Shown one piece after another: positions 1-51,186 of a DNA stretch of 51,186 bases. This stretch comes from an uncultured Flavobacteriales bacterium. GTDB taxonomy: Bacteria; Bacteroidota; Bacteroidia; Flavobacteriales; Flavobacteriaceae. The stretch lies in assembly GCA_913063255.1 (NCBI GenBank), contig CAJXYJ010000005.1, forward strand, positions 1 to 51,186, written 5' to 3'. The position numbers and the translations under genes were made by a program. The stretch's first letter is position 1, and every line of letters begins with the position of its first letter. The notes below the pieces were generated by a model, which did no database searches, was not told the DNA's origin, and was given only the letters and a program-made list of their open reading frames with translations.

Positions 1-123
1 ATTCCAGAAGAAGATAAGTGGATTACATTAAAAATTTCTGCTTCTGCTTTAAAAAACATTAATAGAAAAGGAATCTCAGCTGTTTTGAAAGAAGCAAGAG
101 CAAAAGGGTTTTTAACAAAATAA
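1..123 (+). CDS. rpmB: 50S ribosomal protein bL28, C-terminal part (truncated by window edge)
   Basis: The first 40 codons in frame 1 run to a TAA at 121-123 and read as the C-terminal half of ribosomal protein bL28, ending in KEARAKGFLTK. The start lies outside the window. bL28 is a structural component of the large ribosomal subunit. It sits 26 nt upstream of rpmG, the usual rpmB-rpmG-DUF4295 order of Flavobacteriaceae, so the three are probably cotranscribed up to the terminator at 551-583. Identity is supported by the tail and by the neighbours. Confidence 0.88.
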   Translation: MPEEDKWITLKISASALKNINRKGISAVLKEARAKGFLTK

Positions 124-149
124 TCCAATCCTAAAAAACGAATAGAGAA

Positions 150-332
150 ATGGCAAAAAGAGGAAATAGAATTCAGGTAATCTTAGAATGTACAGAGCAT
201 AAAGCTTCTGGACAAAGAGGTACTTCTAGATACATTACAACAAAGAACAAGAAAAATACTCCTGATAGAATGGAAATTAAAAAATTCAATCCTATCTTAA
301 AGAAAATGACAGTTCACAAAGAAATTAAATAA
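150..332 (+). CDS. rpmG: 50S ribosomal protein bL33
   Basis: This 60-residue basic protein begins [18 protein letters not shown] and contains the bL33 core around SRYITTKNK and MEIKKFNP. bL33 is a small protein of the large subunit near the E site. Only one cysteine (residue 14) is present, so this is the zinc-independent form, lacking the paired CxxC motifs. Length matches the family. It lies between rpmB and the DUF4295 gene and is probably in one transcript with them. Confidence 0.96.
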
Positions 333-376
333 TTAGATTTTTAATTCATAAAAATCACACAACACCCATATAGGTC

Positions 377-529
377 ATGGCAAAAAAATCAGTAGCATCG
401 TTACAAACAGGTTCAAAGAGATTATCAAAAGCGATCAAAATGGTAAAATCTCCAAAAACAGGAGCTTATACATTTGTTGAAGCAATCATGGATCCTTCTA
501 AAGTAAATGCTTTTTTAGCAAAAAAATAA
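377..529 (+). CDS. DUF4295 small basic protein (Bacteroidota ribosome-associated)
   Basis: A 50-codon gene beginning MAKKSVASLQTGSKR and ending NAFLAKK. It is too short for most ORF callers but clearly real: it is lysine-rich, lies 44 nt after rpmG, and is followed by a strong terminator. The DUF4295 family is found next to rpmB/rpmG throughout Bacteroidota. From memory, a Bacteroidota-specific large-subunit protein named bL38 was described from the Flavobacterium johnsoniae ribosome structure, and this gene is a candidate for it; I am not certain the two are the same. A ribosomal role is in any case the best inference from context and composition. Confidence 0.9.
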   Translation: MAKKSVASLQTGSKRLSKAIKMVKSPKTGAYTFVEAIMDPSKVNAFLAKK

Positions 530-550
530 GCACTACTCTTATAAAATTAT

Positions 551-583
551 AAAGCTACTTTCATTTGAAAGTAGCTTTTTTTA
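551..583 (+). terminator. Rho-independent terminator of the rpmB-rpmG-DUF4295 operon
   Basis: A perfect 13-bp inverted repeat (551-563 AAAGCTACTTTCA, 566-578 its complement) with a 2-nt loop is followed directly by a T run (579-582). It lies 21 nt after the DUF4295 stop codon and is the clearest terminator in the window. Confidence 0.9.
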
Positions 584-605
584 TGTCTAAGAATTCCGTA
601 TTTTT

Positions 606-713
606 GGGCCTTACCGAAAACGGTCGGGCTTTCAGCTTTATCTTTTATACGAAACTATTTTAGTAGCTTATATTGAGTTTTATATAAAAGGATATCGCTT
701 CAATCCCTAAGGC
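606..713 (+). ncRNA. Putative structured element between the ribosomal-protein operon and ftsY
   Basis: No ORF fits here, but nested complementary segments do. GCCTTA (608-613) pairs with TAAGGC (708-713) as a closing stem. ACCG-AAAA-CGGT (613-624) forms a small hairpin. TCTTTTATA (641-649) pairs with 683-691 as a longer arm, and ACTA/TAGT (654-657/661-664) makes an inner hairpin. The segments GGTCGGGCTTTC and CTTCAATCCCTAA resemble an element I remember as common between genes in flavobacterial genomes, where the closing stem reads GCGTTA/TAACGC. If that memory is right, this copy shows a compensatory G-C to C-G change. Function unknown: it could be an RNA, a repeat or a processed leader. 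Confidence 0.45.
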
Positions 714-751
714 AAAGACTTAAAATCAAACAAGAAAGAGAAACAGAACAC

Positions 752-1705
752 ATGAGTTTTTTTAAAAAAATATTTTCAAAAGAAAAAAAAGAAACCTTAG
801 ATAAAGGACTTGAAAAAACTAAAGTTTCCTTTCTAGATAAATTAAACAAGGCTGTTGCTGGTAAGAGTAAAGTAGATGCAGATGTTTTAGATAATCTTGA
901 GGAAGTTCTTGTCAGTAGTGATGTTGGAGTTGAGACAACACTTAAAGTAATTGACCGAATTGAAGAACGAGTTGCAAATGATAAATATCTAGGAACCGAA
1001 GAACTTAATAAAATACTGCGAGAAGAAATTGCTGGCTTATTAAGTGAAACAAATAGTGGTGAGGCAACAGAGTTTGATATTCCAGTGCTGAAGACTCCTT
1101 ATGTAATTATGGTGGTTGGTGTTAATGGTGTAGGTAAAACTACTACTATTGGTAAATTGGCATATCAATTTAAAAAGGCTGGTAAAAAGGTTGTTTTAGG
1201 TGCAGCAGATACTTTTCGTGCTGCCGCAATTGATCAACTTCAAGTTTGGGCAGATCGAACAGATGTGCCTATTATAAAACAAAGTATGGGAAGTGATCCA
1301 GCAAGTGTTGCATTCGATACCTTAGAAAGTGCAGTCACCCAAAATGCAGATGTGGTAATTATTGATACCGCAGGGAGACTTCACAATAAAGTAAACTTAA
1401 TGAACGAGCTCACCAAAGTAAAAAGAGTGATGCAAAAAGTATTACCAGAAACACCAAATGAAGTATTATTGGTGTTAGACGGTTCCACAGGGCAAAATGC
1501 CTTTGAACAAGCCAAACAATTTACTGCAGCAACCGAAGTAACTTCATTGGCCGTTACCAAATTAGATGGGACCGCTAAAGGCGGTGTTGTAATAGGAATT
1601 AGCGATCAGTTTAAAATTCCTGTTAAATATATTGGTGTTGGTGAAGGTATAGAAGACTTGCAAGTTTTTAATAAAATCGAATTTGTAGATTCATTCTTTA
1701 AATAA
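752..1705 (+). CDS. ftsY: Signal recognition particle receptor FtsY
   Basis: The 317-residue SRP receptor GTPase docks the SRP-ribosome complex at the inner membrane and hands it to SecYEG. The N-terminal helical domain is short (about residues 1-100) and lysine-rich. The NG domain carries G1 GVNGVGKT (123-130), the DTFRAAA insertion-box motif (153-159), DTAGR (205-209) and TKLD (269-272), ending in the GVGEGIEDLQ region. It lacks the long acidic A domain of enterobacterial FtsY, as is usual in Bacteroidota. The TAA stop overlaps the rimO ATG by one base (TAATG), so the two are likely translationally coupled. Confidence 0.97.
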   Translation: MSFFKKIFSKEKKETLDKGLEKTKVSFLDKLNKAVAGKSKVDADVLDNLEEVLVSSDVGVETTLKVIDRIEERVANDKYLGTEELNKILREEIAGLLSETNSGEATEFDIPVLKTPYVIMVVGVNGVGKTTTIGKLAYQFKKAGKKVVLGAADTFRAAAIDQLQVWADRTDVPIIKQSMGSDPASVAFDTLESAVTQNADVVIIDTAGRLHNKVNLMNELTKVKRVMQKVLPETPNEVLLVLDGSTGQNAFEQAKQFTAATEVTSLAVTKLDGTAKGGVVIGISDQFKIPVKYIGVGEGIEDLQVFNKIEFVDSFFK

Positions 1706-3006
1706 TGCGTACAAAAACAATCAAAAAAAATAAGATCAACGTAGTAACTCTAGGTTGTTCAAAAAACGTTTACGATAGTGAAGTGTTAATGGGACAACTT
1801 CGTGCTAACGATAAAGAGGTCGTTCATGAAGAAGAGGGTAATATTGTTGTAATCAATACTTGCGGTTTTATTGCCAATGCGAAAGAGGAAAGTATTAATA
1901 CCATACTAGAATACGTAAATAAAAAAGAAGAGGGAATCGTAGATAAGGTTTTTGTAACTGGATGCCTTTCTGAAAGGTATAAACCCGATTTACAAAAGGA
2001 AATCCCAAGTGTGGACCAATATTTTGGCACTACAGAACTTCCTGCCCTATTAAAGGCTTTAGAAGCTAATTATAAACATGAATTAATTGGAGAACGTCTA
2101 ACAACCACTCCAAAAAATTACGCTTATTTAAAAATCGCTGAAGGTTGTGATCGACCTTGTTCATTTTGTGCAATTCCTATAATGAGAGGGAAGCATAAAA
2201 GTACACCTATGGAAGAATTGGTGATTGAAGCAGAAAAATTAGCTAAAAATGGCGTAAAAGAACTAATTCTAATAGCACAAGATTTAACCTATTACGGACT
2301 TGATATTTACAAAAAAAGAAACTTAGCAGAACTACTTAGAGAGTTGATTAAGGTAGAGGGGATAGATTGGATTCGTTTGCATTATGCATATCCAACAGGC
2401 TTTCCATTGGATGTTTTAGAAGTAATGAGAGATGAACCAAAGGTTTGTAATTATATCGATATTCCATTGCAGCATATTTCAGATTCTATTTTAAAGTCGA
2501 TGAGACGTGGATCTGGAAAAGAAAAAGTGAATAAACTACTTAACGATTTTAGGGAGACGGTACCTAATATTGCCATAAGAACTACACTAATCGTTGGTTA
2601 CCCAGGAGAAACCGAAGAAAATTTTCAAGAGTTAAAAGAATGGGTAAGTGCAATGCGATTTGAACGTTTAGGTTGTTTTACGTATTCTCATGAAGAAAAT
2701 ACCCATGCCTTTAATCTGGTAGATGACGTCCCTGAAGATGTAAAAATGCAACGTGCAAATGAGATTATGGAAATACAATCTCAAATTTCTTGGGAACTTA
2801 ATCAAGAAAAAATAGGAAAAGAGTTTAAGGTTGTTATTGATCGTAAAGAAGGAAGTTATTTTGTAGGTAGAACTCAATTCGACAGTCCAGATGTAGATAA
2901 CGAAGTCTTGATTAATGCAGAAAAAGGATATCTTCGTACTGGTGATTTTGCAATGGTAAAAATTACTGGGGCAGAAGACTTTGATTTGTACGCAAGTGTC
3001 GTATAA
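1705..3006 (+). CDS. rimO: Ribosomal protein uS12 methylthiotransferase RimO
   Basis: RimO is a radical-SAM enzyme that adds a methylthio group to a conserved aspartate of ribosomal protein uS12. The N-terminal MTTase domain supplies cluster ligands C18, C53 and C87. The radical-SAM cluster motif is C148-x3-C152-x2-C155 (EGCDRPCSFC), and the C-terminal ~65 residues form the TRAM domain. The IxLQHISD segment is typical. At 433 residues it has the family length. It starts within the ftsY stop codon, the ftsY-rimO pairing common in Flavobacteriaceae. Related MiaB enzymes act on tRNA, but the spacing and neighbours favour RimO. Confidence 0.96.
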   Translation: MRTKTIKKNKINVVTLGCSKNVYDSEVLMGQLRANDKEVVHEEEGNIVVINTCGFIANAKEESINTILEYVNKKEEGIVDKVFVTGCLSERYKPDLQKEIPSVDQYFGTTELPALLKALEANYKHELIGERLTTTPKNYAYLKIAEGCDRPCSFCAIPIMRGKHKSTPMEELVIEAEKLAKNGVKELILIAQDLTYYGLDIYKKRNLAELLRELIKVEGIDWIRLHYAYPTGFPLDVLEVMRDEPKVCNYIDIPLQHISDSILKSMRRGSGKEKVNKLLNDFRETVPNIAIRTTLIVGYPGETEENFQELKEWVSAMRFERLGCFTYSHEENTHAFNLVDDVPEDVKMQRANEIMEIQSQISWELNQEKIGKEFKVVIDRKEGSYFVGRTQFDSPDVDNEVLINAEKGYLRTGDFAMVKITGAEDFDLYASVV

Positions 3007-3110
3007 TCTATTTACTTTATAAGGAAATGTTATAAAAAGTAAAGCCCATATCTTATTATAAAAATTTAAATATTATCTATATTAGATTTTTATAGAATGA
3101 ATATTTTTAA

Positions 3111-4190
3111 ATGGCTAAATCATTACTTTTTATACCCGATATTTCCGGTTTTACTCAATTTGTAAAAACTACAGAAGTTGAACATAGCCAGCATGTTATT
3201 GCAGAACTGTTGGAGGTAATTATTGATGCAAATACTCTAAATCTTGAATTAGCAGAAATAGAAGGGGATGCTTTGTTCTTTTATAAAGAAAACATACAGC
3301 TAACACAACAATCTCTTTTAGAACAAATAAAAACTATGTATACGGCCTTCTATAGCCATCTAAAACTTTTAGAAAAAAATAGAGTCTGTACCTGTAATGC
3401 CTGTGCTACAGCACCAAAACTGCAACTAAAAATTATCATACATGCAGGTAACCTACAATTCATTGAAGTTAAAGGAAATCGTAAACCCTTCGGGAATGTT
3501 GTAATAGAAGCGCATCGCTTATTGAAAAATTCGGTTCCAAATGATAATTATGTATTGATAAGTTGCGAATTAGAAAATGAAATTGGAAAACTCCAGAATA
3601 TTGAAAGTGATTTATTAAGCTTTCAAGCGGGAAGAGACTCTTACGATTCCAAAGAAATAAAATATCAATATGCATTAATTGAAATTTCAAAGTTGCAGAT
3701 AAAAACTTTTGAAGAACCTAAGTTTGTTACATTTAATAGCCTTCCAAATATTAGTTTTGAAAAGGTTTTTAATGTTTCAGCAGAAGTTTTAATTGAGCAA
3801 ATAACCAATTATAAAAATCGTCATAACTGGGTAGAGGGCGTTGATGAGTTTATTTATAATGAACATGAAGTAACAAGATTAGGAACAGAACATGTTTGTG
3901 TGATTAATGGAAAACAATTAATGTTTAAGACTATCACAAAAAAAGGGAAGCCGAATCAAATTATTTATGGAGAACTAACTAAAATACCTTTCCTTATTGA
4001 CGAGTTGTATCAGTTTTTTATTATAACTCCAAAATCTAATAATTCTTGCTTATTAGATTTAGAAGTATATTGGAAAGTAAAGTCTCCTATTAAGAAAATG
4101 ATAATTGCATTGTTTGTTAAAAAACAAATACTTAAAAGCAATACAAAAGCAATGAATAATTTATATTGTTATTTAAGTGAAAATAAATAG
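3111..4190 (+). CDS. DUF2652 protein: cyclase-like N-terminal domain plus SRPBCC-like C-terminal domain
   Basis: Residues 1-~150 match the layout of class III nucleotidyl cyclases. FIPDISGFT (Asp10) resembles the first metal-binding strand, EGDALFFY (Asp53) the second, and FGNVVIEAHRL (Arg136) the N-x4-R helix, although the catalytic Asn is Ile132 here. A cysteine cluster, CTCNAC (C93, C95, C98), lies between them. Residues ~215-359 look like an SRPBCC (START-like) ligand-binding domain. Neither the substrate nor activity is known. The metal-binding aspartates are kept while the Asn is lost, so it may be a sensor or a degenerate cyclase. It stands alone between rimO and a lipoprotein gene. 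Confidence 0.75.
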   Translation: MAKSLLFIPDISGFTQFVKTTEVEHSQHVIAELLEVIIDANTLNLELAEIEGDALFFYKENIQLTQQSLLEQIKTMYTAFYSHLKLLEKNRVCTCNACATAPKLQLKIIIHAGNLQFIEVKGNRKPFGNVVIEAHRLLKNSVPNDNYVLISCELENEIGKLQNIESDLLSFQAGRDSYDSKEIKYQYALIEISKLQIKTFEEPKFVTFNSLPNISFEKVFNVSAEVLIEQITNYKNRHNWVEGVDEFIYNEHEVTRLGTEHVCVINGKQLMFKTITKKGKPNQIIYGELTKIPFLIDELYQFFIITPKSNNSCLLDLEVYWKVKSPIKKMIIALFVKKQILKSNTKAMNNLYCYLSENK

Positions 4191-4234
4191 ATTAATAATA
4201 GATTGAAAGCTAATTACTTCTAAATACAAATACA

Positions 4235-5458
4235 ATGAGAACTTCTGTTTTTTTGCTCTTTATTCTTCTTGTTTCGTGTAAATCAGAAATTAATAAAACA
4301 AAGGAAACCCTTTCAGATACAAATGATAAGGGGATTCATCAACTACCTACACCAGCATTAAGCAGTAGCTCTTTGCCTAAGCTTTATAGTAATGGGGAAG
4401 AATTATATATGTCCTGGGTTGAAAAACAAGATACTGTATCGGTTTTAAAATATTCTTTTTTTAAAAATAATAATTGGAGTATCCCTGAAGAAATAGTATC
4501 TGGTACAGATTGGTTTGTGAACTGGGCAGATTATCCAGCAATAGCCGAAAATAATGGAAATATATTAACCAATATTCTTCAAAAATCAGCTAGCGGATCC
4601 TATACCTATGATGTAAAACTTAACTTGTATTCCAAAGAAAATAAGAATTGGAAAAACAACTTTCTTCTCCACCACGACAGCACCCAAAGTGAACATGGTT
4701 TTGTTTCTATATTGCCTTATGAAAAAGATTCCTTTTTTGTGACTTGGTTGGACGGAAGAACTACAGTAAATGTCCCTAAAGGGGAAGAACAAATGACAAT
4801 TAGAGGTGCAGTTATTAATAAAAATGGAGAGATAGAACAAGATAGTTTATTGGATGATCGGGTTTGTGATTGTTGCAATACTGCAGCAACCATGACAACT
4901 AATGGACCTGTTGTTGTGTATAGGGATCGGTCTGAAGAAGAGATAAGAGACATTAGTATTGTACGATGGAAAAATGGGAATTGGACGCAACCAGAAACTG
5001 TAATTGAAGATAATTGGCTAATTCCGGGTTGCCCAGTTAATGGACCAGAGATTGATGCTTTGGGGTCAAATATTGCTATGGCTTGGTTTACAGCTGAAAA
5101 TGAAAATCCAAGAGTGCAGGTAGTGTTTTCAGAGAATAGTGGTAAAACCTTTGGACTTCCATATAGAATTGATGCTGGAAATGCAATTGGTAGAGTAGAT
5201 GTTATGATGTTAAATAATGATTCTGCTGCAGTACTTTGGATGGAGCCACAAGGAGTTGATACTGTTATTCAGTTGGTGAAAGTATCTACTAATGGGGCGA
5301 TAAATGATCCTGTCACAATTTCTAAAACTAGGTCTGAAAGATCTTCTGGTTTCCCGCAATTGGAAGTTGTAGGAGACAAAGTGTATATTGCTTGGACTTC
5401 TTTAGAGAATGTAGAACCTACCATTAGAGTTGCTTCCCTTTTAATAGAAGATTTATAA
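4235..5458 (+). CDS. BNR/sialidase-like beta-propeller lipoprotein with CDCC motif
   Basis: A 407-residue lipoprotein: the signal peptide ends in lipobox LVSC with Cys15 as the acylation site. The mature part has repeated strand patterns of the kind found in six-bladed BNR propellers (DGRTTVN near 173, FSENSGKTFG near 296). It carries a conserved C211-D-C213-C214 motif, followed by VYRDRSEEEIRDI and a fourth cysteine in GCPVNGP (C266). I remember this motif set from uncharacterised sialidase-like proteins of several phyla. The usual sialidase catalytic arrangement is not evident, so the name describes the fold only. The four cysteines suggest metal binding or disulfides on the cell surface. 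Confidence 0.65.
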   Translation: MRTSVFLLFILLVSCKSEINKTKETLSDTNDKGIHQLPTPALSSSSLPKLYSNGEELYMSWVEKQDTVSVLKYSFFKNNNWSIPEEIVSGTDWFVNWADYPAIAENNGNILTNILQKSASGSYTYDVKLNLYSKENKNWKNNFLLHHDSTQSEHGFVSILPYEKDSFFVTWLDGRTTVNVPKGEEQMTIRGAVINKNGEIEQDSLLDDRVCDCCNTAATMTTNGPVVVYRDRSEEEIRDISIVRWKNGNWTQPETVIEDNWLIPGCPVNGPEIDALGSNIAMAWFTAENENPRVQVVFSENSGKTFGLPYRIDAGNAIGRVDVMMLNNDSAAVLWMEPQGVDTVIQLVKVSTNGAINDPVTISKTRSERSSGFPQLEVVGDKVYIAWTSLENVEPTIRVASLLIEDL

Positions 5459-5468
5459 ATATAGTATA

Positions 5469-6698
5469 TTGAAAACACTGCTTATCATCGGTCATACTTT
5501 TCCAGAGCCAGCAACAACAGCAGCAGGAACAAGAATGATGCAGATTATTTCTTTATTTTTAGAACAAGGATATAAAATAACTTTTGCTTGTACAGCATTG
5601 GTTTCCGAGAAATCGGAAGCCCTTTCAAATTATGGAATTAATTCGATTGCTATTAAGTTAAACGATGAAAGTTTTAACGAGTTTATCAAAGATTTAAAAC
5701 CTTCGATAGTACTTTTTGATCGTTATATAACCGAAGAACAATTTGGTTGGCGTGTTGTAGAATCTTGTCCTGATGCATTAAGAATATTAGACACAGAAGA
5801 TTTGCACTTTCTAAGAAAGGCTAGAGAAGAAGCGGTTAAAAAAGGAATTGATGTAAAGGATGCTAATTTATTTTCTGAAGTTGCAAAACGTGAAATTGCT
5901 AGTATTTATCGTTGTGATTTATCACTAATAATTTCTGAGATTGAAATGGATTTGCTTGAAAATACATTTAACATATCTAAACGTATTTTGTTTTATTTGC
6001 CATTTGTAATTAATAGTTTATCCAAGAGTGAAATGGAGTCGCTTCCCACTTTCGAGGATAGAAATCATTTTATAGCCATTGGAAACTTGATGCATTCACC
6101 TAATGTAGATTCGGTTTTATATTTAAAAAATGAAATTTGGCCAGAAATACGGAAACTACTTCCAAAGACAGAACTTCATGTTTATGGAGCTTATGCTCCG
6201 CAGAGAATTCAAGAATTACATGATTCTAAAAATAGATTTTTAATAAAAGGATGGGCAAAAGAGGTTTCTGAGCTTATGAAGAACGCTAAAGTTTGTTTGG
6301 CACCTTTACGATTTGGTGCTGGCTTAAAAGGAAAGTTATTGGATGCAATGATTTACGGAACGCCTAGCGTAACGACATCCATAGGAGCGGAGGGAATGTA
6401 TAGTTCAGAATTTAAAGCAGGAAGAGTAAATGATGATGTTAAAGATATTGTTTCAAATGCGGTTTCATTATATACACATAAAGACGAATGGCTTCAGGAA
6501 CAGAAAAACGGATTCGTAGTTTTAGAAAATCGTTTTCAAAAAGATCTTTTTTCCGAAGATTTTAAAAATACAATCCATCAACTTCAGGAACATAAAATAA
6601 AACACAGAGAAAATAATTTTATCGGACAGATTTTTCAACACCATTCTTTAAAAAGTACCAAGTATTTAAGTAAATGGATTGAGGAGAAAAATAAATAG
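5469..6698 (+). CDS. Glycosyltransferase, GT4-like
   Basis: A 409-residue GT-B fold protein. The N-terminal domain starts with KTLLIIGHTFPEP and an AAGTRM loop. The C-terminal domain has GNLMHSPNVDSV (about residue 201), the ELHVYGAYAP strand and APLRFGAGLKGKLLDAM, where the second Glu of the usual E-x7-E motif is Asp. YGTPSVTT follows. The start is a TTG at 5469, chosen because the first beta strand begins immediately. It lies 10 nt after the lipoprotein gene and 24 nt before a hydrolase, separate from the capsule locus. The acceptor cannot be inferred. Confidence 0.8.
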   Translation: MKTLLIIGHTFPEPATTAAGTRMMQIISLFLEQGYKITFACTALVSEKSEALSNYGINSIAIKLNDESFNEFIKDLKPSIVLFDRYITEEQFGWRVVESCPDALRILDTEDLHFLRKAREEAVKKGIDVKDANLFSEVAKREIASIYRCDLSLIISEIEMDLLENTFNISKRILFYLPFVINSLSKSEMESLPTFEDRNHFIAIGNLMHSPNVDSVLYLKNEIWPEIRKLLPKTELHVYGAYAPQRIQELHDSKNRFLIKGWAKEVSELMKNAKVCLAPLRFGAGLKGKLLDAMIYGTPSVTTSIGAEGMYSSEFKAGRVNDDVKDIVSNAVSLYTHKDEWLQEQKNGFVVLENRFQKDLFSEDFKNTIHQLQEHKIKHRENNFIGQIFQHHSLKSTKYLSKWIEEKNK

Positions 6699-6722
6699 GG
6701 ATTTAACTCTAAGGAAGAAAAT

Positions 6723-7535
6723 ATGCGTAGATCTAAAAAAGCTTTTATTATTGTTTTTGTACTCCTTAATATTTATGGTTTACTTTGTGGCGTGATATAT
6801 TTTTTTCAAGAAAACCTTATTTTTTTACCTAGCTTACTTTCTCAAGAACATACTTTTGAAATGGAATATCCTTTTGAAGAAATTATGCTTACAACTACTG
6901 ATGGGGCCCAACTTAACGGACTGCATTTTAAAGCGAAAAATTCTAAAGGTGTCATTCTATACTATCATGGAAATGCTGGAGATTTACAGGGTTGGGGTCA
7001 GTCCACACAATATTTTGTGGATATGGATTATTCGGTAATAATTATGGATTATCGTGGTTATGGGAAGAGTACTGGAAAAAGATCTATGGAGAATCTATAT
7101 GAAGATGCTGAATTGTGGTATGACTTTACAAAGAAAGATTATCAGGATAACCAAATTACGGTCTATGGCAGGAGTTTGGGAACCACTTTTGCAACTTATA
7201 TAGCATCACAAAATAAAGTAAAGAACCTTGTATTAGAGGCTCCGTATTATAGTATGGAAGAAATTGCAAAATCTAGATTTCCATTTTTACCTATCAAGCT
7301 TTTATTGCATTATAAATTTCCAACCTATCAATATATTAATCAAGTAGATTGTCCAATTACAATTTATCATGGTACAAAAGATAGGGTGATAGATTATAAA
7401 GAAGGAATGCGTTTGTTTGAAAGTATAGTAAAAGAAAATAAGAGTCTAATTAGCATCCCAGCTGGAGGTCATAATGATTTAGTTTCTCTAAAAGAATACT
7501 CAAATACGATTAATGAGGTCTTGGAAAAAGATTAA
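6723..7535 (+). CDS. Membrane-anchored alpha/beta hydrolase (ABHD/Bem46-like)
   Basis: A 270-residue serine hydrolase. One N-terminal membrane helix (about 7-27) is followed by the FFQENLIFLP segment typical of the family. The oxyanion motif is HGNAG (82-86), the nucleophile Ser151 sits in GRSLG, and Asp220 in HGTKDR and His250 in AGGHND complete the triad. Such proteins are inner-membrane-anchored esterases or thioesterases; the substrate is unknown. Its TAA (7533-7535) overlaps the stop of the convergent SDR gene (7532-7534), so there is no intergenic terminator. Confidence 0.85.
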   Translation: MRRSKKAFIIVFVLLNIYGLLCGVIYFFQENLIFLPSLLSQEHTFEMEYPFEEIMLTTTDGAQLNGLHFKAKNSKGVILYYHGNAGDLQGWGQSTQYFVDMDYSVIIMDYRGYGKSTGKRSMENLYEDAELWYDFTKKDYQDNQITVYGRSLGTTFATYIASQNKVKNLVLEAPYYSMEEIAKSRFPFLPIKLLLHYKFPTYQYINQVDCPITIYHGTKDRVIDYKEGMRLFESIVKENKSLISIPAGGHNDLVSLKEYSNTINEVLEKD

Positions 7536-8314
7536 TTTCTATTTTTTTCTTGAATTTTCCGAACTATAGAAGCCGCTGTATTTCTTGGCATAATTCGAGG
7601 AAGTTTTGACAAAAATTTATTAAATTTTCCAGGAACGACTACTGTTTTTCCTTTAAGCATCGCTTTGTATCCATAGGTAGCAACTTGATTTGGACAAGCA
7701 ATATTAAATCCAATTTTATTTTCACTTGTCTCTTGTGATACTACTTCCTGAAATGAGGTGTTTGTTTGACCAGGACATAATACAGTTACCGTAACTCCTG
7801 TGCCTTTTAACTCATTTGCAATAGCTTCAGAAAAGGAAAGAATATAGGCCTTAGAAGCATAATAAATTGCCATTAGTGGGCCTGGTTGAAAAGCAGCTAA
7901 GGATGACATATTTAAAATTTTACCAGACTTTCGTTCTACCATCCCAGTTAATAACAACTTTGTTAAATGCGTAGTAGTCATGATATGCAAATTTAACATC
8001 GCTGATTCCCGTTGCCAATCTGTATCTGCGAAAGTTCCAAATAAACCAAATCCTGCATTATTGATCAATACGTCTATGGGAATGTTTTTAATTTCATTAA
8101 ATATCTCCTCTGCGATATTAATAATACTAAGGTCTTTTACTAATATTGTTATTTTAGTACTATAGTTTTTTTGAAGTTCTTTTTTAGTTTTTTCAAGTTT
8201 ATCAGCATCGATATCTATTAGAATAAGATTGTAGTTATCCTTCGCTAATAATAGCGCTAATTCATATCCTAAGCCTGAAGCTCCTCCAGTTACTAATGCG
8301 GTTTTAACAGACAT
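7532..8314 (-). CDS. Short-chain dehydrogenase/reductase (SDR)
   Basis: A 260-residue classical SDR. The cofactor motif TGGASGLG is at 9-16, with Asp34/Asp36 after beta 2 suggesting NAD(H) preference. NNAG is at 85-88, Ser137/Ser138 lie in the active-site strand, and Y151-x3-K155 is the catalytic pair. The C-terminal part (PNQVATYGYKAMLKGK, then PRIMPRNTAASIVRK) resembles the DltE/YqjQ-like group of uncharacterised SDRs. The substrate is unknown. It converges on the hydrolase gene with a 4-nt overlap. Confidence 0.88.
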   Translation of the reverse strand: MSVKTALVTGGASGLGYELALLLAKDNYNLILIDIDADKLEKTKKELQKNYSTKITILVKDLSIINIAEEIFNEIKNIPIDVLINNAGFGLFGTFADTDWQRESAMLNLHIMTTTHLTKLLLTGMVERKSGKILNMSSLAAFQPGPLMAIYYASKAYILSFSEAIANELKGTGVTVTVLCPGQTNTSFQEVVSQETSENKIGFNIACPNQVATYGYKAMLKGKTVVVPGKFNKFLSKLPRIMPRNTAASIVRKIQEKNRN

Positions 8315-8472
8315 ATTTATAGATGGTTATTGAGTTTGCAAGATAATTTAATTTTGATAGAAGACATTATACCAAGATATTATATTTTACAATCCTGAAT
8401 AAACGTTCTATACAACAAGATAAGAACCAATAATAGACAAAATGTATTTTATAAATTGTTTAAATAGCTTTA

Positions 8473-10344
8473 CTAAGATTCCATTTTATCAGATAACTCA
8501 AACCATCGTTCGGTCTTCGTTTCTAATTTTTGTATGAGTTCTTGTAATATAATTGACTGTTTGCCAATTTCGTCATTATCCCAATTCTCAGTAGTAAATT
8601 TTAATTCTAAGTTTTCTTTTTCTCGTTCTAATTTAGCAACTTCACTTTCAAGTTTCGTGTGTTCTTTTTGTTCCTTATAGCTTAACTTAGATTTGTTGTC
8701 TTGTGTTTTCCAATTGTTTTTTGAAGAAGTGTTTTCTTCTAAAACCACTTTCTTTTCTTTGACTTTACTGTCTTCATAAGCTCTAAAGTCTGAGTAATTT
8801 CCAGGAAAATCTTCAATTACTGTATTCCCTCTAAAAATGAATAAGTGATCTACAATTTTATCCATAAAATAGCGATCATGAGAAACTACTAAAAGACAAC
8901 CAGGAAAGTCCAATAGAAAGTTTTCCAGTACATTTAATGTGACTATATCTAAATCGTTGGTAGGTTCATCCAAAATTAGAAAATTAGGATTCCTAATTAG
9001 AACGGTACATAAATATAAACGTTTGCGCTCCCCTCCACTTAATTTTTCTACAAAATCATATTGTTTCTTTCTATCGAATAAAAAGCGTTCTAGTAATTGT
9101 TGAGCTGAAATTTGTCTCCCTTTTTTTAAGGGTATAAAATCACCAAATTCTCTAACTACTTCAATTACTTTTTGGCTTTCTTTTATAGGAATCCCATCTT
9201 GTGTATAATATCCAAATTTTACGGTATCTCCAATTACAACTTTGCCTGCTTCTGGAGCGATACTACCAGTAATCATATTTAAAAAAGTAGATTTTCCGGT
9301 TCCGTTTTTACCAATAATACCAATTCGTTCGCCTTTTTGAAAATTATACTCAAACTTGTCCAGTATTTTTTTATCATCAAATGATTTTGATATGGAATGC
9401 AATTCGACAATCTTAGTTCCCAATCGTTCCATATTCAATTCTAATTGAACTTCGTGATCGTTTCTTCGTTGATGCGCTCTATTTTTAATGTCTTGAAAAT
9501 CATCAATTCTAGACTTACTTTTAGTAGTTCTCGCTTTTGGTTGCCTACGCATCCAGTCCAGTTCTTTTTTGTAGAGTTGTTTTGCTTTGGTGGTTTCAGA
9601 TGCAAAATTTTCGATTCGAGCATCTCTTTTTTCAAGGTAATAACTATAATTACCCTTATAACCATGAAGAACACCTTCGTCTAACTCAACAATTTCATTA
9701 CAAACCCGCTCTAAGAAAAACCGGTCGTGAGTAACCATAAATAAGGTAATGTTGCTTTTTGCAAAGAATTCTTCTAGCCATTCTATCATTTCTAAATCTA
9801 AATGATTGGTAGGCTCATCTAATATTAATAGTTGCGGTTGTGCTAATAATGCATTAGCCAATGCCAATCGCTTTTTTTGACCTCCACTCATCGTGGCTAC
9901 TTTTTGGTCTAGATCAACTAATTTTAATTTGGATAATACTTGTTTGTAAACGGTTTCAAAATCCCAAGCCTGATTTGCTTCCATGGCATCAAAAGCTTTT
10001 TGATAAGCATCTGTATCCTCAGGATGAAGTAAAGCATTTTCATAATCTGCAATAATTTTTATAATAAAATTATCGGAAGTTTGAATGATTTCTTCAATCG
10101 TACAATTTGGATCTAGTTTGGGTTCTTGAGAAAGGAAGGATATTTTAATGTTTTTTCTTGAAACTACCTTGCCCGTATCAGGCATATCATCCCCAGAAAT
10201 AATATTCAATATGGAAGTTTTTCCAGTACCGTTTTTAGCAACAAAGCCTATTTTTTGCCCTTCATTAATACCAAAGGAAAGGTTTTTAAACAAAACTCGT
10301 TCTCCAAAAGATTTAGAAATATTTTCAACAGATAAGTAATTCAC
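8473..10344 (-). CDS. ABC-F family ATPase (Uup-like)
   Basis: A 623-residue soluble protein with two fused ABC ATPase domains and no membrane segments. The first Walker A is KNGTGKT (37-43) with signature MSGGQKKRLALANALL. The second domain repeats GKNGTGKST, SGGERKRLYL and ILDEPTNDLD. An interdomain linker with MRRQPKARTTKSKSRIDDF (about residues 265-283) and a charged C-terminal coiled coil (about 540-623) match Uup-like ABC-F proteins. These act at the ribosomal E site or on branched DNA rather than in transport. It is divergent from the capsule locus, with 103 nt between start codons. Confidence 0.93.
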   Translation of the reverse strand: MNYLSVENISKSFGERVLFKNLSFGINEGQKIGFVAKNGTGKTSILNIISGDDMPDTGKVVSRKNIKISFLSQEPKLDPNCTIEEIIQTSDNFIIKIIADYENALLHPEDTDAYQKAFDAMEANQAWDFETVYKQVLSKLKLVDLDQKVATMSGGQKKRLALANALLAQPQLLILDEPTNHLDLEMIEWLEEFFAKSNITLFMVTHDRFFLERVCNEIVELDEGVLHGYKGNYSYYLEKRDARIENFASETTKAKQLYKKELDWMRRQPKARTTKSKSRIDDFQDIKNRAHQRRNDHEVQLELNMERLGTKIVELHSISKSFDDKKILDKFEYNFQKGERIGIIGKNGTGKSTFLNMITGSIAPEAGKVVIGDTVKFGYYTQDGIPIKESQKVIEVVREFGDFIPLKKGRQISAQQLLERFLFDRKKQYDFVEKLSGGERKRLYLCTVLIRNPNFLILDEPTNDLDIVTLNVLENFLLDFPGCLLVVSHDRYFMDKIVDHLFIFRGNTVIEDFPGNYSDFRAYEDSKVKEKKVVLEENTSSKNNWKTQDNKSKLSYKEQKEHTKLESEVAKLEREKENLELKFTTENWDNDEIGKQSIILQELIQKLETKTERWFELSDKMES

Positions 10345-10358
10345 AATTCAATTTTTTG

Positions 10359-10366
10359 CAAATTAA
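10359..10366 (-). promoter_or_regulatory. Possible -7 box for the ABC-F gene
   Basis: On the reverse strand this reads TTAATTTG, one mismatch from the Bacteroidota TAnnTTTG element, 14 nt upstream of the start codon. A T-rich stretch lies 16-17 nt further upstream (10383-10387 in + coordinates). The call is weak. Confidence 0.3.
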
Positions 10367-10396
10367 GGTGTTTTTATTTACTAAAAACAGAATTAA

Positions 10397-10427
10397 TTTT
10401 AATATTCCTAAGGTTAGGTTATATTTG
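10397..10427 (+). promoter_or_regulatory. Promoter of the capsule locus (Bacteroidota sigma-70 type)
   Basis: TATATTTG at 10420-10427 fits the TAnnTTTG -7 box exactly, and TTTT at 10397-10400 lies 19 nt upstream where TTTG is expected. The wza-like start codon follows 20 nt after the box. Since the next ~40 kb is on one strand with small gaps, this may drive at least the first two genes. Confidence 0.65.
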
Positions 10428-10447
10428 CTTAAAACAACCCAATCAAT

Positions 10448-11242
10448 ATGAAATATACCTACCTGCTATTTTTCATTGTTTTAGCACTTAATTTTACCTC
10501 CTGTGTTTCTACCAAGCAGCTTACTTATTTGCAAGAAAATGAAGAAACTGTAGATAGCTTAATGACGGTTAGAAAAATCCAAGAACCATATCGATTGCAA
10601 GTGAATGATTTGTTAAGTATTCGTATGAAAGCACTAGATCAAAATGAGGTTGGGATTTTTAACCCTATAAATGACGCAAATCCAAATGCTACAGGGGAAG
10701 AAAAATTGTATTATGATGGTTTTGTAGTAGATCTTCATGGGAATATTCGGATTCCTAGTTTTGGTGAAATGCAGGTTTTAGGTTATACAGTAGAGGAGGT
10801 AAGAAAAAAAATCGAAGAGCGGATGCTTGAGGTTTTTTTTAAGGAAGAAGCAAATATTTTTGTTACTGTAAAAATATCTGGTATACGATATACTATAAAT
10901 GGAGAGATAAATAATCCTGGTTCAACCATAATTTATAGAGATGAAGTAACTATTATGGAAGCTATTGCTAATAATGGAGATATAAGTGTAGTTGGTGATC
11001 GTACTAATGTTGTTGTTATTCGTCAATATCCTTTAGGTCAAAAAGTACACCATATTGATTTAACAGATATAAATGCAATGAATTCCCCTTATTATTATGT
11101 AAAGCCAAATGATTTAATTTTAATCAATCCATTGCCTCAAAAATCTACTGGATTTGGTGTCACTGGCTTAAGTTCCTTTACTACTATTTTATCTTTAATA
11201 ACAGTTACTATAACTACTGTTTTATTAATTAAAACATTATAG
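10448..11242 (+). CDS. Polysaccharide export outer-membrane lipoprotein (Wza-like)
   Basis: A 264-residue lipoprotein: signal peptide with lipobox TSC (Cys19), a polysaccharide-export domain from about 50-140 (PYRLQVNDLLSIRMKALDQ), an SLBB segment (YTINGEINNPGSTIIYRDE, about 147-165) and a C-terminal hydrophobic helix (about 240-264). Family members form the oligomeric outer-membrane channel for exported polysaccharide and contact the periplasmic part of the Wzc kinase. It is about 100 residues shorter than E. coli Wza, usual for Bacteroidota. The next gene starts 1 nt after the stop. Confidence 0.92.
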   Translation: MKYTYLLFFIVLALNFTSCVSTKQLTYLQENEETVDSLMTVRKIQEPYRLQVNDLLSIRMKALDQNEVGIFNPINDANPNATGEEKLYYDGFVVDLHGNIRIPSFGEMQVLGYTVEEVRKKIEERMLEVFFKEEANIFVTVKISGIRYTINGEINNPGSTIIYRDEVTIMEAIANNGDISVVGDRTNVVVIRQYPLGQKVHHIDLTDINAMNSPYYYVKPNDLILINPLPQKSTGFGVTGLSSFTTILSLITVTITTVLLIKTL

Positions 11243-11243
11243 T

Positions 11244-13685
11244 ATGAGCGAAGAATTTGAAATATACGAGACTCATACTACTTTCGATTTTAAAGGCTTT
11301 CTGTTTAAATTACTTAGTTATTGGCCCTTATTTTTAATTTCCATTTCTATTGGTTTTAGTATTGCTTATTATACAAATGTTAGAAAGTTACCTGTTTATA
11401 AAATGGATACGACGATCTCTATAAAAGACGATCAAAACCCGTTTTTTACATCGAATACCAGTTTGGTTTTTAACTGGGGAGGAACAACTGATAAGGTAAA
11501 TACTGCCGTAATTACCCTAAAGTCACGTTCTCATAATGAGAAAGTAGTGGATCGATTACAGTATTATATCAATTATCAAAAAGATGGAAAGTATCAAAAA
11601 GTAGATGCTTATAAAAAGACTCCTTTTATAGTTGAAATAGATACTTTAAAAAACCAAATATTAGGAAAGGATTTTCAAATTAGATTTAAAGATTCAGTAA
11701 CTTTTACACTAACTATAGTCTTTGAGAAAGACAAAAATTATCCCCTTCAAAATTATTATAGTAAAGAAAAAAACTCTAAATATTTTGAGACACAAGAGTA
11801 TTCTAATGATTTTAAAATAGGCCAAAAAATTGAATTACCTTTCTTTAGCGGGACTATTTTGCCAAACCCAGAGCTGAATATAATCCCTGATAAATTGTAT
11901 TATTTCAATTTTTGGAATTTTGATTATATCGTGAGAAAATATATGGCTATTAATATTAGGCCAGTTTCTAAAGGATCTTCTGTACTGCGATTGAGTTTAG
12001 TTGATAAGAATAAGGCGAAAATTGTTGATTATTTAAATAGTTCAGTACAGGTATTAAGTGAAGATATGCTGGAACGGAAAAATTTATTTGCGACCAAAAC
12101 CATAAAATTTATTGACAGTAGCCTTGCAAATAAATCTAATGAATTATTAGGAGTTGAAGAAGAGCTGAATAAATTTATGGTTAAGAATAATATCTATGAT
12201 TTAGAAGCTGAAGGACAGGAAATTAAAGCCAAACTAATAGCTTTAGATTTGCAAAAGGAAGATATAGATCGACAGCTAAATTATTATAGGGTTCTTGAAG
12301 AATACTTGCTAATTAAAAATGACTACCGTGAAATACCGGCACCCTCAGTAGCAGGAATTACCGAAGAAAGTATAGCGGCAAGTGTAGGTAAAATTATTAT
12401 TCTGGCTGAAGAACGAACTAACTTAGAGTATACCTTTAAAGAAGATGCTCCAGTATTTAAAGATATAGATCGACAAATCAATGCTGTTAAAGAAGTTCTT
12501 TTAGAAAACATCAAGTCCTCAAAAGGGTTGTTAGTTGATGAAATTCAATCCATTAATAGAAATATTTCTAAATACGAATCTGAAATTCAAAAACTACCTA
12601 AAGAACAACAAGAGCTTTTAAAAATTGAACGTCGTTATAATTTAAGTGAAGGAACCTATAATTTATTTCTTTCTAAACTTAGTGAAGCAGGAATGGTAAA
12701 AGCTGCGAATGTTAGTGATGTGATGGTAATTGACTCCGCTAAGGATACTGGTGGAGGTAAAGTAGGACCAAATACACAGCTTAATTATATGATGGCGGTA
12801 TTATTTGGATTACTAATTCCTTTTTTAATTGCATTTATTCGAGTGTTTTTCAATACAAAAGTTAATAAAATTGAGGATATTCAACGATTATCAAAAATTC
12901 CGGTTTTGGGGATTATAGGTAAAAATAGAACTAAAGAAAATTTAGCGGTTTTAAACAAATCAAAATCCTCCATTGCAGAATCTTTTAGAGGATTGCGCTC
13001 AAGTCTTCAATTTATTTATAAAAAACAAGGAATAGAAGGTGCTAAGACTGTTTTAATTACTTCTTCTATAAGTGGTGAAGGAAAAACGTTTTGTTCCATT
13101 AACATCGCTTCTGTTTTTGCTTTAAGCAATAAAAAGACGGTTATCGTTGGTTTAGATTTAAGAAAGCCTAAAATATTTGGAGATTTTGAGATAGACAATA
13201 AAATAGGAGTTGTTAATTATTTAATTCACAATGCCAATTTAGATCAGATTATTCAAAAAACGAAAGTGGATCATCTAGATGTAATTACCTCTGGCCCTAT
13301 TCCCCCAAACCCTTCCGAATTATTAATGGGAGATATGATGGATAATTTAATTAATGAATTAAAAAAGACTTACGATTACATCATTTTAGATTCTCCCCCT
13401 ATAGGCTTGGTCTCAGATGCCTTAGAATTAACAAAATATGCGGATGCGACTATATATATAGTAAGACAAAACTATACCAAAAAGGGAATGTTTAATTTTA
13501 TTAACGATAAATATAAAACTGGAGAGGTTTCTAATATTAGTTTTGTGTTGAATTTCTTTGAAGAAAAAGCAAAATATGGATACGGATACGGTTATGGATA
13601 TGGAAACTATGGAAAAGGGTATCATGAGAGTGTTAAAAAACCGTCATTATTAAAACGTGTGAAAAAAGTGTTTAATCGGAAGTAG
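11244..13685 (+). CDS. Polysaccharide co-polymerase / BY-family tyrosine kinase (Wzc-like)
   Basis: An 813-residue inner-membrane protein. TM1 (about 24-44) and TM2 (about 516-535) flank a large periplasmic Wzz/GumC region with coiled coil (about 290-480). The cytoplasmic BY-kinase domain has Walker A SGEGKT (610-615), Walker A' VGLDLRKPK and Walker B ILDSPPIGL. The tail is a tyrosine cluster of repeated YG pairs (near 773-790), the autophosphorylation site type that controls chain length and export. No cognate Wzb-type phosphatase is visible in the window. The gene is followed directly by the repeat-rich segment. Confidence 0.95.
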   Translation: MSEEFEIYETHTTFDFKGFLFKLLSYWPLFLISISIGFSIAYYTNVRKLPVYKMDTTISIKDDQNPFFTSNTSLVFNWGGTTDKVNTAVITLKSRSHNEKVVDRLQYYINYQKDGKYQKVDAYKKTPFIVEIDTLKNQILGKDFQIRFKDSVTFTLTIVFEKDKNYPLQNYYSKEKNSKYFETQEYSNDFKIGQKIELPFFSGTILPNPELNIIPDKLYYFNFWNFDYIVRKYMAINIRPVSKGSSVLRLSLVDKNKAKIVDYLNSSVQVLSEDMLERKNLFATKTIKFIDSSLANKSNELLGVEEELNKFMVKNNIYDLEAEGQEIKAKLIALDLQKEDIDRQLNYYRVLEEYLLIKNDYREIPAPSVAGITEESIAASVGKIIILAEERTNLEYTFKEDAPVFKDIDRQINAVKEVLLENIKSSKGLLVDEIQSINRNISKYESEIQKLPKEQQELLKIERRYNLSEGTYNLFLSKLSEAGMVKAANVSDVMVIDSAKDTGGGKVGPNTQLNYMMAVLFGLLIPFLIAFIRVFFNTKVNKIEDIQRLSKIPVLGIIGKNRTKENLAVLNKSKSSIAESFRGLRSSLQFIYKKQGIEGAKTVLITSSISGEGKTFCSINIASVFALSNKKTVIVGLDLRKPKIFGDFEIDNKIGVVNYLIHNANLDQIIQKTKVDHLDVITSGPIPPNPSELLMGDMMDNLINELKKTYDYIILDSPPIGLVSDALELTKYADATIYIVRQNYTKKGMFNFINDKYKTGEVSNISFVLNFFEEKAKYGYGYGYGYGNYGKGYHESVKKPSLLKRVKKVFNRK

Positions 13686-13702
13686 GTTAACTTCTAGTAT
13701 AC

Positions 13703-13786
13703 AGTATCAGGTATTTGGCATCAGGTATCAGGTATCAGGTATCAGGTATCAGGTATCTGGTATCAAATATTCAGAATCAAGAATCA
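13703..13786 (+). repeat. Heptamer tandem array (GGTATCA)12, degenerate
   Basis: Twelve consecutive 7-bp units in exact phase. Six are perfect GGTATCA (13724-13751 and 13759-13765 plus near copies), degrading at both ends to AGTATCA and AGAATCA. It starts 18 nt after the wzc-like stop. Period 7 without a single indel over 84 bp is notable. There is no ORF. Confidence 0.92.
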
Positions 13787-13812
13787 GGAGTAATTATATT
13801 TAAAACGAAATC

Positions 13813-13845
13813 CATTGTCCCCTTGAGGGGACTTTAGGGGTGTCC
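13813..13845 (+). repeat. Family A palindromic repeat, copy A1
   Basis: Core hairpin GTCCCC-TTGA-GGGGAC (13817-13832) with right flank TTTAGGGGTGTCC. The upstream flank (ATTATATTTNNAACGAAA-like) is shared with A2, A3 and A8. Confidence 0.93.
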
Positions 13846-13920
13846 TTATCAGGTCTTCAGGTTAAATAAATTTATTCAGATCAAGATTGATTATATTTAT
13901 AACGAAAATCCATTGTCCCC
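13837..13920 (+). repeat. 84-bp direct repeat, left copy
   Basis: The segment from the end of A1 to the core of A2 recurs at 17891-17973 with one substitution and a one-base length difference. The two copies bracket about 4 kb containing the DUF559 pseudogene, the dehydrogenase, the four-helix-bundle gene and the epimerase. Confidence 0.92.
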
Positions 13921-13966
13921 TTGAGGCGTTGCATTGAGTTTATCGAAATGGGACTTTAGGGCTGTC
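13911..13966 (+). repeat. Family A repeat, copy A2, interrupted by a 23-bp insertion
   Basis: The unit is split inside the right arm of its hairpin. CATTGTCCCCTTGAGG (13911-13926) is followed by a 23-bp foreign segment (13927-13949) and then GGGACTTTAGGGCTGTC. The insert contains CATTGAGTTTATCGAAAT, which resembles another short dispersed repeat I remember from Bacteroidota genomes (TTTCGACAAGCTCAATG-like, reverse strand). Confidence 0.85.
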
Positions 13967-14030
13967 TTTTTCCAATGTTTTATAAGTGTAAATTATCCGA
14001 AATAAAATAAATTATAATTGTAACGAAAAT

Positions 14031-14062
14031 CAATTGTCCCCTTGAGGGGACTTTAGGGGTGT
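14031..14062 (+). repeat. Family A repeat, copy A3 (left boundary of the DUF559 unit)
   Basis: An intact core and TTTAGGGGTGT flank. The last base of the repeat abuts the ATG of the DUF559 reading frame at 14063. It forms an inverted pair with A4. Confidence 0.93.
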
Positions 14063-14434
14063 ATGAAAAACAAAATAATACCATATAAACCTTACCTTAA
14101 AGATTTAGCCAGAAAATTAAGAAAGAACAGCACTCTATCTGAAGTCCTTTTATGGCAAAAGATAAAATAAAAAGGGTTTGGAGTGCAGTTTCATCGGCAA
14201 GTACCTATGTTGGATTATATTGTAGATTTTTATTGTCATGAAATTCAATTAGCAATAGAGATCGATGGTAATAGTCATGAATATAAGTACTTTGAAGATG
14301 TGGAGCGACAAAACAGATTAGAAAATTATGGTGTTGTATTTCTTCGGTTTAAGGATTTAGAGGTGAAAAAAGATATGTTTAGTGTTGAATTGGCAATTTT
14401 GGAAAAAGTAAATGAATTACAAAAACACCCCTAA
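14063..14434 (+). pseudogene. DUF559 (VSR/restriction-fold endonuclease-like) gene with in-frame stop
   Basis: The reading frame begins MKNKIIPYKPYLKDLARKLR, reaches LLWQKIK, meets TAA at codon 36 (14168-14170) and continues in the same frame as KGFGVQFHRQVPM through to HP-stop at 14434. Together that is 124 codons, the normal DUF559 length. The domain hallmarks are present on both sides of the stop: the N-terminal RKLR-x-TLSEVLLW helix, FHRQ, VDFYCHE, AIEIDGNSH and VVFLRFKDLEV. A single substitution (for example AAA or CAA to TAA) explains the break. A shorter protein from GTG at 14183 would lack the N-terminal helix. The start abuts repeat A3 and the stop codon lies inside repeat A4. Confidence 0.85.
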
Positions 14435-14456
14435 AGTCCCCTCAAGGGGACAATCC
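14425..14456 (-). repeat. Family A repeat, copy A4 (right boundary of the DUF559 unit, inverted)
   Basis: Reverse-orientation copy. Read on the + strand it begins ACACCCCTAAAG, and the TAA at 14432-14434 is the DUF559 stop codon, so the repeat supplies the last residues (HP) and the stop. Confidence 0.93.
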
Positions 14457-14540
14457 CATAAAGCTAAGAAACTAATTCCCAATTAAAGTAATAAACCAAA
14501 GTGACAAATTTTAAAAATATAACCCTTTAATAAATAACTA

Positions 14541-14570
14541 GTGTCCCCTCAAGGGGACTTTAGGGGTGTC
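14541..14570 (+). repeat. Family A repeat, copy A5, with inverted core loop
   Basis: The right flank TTTAGGGGTGTC is in + orientation, but the hairpin loop reads TCAA instead of TTGA, as if the palindromic core had flipped relative to its flank. It forms an inverted pair with A6 around the uronic-acid genes. Confidence 0.88.
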
Positions 14571-14662
14571 TTATTAAGCATGCCCTTAGAATTAAATTAT
14601 TCAAATCAAGAATTCTACCATAAATAAACCACCTAATTCTCCATTTCTCTAACAAGGAATTT

Positions 14663-14670
14663 TATATTTG
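14663..14670 (+). promoter_or_regulatory. Possible -7 promoter box for the dehydrogenase gene
   Basis: TATATTTG matches TAnnTTTG exactly and lies 19 nt before the TTG start. The -33 element is not clear; TTTC at 14644-14647 is at a short 15-nt spacing. This could be an internal promoter after the repeat block. Confidence 0.45.
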
Positions 14671-14689
14671 CAAAACAAAATATTTTAAC

Positions 14690-15976
14690 TTGAAAAAAGA
14701 CCCCACCATAGCAATAATAGGATTAGGTTACGTCGGACTACCATTAGCAGTTGCATTCGCAGCAAAGTATAATGTTATAGGTTTTGACATCAACTCCAAA
14801 CGTGTTTCTGAATTGAACCAAGGAAACGATTTTACCCTAGAAATTTCTAAAGAGGAATTGCAAGAAGTGTTGGATACTTCCAAATCCTTCGGATTAGAAG
14901 TCACCGACGATGCTTCCAAAATAGAAGCCGCACAGGTGTATGTTATTACGGTTCCAACCCCAACTAACAAATACAACCAACCCGTTCTTATTCCTCTTCA
15001 AAAGGCAAGTGAGGCGGTTGGGAAAGTTCTCAAAAAGGACGATGTGGTTATTATAGAATCTACGGTGTACCCTGGAGTTACGGAAGATGTTTGTGTTCCT
15101 ATATTGGAAAAAGTTTCTGGACTCAACTTTAACAAAGATTTTTATGCAGGTTATTCCCCAGAACGTATCAATCCAGGAGATAAAAAGCATACCGTGACAA
15201 AAATATTGAAGGTTACTTCGGGTTCTACTCCTGAAACCGCACAATATGTAGATGACTTATATGCATCCATTATTACTGCAGGGACACATTTAGCTCCATC
15301 GATTAAAGTTGCTGAAGCGGCCAAAGTAATTGAAAATTCTCAGCGGGATATCAATATCGCTTTTGTAAATGAACTGTCTAAAATATTTCGATTATTAGAT
15401 ATAGATACCCAAGAGGTATTAGAGGCTGCTGCTACCAAATGGAATTTTATAAAGTTTACTCCAGGATTAGTTGGGGGTCATTGTATAGGGGTAGATCCTT
15501 ATTATTTAGCACAGAAGGCTATGGAAGAAGGTTATAATCCAGAAATTATTTTAGCAGGACGTAGAATGAATGACGGAATGGGGTCTTATGTTGCTCATGA
15601 AGTGGTAAAACTTATGATTAAAAAAGACGGGAAAGTCAAAAATGGGAATGCCCTAGTAATGGGAATCACATTCAAAGAAAATTGCCCTGACATAAGAAAC
15701 AGTAAAGCTATCGATGTGATTACGGAATTAAAAAACTACCACCTAAATGTAGATGTTTTTGATCCTTGGGCTAATGGGCAAGAGGTGAATAATGAATTTG
15801 GAATTTCCTTGATTTCAGAAGCGAAAAAATTAAAAGAAAACTACGATGCTATTGTTTTAACCGTATCGCATCAAGAGTTTTTAGATTTTAATATAGAGCA
15901 ATATACTTCAGACACTTCGGTAGTGTTTGATGTTAAATCCTTCTTTCCAGAAGATAAAATAGATGGAAGACTTTGA
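14690..15976 (+). CDS. UDP-N-acetylhexosamine 6-dehydrogenase (TviB/WbpO-like nucleotide sugar dehydrogenase)
   Basis: A 428-residue UDP-glucose/GDP-mannose dehydrogenase family enzyme. The NAD-binding motif GLGYVGLP is at 11-18, with Asp34 closing the Rossmann dinucleotide site. The middle domain is typical, catalytic Cys265 lies in GGHCIGVDP, and the C-terminal domain contains KENCPDIRNSK. The sequence resembles TviB/WbpO, which oxidise UDP-GlcNAc or UDP-GalNAc twice at C6 to the uronic acid. The TviC-like epimerase at 16833 fits this and points to UDP-GalNAcA. The start is a TTG, since the protein begins KKDPTIAIIGLGYVG with no ATG upstream. The stop abuts the heptamer array at 15977. Confidence 0.9.
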   Translation: MKKDPTIAIIGLGYVGLPLAVAFAAKYNVIGFDINSKRVSELNQGNDFTLEISKEELQEVLDTSKSFGLEVTDDASKIEAAQVYVITVPTPTNKYNQPVLIPLQKASEAVGKVLKKDDVVIIESTVYPGVTEDVCVPILEKVSGLNFNKDFYAGYSPERINPGDKKHTVTKILKVTSGSTPETAQYVDDLYASIITAGTHLAPSIKVAEAAKVIENSQRDINIAFVNELSKIFRLLDIDTQEVLEAAATKWNFIKFTPGLVGGHCIGVDPYYLAQKAMEEGYNPEIILAGRRMNDGMGSYVAHEVVKLMIKKDGKVKNGNALVMGITFKENCPDIRNSKAIDVITELKNYHLNVDVFDPWANGQEVNNEFGISLISEAKKLKENYDAIVLTVSHQEFLDFNIEQYTSDTSVVFDVKSFFPEDKIDGRL

Positions 15977-16046
15977 TAGTGAGAAGTGAATGGTGAAGAG
16001 TGAAAAGTGAAGAGTGAATGGTGAAAAGTGAGACGTGAAAAGTATA
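15977..16046 (+). repeat. Family B heptamer array, left arm 1 (NNGTGAA)10
   Basis: Ten 7-bp units in exact phase beginning on the first base after the dehydrogenase stop codon: TAGTGAG, AAGTGAA, TGGTGAA, GAGTGAA and so on, with the last unit degenerate. The complementary heptamers TTCACTN occur at 16156-16183, so the pair could form an imperfect long stem. Confidence 0.92.
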
Positions 16047-16116
16047 AAATGAAGAAAGATTAGTGAAAAGATAGAAAGGGAAGGGAAGTATATTGAATAT
16101 TTGAAAATAAATTATT

Positions 16117-16193
16117 GTAATGAAATTCAAAAGTCCAAATTTAGCACAAACTTCCACTCACCGTTCACTAATCACGACTCACTAATAAAAAAT
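16117..16193 (+). repeat. Family B right-arm unit 1 with 21-codon mini-ORF
   Basis: An about 77-bp unit: a GTAATGAAATTC start, a TTTAGCACAAAC segment, then in-phase heptamers ending CACTAATAAAA. It encodes a mini-ORF at 16120-16185 (MKFKSPNLAQTSTHRSLITTH). The mini-ORF stop is 8 nt before the four-helix-bundle ATG. Homologous units lie at 16611, 16687, 16765 and 19026. Whether the peptide is made is unknown. Confidence 0.85.
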
Positions 16194-16541
16194 ATGGATC
16201 ATAAAGATTTAGACGTTTGGAAAAAGGGTATGGATTTAGTAGAAAAAATTTATTCCATTTCTAGCTCATTTCCAGATTCAGAACGATTTGGATTAACATC
16301 ACAAATAAGACGAGCTGCAATATCCATTCCTTCAAATATTGCAGAAGGTGCTGGTAGAAAAAGCGATAAAGAATTATTACAATTTATTAGTATTGCTCTA
16401 GGATCATTAGCAGAAATAGAAACTCAGTATCTTATTGCTATTAGATTAAAATATATAGAAGAAAATAAATTAGTATTATCATTAATTGTAGAAGAAAGAA
16501 AATTACTATTAGGATTCAGAAATTATTTAAAAAGGAAGTAA
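16194..16541 (+). CDS. Four-helix-bundle protein (23S rRNA intervening-sequence / S23 family)
   Basis: A 115-residue protein beginning MDHKDLDVWKKGMDLVEKIY, with SFPDSERFGLTSQIRRAA, SIPSNIAEGAGRKSDKE and LGSLAEIETQ, all hallmarks of the family first seen in 23S rRNA intervening sequences and related to the Avd accessory protein of diversity-generating retroelements. The ATG at 16194 is preferred over an upstream in-frame ATG at 16101 because family members start at this HKDLxVW motif and the extension is repeat sequence. The gene is bracketed by TTCACT heptamers (left) and GTGAA heptamers (right, from 16543). No reverse transcriptase or rRNA is nearby. The function is unknown; it is probably nucleic-acid binding and element-associated. 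Confidence 0.9.
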   Translation: MDHKDLDVWKKGMDLVEKIYSISSSFPDSERFGLTSQIRRAAISIPSNIAEGAGRKSDKELLQFISIALGSLAEIETQYLIAIRLKYIEENKLVLSLIVEERKLLLGFRNYLKRK

Positions 16542-16542
16542 T

Positions 16543-16570
16543 TGGTGAGAAGTGAATAGTGATTAGTGAA
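16543..16570 (+). repeat. Family B heptamer array, left arm 2 (NNGTGAN)4
   Basis: Four in-phase heptamers (TGGTGAG, AAGTGAA, TAGTGAT, TAGTGAA) beginning 1 nt after the four-helix-bundle stop codon. It is complementary in kind to the heptamers upstream of that gene and in the units at 16611-16838. Confidence 0.9.
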
Positions 16571-16610
16571 AAGACTTGAGAGAGTAAATAATAAAATATA
16601 AAAGTATCTT

Positions 16611-16683
16611 AATGAAAAACATAAGTCTAAATTTAGTACAAACTACGATTCACCATTCACTCTTCACGACTCACTAATAAAAT
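16611..16683 (+). repeat. Family B right-arm unit 2 with 21-codon mini-ORF
   Basis: Second copy of the ~77-bp unit. The mini-ORF at 16612-16677 reads MKNISLNLVQTTIHHSLFTTH. It is followed immediately by unit 3 rather than by a gene. Confidence 0.85.
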
Positions 16684-16686
16684 ATT

Positions 16687-16764
16687 GTAATGAAATTCAA
16701 AAGTTCAACTTTAGCACAAACGACTACTCACGATTCACTAATCACGACTCACTAATAAAACAAT
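16687..16764 (+). repeat. Family B right-arm unit 3 with 21-codon mini-ORF
   Basis: Third copy. The mini-ORF at 16690-16755 reads MKFKSSTLAQTTTHDSLITTH. It is closest to unit 1 in the TTCAAA and ATCACGACTCAC segments, while units 2 and 4 share AACATA, so the copies alternate between two subtypes. Confidence 0.85.
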
Positions 16765-16838
16765 GTAATGAAAAACATAAGTCCAAATTTAGCACAATCT
16801 ACGATTCACAACTCACTATTCACGATTCACTAATGAAA
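16765..16838 (+). repeat. Family B right-arm unit 4; mini-ORF stop overlaps the epimerase start
   Basis: Fourth copy. The mini-ORF at 16768-16833 reads MKNISPNLAQSTIHNSLFTIH, and its TAA shares one base with the first ATG of the epimerase (TAATG at 16831-16835). That arrangement is typical of translational coupling. Confidence 0.85.
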
Positions 16839-17822
16839 ATGTATACAACCCCTTACCACACCCAAGACCTTTCAAAGTTTAACTTTCTAATTACCGGAGG
16901 AGCAGGCTTTATTGGTTCCAACCTCGTAAAATATTTATTAAAATACGGTGCTAAAAAAGTTCGGGTACTGGATAACCTTTCTAATGGGTATCTAGAAAAC
17001 ATCCAAGAATTTAAGAACCATCCTTCCTTTGAGTTTATGGAAGGAGATATTCGTGACTTGGAGACTTGTAAAAAAGCCATGTTGGATATCGATTATGTAT
17101 CCCATCAGGCAGCTTTAGGATCTGTGCCACGTTCTATAGAAAACCCTATTTTATCTAACGATGTAAACGTATCGGGTTATTTAAATATGTTAGTAGCACA
17201 AAAAGAAAGTGATACTGTTAAGAGATTGGTATATGCTGCTTCCAGTTCTACGTATGGAGATCATAAAGCATTGCCAAAAGTAGAAGATACTATTGGGAAA
17301 CCATTATCACCTTATGCGGTTACCAAATTGGTTAATGAGCTGTATGCCGATGTGTTTTACAAAACCTATGGTACTCAAATTATAGGATTGCGTTACTTTA
17401 ATATTTTTGGGCCTAAGCAAAGCCCAAATGGAGCCTATGCAGCAGTAATTCCTTTGTTTATGCAATCTTTACAAGATGATAAATCTCCAACCATTCATGG
17501 GGATGGTGGACAAACCAGAGATTTTACATATGTAGAAAATGCAGTACAAGCAAATGTGCGCGCATTTTTCGCCCCAGAAGAAGCTGTAAATAATGTTTAT
17601 AATATCGCTTTTGGAGATCGGATAAGCCTAAATACCCTTTGGGAGGATTTAAAATCCATTTCAGGAAAAGAACTTTCCGTAAATTATGGACCAAGCCGAA
17701 GAGGAGATGTACGCGATTCTTTGGCAGATATTTCTAAAGCCAAACAATTGTTAGGTTACGATCCATTATTTTCTGTGAAGGATGGGATGAGATTTACTTG
17801 GGAGTATTTTTGTAATAAGTAA
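16833..17822 (+). CDS. UDP-N-acetylglucosamine 4-epimerase-like (TviC/WbpP-type) NAD-dependent epimerase
   Basis: A 329-residue extended SDR. NAD motif TGGAGFIG is at 21-28, AALGSVPRSIENP is the substrate-loop signature of the TviC/WbpP group, ASSSTYGD holds the catalytic Ser/Thr, and SPYAVTK the Tyr-x3-Lys. RYFNIFGPKQSPNGAYAAVIP is typical. It interconverts UDP-GlcNAc and UDP-GalNAc (or their uronic acids) and pairs with the dehydrogenase at 14690. The start may be ATG 16833 or ATG 16839; the first overlaps the mini-ORF stop of unit 4. The stop is followed within 4 nt by inverted repeat A6. Confidence 0.9.
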   Translation: MKMYTTPYHTQDLSKFNFLITGGAGFIGSNLVKYLLKYGAKKVRVLDNLSNGYLENIQEFKNHPSFEFMEGDIRDLETCKKAMLDIDYVSHQAALGSVPRSIENPILSNDVNVSGYLNMLVAQKESDTVKRLVYAASSSTYGDHKALPKVEDTIGKPLSPYAVTKLVNELYADVFYKTYGTQIIGLRYFNIFGPKQSPNGAYAAVIPLFMQSLQDDKSPTIHGDGGQTRDFTYVENAVQANVRAFFAPEEAVNNVYNIAFGDRISLNTLWEDLKSISGKELSVNYGPSRRGDVRDSLADISKAKQLLGYDPLFSVKDGMRFTWEYFCNK

Positions 17823-17825
17823 AAA

Positions 17826-17857
17826 ACACCCCTAAAGTCCCCTCAAGGGGACAATCC
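17826..17857 (-). repeat. Family A repeat, copy A6 (inverted)
   Basis: A reverse-orientation intact copy (ACACCCCTAAAG... on the + strand) starting 4 nt after the epimerase stop. It forms an inverted pair with A5 (14541-14570) around the dehydrogenase/four-helix/epimerase segment. Confidence 0.93.
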
Positions 17858-17876
17858 ATAAAAGCAACTTAGAACT

Positions 17877-17899
17877 AGTGTCCCCTTTAGGGGGTGTCC
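17877..17899 (+). repeat. Family A repeat, copy A7, internally deleted
   Basis: GTGTCCCC is joined directly to TTTAGGGGGTGTCC: the loop and right arm of the hairpin (about 10 bp) are missing. Confidence 0.82.
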
Positions 17900-17973
17900 T
17901 TATCAGGTCTTCAGGTTAAATAAATTTATTCAAATCAAGATTGATTATATTTATAACGAAATCCATTGTCCCC
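17891..17973 (+). repeat. 84-bp direct repeat, right copy
   Basis: Near-identical to 13837-13920: one G/A difference in TTCA(G/A)ATC and one A fewer in the AACGAAA run. It links A7 to A8 just as the left copy links A1 to A2. Confidence 0.92.
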
Positions 17974-17995
17974 TTGAGGGGACTTTAGGGGTGTC
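17963..17995 (+). repeat. Family A repeat, copy A8
   Basis: An intact + copy with core GTCCCC-TTGA-GGGGAC and flank TTTAGGGGTGTCC. It is the last member of the block, about 100 nt before the ABC permease gene. Confidence 0.93.
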
Positions 17996-18097
17996 CTTTC
18001 AAAACCATTTCATAACATTATTAAAAATAACTCCCCAATAAATAAAACTTCCCTAAATTTCTATTATTTTTAAACTTTATAAGACTTAAACCTACAA

Positions 18098-18967
18098 ATG
18101 AGTATCAAAGAAGACGAAACTTGGCTATACGAGATATCTGCAAAGCACAAATTAATAGATCTTAACTTTAAGGAGATATGGCGCTATCGAGATTTGTTGA
18201 TACTTTTTGTTAAACGCGATATTGTTACGGTTTATAAACAAACCATTTTAGGTCCATTATGGTATTTAATTCAGCCTTTATTTACTTCTATTATTTTTAC
18301 CTTAGTATTTAATAATTTAGGAAATATTCAAACAGGAGGAGTGCCCCCCTTTTTATTTAACCTTGCAGGGATTACCGCATGGAACTATTTTAAGGTATGC
18401 CTTACAGGATCCTCCAATACCTTTAGAGCAAACGCAGGTCTATTTGGGAAAGTATATTTTCCAAGGGTGATTATGCCCTTATCAATAACTATTTCCAATT
18501 TATTGAAGTTTGGGATACAATTATTTATTTTCATTGGGTTTTATATGTATTATTATTTTGCAAAAGGCTTTGATCTTGGATTTAATAATACCCTAATATT
18601 ATTTCCAATATATGTGATGATGATGGCATTGTTAGGGCTGGGCTTAGGAATGATCATTTCTTCATTTACTACAAAATATCGTGATTTGAAGGTTTTAGTA
18701 GGTTTTGCGGTTAGTTTGTTAATGTACTTGTCTGCGGTTCCTTATCCCTTGGCAGAAGCACAAAACAAATTTCCTGACTATGCATTTCAATTTGTAAAAT
18801 ATAATCCTGTAACTCAAATAATAGAAGGGTTTAGATATATGCTTTTAAATACAGGGAGTTTCAGTTGGACAAGTGTGGGTTATACCCTAGTTGTTTGTTT
18901 CGTCACTTTTTTAATTGGATTGATCATTTTTAACAAAACAGAGAAATCTTTTATTGATACAGTTTAG
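18098..18967 (+). CDS. Polysaccharide ABC exporter, permease subunit (Wzm/TagG-like)
   Basis: A 289-residue ABC-2 type permease with about six membrane helices. The N-terminal cytosolic segment contains RDLLILFVKRDIVTVYKQTILGP followed by the LWYLIQP motif, the signature of polysaccharide exporters. The C-terminal KYNPVTQIIEGFRYMLL is also typical. With the ATPase at 19103 it moves undecaprenyl-linked polysaccharide across the inner membrane. A family B heptamer array starts directly after its TAG stop. Confidence 0.93.
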   Translation: MSIKEDETWLYEISAKHKLIDLNFKEIWRYRDLLILFVKRDIVTVYKQTILGPLWYLIQPLFTSIIFTLVFNNLGNIQTGGVPPFLFNLAGITAWNYFKVCLTGSSNTFRANAGLFGKVYFPRVIMPLSITISNLLKFGIQLFIFIGFYMYYYFAKGFDLGFNNTLILFPIYVMMMALLGLGLGMIISSFTTKYRDLKVLVGFAVSLLMYLSAVPYPLAEAQNKFPDYAFQFVKYNPVTQIIEGFRYMLLNTGSFSWTSVGYTLVVCFVTFLIGLIIFNKTEKSFIDTV

Positions 18968-18968
18968 A

Positions 18969-18989
18969 TAGTGAATAGTGAGAAGTGAA
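18969..18989 (+). repeat. Family B heptamer array, left arm 3 (NNGTGAR)3
   Basis: TAGTGAA, TAGTGAG and AAGTGAA in phase, beginning 1 nt after the permease stop. Complementary heptamers follow at 19063-19093. Confidence 0.88.
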
Positions 18990-19025
18990 ATGTTTTAAAA
19001 AAGAATTAAAATAGGAATATATATA

Positions 19026-19102
19026 ATAATGAAAATTAAAAGTCAACGGTTAGCAAAAACTACTATTTACTACTCACTATTCACTATTCACTAAAAAGAA
19101 AC
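19026..19102 (+). repeat. Family B right-arm unit 5 with 21-codon mini-ORF
   Basis: The fifth and most diverged copy. The mini-ORF at 19029-19094 reads MKIKSQRLAKTTIYYSLFTIH, the same length as in the other four copies. Its stop is 8 nt before the ABC ATPase ATG, the same gap as unit 1 before the four-helix-bundle gene. Confidence 0.82.
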
Positions 19103-20365
19103 ATGGGAGTTATTTTAAAAATAGAAAATATAAGTAAACAATACCGATTAGGAATGGTAGGAACAGGAACCTTGTCTCATGATTTAAATCGATTTTGGGC
19201 AAAAATAAGAGGGAAAGAGGATCCTTATTTAAAAGTGGGTGCGGTAAATAACAGAACAGCCAAAGCCACAGAGGAATATGTTTGGGCATTACAGGATATT
19301 AATTTTGAAGTGCAAGAAGGAGAAGTACTAGGCATCATTGGTAAAAATGGTGCAGGAAAATCTACCTTATTAAAAATACTCTCTAGGGTAACCAGCCCCA
19401 CCACTGGAACTATAAAAACCAAAGGACGTATTGCTTCTTTGCTAGAAGTAGGTACCGGTTTTCACCCTGAACTTACCGGAAAAGAAAACATTTACTTAAA
19501 CGGAGCCATTTTGGGCATGACCAAAGCAGAGATTATCTCTAAAATAGATGAGATTGTTGAGTTCTCAGGTTGTGAATTGTATATTGATACCCCTGTAAAA
19601 AGGTATAGCAGTGGGATGCGGGTACGTTTGGCCTTTGCCGTTGCCGCGCACTTAGAGCCTGATATTTTGGTGATAGATGAGGTCTTGGCGGTTGGAGATG
19701 CCGAATTTCAAAAAAAAGCCATTGGCAAAATGCAAGATATTAGTAGAAGTGATGGTAGAACGGTATTGTTTGTAAGTCATAATATGGCAGCAGTAAAAAG
19801 CTTATGTACCAGAGCAATTGTTTTAGAAGATGGGAAAATTGAATTTGAAGGCTCTACCGATGAGGTTGTAAGTCATTATTTAAAAGGGGGAGCAAAATTA
19901 TTTAATACAAAAGAATTTGATGAAAATTTTGAAAATGAAATTTTTAAGCTAGAACAAATAAGTGTTAATAATTCTGGCAAAGAAATTCTTGAACCAATAA
20001 TTGAAAGTGAAGAAATTGAGTTAACAACAAGTTTTAGAATAAAGTCAACAAATCCAGAAAAGTACCACATTACCTACCATTTAATTAATGAATTAGGAGA
20101 ACCTATGTTTTCTTTTTCTAATACTCAAAATGTTCCATTACAAACTGGGTTGAATTCATTATGTTGTTATTTTCCTAAGGGCTTTTTACAGTCTGGTCAA
20201 TACTTTTTATCACTTTTAGTTATCGAAAACAAAAAGAAAGCTGTTTTTGTTGAAAGGGATATTTTAAGTTTTGTGGTTGTAGATGCAGGTAGAGAACTAG
20301 GTGTGTATATGGGAAGAGAGCCTGGGTATATTAGGCCTAATTTTAATTGGAAAAGACGTAGTTAA
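19103..20365 (+). CDS. Polysaccharide ABC exporter, ATPase with Wzt C-terminal domain
   Basis: A 420-residue ATP-binding subunit. Walker A GKNGAGKST is at 80-88, the signature YSSGMRVRLAF follows, and Walker B is ILVIDEVLAVGD. Residues ~270-420 form an extra beta-rich domain of the Wzt_C type (ending FVVVDAGRELG near 393). In E. coli O8/O9a Wzt this domain recognises the modified non-reducing end of the finished glycan. Its presence suggests export of a completed, end-capped chain. It partners the permease at 18098. Confidence 0.93.
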   Translation: MGVILKIENISKQYRLGMVGTGTLSHDLNRFWAKIRGKEDPYLKVGAVNNRTAKATEEYVWALQDINFEVQEGEVLGIIGKNGAGKSTLLKILSRVTSPTTGTIKTKGRIASLLEVGTGFHPELTGKENIYLNGAILGMTKAEIISKIDEIVEFSGCELYIDTPVKRYSSGMRVRLAFAVAAHLEPDILVIDEVLAVGDAEFQKKAIGKMQDISRSDGRTVLFVSHNMAAVKSLCTRAIVLEDGKIEFEGSTDEVVSHYLKGGAKLFNTKEFDENFENEIFKLEQISVNNSGKEILEPIIESEEIELTTSFRIKSTNPEKYHITYHLINELGEPMFSFSNTQNVPLQTGLNSLCCYFPKGFLQSGQYFLSLLVIENKKKAVFVERDILSFVVVDAGRELGVYMGREPGYIRPNFNWKRRS

Positions 20366-20366
20366 T

Positions 20367-21440
20367 ATGATCAACGTAACCAAAACATTTTTACCCCCAC
20401 AGTCTGAATATGGAGCTATTTTAAAACGAGCTTGGGATTTAGGGTGGCTTACCAATAGAGGTGTTTTGGTGCAAGAATTGGAATCTAACTTAAAAGAATA
20501 TTTACAAGTTCCAAACATCATCGCTACCACCAACGGAACCTTACCTCTACAAATAGCCATAAAAGCCTTAGGCTTAACAGGTGAAATTATAACTACGCCC
20601 TTTAGTTATGTAGCAACCACTTCCTCTATTGTTTGGGAAGGCTGTACCCCTGTTTTTGTGGATATACACCCAGAGTATTTAACCATAGACGAAACCAAAA
20701 TTGAGGCTGCAATTACCTCAAAAACCATAGCTATTCTAGCTACACATGTATTTGGAAACCCCTGTGCGGTGGAGGAAATTGAAAAAATTGCAGAAAAGTA
20801 TAATCTTAAAGTAATCTTTGATGCTGCTCATTGTTTTGGAGTTACTTATAATGGAAACTCTATTTTTAACTATGGGGATATAAGTACCTGTAGTTTTCAT
20901 GCCACTAAATTGTTCCATACAGGAGAAGGTGGAGCTATGTTTTGTAATGATAAACTGCTATTTGATCAGTTATTTTATTCGCATAATTTTGGACACAATG
21001 GTCCAGAAGCATTTTATGGTATTGGCATTAATGCAAAGATGAGTGAGTTACAAGCAGCCATGGGATTAGCAGTATTGCCATATATGGGTAAAATAGTAAA
21101 GGCTAGACAAGTTATTGTTCAGTCTTATAATGAATTTTTTAAAGATGCCGACATACAACTTTTAAAAATTAAAGAACAAGTACAATGGAATTATAGTTAT
21201 TATCCTGTTATTTTTAAGGATGAAAGTCAACTATTAAAAACACAAGCGGCTTTAAATGAACTTCAAATTTTTCCAAGGCGTTATTTTTATCCCTCTTTAA
21301 ATACGATTCCTTATGTTAAAAGAGAAACCATGAAAATATCAGAATCTATTGCTTCTAGAGTTTTGTGTTTGCCTTTATATGATAGTTTAGAAATTGAAGA
21401 TGTTAAACTAATTACAGCAACTATAATTCATTGTATATGA
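20367..21440 (+). CDS. DegT/DnrJ/EryC1-type sugar aminotransferase
   Basis: A 357-residue PLP enzyme. TTNGTLPLQIAI forms the cofactor phosphate site, Asp152 (FDAAH) binds the pyridine nitrogen, and Lys181 (FHATKLFHTGEGG) is the Schiff-base lysine. GHNGPEAFYGIGINAKMSE matches the substrate loop of nucleotide-sugar aminotransferases such as VioA/FdtB types. The start is ATG 20367, one base after the ATPase stop; an upstream in-frame ATG at 20301 would overlap that gene by 65 nt. Its stop overlaps the WbqC start (ATGA). The keto-sugar-forming dehydratase is not in the window. Confidence 0.9.
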   Translation: MINVTKTFLPPQSEYGAILKRAWDLGWLTNRGVLVQELESNLKEYLQVPNIIATTNGTLPLQIAIKALGLTGEIITTPFSYVATTSSIVWEGCTPVFVDIHPEYLTIDETKIEAAITSKTIAILATHVFGNPCAVEEIEKIAEKYNLKVIFDAAHCFGVTYNGNSIFNYGDISTCSFHATKLFHTGEGGAMFCNDKLLFDQLFYSHNFGHNGPEAFYGIGINAKMSELQAAMGLAVLPYMGKIVKARQVIVQSYNEFFKDADIQLLKIKEQVQWNYSYYPVIFKDESQLLKTQAALNELQIFPRRYFYPSLNTIPYVKRETMKISESIASRVLCLPLYDSLEIEDVKLITATIIHCI

Positions 21441-22141
21441 AAATAGCCATTATGCAACCCTATGTATTTCCGTATATTGGATACTTTCAATTAATTAATG
21501 CGGTAGATACCTTTGTGTTTTATGATGATGTTAACTTTATAAAAAAAGGATTTATAAATCGGAATACACTATTGGTTGATGGTGAAAAGTATCAATTCAC
21601 AATACCATGTAAATCTATTAGTCAAAATAAATTAATCTTAGAAATTGATTTGTCTTTTGATGAGAAATCAAAGTCAAAGCTTTTAAAAACAATTGAGCAA
21701 GCCTATCAAAAGGCTCCCTTTTTTAATGTCGTATTTCCCTTATTGGAGCAGTTTATTAATAATAACGCCTCAAAAACAATTTCTGATTTTGCAATAGAGA
21801 GTGTGAAATTAATAGCAAATTATCTAAATATTAAAAAAAAATGGATAGTTAGTTCTATTAATCACTATGATACTAAAGAGTTTAAAAAAGAACAAAGACT
21901 AATTCAAATTGCAAAAAAAGAACAAACTACAATCTATATAAACCCCATTGGGGGCATTGATTTATACGATAAAGAGGATTTTGATGAAAAGCAACTCACC
22001 CTTAAATTCCTAAGGAGTGAGCCTAGTACATATAAACAGTTTACTAACGAATTTGTGCCTTATCTGTCTATTATTGATGTCATTATGTTTAATTCTATTG
22101 ATAAAACAAAATCACTGTTAAATCAATATAAATTGATATGA
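21437..22141 (+). CDS. WbqC family protein
   Basis: A 234-residue protein starting MKIAIMQPYVFPYIGYFQLI, with FVFYDDVNFIKKGFINRN and TIPCK, the conserved core of the WbqC family found in O-antigen and capsule loci beside amino-sugar aminotransferases. The catalytic role is not established to my knowledge; a role in N-acyl modification of 4-amino sugars is possible from context. It overlaps both neighbours by 4 nt (ATGA), so the aminotransferase, WbqC and GNAT are translationally coupled. Start at 21437 rather than 21431 because MKIAIMQPY is the family N-terminus. Confidence 0.85.
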   Translation: MKIAIMQPYVFPYIGYFQLINAVDTFVFYDDVNFIKKGFINRNTLLVDGEKYQFTIPCKSISQNKLILEIDLSFDEKSKSKLLKTIEQAYQKAPFFNVVFPLLEQFINNNASKTISDFAIESVKLIANYLNIKKKWIVSSINHYDTKEFKKEQRLIQIAKKEQTTIYINPIGGIDLYDKEDFDEKQLTLKFLRSEPSTYKQFTNEFVPYLSIIDVIMFNSIDKTKSLLNQYKLI

Positions 22142-22545
22142 AGCAACGTATAATTAATTTACTAGAGATTTTGGAAAAAATTTCAGATGGGCAATTAGTT
22201 GGAGGTAATACTTTTGATTATGTGGATAAAATCATAGAGAAAGCAACTATAAATGAAATTATCATAGAAAATGAATTAGTAGCTTTTATTGCTTATTATG
22301 ATGATGATATAAAAAGCAAACAAGCTTTTTTAACTATGTTAGCGGTCAAACCTGAATTTCAAAATAAGGGTTATGCTGGAAAACTTCTTGAAAAAGCAAT
22401 AAGTGATTTAGAAGTAAAAAACTTCAAATATATGGGATTAGAAGTTTTAAAAACTAATAAAGAGGCTATTGCATTTTATACAAAACATGGGTTTTATGTG
22501 GATGAATTAAGAGAGTTAAAGTATTATATGAAAAAAACAATTTAA
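22138..22545 (+). CDS. GNAT family N-acetyltransferase
   Basis: A 135-residue GNAT: the acetyl-CoA motif A is LAVKPEFQNKGYAGKLL (about 72-88), followed by LEVLKTNKEAIAFYTKHGF (about 101-119), the classic motif B. It likely acylates the amino sugar made by the DegT enzyme two genes upstream. The coupling by 4-nt overlap to WbqC supports a shared pathway. The N-terminal ~45 residues are not typical of the family. Confidence 0.87.
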   Translation: MKQRIINLLEILEKISDGQLVGGNTFDYVDKIIEKATINEIIIENELVAFIAYYDDDIKSKQAFLTMLAVKPEFQNKGYAGKLLEKAISDLEVKNFKYMGLEVLKTNKEAIAFYTKHGFYVDELRELKYYMKKTI

Positions 22546-22547
22546 AG

Positions 22548-23459
22548 ATGCTAGTAAGTGTTTTAATGATAACTTATAATCATGAAGACTTTATTGTTCA
22601 GGCAATTAAAGGAGTTTTGATGCAGCAAACTAACTTTGATGTGGAATTAATAATTGGGAATGATTTTTCAACAGATAATTCAGATACTATTATAAATGAT
22701 TTTATAGCGTATACTACCCATTCAAAAAAGATTAAATATTTTTTTCATGAAAGTAATTTAGGTATTCAAAATAATTTTAAATTTATTCAAGCTCTAGCAA
22801 ATGGAAAGTATATGGCTATATGTGAAGGAGATGATTTTTGGACAGACCCATTAAAACTTCAAAAGCAAGTAGATTTTCTAGAAGCAAATTTAGAATATAG
22901 TTTGTGCTACACTCGTTTTGAAACATTAAATCAAAAAACAAAGGAATTGACTCCAGATTTTAATCAAAAGTATTTTCAAAATAATGAAGATTCAATTGAT
23001 TTTGATTTTGAACACTTTCAAAAAGGCTGGCATATTGGGAATCAGACATTGGTATTTAGAAATTCGTTTTTTAATTTAGAAGTTCTTAAAAAATTTAAAT
23101 ATTTTAGGGATGTACATGTCATAGCACATTTACTAAAAAAAGGGAAAGGAGCTTGTCTAAATTTTATTGGAGCTACCTATCGTATTCATGATGGAGGTAT
23201 ACATTCTTCGGTTACTGAGTATAAAGGGCTTGAATTGAGTTATTTATGTTATAAAGAAATTTATTTAAGTAATATGAGAAATCAATATCTTAAAAGAAAA
23301 TATCTGAAATCAAGCCAAAATTTTATTAATGTCAATATAAAAGATGGTTATTTGTTTAAAGCCTTTAGGATGAGTATTCAGCTTTTCATTATAAATTGGT
23401 CATTAATTGATTTGCTCAAAAACTTAAAACGTATTCTAACGGAAGCAATTAAAAACTAG
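22548..23459 (+). CDS. Glycosyltransferase family 2
   Basis: A 303-residue GT-A enzyme starting LVSVLMITYNHEDFIVQAI. The nucleotide-binding part has IIGNDFSTDNS and the metal site CEGDDFWTDP, followed by a region with the GWHIGNQTLVFR strand and the YRIHDGGIHSS loop common in capsule GT2 proteins of this subgroup. It is cytosolic or membrane-peripheral and adds one sugar to the lipid-linked repeat. It lies 2 nt after the GNAT gene. Confidence 0.9.
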   Translation: MLVSVLMITYNHEDFIVQAIKGVLMQQTNFDVELIIGNDFSTDNSDTIINDFIAYTTHSKKIKYFFHESNLGIQNNFKFIQALANGKYMAICEGDDFWTDPLKLQKQVDFLEANLEYSLCYTRFETLNQKTKELTPDFNQKYFQNNEDSIDFDFEHFQKGWHIGNQTLVFRNSFFNLEVLKKFKYFRDVHVIAHLLKKGKGACLNFIGATYRIHDGGIHSSVTEYKGLELSYLCYKEIYLSNMRNQYLKRKYLKSSQNFINVNIKDGYLFKAFRMSIQLFIINWSLIDLLKNLKRILTEAIKN

Positions 23460-23463
23460 AAAA

Positions 23464-24693
23464 ATGAAGCCTTTGAATATTGCAGTTGTTGTAGGACAGT
23501 TTCCAATGGTTTCTGAAACGTTTATAATAAATCAAATTGGGTTTTTAAGACAGTCTGGACATCAGGTTGATATTTTATGTTTGGGTAAAAAGAATGGTTA
23601 TTTTAATAACAACGAAGTTATAAGCAGATATAATTTAATGGAGAATGTATTTGTGTTTAAGTGGCTAGATTTAATGCCAATACATAAACTAGATCGTTTA
23701 ATAAAAGCAACAAGCATACTTTTTAAAAGCATTAAAACTAAATCTTTCTTTAAGTTGATAGCCTCTTTAAATCCAATAAAATATAGAGATGATGCTATAA
23801 ATTTCAATCAGTTTTTTAGAGTTTACTTTAACCATTATTTTGCCGTGAACAACTATGATATTATTCATATTCATTTTGCTAATAATGCAGTTCGGCTATT
23901 AAAGCAACTTAAGTATTTTGAAAATAGAGTTGTGGTAACATTTCATGGTTATGATGCTCATAATTTTGATGCTTCATATTACTCTGAATTGTTAAAGAGA
24001 AATCATATAAGATACACTGTAAATACAGAGTTTACTAAACAAAAAGTTATTAATTTAGGCTTTCCTGAAAATAGGATTACCATTTTACCAGTTGGACTTG
24101 ATACTTCTTTTTTTAAACCAAATAAAAAAGAACACAAAGTTTTTACTGTTTTATTTGTTGGAAGGCTTATTGAATTAAAAGCACCTCATATCGCGATTAA
24201 TATTATTGAGAAGCTAATTGGAAATGAACAATTAAAATTTCAACTAAATATTATTGGTGAGGGAGAGTATTTTGAGAAATGCAAAAGACAGATTTCAGAA
24301 AGGAAACTAAATAATTTTGTAACCTTACTTGGGAACAAATCACAAAAAGAATTAAAAGATAATATGAATGGGTCAGATGTATTTTTATTTCCAGGTATTG
24401 TCGATAAAAAAGGAAGATGTGAGGCACAAGGCCTAGTAGTACAGGAAGCCCAAGCCATGGAATTACCAGTATTGGTGTCAAATGTTGGAGGAATAAAGGA
24501 AGGGGTTAAAGATGGAGAAACAGGATATGTATTGACTGAGAATGATATTGATGGTTTTGCGGATAAATTAGAATATTTAATGAGTAATCCTGAACTGTTA
24601 AAAGAAATGGGTAAAAAAGGGCGAAAGTTTGTTATTGATATATATGATAATGCAGTTTTAGGGGAGAATTTATTAAAAGTTTATTACCTATGA
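23464..24693 (+). CDS. Glycosyltransferase family 4
   Basis: A 409-residue GT-B retaining enzyme. The N-terminal domain has GQFPMVSETFIINQI and HIHFAN/TFHGYDAH; the C-terminal domain FVGRLIELKAPHIAI (from 221), NIIGEGEYFEK and the E320-x7-E328 motif (EAQGLVVQEAQ). The SETFI and HGYD motifs mark the WcaL/AmsK-like colanic-acid type group. The last 4 nt overlap the next GT2 gene (ATGA). Confidence 0.92.
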   Translation: MKPLNIAVVVGQFPMVSETFIINQIGFLRQSGHQVDILCLGKKNGYFNNNEVISRYNLMENVFVFKWLDLMPIHKLDRLIKATSILFKSIKTKSFFKLIASLNPIKYRDDAINFNQFFRVYFNHYFAVNNYDIIHIHFANNAVRLLKQLKYFENRVVVTFHGYDAHNFDASYYSELLKRNHIRYTVNTEFTKQKVINLGFPENRITILPVGLDTSFFKPNKKEHKVFTVLFVGRLIELKAPHIAINIIEKLIGNEQLKFQLNIIGEGEYFEKCKRQISERKLNNFVTLLGNKSQKELKDNMNGSDVFLFPGIVDKKGRCEAQGLVVQEAQAMELPVLVSNVGGIKEGVKDGETGYVLTENDIDGFADKLEYLMSNPELLKEMGKKGRKFVIDIYDNAVLGENLLKVYYL

Positions 24694-25649
24694 AAAACCC
24701 ATTAGTTTCAATAATTATCCCTACTTATAATCGTGCTACCCTCATTGGAGAAACTTTAGATTCAATTTTGGAACAGACCTATGTTTATTGGGAATGTATT
24801 GTTGTGGATGATGGGAGTACAGATGAGAGTGAAAAAGTGATAAATTTATATCGTGACAAAGATAAGCGGATTATATTTTATAAGAGACCAGAGGATAGGC
24901 CTAAAGGTGCAAATGCCTGTCGAAATTTTGGATTAAAACTTAGTAAGGGTAAATACATAAACTGGTTTGATAGTGACGATATCATGCATCCAGATAAACT
25001 ACAGCTACAAGTTATGGCTCTGGAAAAAAGTGAAAACCCATTTTGTGTTTGTCAATCTTATTTATTTGAAGGGAGTATAGATAATGTTTTAGGATTGAAA
25101 TCTAAACAAATTATATCAGAACAACCTTTTGATGATTTTTTATATAAAAAAAACATATGGTTAACACAAGCACCACTTTTAAACAAATCATTTTTAATTG
25201 ATAATAATTATAAATTTGATGAAGAATTGCAGGCTGGTCAAGAATGGGAGTTCTTTACAAGAATTCTTTTTGTATATAGAATCTATGATACTATAGATAT
25301 GCCTTTAGTTTATATAAGGAAACATAGCAATAGCATTTCTAAATTATCAAATTCAAATAAGCCTTTATGGTATTATTTTTTGGCTCGTTATAAAATTTAT
25401 ACACATTTTAATTCTAAATTATCAATAGAAAACATTAGCTACTTAAAGCGTTATTTTTTAATGATATATAAAATGTTATTAAGGCAATATGACTTTAAAA
25501 AAGCTTATAAAGTATGGTTAATGGCTTTATTTCCTGATAAAGATTACACAATAAAGCAACAAATATTACTAATAGTTTCTTTTTTTAGTTTTTTAATTTT
25601 TAGAAAAGGAGATGTTTTTTTAGTAAAAGTCGATCGTTGGGATAAATGA
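24690..25649 (+). CDS. Glycosyltransferase family 2
   Basis: A 319-residue GT-A enzyme: NPLVSIIIPTYNRATLIGET, VVDDGSTDESE, RPKGANACRNFG and metal site FDSDDIMHPDKL, then GQEWEFFTRILF. The C-terminal ~90 residues are basic and hydrophobic, suggesting membrane association. It is visibly paralogous to the GT2 at 26578 (same PKGANACRN, FDSDD and GQE order), so a local duplication is likely. Confidence 0.92.
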   Translation: MKNPLVSIIIPTYNRATLIGETLDSILEQTYVYWECIVVDDGSTDESEKVINLYRDKDKRIIFYKRPEDRPKGANACRNFGLKLSKGKYINWFDSDDIMHPDKLQLQVMALEKSENPFCVCQSYLFEGSIDNVLGLKSKQIISEQPFDDFLYKKNIWLTQAPLLNKSFLIDNNYKFDEELQAGQEWEFFTRILFVYRIYDTIDMPLVYIRKHSNSISKLSNSNKPLWYYFLARYKIYTHFNSKLSIENISYLKRYFLMIYKMLLRQYDFKKAYKVWLMALFPDKDYTIKQQILLIVSFFSFLIFRKGDVFLVKVDRWDK

Positions 25650-25688
25650 ATGATTATACCTTAGTGTTGTGAATAATTAAATGAAGAA

Positions 25689-26480
25689 ATGAAAAGAATA
25701 AAAAAAATTTTATTGAAGTTTAAACCTATTCTATATTATATGAAAGGCAAGAATTTACTAAATGACCCTTACTATATTGATGGAAGAAAAAAAGATAAAT
25801 TAGAGAGGATAAAAAAACCTATAAGGACCGAAATAATCAATTTCATTTTATCACAATTTAAAAGAGAAACTTGCTATCTTGAAATTGGTGTTAGAAACCC
25901 TGCTCACAATTTTAATCATATAAAAGCCAATCTTAAATATTCTGTTGACCCAGGAATTGAGTTTGAAGAAAACCCAGTAGATTTTAAATTAACCAGTGAC
26001 GATTTTTTTAAAAATTTATACGACAATAAGATTCTTTCCTCTGAAATTAAGTTTGATATTATATTTATTGACGGCTTACATCTTGCAGATCAGGTTGATA
26101 AAGATATTATAAATTCCATGAATTTTATTAAAGATGATGGGTTTATTGTACTCCATGATTGTAACCCTCCAACCGAATGGCATGCGCGTAGTGAATTTTC
26201 TTATGTTCAAAGTCCTGCTCTTATCAATTGGAACGGTACAACATGGAAAGCATTTTTAAAATGGCGTTGCAATTCTTCTATTCAGTCATGTTGTATTGAT
26301 TCAGATTGGGGAGTTGGTATATTATCTAAAAAACATAGGATAGGTCAAAATTTAGAAATAAAAAATCAATTTTATGAATATAAAGATTTAGAAGAGAATA
26401 GAGAAGAATATTTAAATCTAATGAGTTTTGATCATTTTAAAAAACTAATTACAAATAAGACAAATCACAACATTGCATAA
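25689..26480 (+). CDS. Class I SAM-dependent methyltransferase
   Basis: A 263-residue Rossmann methyltransferase. Motif I is YLEIGVRNPAHNF (about 61-73), an acidic residue ends beta 2 (SVDPGIEF), and FDIIFIDGLHLADQVDKDI is the Methyltransf_24-type segment with a His near the active site, followed by IVLHDCNPPTEWHAR. It probably O-methylates a sugar of the polysaccharide; as the chain is likely exported by a Wzt with a C-terminal domain, a capping role is possible. It sits between two paralogous GT2 genes. Confidence 0.85.
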   Translation: MKRIKKILLKFKPILYYMKGKNLLNDPYYIDGRKKDKLERIKKPIRTEIINFILSQFKRETCYLEIGVRNPAHNFNHIKANLKYSVDPGIEFEENPVDFKLTSDDFFKNLYDNKILSSEIKFDIIFIDGLHLADQVDKDIINSMNFIKDDGFIVLHDCNPPTEWHARSEFSYVQSPALINWNGTTWKAFLKWRCNSSIQSCCIDSDWGVGILSKKHRIGQNLEIKNQFYEYKDLEENREEYLNLMSFDHFKKLITNKTNHNIA

Positions 26481-26577
26481 TAAGCAAAATATAGTTTTAT
26501 TTATGCAACTTATAAATAAAGAACACTACAGTTTTATATTTAAGAGTTTTTAATTTTAATTATTTTTAAAAAATAAT

Positions 26578-27483
26578 ATGGATAAAAATCCTTTAGTAAC
26601 TATAATTATCCCAACCTATAACCGGGCACATCTAATAGAGGAAACGTTAGATAGTATATTAGAACAAGCCTATATTAATTGGGAGTGTGTTGTGGTAGAT
26701 GATGAGTCTAAGGATAATACAGAAAGTATATTAAAAGAATATTTAGATAAAGATAATAGATTTCAATATTATAAACGGCCAAATTTTAAACCCAAAGGCG
26801 CAAATGCTTGTAGAAATATAGGTTTAGATAAGGCAAGAGGGGTATATATTGTTTTTTTTGATAGTGACGATTTAATGACTCCTAACCATCTGGAGGTTAA
26901 GGTGCAGAGTATGCAATTTAATAATTGTGATTTTATGGTAGGGAAAACTACTTATTTTAATCATCCTTCAAACCAAAGTGCACTTGAGGATTTATACCAA
27001 AATAATGCCTCGGGTATTACAGCCTTTAAGTTTATTTCTCATAAGATAGGTTGGTTAACGCTAGATGTTTGTATTAAAACTGAAATAGCAAAAAAACTTG
27101 TATTTAATGAGCAGTTACAAAGTGGACAAGAGTATAATTATTTTAGCAAGCTAACTTTAGCTACTGATAATGGTTATTTTAATGATGTAATTTTGTCTTT
27201 ACGTCGCTATCATATTGGATCTATTCGAAGTCAAATAAGGAATGATAGAGTAAAAATGTACCATAGTTATTTAAGTACTTATTGGCATACCTATTTAGAC
27301 ACTAAAGCTGAGGCTTCTATGCTAATTAGACAGTTTTTAATATACCGTTGTTATCGTTTATCTCTGAAACTACTTTTTGATGAGCAGTTATACAAAAGAG
27401 CCTTGTATAAAGCATTATTACAAGAGTTTGGCATAAAAGGAATCTATTATATAATGAAACTGCAATTAAAGAAACGCATATGA
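26578..27483 (+). CDS. Glycosyltransferase family 2
   Basis: A 301-residue GT-A enzyme with NPLVTIIIPTYNRAHLIEET, VVDDESKDNTE, FKPKGANACRN and the metal site FDSDDLMTPNHL, then SGQEYNYFSKL. It is a close paralogue of the gene at 24690. Its last 4 nt overlap the DUF616 gene (ATGA). The 97 nt upstream hold no obvious signal apart from AT-rich sequence. Confidence 0.92.
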   Translation: MDKNPLVTIIIPTYNRAHLIEETLDSILEQAYINWECVVVDDESKDNTESILKEYLDKDNRFQYYKRPNFKPKGANACRNIGLDKARGVYIVFFDSDDLMTPNHLEVKVQSMQFNNCDFMVGKTTYFNHPSNQSALEDLYQNNASGITAFKFISHKIGWLTLDVCIKTEIAKKLVFNEQLQSGQEYNYFSKLTLATDNGYFNDVILSLRRYHIGSIRSQIRNDRVKMYHSYLSTYWHTYLDTKAEASMLIRQFLIYRCYRLSLKLLFDEQLYKRALYKALLQEFGIKGIYYIMKLQLKKRI

Positions 27484-28235
27484 AAATTGCTGTATATACT
27501 GCTTTATATGGTGAAAAAGATAACTTAAGACCGCCATTAGATTATGTTGAAGACACTGTTATAGATTATTTTGTATTTACAGACATGGCTAGTATAAATG
27601 TAGCGCCTTATAAAACTGTTACTAGTGCTGCTAAATTTCTAGATATTGCAAAAAATGCGCGGTATTTTAAAATTATGGGAGACAAAATTATGCAAGGATA
27701 CGATTATGTGATTTGGCATGATGCAAATATACAGTTAAGGTACCAAGGTATCTATCAATTAATAAGTAAAACAGGGCCTACTTATTTAACAATATTTACG
27801 AGCCCTAACCGTAATGATTTTTATAGTGAAGCTATGAGTTGTATTAGGGTAAATAAAGACTTTTCGCTTCGTATATTAAAACAAGTTATTATTTATTTTA
27901 TACATGGTATGCCAGCACATAGTGGGATGTATGCTACGGGGATTCTTATAAGAAAAAAATCCTTTGAAGACTTGAATGCTATGATGTTTTGGTGGAGACA
28001 AACACTAAATTATAGCAGGCGAGATCAATTATCGTTAGCTTATACGGAATATAAAAATAAGTTAAACATTACTTGTATTGAAGATGATATTTTCGATAAC
28101 GCCTATTCTGTTTACCATGCACACAATTATAACTATTATAAAGAGCGCAATAATCTGATGCGCTATAATTTTGGAATTCTAAAAAAACTATCTTTTTTTA
28201 GTGTTCTGTTGCTGCGTAAACTAAAAAAGCTGTAA
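27480..28235 (+). CDS. DUF616 (TOD1/MUCI70-like) glycosyltransferase domain protein
   Basis: A 251-residue protein. The features are KIAVYTALYGEKDNLRPP at the N-terminus, VIDYFVFTDM, NARYFKIMGDKIM, the YDYVIWHDANIQL segment with a DxN-type metal site, the ATGILIRKKS strand and RRDQLSLAYTEYK. These match PF04765, known from plant TOD1/MUCI70 proteins and bacterial glycan loci. It is predicted to be a GT-A-like glycosyltransferase; the sugar is unknown. It overlaps the upstream GT2 by 4 nt and the next GT2 starts directly after its stop. Confidence 0.85.
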   Translation: MKIAVYTALYGEKDNLRPPLDYVEDTVIDYFVFTDMASINVAPYKTVTSAAKFLDIAKNARYFKIMGDKIMQGYDYVIWHDANIQLRYQGIYQLISKTGPTYLTIFTSPNRNDFYSEAMSCIRVNKDFSLRILKQVIIYFIHGMPAHSGMYATGILIRKKSFEDLNAMMFWWRQTLNYSRRDQLSLAYTEYKNKLNITCIEDDIFDNAYSVYHAHNYNYYKERNNLMRYNFGILKKLSFFSVLLLRKLKKL

Positions 28236-29105
28236 ATGAAGCCATTAGTGTCTATATGTATTCCTACATACAACGGTGAGAAATTTATCCAAGAAGCTAT
28301 GGATTCGGCGATAGTACAAAATTATTCTAATCTTGAAATTATAGTATCTGATGACGCTTCTTCCGATAATAGTTTGACAATTATAGCATCTTTTCAGAAA
28401 CAAACAACTATTCCAATCCGTATATTTCATCATACACCTCAAGGGATTGGAGCAAATTGGAACCACTGTGTACAACAAGCAAAAGGGGAGTATATTAAAT
28501 TCTTATTTCAGGACGATACCTTAGAACAAGATTGTATCAATAAAATGATGAACATTGCTCTTTCTAACCCAAGTGTGGGCTTGGTTTATTGTAAACGTCA
28601 TTTTTTAGTTGAAAAAAGAAATCCAGAAATTGATGAATTTATAGATTTTTATGGAAGCTTACATAAGTACTGGGATACTGTTAATATATTGCAACACAAT
28701 ATTTCTGGAAAGGCCTACTTAAAGGATAAACAATTACTAAACTCACCGAAGAATAAAATAGGGGAACCAACTGCTGTTTTAATAAAAAAGGAATGTTTTG
28801 ATACCGTAGGATGTTTTAATGAAGAGTTAAAACAAACATTAGATTACGAATATTGGTACAGGGTGATGAAATATTATGATGTCACTTTTTTAAATGAAAA
28901 ATTAATCAGTTTTAGACTGCATAGCAATCAAGCAAGTCAGGTTAACAAAACCGATAATAACAACGAAATTAAAAAGTTATATAAAGAATATTACAAGCAT
29001 ATATTTTGGCAATTGCATCCTAAAAACAAGCTTAAGCTATTAAAATTATACCATCCGTTTTTTAAAACTTTGGTTCTTCTAAAACAAAAATTATATGCCG
29101 ATTAA
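28236..29105 (+). CDS. Glycosyltransferase family 2
   Basis: A 289-residue GT-A enzyme: KPLVSICIPTYNGEKFIQEA, SDDASSDNS, the FQDDTLEQD metal site and the LDYEYWYRVM acceptor-side motif, with SFRLHSNQAS near the end. Its ATG follows the previous stop with no gap, and its own end overlaps the next GT2 by 11 nt. It belongs to the block of repeat-unit-assembling transferases. Confidence 0.92.
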   Translation: MKPLVSICIPTYNGEKFIQEAMDSAIVQNYSNLEIIVSDDASSDNSLTIIASFQKQTTIPIRIFHHTPQGIGANWNHCVQQAKGEYIKFLFQDDTLEQDCINKMMNIALSNPSVGLVYCKRHFLVEKRNPEIDEFIDFYGSLHKYWDTVNILQHNISGKAYLKDKQLLNSPKNKIGEPTAVLIKKECFDTVGCFNEELKQTLDYEYWYRVMKYYDVTFLNEKLISFRLHSNQASQVNKTDNNNEIKKLYKEYYKHIFWQLHPKNKLKLLKLYHPFFKTLVLLKQKLYAD

Positions 29106-30009
29106 TAATCCTTTAGTAACCGTTATTCTTCCTGTTTTTAATGGTGAAAAAACCTTAAAAGCTACCTTAGATAGTTTGCTGGCACAAACTTATAGCAATT
29201 TTGAATTGTTAATAGGAATTGACGGCACTAAAGATGACTCTAAGAATATTGCGGTATCTTATGGAGATGATAGAATTAGCATTTTTGAAAACCCAGTTAA
29301 TTTAGGTTTGGGACCTAATCTTAATAAATTAATTTCATTGGCATCTCCCCAGAGTGAATTTATTGCTATCGCAGAACAAGATGACGTGTACGTTCCTAAA
29401 CGGCTTGAATGGCAGGTGGAAGTAATGCAAAAGCATCCAGAAGTTGGTTTGGTTTCTGGAATTGTAGAATATATTAGCCCGAAAAAAAATGTATTATTTC
29501 CAGGAATGTTAGTAGGAGGAGAACAGTTTTTACAAGGTGAAAATCTTTTTAAGTTTTTATATATCAATCAATTAAAAGTAGTTAATTCTTGTATGATGAT
29601 TCGAAAAACTACTCATAAAGATAATAATCTTATTTTCAGAAATACCTATGGCAACTTTAATATAGATTGGGATTATGTATTGCGATTTTCATTAGTTTCT
29701 GGAGTTTATGGGATACCTAAAAAATTGGTGTCTATGAACAGGCATATAGCAAATAACTCGGTAACAACAGATAAAGAAAGTCAACATAAGGCATCTAGGC
29801 AGTTATTAAAAGATTTTAAAAAAGAATTTCCAGAAATACTAAAACCAGAAGATTTTAGAAAGGCGTTAAAAGTACATCGTAAAATAGAACTAGGGCATCA
29901 TTCTAAAATAGGAATTATAGCCTATGGATTGTATTATTTTTTATTATACTCTGATGTTTACTTTTTGAAGTATATTAGAGAAAGGGTTAGAAAGTTTATT
30001 TTTTCCTAA
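29095..30009 (+). CDS. Glycosyltransferase family 2
   Basis: A 304-residue GT-A enzyme: NPLVTVILPVFNGEKTLKAT, LIGIDGTKDDS, IAEQDDVYVPKRLEWQ and a DWDYVLRFSL segment. The IDGTKDDS sequence replaces the commoner DDGSxD. It starts 11 nt inside the preceding gene. A hydrophobic stretch near residues 278-292 could be a membrane anchor. Confidence 0.92.
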   Translation: MPINNPLVTVILPVFNGEKTLKATLDSLLAQTYSNFELLIGIDGTKDDSKNIAVSYGDDRISIFENPVNLGLGPNLNKLISLASPQSEFIAIAEQDDVYVPKRLEWQVEVMQKHPEVGLVSGIVEYISPKKNVLFPGMLVGGEQFLQGENLFKFLYINQLKVVNSCMMIRKTTHKDNNLIFRNTYGNFNIDWDYVLRFSLVSGVYGIPKKLVSMNRHIANNSVTTDKESQHKASRQLLKDFKKEFPEILKPEDFRKALKVHRKIELGHHSKIGIIAYGLYYFLLYSDVYFLKYIRERVRKFIFS

Positions 30010-30026
30010 TAATTATTATAAAAAGC

Positions 30027-31157
30027 ATGATGTTTAAAAAAATAAAATATTATTTTCTAGAATTTAAGTCTGAGTTTAAAATGTTGAATTCAGGTATAAA
30101 ATATGTTTTTTCTCAAAAAGAAAGGGCAATATATGTAGGCTGTATTGGAGTGGGAAATTTAGGTGATGAAGCCGTATTTGAGGCAATAAAAAATTTGCTA
30201 AAAACAAAAATACATATATATAAAACAACTTATTACAAACCTTCATCCGGAAGGCGTTTCAGAAAATATTTTTTTAAACAACCAAATTATATCATTTTAG
30301 GAGGAGGAACACTTATAATGAAAAAAGCAAATGAAAGTTTTTTAAGAATTTTTAAAAATTTTCACAAACAATATCCTAGTGCAAAATTAATTGTTATGGG
30401 TACAGGTGTGGCAGATACAGTACTAGCTCAACAGAATGGGTTCCCAACGGATATAGCTTCTTGGAGTATGATATTAAACGAATGTGAATTTATTTCAGTA
30501 AGAGGTAAGTTATCTAGAGACACATTAGGAAGTTCCAAATTTAACATTCACAAAGAAATTAAAATTTTACATGATCCTGCGCTGTATTTTTTAAGAGATA
30601 ATTTGAAGTTGAAAAAAAAACAAAAAAAAATTGGATTGAATTTTTGCGATATTTTAGGAAGAATCTATGGTCAAAACCCCTATTTGGTTGAAAAAATATT
30701 TAAAGAGTTGGTTGAACTTCTGCTAAAAGAAAATTGGACAATTTATTTATACCCTACAGCAGCCACGGATATTGTTTATATGAAAAAAATATTAGGAAAA
30801 GAAATTATCACTAGATTGAATATTTATAAAAATTATAGAAATTTAAAAGAATCTTTATTGTTTTTTGACAATGTTGATATTTTTGTTGAGCAAAGATTAC
30901 ATTCGATTATATTCTCTGCAAATACTTATACTCCATTTTATGCAATTGAGTACGAGTCAAAAATGAGTGATTTTCTATCTTCTATAGGAATTAAAAATGC
31001 TTCAACTAGAACAGATATGCTAAATTTGAATAATATAAAGAGAACTATTGATGATCTTTATTTGAATGTGCACCAAGAGCAAAAAAAACTTTATTCTATT
31101 TGTAATAAAGCCAGATTTGAACAACTTGAATGTGTAAATGAATTTTTAAATAAATGA
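30027..31157 (+). CDS. Polysaccharide pyruvyl transferase family protein
   Basis: A 376-residue protein of PF04230. IYVGCIGVGNLGDEAVFEAI (about 36-55) is the N-terminal signature, followed by IILGGGTLIM, VMGTGVAD, FISVRGKLSRDTLG and LHDPALYF, then FVEQRLHSIIFSANTYTPFYAI at the C-terminal active-site region with the conserved RLHS. Family members add a pyruvate ketal to a sugar from phosphoenolpyruvate, giving the polysaccharide extra negative charge. ATG 30027 is followed by a second ATG (30030); either is possible. Confidence 0.9.
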   Translation: MMFKKIKYYFLEFKSEFKMLNSGIKYVFSQKERAIYVGCIGVGNLGDEAVFEAIKNLLKTKIHIYKTTYYKPSSGRRFRKYFFKQPNYIILGGGTLIMKKANESFLRIFKNFHKQYPSAKLIVMGTGVADTVLAQQNGFPTDIASWSMILNECEFISVRGKLSRDTLGSSKFNIHKEIKILHDPALYFLRDNLKLKKKQKKIGLNFCDILGRIYGQNPYLVEKIFKELVELLLKENWTIYLYPTAATDIVYMKKILGKEIITRLNIYKNYRNLKESLLFFDNVDIFVEQRLHSIIFSANTYTPFYAIEYESKMSDFLSSIGIKNASTRTDMLNLNNIKRTIDDLYLNVHQEQKKLYSICNKARFEQLECVNEFLNK

Positions 31158-31161
31158 GACT

Positions 31162-32295
31162 GTGATAAATATATCATTATTACACCCTTTTACTGCAAAA
31201 GCTATAGGACTCAACGAAGAAGATATTATATTTTCACATAGCAAACCTCATGAATTAGCTTTTGTAGCAATTCAAAAAGAGGGATATAAAGTAAGTGTCG
31301 ATTATTTCACAGGGCATTATTTACCATACACAAGAATAATTAATGGAATTAAAAAGAGACTTTGGCCAGTAACATACCCAATATTCATAACTAAAAAAAG
31401 GTGGCGCAAGGAGCGATCTAATTGGCATAAATTTTATACAAGTATAAATCCCCCTGATCTTACTATTATCAATATGTCTGGGCATTTAAGTCCATACACT
31501 CTTAAAATTGCACGTCTGTTGTATAAACTAAATAAGCCATATATTGCTATGATAGGAGGTTTACATATGTCTTATAATGAAGCAGCACTTCAATATTATG
31601 AAATGGCACACCATATTATAGTCCATACAGCATTGCAAAAAAATAATTTATTAAAGGAGGAAAGATTTAAAAAATTGGATATTAAGGTTATTCCTTTAGG
31701 GATTGATACAGACTTGTTTAAACCTACTGAATCTAAAACAAATGATGAGGTAAGTTTGTTATTTGTTGGGCGTATTTCAAGATTGAAACAATTAGAATTG
31801 GCATTAGAAACACATTATTATATTTCTAAACACACCAATAATAAGGTGTCTTTAATTATTATTGGTCCTATAAGCGATAAAGTTTACTATAATGAATTAC
31901 TGATTTTGGCAAAAAAGCTAGGGTTAGCTGAAAACATTACTTTTGTAGGAGCCAAACCAAATACGGAATTGGTTCCTTATTATCAAAAAGCTGACATTCT
32001 GTTGTTACCAAGTGTTCATGAATCTTTTGGAATAGTGATGGCAGAAGCAATGGCTTGTGGGACTCCAGTTGCAGCTTTGAAGGGTTCTGGTGGTCCTGAT
32101 GAACTTATAAAACAAAATATAAATGGAATTTTAGCTAATAAGGAAAATTTCAAAAAACTTGTATACTCCCTTGTTACCGACAGTAATTTATTGCAAGAAT
32201 TAGGCATGAGAAGCAGGTTATTTGTACTGAATGAGCTGAGTTTAAGTAGAACAATACAGCTTTTTAAACAATCAATAAATAGTGCATTACAATAA
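31162..32295 (+). CDS. Glycosyltransferase family 4
   Basis: A 377-residue GT-B enzyme. LLFVGRISRLKQLELAL, IIGPISDK, VGAKPNTELVPYYQKADILLLPS and the E-x7-E motif in HESFGIVMAEAMACGTP, with GSGGPDELI after it. GTG at 31162 is the best start: the first strand (INISLLHPF) follows and the previous stop is only 4 nt upstream. Confidence 0.92.
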   Translation: MINISLLHPFTAKAIGLNEEDIIFSHSKPHELAFVAIQKEGYKVSVDYFTGHYLPYTRIINGIKKRLWPVTYPIFITKKRWRKERSNWHKFYTSINPPDLTIINMSGHLSPYTLKIARLLYKLNKPYIAMIGGLHMSYNEAALQYYEMAHHIIVHTALQKNNLLKEERFKKLDIKVIPLGIDTDLFKPTESKTNDEVSLLFVGRISRLKQLELALETHYYISKHTNNKVSLIIIGPISDKVYYNELLILAKKLGLAENITFVGAKPNTELVPYYQKADILLLPSVHESFGIVMAEAMACGTPVAALKGSGGPDELIKQNINGILANKENFKKLVYSLVTDSNLLQELGMRSRLFVLNELSLSRTIQLFKQSINSALQ

Positions 32296-32354
32296 TAAAA
32301 AAGGGAATCAATATTAAACTGATAATAATAACTATTATTGCTAAATATTAAAAA

Positions 32355-33386
32355 ATGAAGCCAATAATTATACACCATCGCTCTTCTCATCATGCCTCTT
32401 ATTCTGGCTATGACTTGTTAAGGCATTATGTTGATGCTGATTGCATTTCAGGTGTACAAAGTACGATACCCTATTCAGTTGCAAAATATATTAGTAATCT
32501 AGTTAATCAAAAAGCGGGAATTTATAATTCTTCTAGTGTTTATAAAGACATTAAATTATTTAAAAAGTTATTAAATTCAAATGAAAAATTTAATGCAATA
32601 CATTATTTAAATGCAGAACGAGATCTACGATTTGTATTTAGAATGAAATATTTAATTAAGAATAAAAAGATTTGTGCAACTTTCCATAAACCACCTGAGG
32701 TACTTAGTAATGAGATTTCTGATAATAAAATCTTAAAAAAATTAGATGGAGCCATAGCAGTTGGTATAAATCAAGTAGAATATTTAAAAGATTGGTTAGG
32801 TATAAATCATGTGGAGTACATTCCTCATGGAGTAGACACTAATTTTTTTGTACCAGATATAACAAATAAAAAGACCAATACTATATTATTTGTAGGACAA
32901 CATTTACGTGATTTTGATGCTTTCAATTTTTGCATTCCAAAAATTGCAAGTAGAATTAAAAACTTAAAAGTTAATGTCGTATTAAGAGAAGATTTCCGAA
33001 AAAAAATAAAGTCACATCCCTCAATTAAGTTTCACTCTAATATTAATGATTTTGAATTAAAATATTTTTATCAAGAAGCTAATTTATTGTTTTTGCCACT
33101 GTTAGATTCAACTGCATGTAATAGCTTACTTGAAGCAATGGCATGTGGTTTACCTATAATTACTACAGATGTTGGTGGTAATGCTGAATATTTAGCCAAT
33201 ACAAAGAATATATTATCACCAAAAAATGACAATGACTCCCTAATAGAGACTACAATTTCATTATTAAAAGATGATGCAGTTCTTTTAAATATGGGTAAAC
33301 TGTCAAGAGAAAAAGCTTTAGATTATCGTTGGGAGATAATAGGTGACAAGCTTAAGAGTTTTTATAATGTTTTAACCAGTTTCTAA
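32355..33386 (+). CDS. Glycosyltransferase family 4 (first motif Glu missing)
   Basis: A 343-residue GT-B protein with HHRSSHHASYSGYDLL near the N-terminus, CATFHKPPEVL, VEYIPHGVDTNFF, ILFVGQHLRDF and the C-terminal site STACNSLLEAMACGLPIITTDVGGNAEYL. The first glutamate of E-x7-E is replaced by Ser in STACNSLLE, while the second is kept; some active GT4 members show this. The Ser/His-rich N-terminus (SGYD) replaces the usual glycine loop. Confidence 0.88.
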   Translation: MKPIIIHHRSSHHASYSGYDLLRHYVDADCISGVQSTIPYSVAKYISNLVNQKAGIYNSSSVYKDIKLFKKLLNSNEKFNAIHYLNAERDLRFVFRMKYLIKNKKICATFHKPPEVLSNEISDNKILKKLDGAIAVGINQVEYLKDWLGINHVEYIPHGVDTNFFVPDITNKKTNTILFVGQHLRDFDAFNFCIPKIASRIKNLKVNVVLREDFRKKIKSHPSIKFHSNINDFELKYFYQEANLLFLPLLDSTACNSLLEAMACGLPIITTDVGGNAEYLANTKNILSPKNDNDSLIETTISLLKDDAVLLNMGKLSREKALDYRWEIIGDKLKSFYNVLTSF

Positions 33387-33387
33387 A

Positions 33388-34611
33388 TTGAAAAATTTGA
33401 TGAGTAAAACAGATGCAATTAAAAGATTTAAAATAGCAATATATTCTGGTACAGTACCAAGCACTACTTTTATAGAAATTCTTATTAAGGGGTTAGCAAA
33501 TAAAAATGTAAAAGTGTATTTGTTTGGCAAAAAGACAGGGCCAATAAATTATAATAAATTAAAAAATATTAAAGTATATGCCATCCCATCTAATAGGATT
33601 TTTAGATTTATAATAACTTTTATTAGATCCATATTGTTATTATTAATATATCCAATTAGGTTTTATATTGTATTAAAGGAATTTTCAAAGTTTACTGGTA
33701 TGTACTCAAAATGGAATTGGTGGTCTCGATATGTTCCTGTAGCCTTACATTTACCAGATGTTTTTCATGTACAATGGGCAAAAGATTTGCAGTATTGGTT
33801 TTTTTTAAAAGATAAATTTAACTGTAAAATTGTGTTAAGCCTTTTAGGGTCACATATCAATTATTCTCCTATTGCAGACCAAAATTTAGCAAAAAGATAT
33901 AATGATCTCTTTCCAAAAGTAGATGCTTTTCATGCGGTTTCTAATGCGATTGCCTTGGAAGCGCAAAAATATCAAGCCCTTCCAGAAAAAATAAAAGTCA
34001 TTCATTCTCCAATACAGCCTGCTACTTTTGATAATTTCAAAGAATATAAAAAGAAAACAAAAGGACCCTTAAAAATACTTTCGATTGGAAGACATCATTG
34101 GATAAAAGGCTATGGGTATGCCATAAGTGCTATTCAAGTTTTAAAAGAAAAAGGGATGGATTTTGAATATTCTATAATTGCACAAGGTATTGTCCCAGAG
34201 AATATAAGCTTTCAAGTAAATCAAATGGGATTGCAAAATGAAGTTCTGTTTTTAGAGGGGATGCCTCAAAAAAAGTTATTTAATGCAATGCAACACTATG
34301 ATGTTTTATTCTTGCCTAGCCTAAATGAGGGTATCGCCAATGTAGTATTGGAGGCTATGGCCATAGGGTTACCTGTTATTTCCACTAATTGCGGAGGCAT
34401 GGAAGAAGTAGTGAAGCCAAAAGAAACAGGCTGGTTAGTGCCAGTTAGAGACCCCGAAGCCTTGGCAGAAGCCATTATCGATGTATCTCAAACATCTGAG
34501 AGTGATTTACAGTATATTACACAACAAGCGCACTTATTAGTTAAGGCAGAATTTAATGCAGAAAATAGTATTAAAGAATATGAGGCTTTATATCAATCAT
34601 TAATAAATTAG
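33388..34611 (+). CDS. Glycosyltransferase family 4
   Basis: A 407-residue GT-B enzyme. IAIYSGTVPSTTFIEILI at the N-terminus, HVQWAKDLQYWF, LSLLGSHINY, ILSIGRHHWIKGYGYAI and NEGIANVVLEAMAIGLPVISTNCGGMEE (E-x7-E). A hydrophobic helix at about 66-88 may insert in the membrane. The start is TTG 33388 or ATG 33400; the latter loses four residues. It lies 1 nt after the preceding gene. Confidence 0.91.
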   Translation: MKNLMSKTDAIKRFKIAIYSGTVPSTTFIEILIKGLANKNVKVYLFGKKTGPINYNKLKNIKVYAIPSNRIFRFIITFIRSILLLLIYPIRFYIVLKEFSKFTGMYSKWNWWSRYVPVALHLPDVFHVQWAKDLQYWFFLKDKFNCKIVLSLLGSHINYSPIADQNLAKRYNDLFPKVDAFHAVSNAIALEAQKYQALPEKIKVIHSPIQPATFDNFKEYKKKTKGPLKILSIGRHHWIKGYGYAISAIQVLKEKGMDFEYSIIAQGIVPENISFQVNQMGLQNEVLFLEGMPQKKLFNAMQHYDVLFLPSLNEGIANVVLEAMAIGLPVISTNCGGMEEVVKPKETGWLVPVRDPEALAEAIIDVSQTSESDLQYITQQAHLLVKAEFNAENSIKEYEALYQSLIN

Positions 34612-34644
34612 GCAGGGAAAATAGTATATTAGTACTCTTAAACT

Positions 34645-36030
34645 ATGGAAGTTAAAACCCCTATAATTCCCTCAAAACAAATATTTGCAAAAAAGCAAGG
34701 AAACCATGAACTCGACCTTGAGGCCATTTGTGTTTTTGCTGCTATCGGTTTTTTCTTAGATCAAGATACCTATTGGAAGGATAAGCTAGTATTGTCTCCA
34801 GCATCTTTAATTAGTATTGATTCTGATTATAATTTACAGCAAACCAAGCCATGGTTTCAATGGCATTATTCTCCAAGGGACATTTCCTTTTCTCAGGCAT
34901 TGGAGGAGTATGCAAGCCTATTTGAATCCATTGTAGCAGAACAGACTCAAAGCAAGAAAGTGATCTTACCCTTGTCTGGAGGTTTGGATAGTAGGACCCA
35001 GGCAGTAGCACTTAAGAATAATAACGCTGAGGTATTTAGTTATAGCTATCAATTTGAAAATGGATACGCCGAAACGAAAATAGCCAAACGAATAGCAAAT
35101 GCCTGTCAGTTTGATTTTAAATCTTATACCATTCCAAAAGGATACTTGTGGAATAACATAGATGTTTTAGCAAAATTAAATAACTGTTATTCCGATTTTA
35201 CGGCTCCTCGCCAAATGGCTATTTATGATGAATTTGATGCTATGGGCGATGTGTTTTCTTTAGGGCATTGGGGAGATGTGCTTTTTGATGATATGGGTGT
35301 GCCAGATGATATGTCTTTTGAAGAGCAAGTAGAAGTAATTTTAAAAAAGTTAGTAAAAAAAGGGGGAATGCCTTTGTCAGAATCATTGTGGAAATCTTGG
35401 AATTTAGAAGGTAATTTTAAAGATTATTTAAAGAATCGGATAACTTTTTTATTGGAAGGTATAGATATTAAGAATAATGCAAATGCTCAAATTCGAGCTT
35501 TTAAGAGTTTGTACTGGGCACCACGATGGACTTCTGTAAATCTTTCTGTGTTTAGTGCCAAAATGCCTATCACCTTACCCTATTATGACAATAGAATGTG
35601 TGAGTTTATCTGCACCGTGCCAGAAAAGTATCTTGCAAATAGGCAATTGCAAATTGAATATATAAAAACACGATCTCCAGAATTAGCAAAAATAGATTGG
35701 CAGGATCATCGTCCATTTAATTTAAATAATTATCATTTAAATAAAATACCATATAATCTGCCTTATAAGATTGTCAATAAGCTAAAAAGAGAAGTTGATG
35801 CTTTGATGGGTAAAAAATATGTACAACGTAATTGGGAATTGCAATTTGTAGGGAAAGAAAATGAAGAAAAATTAAAAAACCAACTTTTTAATTCTCAACT
35901 TGAAAATCTTATTCCTATGGAAATCATTAAAGAATATTATAAATTGTTTTTAAATAATAATAAAGTGCAAAATTCACATGCTATAAATATGTTATTGGTA
36001 TTATCTAAATTTAATCAAAAGAATGACTAA
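34645..36030 (+). CDS. Asparagine synthase-like protein (PP-loop ATPase domain)
   Basis: A 461-residue protein with the AsnB C-terminal synthetase domain. The ATP pyrophosphatase PP-loop is SGGLDSR at 111-117, followed by FSYSYQFENGYAETKIAK and LGHWGDVLFDD. The N-terminal ~100 residues do not start with the Met-Cys of glutamine amidotransferases, so it cannot use glutamine in the usual way. Related proteins in capsule loci may amidate a uronic acid or couple another amine through an acyl-AMP. A uronic-acid module lies at 14.7-17.8 kb. It overlaps the next gene by 8 nt. Confidence 0.82.
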   Translation: MEVKTPIIPSKQIFAKKQGNHELDLEAICVFAAIGFFLDQDTYWKDKLVLSPASLISIDSDYNLQQTKPWFQWHYSPRDISFSQALEEYASLFESIVAEQTQSKKVILPLSGGLDSRTQAVALKNNNAEVFSYSYQFENGYAETKIAKRIANACQFDFKSYTIPKGYLWNNIDVLAKLNNCYSDFTAPRQMAIYDEFDAMGDVFSLGHWGDVLFDDMGVPDDMSFEEQVEVILKKLVKKGGMPLSESLWKSWNLEGNFKDYLKNRITFLLEGIDIKNNANAQIRAFKSLYWAPRWTSVNLSVFSAKMPITLPYYDNRMCEFICTVPEKYLANRQLQIEYIKTRSPELAKIDWQDHRPFNLNNYHLNKIPYNLPYKIVNKLKREVDALMGKKYVQRNWELQFVGKENEEKLKNQLFNSQLENLIPMEIIKEYYKLFLNNNKVQNSHAINMLLVLSKFNQKND

Positions 36031-37126
36031 GAAAATAAAAATTTTATTTACGATTTCAAATTTTGATACTTCAGGAAGTGGTAAGTCGGTTTATGATATG
36101 GTAAAAGGTTTGAATAGAAAGATTTTTGAACCTGAAGTCTGTTGTTTTCATAACAAAGGTGAATTATTTAAAGAGATGGGAAAATTAGATGTAAAGATTC
36201 ATCTATTCACTTTTGCAACGCCCTACCGGCCTTTTTTAAGTTTTCCTTTTAGACTCTTTAAGGTTTATCAATTTTTTAAAACCCATAAATTTGACATCAT
36301 ACATTCATGGCATTGGAGTTCAGATTTTTCAGAACCTTTGGCAGCAAAGTTAGCTGGAATACCTTATGTATACACCAAAAAGGCAATGAGTTGGGGTAAT
36401 AAGGCTTGGCGATGGAGGTCAAAATTGAGCACTAAGATTGTAGCAGTTAATGAAGATTTACTCCCGCAATTCTTTTCAGACATGCCAGATAAAATCATTC
36501 AAATCCCTTTATGTGTAGATGTTGATTTTTTTAAGCCTTTGCCCAAAAGTTATATTTCACCTGAAGGAATTAATTTTAAAAAAGAGGACTTTGTAATTTT
36601 ATCTGTAGCTAATTTGGTAGCCGTAAAAGGTATTGAAGTTCTTATAGATGCCGTCATTAAATTAAATGATGATTCTATAAAAGTTATTATTGTTGGTGAT
36701 GATAATAACGATTATGGGAATTCACTAAAGAAAGATTATGTGAATCGAAAGAATATTTTATTTCTAGGTAAACATTTAGATGTAAGACCCTACCTTGCTT
36801 TGGCAGATGTTTTTGTAATTCCAACTAAAGATGAAGGTAGAAAGGAAGGTTTACCCATTGCGCCTATGGAGGCAATGGCTACCGCTCGAATGGTTATAGG
36901 TTCAAATATCACGGGAGTTAGGGAAGTTCTAAAAGTTTTTCCAGATTGCTTGTTTCCTCCAAGTGATATAAATGAGTTAGCAACAAAAATTAAACAATGT
37001 AAGCAAATGATTCCAGCTGAAAGAGAAACCATTGCAAATGAAATGCGGGCTTACGTTGAACAGGAGTTATCCATAAGTAAGTTTATTTGTGAGCATGAAA
37101 TTTTGTATAAGCAAATTAAAAAATAA
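36023..37126 (+). CDS. Glycosyltransferase family 4
   Basis: A 367-residue GT-B enzyme. ILFTISNFDTSGSGKSVYDM is the glycine-rich N-terminal loop, HSWHWSSDFSEPLAAKLAG follows, and SVANLVAVKGIEVLI, IIVGDDNNDYG and EGRKEGLPIAPMEAMATARM (E-x7-E) define the donor domain. It starts 8 nt inside the asparagine-synthase-like gene. A 117-nt AT-rich gap without recognisable signals follows. Confidence 0.92.
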   Translation: MTKKIKILFTISNFDTSGSGKSVYDMVKGLNRKIFEPEVCCFHNKGELFKEMGKLDVKIHLFTFATPYRPFLSFPFRLFKVYQFFKTHKFDIIHSWHWSSDFSEPLAAKLAGIPYVYTKKAMSWGNKAWRWRSKLSTKIVAVNEDLLPQFFSDMPDKIIQIPLCVDVDFFKPLPKSYISPEGINFKKEDFVILSVANLVAVKGIEVLIDAVIKLNDDSIKVIIVGDDNNDYGNSLKKDYVNRKNILFLGKHLDVRPYLALADVFVIPTKDEGRKEGLPIAPMEAMATARMVIGSNITGVREVLKVFPDCLFPPSDINELATKIKQCKQMIPAERETIANEMRAYVEQELSISKFICEHEILYKQIKK

Positions 37127-37243
37127 TTTGAGTGTTTAAAAGAAAAAGGAGCAAATAATTTCATCAAAAAGTTAATTGTTGATTTAAATAAAACTACAAT
37201 TATTAATTTAATTAGGATTAAATACTATATATAATAATTTAAA

Positions 37244-38683
37244 ATGCTTTTTAACTCATTAGATTTTGCGGTTTTTTTACCAATAGTTTTTGTTCTGTAT
37301 TGGTTTATGGCAAAGGCTAATTTAAAATTACAGAACTTATTAATTGTTTTAGCTAGTTATGTGTTTTATGGTTGGTGGGACTATCGGTTTTTAAGTTTAA
37401 TATTATTTAGTACACTAATAGATTATTTTATTGGATTGCGTTTGAATAAAACGAGTCTTACAATAAATAGAAAATTACTGTTGTGGGGGAGTATTGGTGT
37501 GAATGTTGGTTTATTAGGCTTTTTTAAATATTATAATTTCTTTATCGATAATTTTACTGTTGCATTTTCATTTTTTGGAAAAGCAATATCTCCAAATACA
37601 TTAAATATTATTTTACCCGTTGGTATAAGTTTTTATACTTTTCAAACCTTAAGTTATACTATTGATGTCTATAAAAAGAAATTAAAACCAACTAATAATT
37701 TTGTGGCTTTTGCTGCATTTGTAAGCTTTTTTCCGCAATTGGTTGCAGGCCCAATTGAACGTGCAACTAATTTACTACCTCAGTTTTATAAAAAGAGAAA
37801 ATTTGAATATAATAAAGCTGTAGATGGACTAAGACAAATACTATGGGGTCTTTTTAAAAAGATTGTGATTGCCGATAACTGTGCTACATATGTTAATATT
37901 ATATTTGATAATTATACTGAATATTCAGGGAGCACTTTGTTTTTAGGGGGAATGTTTTTTGCCTTTCAAATTTATGGTGATTTTTCAGGATATTCAGATA
38001 TCGCCATTGGAACAGCTCGATTATTTGGCTTTAATTTAAAACAAAATTTTGCTTTTCCTTATTTTTCAAGAGATATAGCAGAGTTTTGGAGACGCTGGCA
38101 TATATCATTGTCTACATGGTTTAGAGATTACTTATATATTCCATTGGGAGGGTCTAGAGGATCTAAATGGAATCAAGTACGTAATGTGTTTATCATTTTT
38201 TTAGTAAGTGGTTTTTGGCATGGTGCTAATTGGACATTTATCATTTGGGGTGGTCTAAATGCCTTGTATTTTTTGCCCATATTATTATTAAAGAGAAATA
38301 GAATCAATACTAATGTGGTTGCTGAAAATAGCCTATTTCCAAGTATAATAGAAATATTTAAGATGCTAGCTACTTTTATACTTACAGTTATTGCTTGGAT
38401 ATTTTTTAGGTCGGAGAACATAATTCAAGCTTTTGATTATATTTATCGCATAGTAGATAAAACTTTATTATCTATTCCAATAGTAAGGCCATCTTTTTTA
38501 TTGGTATTTATAATGTTTTTTTTGTCAGTTGAGTGGGTGGGTAGAAAAGATGCATTTGCTATTGAAAAGTTTTTTTTTAAAAAGCATAAAATAATCAGGA
38601 TGAGTTTTTATGCCTTTTTGATATTTCTAATATTTATGTTTGTAAAAACTGAAGGAACAGTATTTATTTATTTTCAATTTTAA
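37244..38683 (+). CDS. MBOAT family O-acyltransferase (AlgI/PatA-like)
   Basis: A 479-residue polytopic protein with about ten membrane helices. FYTFQTLSYTIDVYKKK, FVSFFPQLVAGPIER, QIYGDFSGYSDIAIG, FAEFWRRWH-like (DIAEFWRRWHISLSTWFRD) and GFWHGANWTFIIWG, with catalytic His326, are the AlgI signatures. It carries an acyl group, usually acetyl, across the inner membrane for O-acylation of the polysaccharide. The partner is the SGNH-type protein 3 nt downstream. Confidence 0.93.
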   Translation: MLFNSLDFAVFLPIVFVLYWFMAKANLKLQNLLIVLASYVFYGWWDYRFLSLILFSTLIDYFIGLRLNKTSLTINRKLLLWGSIGVNVGLLGFFKYYNFFIDNFTVAFSFFGKAISPNTLNIILPVGISFYTFQTLSYTIDVYKKKLKPTNNFVAFAAFVSFFPQLVAGPIERATNLLPQFYKKRKFEYNKAVDGLRQILWGLFKKIVIADNCATYVNIIFDNYTEYSGSTLFLGGMFFAFQIYGDFSGYSDIAIGTARLFGFNLKQNFAFPYFSRDIAEFWRRWHISLSTWFRDYLYIPLGGSRGSKWNQVRNVFIIFLVSGFWHGANWTFIIWGGLNALYFLPILLLKRNRINTNVVAENSLFPSIIEIFKMLATFILTVIAWIFFRSENIIQAFDYIYRIVDKTLLSIPIVRPSFLLVFIMFFLSVEWVGRKDAFAIEKFFFKKHKIIRMSFYAFLIFLIFMFVKTEGTVFIYFQF

Positions 38684-38686
38684 AAG

Positions 38687-39622
38687 ATGTTTAATTTTTT
38701 TAAATCCATAGTTTCCTTTGCTTTTTTATTCATAATTTTCTATGTCGTTTTAATTTGTGTTTGGGGAGATTATGCACCTTTGTCATTTAAAAAAAATTTA
38801 CAGTATAAATTAGGAAGCTATGGTCATATGTATTCTAGAATGCAAGAAATTAAAACAGTCAAAGATATTGATGTTCTATTTTTAGGTTCTTCACATACTT
38901 ATAGAGGTTTTGATACAAGGATATTTAAAAATGATGGGTTTAAAGTTTTTAATCTAGGATCTAGCGCTCAAACACCTATACAAACAGAATTATTATTGAA
39001 AAGATATTTAGATAGCCTATCCCCGAAGATAGTTGTTTTTGAAGTTAATCCATTTAGTTTTTCTAGTGATGGAGTAGAATCATCTTTAGATTTATTTGCT
39101 AATGACAAGAATGATTTGTATTCAATAATTAATGCAGTCAGGATTAATCACATAAAAACCTATAATGTTTTAATTTATAGTTTTTATAGAGAATTGTTTA
39201 ATATGAACAAAAAATTTGTCGAGCAAAAAGTCAAAAATGAAGATACTTATGTTGTTAATGGATATGTAGAAAAAAAAATGCGTTATTTTGTTGATAAACC
39301 AATTCAAAAATTACAAAGTAATATTAGTAAAAAACAAATTAGTGCATTTGAGAACATTCTCACAAAACTTAAAAATGAAGGGATTGAGTATTATTTAGTA
39401 CAAGCTCCAATAACGAAATCTAGATATTTAAAAATAACTGGGACTAAAGACTTTGATGATTTAATGAAGGATAAAGGAACATATTATAATTTTAATTATA
39501 TTTTAAATTTAACAGATTCTTTGCATTTTTATGATTCTCATCATTTAAATCAAGAAGGGGTGAAAATATTTAATAATGATTTAATTCAAAGAATATTAAA
39601 AAAAATAAATTACTTATTTTGA
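38687..39622 (+). CDS. SGNH/DltD-like acyl-transfer partner of the MBOAT protein
   Basis: A 311-residue protein with one N-terminal membrane helix (about 7-28) and a periplasmic SGNH-type domain. The nucleophile motif is LGSSHTYRG (66-74), and the C-terminal D283-x2-H286 (DSHHLNQEG) completes the triad. AlgJ/AlgX/DltD proteins of this kind receive an acyl group from the MBOAT protein and attach it to the glycan. The family cannot be named more exactly by eye. It overlaps the next gene by 4 nt (TTGA). Confidence 0.8.
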   Translation: MFNFFKSIVSFAFLFIIFYVVLICVWGDYAPLSFKKNLQYKLGSYGHMYSRMQEIKTVKDIDVLFLGSSHTYRGFDTRIFKNDGFKVFNLGSSAQTPIQTELLLKRYLDSLSPKIVVFEVNPFSFSSDGVESSLDLFANDKNDLYSIINAVRINHIKTYNVLIYSFYRELFNMNKKFVEQKVKNEDTYVVNGYVEKKMRYFVDKPIQKLQSNISKKQISAFENILTKLKNEGIEYYLVQAPITKSRYLKITGTKDFDDLMKDKGTYYNFNYILNLTDSLHFYDSHHLNQEGVKIFNNDLIQRILKKINYLF

Positions 39623-40803
39623 AAATAGGTCTTGTCTTATCAAAACCGCCTGGTTATTCAGAAACCTTTTTTATTTCAAAAATTAAGGGGTTGCAAGAAG
39701 GAGGTCATAGTGTTATGCTTTTTGTACAAAAAGAGGATAAAGAGTTTTCTTTATGTCCAGTTCTAGTAGCGCCAAAAGTCTTTAAAAAGAATTTACTTTT
39801 TCAATTAGGAAGCAATATTTTAATAGGAATAAAATTATTAGGGTATTTTAAGAGAGTACTTAAATTTATAAAATTAGAAAAAGAAGGGCATCGATCTAAC
39901 AAACAAATTCTAAAAAATATTTTTAATAATTCTCATATATTAAGAGCAGATTTAGATTGGTTGCATTTTGGTTTTGCAACCATGGCTTTACAAAGCGAGT
40001 ATGTAGCTAAGGCTATGGAAGCAAAGATGGCAGTTAGCTTTCGTGGTTTCGATATTGCAATTTATCCCCTAAAGCACGTTAATTGTTATCGTTTGTTATG
40101 GGAAAATGTGGATAAAGTTCATGCCATATCAGACGACTTAATTCAATTGGCATATAAGCAAGGGATGCCTGAAGAAACTCTATATGAAAAAATCACCCCT
40201 GCAATCGATATTCAAAAGTTTAAATGTGTTATTAAGAATCAAGATTTCCAAAAAAAAACCATTCAGTTTATAACAATAGCTCGATTACATTGGAAAAAGG
40301 GAATTATTAGCACGCTAGAAGCATTGGTAAAAGTTAAAGAAGCTGGTATCAATTTTACATATAATATCGTAGGAGAAGGAAGTGAGTATGAAAATATTGC
40401 CTTTGCTATTTACCAATTGGAATTATCTAATCATGTTAGATTCCTAGGTAGAAAGAATGCTGGTGAGATTATTAAATTATTAAAACAATCAAACATTTAT
40501 ATTCAATATAGTATTTCGGAAGGGTTTTGTAATGCTGTTTTAGAAGCACAGGCTTTAGGCTTATTATGTATAGCATCAGATGCAGAAGGATTGCAAGAAA
40601 ATATTCTTCATAATAAAACAGGATGGATTGTCCCAAAAAGAAAACCAAATCTATTAGCTAAAACTATTATGGATGTGATACATTTACCCTTAGAGGAAAA
40701 GGAATGTATTTCAAAAAATGCACAGGAACGTATTGAGAAAAAGTTTACTATTGAAAAACAACAACAAGAATTTGTAAAATTTTATGGAACAAGTATTAGT
40801 TAA
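39619..40803 (+). CDS. Glycosyltransferase family 4
   Basis: A 394-residue GT-B enzyme. KIGLVLSKPPGYSETFFISKI at the N-terminus and SFRGFDIAIYP correspond to the SETFI and HGYD motifs of the gene at 23464, so the two belong to one subgroup. TIARLHWKKGIISTL, NIVGEGSEYE and SEGFCNAVLEAQALGL (E-x7-E) form the donor site. The start is TTG 39619, overlapping the previous TGA stop; no ATG precedes the first strand. Confidence 0.92.
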   Translation: MKIGLVLSKPPGYSETFFISKIKGLQEGGHSVMLFVQKEDKEFSLCPVLVAPKVFKKNLLFQLGSNILIGIKLLGYFKRVLKFIKLEKEGHRSNKQILKNIFNNSHILRADLDWLHFGFATMALQSEYVAKAMEAKMAVSFRGFDIAIYPLKHVNCYRLLWENVDKVHAISDDLIQLAYKQGMPEETLYEKITPAIDIQKFKCVIKNQDFQKKTIQFITIARLHWKKGIISTLEALVKVKEAGINFTYNIVGEGSEYENIAFAIYQLELSNHVRFLGRKNAGEIIKLLKQSNIYIQYSISEGFCNAVLEAQALGLLCIASDAEGLQENILHNKTGWIVPKRKPNLLAKTIMDVIHLPLEEKECISKNAQERIEKKFTIEKQQQEFVKFYGTSIS

Positions 40804-41614
40804 GATTTATAATATTTTCCCTAAGAACATTAGACAAAAAATTGGGAGGTCTAAATTCTTTACATTTTTAAGAAATTTTGTTTTAAAAAAAGGAAAGGTT
40901 TACAGAGAAAGCTACGTTTTTATCAAAAGACACTACGGTACTTATAAAGTTAGATTTAAATTTTATGCTTCTATTAAAACAGCTGCTAAAGCAAAGAAAT
41001 CTGGTATAGAGAATACTATTATTAATAATTCCATATATATTTTAAATAAATTTAAAAAACATGATAATGATTGTATAGTTTTAGATATAGGTTCAAATTT
41101 TGGTTATTTAAGTTTAGTATGGTCTCAGACTATATCTAAAAATAATGGTAAAATAATTGCTTTTGAACCTAATATAGAAGTTATTAAATCTCTTGAAAAA
41201 TCTATCTTCGATAATAACTTGAAAAGTATTATTTCCACAGAAAACTTGGCAGTAGGAAATAAAACAGAGGTGATTAAATTGTATTTAAATAATACTACTT
41301 CTAATGTCATTGAATCAAATTCAAACCAAAATCATATTCAAATTGATATGATTAAAATTGATAGTTATTTTAAAGATAAGTTAAAAAAATGTGATTTAGT
41401 TAAAATTGATGTGGATGGAATTGAATTTGATATATTAAATGGTTCTCGAGAATTAATTAAAGAATTTCATCCAATTTTTATTGTTGAAACTAATAATGAT
41501 AATCGTATAATTGAATTTTTCATCCAACAAAATTATAAAATTTTAAATATGAAACTAAAACCAATTATTGAAGGAGAACTCCCTTTAAATGTTTTCTGTA
41601 TTCCAAAACTATAA
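40784..41614 (+). CDS. FkbM family methyltransferase
   Basis: A 276-residue SAM-dependent methyltransferase. Motif I is LDIGSNFGYLS (100-110), then IIAFEPNIEVIKSLEKSI, LAVGNKTEVIKLYLN, IQIDMIKIDSYF and the FkbM signature LVKIDVDGIEFDILNGS. The family O-methylates sugars and other metabolites. It starts 20 nt inside the preceding GT4. With the methyltransferase at 25689 it gives the locus two possible chain-modifying or capping methylases. Confidence 0.9.
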   Translation: MEQVLVKIYNIFPKNIRQKIGRSKFFTFLRNFVLKKGKVYRESYVFIKRHYGTYKVRFKFYASIKTAAKAKKSGIENTIINNSIYILNKFKKHDNDCIVLDIGSNFGYLSLVWSQTISKNNGKIIAFEPNIEVIKSLEKSIFDNNLKSIISTENLAVGNKTEVIKLYLNNTTSNVIESNSNQNHIQIDMIKIDSYFKDKLKKCDLVKIDVDGIEFDILNGSRELIKEFHPIFIVETNNDNRIIEFFIQQNYKILNMKLKPIIEGELPLNVFCIPKL

Positions 41615-41617
41615 AAA

Positions 41618-42946
41618 GTGTTATTTACTTTTATAAAATACTTACAACCAACTAATTATTTTGCTTTATTTAAAAAGGATCATACTAGTGTATTTCCTAT
41701 ACCTAAAAGTTTTCCAAAAAAAATCCAACAACAACTTATCTTGGATAATGAGTATTCTTCTAATCATGCACAAGAATACGATTTGTCTTGGCAGGCAATA
41801 CAAAAGGGATATGTGGGAAATGCCAAAACCTATACTAGTTTTAAAAAGCTTCCCTTAATAGATGAATACCATTTTTTAAGAAAATATTTTAACTCACTCT
41901 GGGCAACTTATGTATTGTTAATTCGCTTATTAAGTTTTAAAAACCCCTTTAAAGAAATTTCTGCTTGGTATATCACTAGAAAAATACAACGGAGTGATTA
42001 CCTTAAAACTCCCATTTTACATGAAGAATGGGGTGGTTTTGGATCTTCATTATTAAAAGAAAATCCATTAGTTTCGGTAGTGATTCCAACACTCAATCGT
42101 TATCAATATTTAAAGGATGTTTTAGAAGATTTAGAAAAGCAAGAGTATAAAAATTTTGAGGTGATTATCGTAGATCAATCAGAGCCTTTTCAAAAAGAAT
42201 TTTATAAAGATTATAATTTAGATATACATCTTATCCACCAAGAAGAAAAAGCTTTATGGCTGGCTCGTAATACAGCCATAAGAGGATCAAAAGGTGACTT
42301 TCTATTATTTTTTGATGATGACAGTAGAGTGGAAGCAAATTGGATTACTAATCATATAAAATGTATTGATTTTTTTAAAGCGGATATATCATCTGGTGTA
42401 TCCATTTCAACAATAGGAGCAGAAGTGCCAAAAAATTATTCCTTTTTTAGAATATCCGATCAATTAGATACAGGAAATGTGTTAATTAAAAAAGATGTGT
42501 TTAGAACTATTGGATTATTTGATCGACAGTTTGAAAAGCAACGTATGGGAGATGGAGAATTTGGGTTGCGTGCTCATTTACAAGGTTTTTTAAATATATC
42601 AAATCCTTATGCCCAACGATTACATTTAAAGGTAAACACTGGTGGTTTGAGACAGATGGGATCTTGGGATGCCTTTAGAACAAAAAAATGGTTTGCGCCT
42701 AGGCCTATCCCAAGTGTGTTATATTTGTTTAGAAAGTATTATGGTGTAAAACGAACCTGGTATGCTTTATTAAAAACGATACCACCTTCTATTATACCTT
42801 ATCGTTTTAAAAGGAATAAAAAAGTGATGGTGCTAGGAGCTTTTATTTCAATATTGATTTTTCCAATTATTATATTGCAAGTGATTGTTTCTTGGAGAAA
42901 GGCAAGCCTAAAATTAAATGAAGGAGCTATAATACAACGTTTGTAA
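41618..42946 (+). CDS. Glycosyltransferase family 2 with N-terminal extension
   Basis: A 442-residue protein. The GT-A domain starts only at about residue 150 (NPLVSVVIPTLNRYQYL) with IIVDQSEPFQ, LARNTAIRGSKGDFLLFFDDDSRVEANW and the RMGDGEFGLRAHL segment. The 150-residue N-terminal extension has no recognised domain. A hydrophobic helix near 410-430 may anchor it. The start is GTG at 41618, 3 nt after the FkbM gene. Its stop is followed by repeat sequence (42953 on). Confidence 0.88.
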   Translation: MLFTFIKYLQPTNYFALFKKDHTSVFPIPKSFPKKIQQQLILDNEYSSNHAQEYDLSWQAIQKGYVGNAKTYTSFKKLPLIDEYHFLRKYFNSLWATYVLLIRLLSFKNPFKEISAWYITRKIQRSDYLKTPILHEEWGGFGSSLLKENPLVSVVIPTLNRYQYLKDVLEDLEKQEYKNFEVIIVDQSEPFQKEFYKDYNLDIHLIHQEEKALWLARNTAIRGSKGDFLLFFDDDSRVEANWITNHIKCIDFFKADISSGVSISTIGAEVPKNYSFFRISDQLDTGNVLIKKDVFRTIGLFDRQFEKQRMGDGEFGLRAHLQGFLNISNPYAQRLHLKVNTGGLRQMGSWDAFRTKKWFAPRPIPSVLYLFRKYYGVKRTWYALLKTIPPSIIPYRFKRNKKVMVLGAFISILIFPIIILQVIVSWRKASLKLNEGAIIQRL

Positions 42947-42952
42947 TTTGAA

Positions 42953-42973
42953 TAGTGAGGGGTGAATAGTGAG
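42953..42973 (+). repeat. Family B heptamers, left arm fragment
   Basis: TAGTGAG, GGGTGAA and TAGTGAG in phase, starting 6 nt after the GT2 stop codon, the same placement as at 15977, 16543 and 18969. No right-arm unit or mini-ORF follows here; family C sequence takes its place. Confidence 0.75.
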
Positions 42974-43119
42974 ATTGCCGCGTCGTACCCTCCTCGCAAT
43001 GACATTCAATTTATGATAAAACTAGAAAAATAATGTCTTTACGAACGCAGTGAAGTAATCTCATGAAATTTACTTAGTTTTTTCATCAGTTCACCACCTC
43101 GTATCCTCCTCATAATGAG
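42971..43119. repeat. Family C dispersed repeat, three degenerate copies in alternating orientation
   Basis: Copy C1 (42971-43003) reads GAGATTGCC, then a CGTCG segment and CCTCGCAATGAC. C2 (43035-43062) is in the opposite sense (GTCTTTACGAACGC, then AGTAATCTC). C3 (43090-43119) is a decayed copy in the first sense. I remember related sequence (CATTGCGAGGA... and ...CAATCTC) as dispersed repeats in many bacteria. It fills most of the 225-nt gap before the next gene. Confidence 0.75.
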
Positions 43120-43171
43120 AATGAAAAAATAACGGCAAAACTATCAATCACTCTAAACTTATTTTTAACTT

Positions 43172-44278
43172 GTGCTCTTGAAAAACAAATCCATACTTTT
43201 TCTTAGTTCGGAATTTCCACCACAACCTGGAGGAATAGGAAACCATGCCCATCAATTAGCATTAGCACTTGTTAGTGAAGAGAAAAAAATTACTGTTATT
43301 GCAGACAGACGGTCTTTTGATGGAAAACCAGAAAAAGAATTTGATACTAGATTGCCTTTTAAAGTGGAGCGTGTCCAACGTAAAAAAATTATCTTTCTGT
43401 CCTATTTTGATCGTTTTCTAAAATCTTTGAAACTTATAAAAAGTGTCGATACTGTAATTGCTTCTGGTAAATTTTCTTTGTGGATGGTCTATTTTCTAAA
43501 ATTATTTTATCATAAAAAATATATTGCCATCATTCATGGTAGTGAAGTCCTTTTGTCTAATAAATTATTACGAAAATTTACCAATAGTAGTTTGATAAAA
43601 TTCGATACTATTATAGCAGTTTCTAATTATACTAAAAGTTTAATTAGTGATTTAAAATTGGATAACATTACAGTAATTCCAAATGGATTCACTATTTCAG
43701 AAAAGCAAACTGTGAACTCAATTTATAAAAACCCTGAAAAATTAAATTTAATAACCGTAGGTAATGTTACTCAGCGTAAAGGACAACATAATGTAGTGCG
43801 TTCACTTCCTTTGTTATTAGAAAGTTATCCAGACTTACAATATCATATTGTTGGTATTCCTACCGAAAAAGAAAGAATTGAGACTCTTGCTAAAGAATTG
43901 GGAGTTGCCAAACATATTACATTTCATGAAAAAGTTTCTGAAGATAAAAAATGGGAATTGTTAGTTTCATCTTCCATATTTATCATGCTTAGTGAAGCCA
44001 CATCTGATGGAGATGTCGAGGGCTTTGGAATTGCTATTTTAGAAGCCAATGGGTTAGGGATTCCTGCCATTGGGTCAAAAGGATGTGGAATTGAAGATGC
44101 GATTAATGATGGTTTTTCGGGTGTTTTAGTAGATGCCCAACAACCTATCGAGGTCTTTAATGCATTTGCAAAAATTAATAATAATTACATAGAGTTTTCT
44201 GAAAATGCAATCCAATGGTCCCAAAATTTTAGTTGGGATAGCATTGTAAAACAATATTTAAAAGTATTGGATAAATGA
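43172..44278 (+). CDS. Glycosyltransferase family 4
   Basis: A 368-residue GT-B enzyme. ILFLSSEFPPQPGGIGNHAHQ is the classic N-terminal glycine loop, with IIHGSEVLLS, ITVGNVTQRKGQHNVV, YHIVGIPTEKER and DVEGFGIAILEANGLGIPAIG (E-x7-E), close to the PimB/WcaI-type group. The start is GTG 43172 or TTG 43178; the latter (TTGAAAAAC) matches other TTG-AAA starts in this locus. An 86-nt gap follows with no clear feature. Confidence 0.92.
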   Translation: MLLKNKSILFLSSEFPPQPGGIGNHAHQLALALVSEEKKITVIADRRSFDGKPEKEFDTRLPFKVERVQRKKIIFLSYFDRFLKSLKLIKSVDTVIASGKFSLWMVYFLKLFYHKKYIAIIHGSEVLLSNKLLRKFTNSSLIKFDTIIAVSNYTKSLISDLKLDNITVIPNGFTISEKQTVNSIYKNPEKLNLITVGNVTQRKGQHNVVRSLPLLLESYPDLQYHIVGIPTEKERIETLAKELGVAKHITFHEKVSEDKKWELLVSSSIFIMLSEATSDGDVEGFGIAILEANGLGIPAIGSKGCGIEDAINDGFSGVLVDAQQPIEVFNAFAKINNNYIEFSENAIQWSQNFSWDSIVKQYLKVLDK

Positions 44279-44364
44279 AACGAGCATGTTAAAATGTTTA
44301 TCCCCCAAGGAAATGAATAATAGCGAACAGCATGTGACCAATTTAATAAAATTATTATAGACAC

Positions 44365-45495
44365 ATGAAATTAGTTATTATATCACATACCGAACATTAT
44401 AAAAATGCCGATGGCACTATAGTAGGATGGGGCCCGACTATTAATGAATTGAATCATTTACTCTCTGTTTTTGATGAAATTACACATGTTGCCATGTTGC
44501 ATCCCGGAACACCACCGCCTAGTTCCTTAGCCTATGTTTCTTCTAGGATTAATTTTATTGCATTACCGCCACTTGGTGGAAAATCGGTTTTTAGTAAACT
44601 GAAATTAATTACAAATGCTCCAAAAGTAATTTCGATAGTTTCAAAAGCGATTAAGGAGTCTGATGTTTTTCAACTTAGGACCCCAACAGGAATTGGAGTT
44701 TTTTTAATACCCTATTTAACTTGGTTCGTAAAAACAAAGGGATGGTATAAATATGCGGGAAATTGGAATCAAGAAAATCCATCATTGGGCTATCGATTAC
44801 AACGTTGGATGTTAAAAAAACAAAAGAGAATAGTTACTATAAATGGAAAGTGGGAAAATCAACTTGAACAATGTCTTACTTTTGAAAATCCTTGTTTGAC
44901 ATTAGAGGATTATAAAAATGGAGTCCAAATGGTTTCAGATAAAAAATATAATGCACCTTGGTCATTTTGTTTTGTAGGAAGGTTAGAAAAGGCAAAAGGT
45001 GTGGAACGCATCATCCAAGCTTTTTCAGCATTAAATGATGAATATAAAAGCAGGGTAGCTTATGTCAATTTTGTAGGAGATGGAGATGAATTGGAGTATT
45101 TTAAAAGCCTTGGAGCAAAAAGTGGTGTACAAATGAATTTTCTTGGATTTTTAAGGAGGGATAAGGTTTTTGATTTATATAAACAATCTCACTTTTTTTT
45201 ATTGCCCTCCACTGCTTCTGAAGGCTTTCCAAAAGTAATTGCAGAGGCGATGAACTTTGGTTGTATCCCAATTGTTTCTAATGTTTCCAGTATTGGTCAA
45301 TATATCAATGAAACAAATGGATTTATAATTACTCCTACTACTTCAGAAAAACTAAAAGGAATGCTTACTTTAATTTTTAATGAAAAAGAAAGTATTCTTC
45401 AAGAAAAAGCAAAATTAGCTTCCAATGTTTCCATAAAGTTTACTTTTGATAATTATAATAAGAGAATAATAGAAGAAATTATTAATATTAATTGA
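44365..45495 (+). CDS. Glycosyltransferase family 4
   Basis: A 376-residue GT-B enzyme: KLVIISHTEHYKNADGTIVG, LRTPTGIGVFLIPYL, the KYAGNWNQENPSLGYRLQRW segment, FCFVGRLEKAKGVERII, NFVGDGDELEYF and ASEGFPKVIAEAMNFGCIPIV (E-x7-E). Its end overlaps the O-antigen ligase-like gene by 4 nt (TTGA), so the two are probably coupled. Confidence 0.92.
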   Translation: MKLVIISHTEHYKNADGTIVGWGPTINELNHLLSVFDEITHVAMLHPGTPPPSSLAYVSSRINFIALPPLGGKSVFSKLKLITNAPKVISIVSKAIKESDVFQLRTPTGIGVFLIPYLTWFVKTKGWYKYAGNWNQENPSLGYRLQRWMLKKQKRIVTINGKWENQLEQCLTFENPCLTLEDYKNGVQMVSDKKYNAPWSFCFVGRLEKAKGVERIIQAFSALNDEYKSRVAYVNFVGDGDELEYFKSLGAKSGVQMNFLGFLRRDKVFDLYKQSHFFLLPSTASEGFPKVIAEAMNFGCIPIVSNVSSIGQYINETNGFIITPTTSEKLKGMLTLIFNEKESILQEKAKLASNVSIKFTFDNYNKRIIEEIININ

Positions 45496-46847
45496 AGAAG
45501 ATTTTAAAAAATAGAGATCAGGTTTTTGTTGCTATTCTATTCCATATAGGATTGGGTATTGTCGCCTATTTATTTAGACCGTTTATGATGCTTTATTTAG
45601 TAGCTATAATTCCTTATTTTTTATTGCGTATAGTAAATAGTACCCCCAATAATAGAGTAAAAGAAGTCTTGATTGCTGCTGCTTATGTGGCAGGTGCGGA
45701 GGTTTTTTTTAGAATGACCAAAGCCTATTTTCTATATGAAACAGGAAAGTACTTAGTCATGTTTTTTATTGTTGTAGGATTGTTTTATGACGGTTTTAAA
45801 CAAAAGGCATATCCTTATGCTTTGTTTTTATTATTATTAATTCCTGCTATTTTGGTTTCTTATGATAATATAAGTTATGATGTTAACTTTAGAAAAGCAG
45901 TCTTATTTAATTTAAGTGGTCCCTTATGTTTAGCTTTTGTTGCGATTTATACGTATGGAAAAACGCTTACTTATAAAGACTTTTTAAACGTTTTAAATTT
46001 TGTGGTATACCCTATCATAGCTATGTTGGTGTATATTATTTTATATAGACCCGATTTAAGAGATACTATCACAAATACGGCTGCAAATGCAGCATCTTCA
46101 GGAGGATATGGTCCTAACCAAGTAGCCACAGCTTTGGGATTAGGGATATTTATATTATTCTCAAGGTTGTTAATACCCTATACTAATAAGGGAATACAAT
46201 ATTTAATGATGGGTTTTTTAATAGTAATGACCTTTAGAGGGGTTTTAACATTTGCTAGAGGTGGAATTTTAACTGCAGTAATTATGATTGTAGCTTTTAT
46301 AATTATTTATTTTTCTTTTACTAATTTGAAATCGAAAGGAACTTCTATTTTGAAATTAGTTGGAGTTGTTGGAGTTGTTGGCCTTATATGGATGATGAGT
46401 TTACTACAAACAGGAGGCTTAATTGAAAATAGATATACAAATAAGGATGCCTTGGGGAGAGAAAAGGAAGATATTTCCACAGGAAGAGTAAAATTAATTT
46501 CCACAGAGATAGAGGCTTTTAAAACGAATCCTTTTCTTGGTATAGGTGTTGGACAGGTGAAAGGCTATTTTATTAAAGAATTGGGTCTTAATTTGCCAAC
46601 TCACAACGAAGTAACCAGAATGCTTTCTGAACATGGGATCTTTGGTGTTTTTGCTTTAATGATTCTTATTATTGTGCCTATATTAAATAACCCCTTGGGT
46701 GTAAAAAACATTTACTTTTACCCACTATTGCTATTCTGGCTCCTTACCATTAGCCATTCTTCCATGCGTATTGCCGCTCCTGCATTTATCTATGGATTAA
46801 GTTTAATAACCATAACACGTGAAAAAAAGACTGCTCTACATAGGTAA
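45492..46847 (+). CDS. O-antigen ligase/polymerase-like membrane protein (Wzy_C domain)
   Basis: A 451-residue protein with about ten to eleven membrane helices and a periplasmic loop containing GRVKLISTEIEAF, NPFLGIGVGQVKGYF and LPTHNEVTRMLSEHGIFGV, the Wzy_C/RfaL signature with the essential His. It is either the polymerase (Wzy) or a ligase; sequence alone does not separate them. It is the only such protein in the window, and no Wzx flippase was seen. The start is TTG 45492, overlapping the previous stop. Confidence 0.88.
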   Translation: MKKILKNRDQVFVAILFHIGLGIVAYLFRPFMMLYLVAIIPYFLLRIVNSTPNNRVKEVLIAAAYVAGAEVFFRMTKAYFLYETGKYLVMFFIVVGLFYDGFKQKAYPYALFLLLLIPAILVSYDNISYDVNFRKAVLFNLSGPLCLAFVAIYTYGKTLTYKDFLNVLNFVVYPIIAMLVYIILYRPDLRDTITNTAANAASSGGYGPNQVATALGLGIFILFSRLLIPYTNKGIQYLMMGFLIVMTFRGVLTFARGGILTAVIMIVAFIIIYFSFTNLKSKGTSILKLVGVVGVVGLIWMMSLLQTGGLIENRYTNKDALGREKEDISTGRVKLISTEIEAFKTNPFLGIGVGQVKGYFIKELGLNLPTHNEVTRMLSEHGIFGVFALMILIIVPILNNPLGVKNIYFYPLLLFWLLTISHSSMRIAAPAFIYGLSLITITREKKTALHR

Positions 46848-47832
46848 TCAATTATCCAGTAAAAAGGATACGGTAACAACGATAGAAACACTTTCTGGAT
46901 TATTAAGAAATGAAGGATATCAAATTATTGTAGCTTCAAGTATTCAAAATAAAGCATTGAGGATGTTGGATATGCTTCGGAAAACTTTTAAAAATAGAAA
47001 TAAGTTAGATGTCGTTTTAATAGATACTTATAGTACTCAAAACTTTTATTATGCAGTAGGGGTTGCTAAATTATGTAGGGTTTTTAAAATCCCATATATC
47101 CCAATTTTACATGGAGGTAATCTACCCAACCGGCTTAAAAATTGCCCACGATTATCTCAACAACTTATTAAAGGCGCGAAAACAAATGTATCACCTTCTA
47201 ACTATCTGATAGAGGCTTTTAAAAAGGGAGGGTATTCCAATCTTACTTATATTCCAAATTCCATAGAAATTGATAACTATCCCTATTTACAGCGAGAAGA
47301 AATTAAAGCTAAATTATTATGGGTAAGATCATTTTCTGAAATATACAACCCTTTGTTAGCTATTGAAATCGTTGAAAAATTACTGGATAATAATATAGCT
47401 GTTGAATTATGTATGATAGGCCCTGAAAAAGATAGGTCATTAAAAAAATGCAAAGAAATTGTTGCACAAAGAAATCTACCAATAACCTTTACCGGGCTAT
47501 TACCTAAAAAAGAATGGATTACTCAATCCAAAGGGTTCGATATCTTTATTAATACTACCAATTTTGATAATACCCCAGTGAGTGTAATAGAAGCAATGGC
47601 TTTGGGAATACCAGTTATTTCAACTGATGTTGGAGGAATTCCTTTTTTAATTGAACATCAAAAAACAGGAGTTTTAGTTCCTCCAATGAATGCACAATTA
47701 TTTGTTAATGAAATAATAGAACTTTTAAATCACCCAGAAAAAGCGAAAGGGATGGCTGGAAATGCACGAAAAGAAGTAGAGAAATTTGATTGGTTGGTAG
47801 TGAGAGATTTATGGAAAAAGTTGTTAAAATAA
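46819..47832 (+). CDS. Glycosyltransferase family 4
   Basis: A 337-residue GT-B enzyme, shorter than its neighbours. KRLLYIGNQLSSKKDTVTTIE at the N-terminus, PILHGGNLPNR, VSPSNYLIEAFKKGGY, LLWVRSFSEIYNPLLAI, CMIGPEKD and DNTPVSVIEAMALGIPVISTDVGG, where the first Glu of E-x7-E is Asp. The start is GTG 46819, a 29-nt overlap with the upstream gene; no better start exists before the first strand. Confidence 0.91.
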   Translation: MKKRLLYIGNQLSSKKDTVTTIETLSGLLRNEGYQIIVASSIQNKALRMLDMLRKTFKNRNKLDVVLIDTYSTQNFYYAVGVAKLCRVFKIPYIPILHGGNLPNRLKNCPRLSQQLIKGAKTNVSPSNYLIEAFKKGGYSNLTYIPNSIEIDNYPYLQREEIKAKLLWVRSFSEIYNPLLAIEIVEKLLDNNIAVELCMIGPEKDRSLKKCKEIVAQRNLPITFTGLLPKKEWITQSKGFDIFINTTNFDNTPVSVIEAMALGIPVISTDVGGIPFLIEHQKTGVLVPPMNAQLFVNEIIELLNHPEKAKGMAGNARKEVEKFDWLVVRDLWKKLLK

Positions 47833-47895
47833 TTATTTATATAACTTAGAATACTTTATAAAGATTGTAATTTAGCGGAGCTATAAAATTAATTA

Positions 47896-48846
47896 ATGAA
47901 AATATTAGTAACAGGAGCTGCTGGATTTATTGGCTCTCATACAGCAGAAAGATGTAAAGAAATAGGGCATGAAGTGATAGGGGTCGATAACTTTTCTCCT
48001 TATTATGATATTTCTCTTAAGAAATTGAATGCTAAAACACTTTTAAATAAAGGGATTGAAGTTATAAAACTAGATCTTCGAACGGATAATTTAATAAATA
48101 AGTTACCAACTGATGTCGATTATATAATTCATTTTTCTGCACATCCTGGTATATCAGATGCATCCACATTTGAAGATTATTTGTCTAATAATATTATCGC
48201 TACCCAACAATTACTTAATTGGGCTTTAAGTTTATCAAAAAGGCCTTATTTTATTAATATTGCTACCTCTTCTATTTACGGTTTAGAAGCGACTCTTTCC
48301 GAAAAAGAAGCTCCTTTACCGGCTTCATGGTATGGCATTACAAAATTGGCTGCAGAACAATTGGTACTTTCCTATACGAGAAGAAAAATAATCAAAGGGA
48401 CTTCACTTAGATTATTTTCTGTTTATGGGCCAAGAGAACGCCCTGATAAACTTTATACAAGATTAATAGATTGTGGCTTGAACACTAAAGTTTTTCCTTT
48501 ATATGAGGGAAGTGAAAAACACTTGCGAAGTTTTACCTATGTGCAAGATATTGTTGATGGAATTGTAAGTGTACTTGGAAAAGAAGACAAATGTAACGGA
48601 GAAATTTTTAATTTAGGAACCGAAGAGGAAAATACTACGGCAAAAGGAATTGAAACTGTAGAAGAAATATTAGGTGTGAAAATTGAAATGAAATTAAACC
48701 CAGCTCGACTCGGGGATCAATCAAGAACAAAAGCTAATATAACTAAGGCCCGTGAGGTATTAAATTATAATCCAACTACTTCATTAAAAAAAGGAATAGA
48801 GGAACAAGTTAACTGGTTTAAGAATAATTTTATATCAGATAATTAA
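47896..48846 (+). CDS. NAD-dependent epimerase/dehydratase (UDP-glucuronate 4-epimerase-like)
   Basis: A 316-residue extended SDR: TGAAGFIGSH (6-15), VDNFSPYYD after beta 2, FSAHPGISDAS (AAQAGV-like loop), ATSSIYG and catalytic Y-x3-K in WYGITKLA, then RLFSVYGPRERPD and RSFTYVQDIVDGI. The NFSPYYD segment is typical of UDP-glucuronate and related 4-epimerases. It follows the last GT4 by 63 nt and precedes the sugar transferase. Confidence 0.88.
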   Translation: MKILVTGAAGFIGSHTAERCKEIGHEVIGVDNFSPYYDISLKKLNAKTLLNKGIEVIKLDLRTDNLINKLPTDVDYIIHFSAHPGISDASTFEDYLSNNIIATQQLLNWALSLSKRPYFINIATSSIYGLEATLSEKEAPLPASWYGITKLAAEQLVLSYTRRKIIKGTSLRLFSVYGPRERPDKLYTRLIDCGLNTKVFPLYEGSEKHLRSFTYVQDIVDGIVSVLGKEDKCNGEIFNLGTEEENTTAKGIETVEEILGVKIEMKLNPARLGDQSRTKANITKAREVLNYNPTTSLKKGIEEQVNWFKNNFISDN

Positions 48847-48962
48847 TTGGAAGTTTAATGAATTTTCGCATAATTATTTAAAAGTGTGCATGCTAAAGTA
48901 GAAGTGTTAAATTAGAGAAAAGTAAAGCAACATGGATTTAGAGTTTTAAACGAATAAAACCC

Positions 48963-48970
48963 TACTTTTG
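48963..48970 (+). promoter_or_regulatory. Possible -7 promoter box for the sugar transferase gene
   Basis: TACTTTTG fits TAnnTTTG exactly, 22 nt before the start codon at 48993. The -33 element is unclear (TTTT at 48944-48947, 15-nt spacing). The 146-nt gap has no other recognised feature. Confidence 0.4.
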
Positions 48971-48992
48971 AACTTAACTGCTAAAACCTATA

Positions 48993-50387
48993 ATGTCTCA
49001 AAAATCAAGCATACATTTTGATATTTCAGAACGTAAAATACTACTTCGTTTCTTTGATATAATTAGTGTTTTATCCCTACTCTACTTAGTAGGACTCATA
49101 TTTGATTTTGATTATTTTAAAATAAACGAAGAACACTGGGTATGGTCTATAGTATTAGCTTTATACCTTACTATTTTTGCGACAATATTTGAATTATATA
49201 ACTTGCAAAAAGCTAGTAAATTCGAAACTGTTATTCAAAATGTAATACTAACCTCTTCTGTAACCGTATTATTTTATCTATTAACTCCTTTTTATACACC
49301 AGAGCTACCAGAAAATAGGCTTCAGATTATTTATTTTTATATTTCAATAAACCTCTCTTTATTTATTTGGCGTTATGCTTATATCGTACTTATTTCTGCT
49401 CCTAGATATTTTAAAAGAGTGCTTTTATTGTGTAATATAGAAGATTTAGATACTATAATTACTTCGCTTCATAAATCGGATCCTAATTATAAAGTTATTG
49501 GCTTTATTAGTACAGGATCTAATAATTCTTCTCATTTTCAATCGGAAAATTTATTGCGTTTCAATTCTGAAAACGTTACAGATACAGTAGAGAAAAATTT
49601 AATATCAGAGATTGTGGTAGCTCCATCTCAAGAAGGAAGCATTACAGTTTCTCTTAATAACCAACTTATCAATCTTTTAGAAAATGGAGTTCCTATACGA
49701 GAATATACTCAGGTTTATGAAGAAATTACACATAGAGTTCCAGTACAACATGTAGATAAAGATTTTTATAGATATTTTCCATTTAGCAGAAGTAATCAAA
49801 ACAAATTATACCTGTTTTTTCACAGAGTTTTAGATTTATTATTTTCGATTATAGGATTAACCTTTGGCTTATGTATTTCTCCTTTTATTATTATAGGAAA
49901 TTTATTTGCAAATAAGGGGCCATTATTTTATACCCAGCAAAGAGTGGGTATTAATGGAAAACACTTTAAGATATTCAAGCTTCGAAGTATGATCGTTAAT
50001 GCAGAAAAAGATGGAGCGGTATATGCCTCAAAAAAGGATGTTAGAGTTACCAAATTTGGGCGTTTCTTAAGAAAATCCCGTTTCGATGAAATCCCTCAAT
50101 TTATCAATGTTATTCTAGGCGATATGAGTGTTATTGGCCCAAGGCCAGAACGTCCAGTTTTTGTAAAAGAACTTTCTGAAAAGATTCCCTTTTATGAAAT
50201 AAGACATATAGTAAAGCCTGGAGTTACTGGTTGGGCTCAAGTAAATGCTAAATATGGGGAGACCCAAGACGATACTCTCGAAAAACTACAATACGATCTA
50301 TACTACATAAAACACCGAAGTTTTTTTCTAGATATAAGTATTGTGTTTAAAACATTAAGCACCATTATATTCTTTAGAGGGCAGTAA
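48993..50387 (+). CDS. Polyprenyl-phosphate sugar-1-phosphate transferase (WcaJ/WbaP-type initiating transferase)
   Basis: A 464-residue protein. Four N-terminal membrane helices (about 15-135) are followed by a cytosolic CoA-binding-like domain (about 145-250), a further membrane segment near 285-305, and the bacterial sugar transferase domain: GPLFYTQQRVGINGK, FKIFKLRSM, DVRVTKFGRFLRKSRFDEIPQ and GDMSVIGPRPERP. It transfers a hexose-1-phosphate from its UDP carrier to undecaprenyl phosphate, the first step of repeat-unit assembly. As the last gene of the locus it may have its own promoter (48963). Confidence 0.94.
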   Translation: MSQKSSIHFDISERKILLRFFDIISVLSLLYLVGLIFDFDYFKINEEHWVWSIVLALYLTIFATIFELYNLQKASKFETVIQNVILTSSVTVLFYLLTPFYTPELPENRLQIIYFYISINLSLFIWRYAYIVLISAPRYFKRVLLLCNIEDLDTIITSLHKSDPNYKVIGFISTGSNNSSHFQSENLLRFNSENVTDTVEKNLISEIVVAPSQEGSITVSLNNQLINLLENGVPIREYTQVYEEITHRVPVQHVDKDFYRYFPFSRSNQNKLYLFFHRVLDLLFSIIGLTFGLCISPFIIIGNLFANKGPLFYTQQRVGINGKHFKIFKLRSMIVNAEKDGAVYASKKDVRVTKFGRFLRKSRFDEIPQFINVILGDMSVIGPRPERPVFVKELSEKIPFYEIRHIVKPGVTGWAQVNAKYGETQDDTLEKLQYDLYYIKHRSFFLDISIVFKTLSTIIFFRGQ

Positions 50388-50392
50388 AACAA

Positions 50393-50406
50393 TATTGAAT
50401 TCAATA
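50393..50406. promoter_or_regulatory. Perfect 14-bp palindrome upstream of the YwqK-like gene
   Basis: TATTGAATTCAATA is a perfect dyad 6 nt after the sugar-transferase stop and 37 nt before the next start. It could be an operator or chance in AT-rich DNA. Confidence 0.3.
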
Positions 50407-50443
50407 GTTATCTTAAATTGTCGTTATAAAATAAAACAATCCA

Positions 50444-51124
50444 ATGAATTTTAAATTTTTCCATTATATATTTTTTATGTTATTGAATTTTTCCGCAATA
50501 TCACAAAACGAGATAAATCAATTAGATGACCAAGGGAAGCGGCATGGAGTATGGGTGAAAATGTATGAAGGGACAGACCAAATAAGATATAAAGGCAATT
50601 TTAAACACGGAAAAGAAATTGGAGTGTTTAACTATTACTGTAAAGATTGTAAGAACAAACCTATCATAATAAAAACCTTTAAGGAACAAGACAAAACTGC
50701 TCAAGTAGTTTATTTAACTAAAAAAGGGAAGGTTATTTCTGAAGGAGCTATGAAAGGTAAAAATCGCATTGGAGAATGGGTTTATTATCATGAGAAATCC
50801 AATAATGTGATGACTAGAGAACACTATGTAGATGGTAAATTAGAAGGTATAAAAACAACCTATTATCTCCATCAAAAAATCACCGAAGAGCTTACTTTTA
50901 AAAATGGAATAAAAGAAGGGCTTAATAATTATTATTCTCCAGATGGGGTACTTCTTAAAAAACTAATCTATAAAAACGACCAATTGGAAGGAGCGGCATT
51001 TTATTATGATTCTAATGGAGAGATTATTATTGAAGGAAATTATAAAAATGGAAGAAAAGATGGTCTTTGGAAATATTATAATGAAGGTAAATTAACTAAA
51101 GAAGAAACATATCCCAAGTCTTAA
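50444..51124 (+). CDS. YwqK/MORN-variant repeat protein (toxin-antitoxin YwqK family antitoxin-like), secreted
   Basis: A 226-residue protein with an N-terminal signal peptide (about 1-20) and several ~22-residue repeats of the form GxxxGxWxxY: HGVWVKMYEGTDQ, IGEWVYYHEKS, EGIKTTYYLH, EGLNNYYSPDG, EGAAFYYDSNG and DGLWKYYNEGK. These are the MORN-like variant repeats of the YwqK family. The antitoxin name comes from one described system, and no toxin gene is visible here. The signal peptide makes an extracytoplasmic structural role more likely. Confidence 0.85.
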   Translation: MNFKFFHYIFFMLLNFSAISQNEINQLDDQGKRHGVWVKMYEGTDQIRYKGNFKHGKEIGVFNYYCKDCKNKPIIIKTFKEQDKTAQVVYLTKKGKVISEGAMKGKNRIGEWVYYHEKSNNVMTREHYVDGKLEGIKTTYYLHQKITEELTFKNGIKEGLNNYYSPDGVLLKKLIYKNDQLEGAAFYYDSNGEIIIEGNYKNGRKDGLWKYYNEGKLTKEETYPKS

Positions 51125-51155
51125 CAAAACCTTATAAATTTTCATTCCTACTAGA

Positions 51156-51186
51156 TTTTTAAAACCTTGAAGGTTTCCTATCTTTG
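51156..51186 (+). promoter_or_regulatory. Promoter of a gene beyond the window edge
   Basis: TATCTTTG at 51179-51186 matches TAnnTTTG and TTTT at 51156-51159 lies 19 nt upstream. A small dyad, AAACCTTGAAGGTTT, sits between the two boxes. Confidence 0.5.

Follow-up and report, generated by a model that had tools for sequence, protein, structure and literature searches.

The locus analysed here raises the question of why a small nuclease gene should lie between two inverted copies of a palindromic repeat, with further copies lacking any reading frame scattered around it. The gene sits in a window of 51,186 nt (the whole stretch of DNA that was analysed) from a flavobacterial MAG that is 81% complete. 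A first-pass annotation had taken the gene and its terminal repeats for one unit, comparable to REP sequences and RAYT transposases with a DUF559 protein instead of the transposase. On comparing this locus with its relatives, we consider that the window probably carries a decayed copy of a REPtron-like mobile unit, in which a nuclease of the Vsr/EDxHD type, not an HUH transposase, is the enzyme.

The 30-nt repeat consists of a hairpin plus a tail, and inverted copies of it border the DUF559 gene (Table 1). The exact 30-mer ATTGTCCCCTTGAGGGGACTTTAGGGGTGT starts at 13814, 14033 and 17965 on the forward strand and at 14425 and 17826 on the reverse strand. As had been annotated, repeat A3 (14033-14062) stops on the base ahead of the ATG at 14063, and the final TAA (14432-14434) lies inside the inverted A4 (14425-14454), which codes for the last residues. 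The six more ORF-less copies reported nearby were also recovered, three being exact (13814, 17826 and 17965), one carrying 2 mismatches (14543), one interrupted (13912) and one partial (17880). A4 and A5 together form a tails-outward, REPIN-like doublet. The best inverted match between the upstream and downstream flanks scored 30 vs 9 in one shuffle of those flanks, so the pairing of the window repeats is not a chance effect. The rest of the genome held 1 further repeat copy, on contig C38 (at most 3 mismatches over 27 nt), and the window ORF was the sole PF04480 match in this genome; PF04480 was found in 2 of the 19 genomes of the window's genus.

Table 1 Repeats and gene of the DUF559 locus (positions are those of the window)
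Feature	Position	Strand	Basis
Solo repeat A1, hairpin with TTTAGGGGTGT tail	13814..13843	+	exact 30-mer
Repeat A2, hairpin split by 24 nt with a second REP-like motif TTGCATTGAGTTTATCGAAATG	13912..13965	+	sequence
Terminal repeat A3, left end of the unit with the gene; tail points inward	14033..14062	+	exact 30-mer
DUF559 (PF04480) nuclease ORF, 124 codons including the final stop	14063..14434	+	profile match
In-frame TAA at codon 36, likely inactivating	14168..14170	+	sequence
Right terminal repeat A4, inverted, holding the final stop codon	14425..14454	-	exact 30-mer
Repeat A5, 2 mismatches over 27 nt	14543..14569	+	mismatch search
Solo repeat on the left of the second cluster	17826..17855	-	exact 30-mer
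Partial repeat within the second cluster	17880..17897	+	sequence
Solo repeat on the right of the second cluster	17965..17994	+	exact 30-mer

Other repeats were seen in the same region. GTATCAG-like heptamers stand head to tail just past the upstream gene (13697-13794), heptamers of the GTGAANNG type occupy 15979-16071 and 16531-16574, and an 85-nt repeat is present in four copies at 16106-16838, the last three spaced 78 nt. A 95-nt block extending well past the hairpin is 97% identical between the two clusters (13832-13926 and 17885-17979) and, judged by this identity, is a recent duplication.

The assignment of the gene to DUF559 was borne out. Read with X at the stop, the window ORF matched PF04480 with an E-value of 5e-27 and 94.3 bits (cut-off 20.6), and its protein of 123 residues has this one Pfam domain over the cut-off. 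E. coli YcjD and 3hrl (NGO0050) belong to the same protein family. Profile searching found 3hrl (E 4e-28) and the homing endonuclease I-Bth0305I (3r3p, 4e-5). The structural model of a 121-aa relative (L145) formed one compact domain with a pLDDT of 91.8, for which Foldseek returned 3hrl (8e-7), 3r3p (8e-4) and, more weakly, Vsr (0.1). In an alignment of 64 sequences, E27, D55, E66, G69 and H72 (numbered after the first sequence) were invariant and D79 nearly so, and we assign E27, D55, E66, H72 and D79 as the putative residues of the EDxHD motif. Profile, model and conserved residues give the protein the fold and the putative catalytic residues of this group. The fold, the conserved acidic and histidine residues and a patchy distribution are common to DUF559, Vsr and the EDxHD homing endonucleases, a family described in PMC3943268 to which one DUF559 gene has been assigned (PMC9403480). 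The homing enzymes, according to the sections of PMC3943268 consulted, have an extended DNA-binding region; the DUF559 proteins, of about 120 aa and bounded by hairpin repeats, differ in this respect, and no such region was found in the window protein or in the L145 model. A role as an anti-phage defence gene was also considered; the PADLOC families gave weak matches only (best E 5e-4, in three relatives of the window protein).

The in-frame stop at codon 36 (TAA, 14168-14170) is present as annotated. In seven broken copies from other loci, stops fell at core codons 19, 23, 24, 49, 70, 99 and 99, and because they share no position the window stop looks like ordinary decay. Programmed recoding at codon 36 is unsupported by such scattered stops, among which a weak cluster is possible at 19, 23 and 24.

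To describe how general the association is, 299 genomes of the family were surveyed, 143 of which had a PF04480 match; many of these genomes (G numbers) are MAGs or drafts. We took 130 loci from the genus and family, with a few added later, among the stronger of the matches listed, so that decayed copies are under-sampled. A hairpin was called where a stem of at least 6 with CCC or GGG lay within 200 nt of the gene. Among 142 family copies, hairpins stood upstream in 104 and downstream in 102, and 88 copies had both; in windows taken farther away in those loci, a hairpin was present in 30 of 547. At least one side was without a detected hairpin in 54 of the 142 copies and both sides in 24, which may reflect decay, repeat forms missed by the detector, or domestication. 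GC-rich hairpins are common near bacterial gene ends, and this commonness would favour the view that DUF559 genes settle by chance beside hairpins which act as transcription terminators or mark insertion hotspots. We regard that view as very improbable: control ORFs (172 ATG-to-stop frames in the same loci, not confirmed genes) had hairpins upstream in 9, downstream in 8 and on both sides in 1, whereas the DUF559 hairpins stand upstream as often as downstream, match one another and move with the gene.

The family genomes were also compared for the exact window-type repeat (a 23-nt pattern with one N). It was present in 19 of the 143 PF04480 genomes, the window's included, vs none of the 156 others (p = 4e-7, kinship ignored), so repeat presence and gene presence are not independent; in three of the 19 the PF04480 matches are weak.

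Beyond the family, a cross-phylum scan with a four-sequence alignment gave at least 546 relatives, of which the 80 best were read; by record title, 41 are from Bacteroidota, 33 from other phyla and 6 unplaced. Among these best 80, the relatives from other phyla with full flanks had hairpins upstream in 28/32, downstream in 26/32 and on both sides in 25/32 (distant windows, 6/121); both-sided hairpins were found in 3/5 of the unplaced and in 16/39 of the Bacteroidota relatives with full flanks (distant windows of the latter, 4/149). The best-80 loci partly overlap the family loci, since L256 and L268 belong to contigs of G055 and G072; with identical proteins dropped, the both-sided counts became 87/140, 42/73 and 10/12. 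Carriers in other phyla include Pseudomonadota, Gastranaerophilales, Doudnabacteria, Planctomycetes and one Methanophagales archaeon. When 30 loci in 20 of those genomes (19 non-Bacteroidota and one unplaced, some of the copies being those already counted) were read, 22 had both-sided hairpins (distant windows, 9/119). The layout of hairpin, TTAGGGTGAGGG-like tail, gene, CCCTCACCCTAA-like tail and hairpin is plain in many cross-phylum loci and poor or missing in L341, L353 and L354, among others. The expectation that DUF559 homologues would be flanked by repeats therefore held, at 88/142 copies in the family and 25/32 in other phyla vs 1/172 control ORFs.

The arrangement seen in the window is one form among several. 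An inverted match of score at least 14 between upstream and downstream repeats occurred within the locus in 81 of 215 copies, between loci in 6 of 215 and at 1 of 122 control ORFs. Direct matches between the flanks reached 14 or more in 112 of the 215 copies and 24 or more in 75, in part because whole doublets, built as tail-hairpin-spacer-hairpin-tail, stand on both sides; direct copies of such a doublet flank the gene in L152, L153 and L291. A few direct repeats are instead copies of host-gene sequence: in L124, L117 and L150 the nuclease gene is flanked by directly repeated copies of the beginning of a gene for a small membrane protein, which we take to be DUF6090. By a stricter call of orientation (n=142), 32 copies read +gene-, 9 -gene+ and 3 -gene-, the others being unassigned or one-sided; by a looser call on the nearest hairpins (n=140), 37 upstream hairpins pointed inward and 27 outward, and 43 downstream hairpins pointed inward and 22 outward. 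Both-sided hairpins are thus common, as had been predicted, but a single inverted pair is not uniform, many copies lying between direct copies of a REPIN-like doublet. Nor is the exact abutment of repeat and ATG, with the stop codon inside the other repeat, general among the other copies. Tails shared at least 5 bases with the 3' arm of the hairpin in 146 vs 56 of 359, a modest excess, and the idea that the tail repeats this arm is suggestive only.

We then compared the repeats with the nuclease lineages. Repeat similarity grew with protein similarity (Mantel r 0.449, with 0 of 500 permutations as high, same-genome copies included), although related sequences are not independent and the p-values therefore overstate the case. 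In 67 host-controlled comparisons, which share members and use genomes with at least 2 DUF559 copies, the nearest protein elsewhere shared more repeat 9-mers than the less similar paralogue of the same genome in 58, the reverse held in 3, and 6 were ties. By these comparisons the repeats follow the nuclease lineage rather than the host.

This bears on whether the repeats might be the REPs of a RAYT (HUH Y1) transposase, with DUF559 as a passenger. It is known that RAYT genes have palindromes and REP doublets at their borders (PMC8266576 and PMC3733652, in the sections consulted), and a Y1_Tnp match was present in 13 of 20 genomes checked, several of them weak. The other 7 had none; these include the window genome (81% complete) and three that are 99% complete, G296, G138 and G291. 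Among 17 Y1 loci (3 of 20 were left out for short flanks), 2 had a hairpin on one side and 0 on both, and no repeat 9-mer was common to a Y1 locus and the DUF559 flanks of its genome. The GTAG tetranucleotide adjoins none of the hairpins in the window, where it was looked for. Such a passenger role is hardly credible. CGTC-type REPs were tried as DUF559 partners and dropped: searching up to 500 nt from the gene for ATTCC...GGAAT palindromes yielded six, of which one was CGTC-like (L088).

Comparison of orthologous loci, as the annotation had proposed, yielded sites both with and without the unit, although divergence blurs the exact junctions. The relative G016 retains both genes that flank the window cluster, and the sequence between them reads as one degenerate repeat, apparently split by another motif; A1 and A5 of the window resemble the two sides of this repeat. 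The window cluster may therefore be an expansion of one repeat, or may have collapsed to one in G016. Empty alleles of a DUF559 unit exist in the G062 genus (10 genomes), where the unit occupies one site in G062 and G323, and the site is empty in G282, G321 and G318 and seems empty in G319; the four remaining genomes matched one flank only. In G318 the same unit, spanning hairpin to hairpin (query 783-1255), lies at another place, and in G317 it is elsewhere as well, in two pieces (783-810 and 845-1254). G323 further carries a spacer plus hairpin repeated in tandem, and neither G322 nor G316 has the solo doublet found in G318 (L208). The G101 genus consists of one genome and was thus without an empty-site comparison. 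Directly outside the inverted pair, 28 of 33 units had no target duplication, 4 had 2 nt and 1 had 4 nt; the target-site duplication that marks DDE insertion sequences and MITEs is therefore lacking in those 28. Taken at the level of sequence, these occupied and empty sites indicate that the unit is mobile.

What moves may be the gene alone. If the repeats were old or spread by other means, a free-standing DUF559 endonuclease could home by cutting solo repeats and being copied in through recombination of the flanking repeats. The kinship of the enzyme with the EDxHD homing endonuclease I-Bth0305I, the direct flank matches of 24 or more in 75/215 copies (several of them whole doublets), what reads as a single solo repeat in G016 where the window has the gene cluster, and the missing target duplication in 28/33 units all fit this account. 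Against it, the G062/G323 site is without a repeat in G282, G321 and G318, and the tracking of repeat type with nuclease lineage across genera is easier if the repeats travel too. We consider homing by itself unlikely, though the strongest competitor, and favour a unit in which gene and repeats move together.

Some copies have entered protein-coding genes, with 24 of 133 lying in frames of at least 230 codons. Scans of single examples identified the hosts as HemD, MetH, histidinol dehydrogenase, IleS, LeuS and RecG, and further as a PLP enzyme, a type I specificity subunit, an archaeal HsdR, radical SAM proteins and IspE; other leuS, metH, hemD and recG copies were assigned through shared motifs only. 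In the examples read, the residues beside the in-frame domain are translated hairpins, and Pfam scans of ten in-frame examples found no intein domain. In recG, the nuclease occupies three genes at the point where intact relatives have a short SKLWHKNELPPHIL-like linker (motif matched in 29/30). The uninterrupted recG genes of L319 and L335 have longer linkers there (KGEAVNGTVIPPH and KGPEASSDNERATTPTPPH), possibly the scars of a lost unit. In a tree of 141 rows, built on few columns with rough bootstraps and midpoint rooting, the copies in leuS (14), metH (5), recG (3) and ileS (1) together with the histidinol dehydrogenase fusion formed one group (99/90), and the hemD copies (4) grouped with one free copy, L073 (100/99). 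We infer that one subfamily may have moved between host genes. Separately, one metH frame (L013, G232) holds two in-frame DUF559 copies with inverted hairpins around each, and in a Methanophagales MAG (L356) DUF559 lies within an archaeal type I restriction HsdR gene.

Association, co-inheritance and mobility can thus be read from the sequences; that the enzyme cuts its own repeats, and that the DUF559 protein spreads them as the annotation had suggested, we infer. In the favoured model the unit is hairpin(+), DUF559 gene and hairpin(-), with the G-rich tails mostly inward, and in many copies it is enlarged to doublet, gene and doublet; ORF-less hairpins and tails-outward doublets would be non-autonomous or solo derivatives. 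The nuclease would recognise either the ends made of hairpin and tail or the extruded, single-stranded hairpin, and nick or cut there; repair would then copy the unit or doublet, spreading gene and repeats jointly. Recombination between direct repeats could excise the gene, with a solo repeat left behind, of which the G016 site may be a case, and the in-gene subfamily could persist in frame because the whole unit is translatable.

Known systems share parts of this picture. REPtrons (RAYT/TnpA-REP with REPs and REPINs) likewise have a hairpin-bordered gene, doublets, solo copies near the gene and copies inside genes (PMC8266576, PMC3733652 and PMC6006769, as far as consulted), and the window locus has the bordered gene, the solo copies and the inverted doublets. 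They differ in carrying an HUH Y1 transposase and a GTAG tag, where the DUF559 unit has an EDxHD/Vsr-type nuclease and a G-rich tail; the window gene is DUF559, in a genome (81% complete) without Y1_Tnp. Rickettsia palindromic elements and CGTC REPs are also found in frame in protein genes, repair genes included, but are presented in the consulted part of PMC3733652 as having no associated enzyme, whereas a whole nuclease domain accompanies the DUF559 repeats.

In E. coli, YcjD is annotated as DUF559, and in K-12 (L399) a hairpin with a TTAGGGTGAGGGG tail lies about 170 nt downstream of ycjD; no hairpin was seen upstream of the K-12 gene. The repeats near ycjD may be the Box C repeats of the older literature. 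A 101-nt stretch around the hairpin had matches in 5376 of 5426 E. coli genomes, at a median of 19 places (2-34) under a lax E limit of 10, and ycjD matches were found in 3365 of the 5426. In an even sample of 59 chromosomes (a 155-kb record left out), a 551-nt query matched 5 to 23 places in the 37 with ycjD, one copy of which is truncated, and 2 to 11 places in the 22 without; this difference probably follows phylogroup and is then no independent test. That genomes without ycjD carry the repeat too counts against the model. A clean strain-level empty site at sapF-fabI was sought and not obtained, three ycjD-less loci holding TetR and RND efflux genes there, a swap also reported in PMC12817139.

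PF04480 members have been treated as putative nucleases or as unknown, with no repeat link in the consulted parts of PMC1189080 and PMC12817139. A report linking DUF559 to palindromic repeats was not found in the open-access literature searched; subscription papers or preprints could hold one. We see even chances for a wider proposition: that DUF559 nucleases drive mobile hairpin repeats throughout the prokaryotes, as a second counterpart to RAYT/REP that relies on an unrelated enzyme. These would include the CCCTCACCC-TAA-CCCTCTCCC...GGGAGAGGG palindromes of several phyla and the E. coli ycjD repeat, with one branch lying in frame, unspliced, inside essential enzymes. Some palindromic repeat families, such as the CGTC REPs, are listed without a known enzyme (PMC3733652, in the part consulted), and were DUF559 nucleases to mobilise hairpin repeats, they would be a candidate enzyme for a set of such orphans. 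How the host enzymes tolerate a resident nuclease domain in the in-frame leuS, ileS, metH and recG copies is a separate question. The findings point to a little-noticed kind of mobile DNA in bacteria and an archaeon; if this is true, an uncharacterised nuclease family reaching from Bacteroidota to archaea would gain a role, and the E. coli copy makes the idea testable in a laboratory strain.
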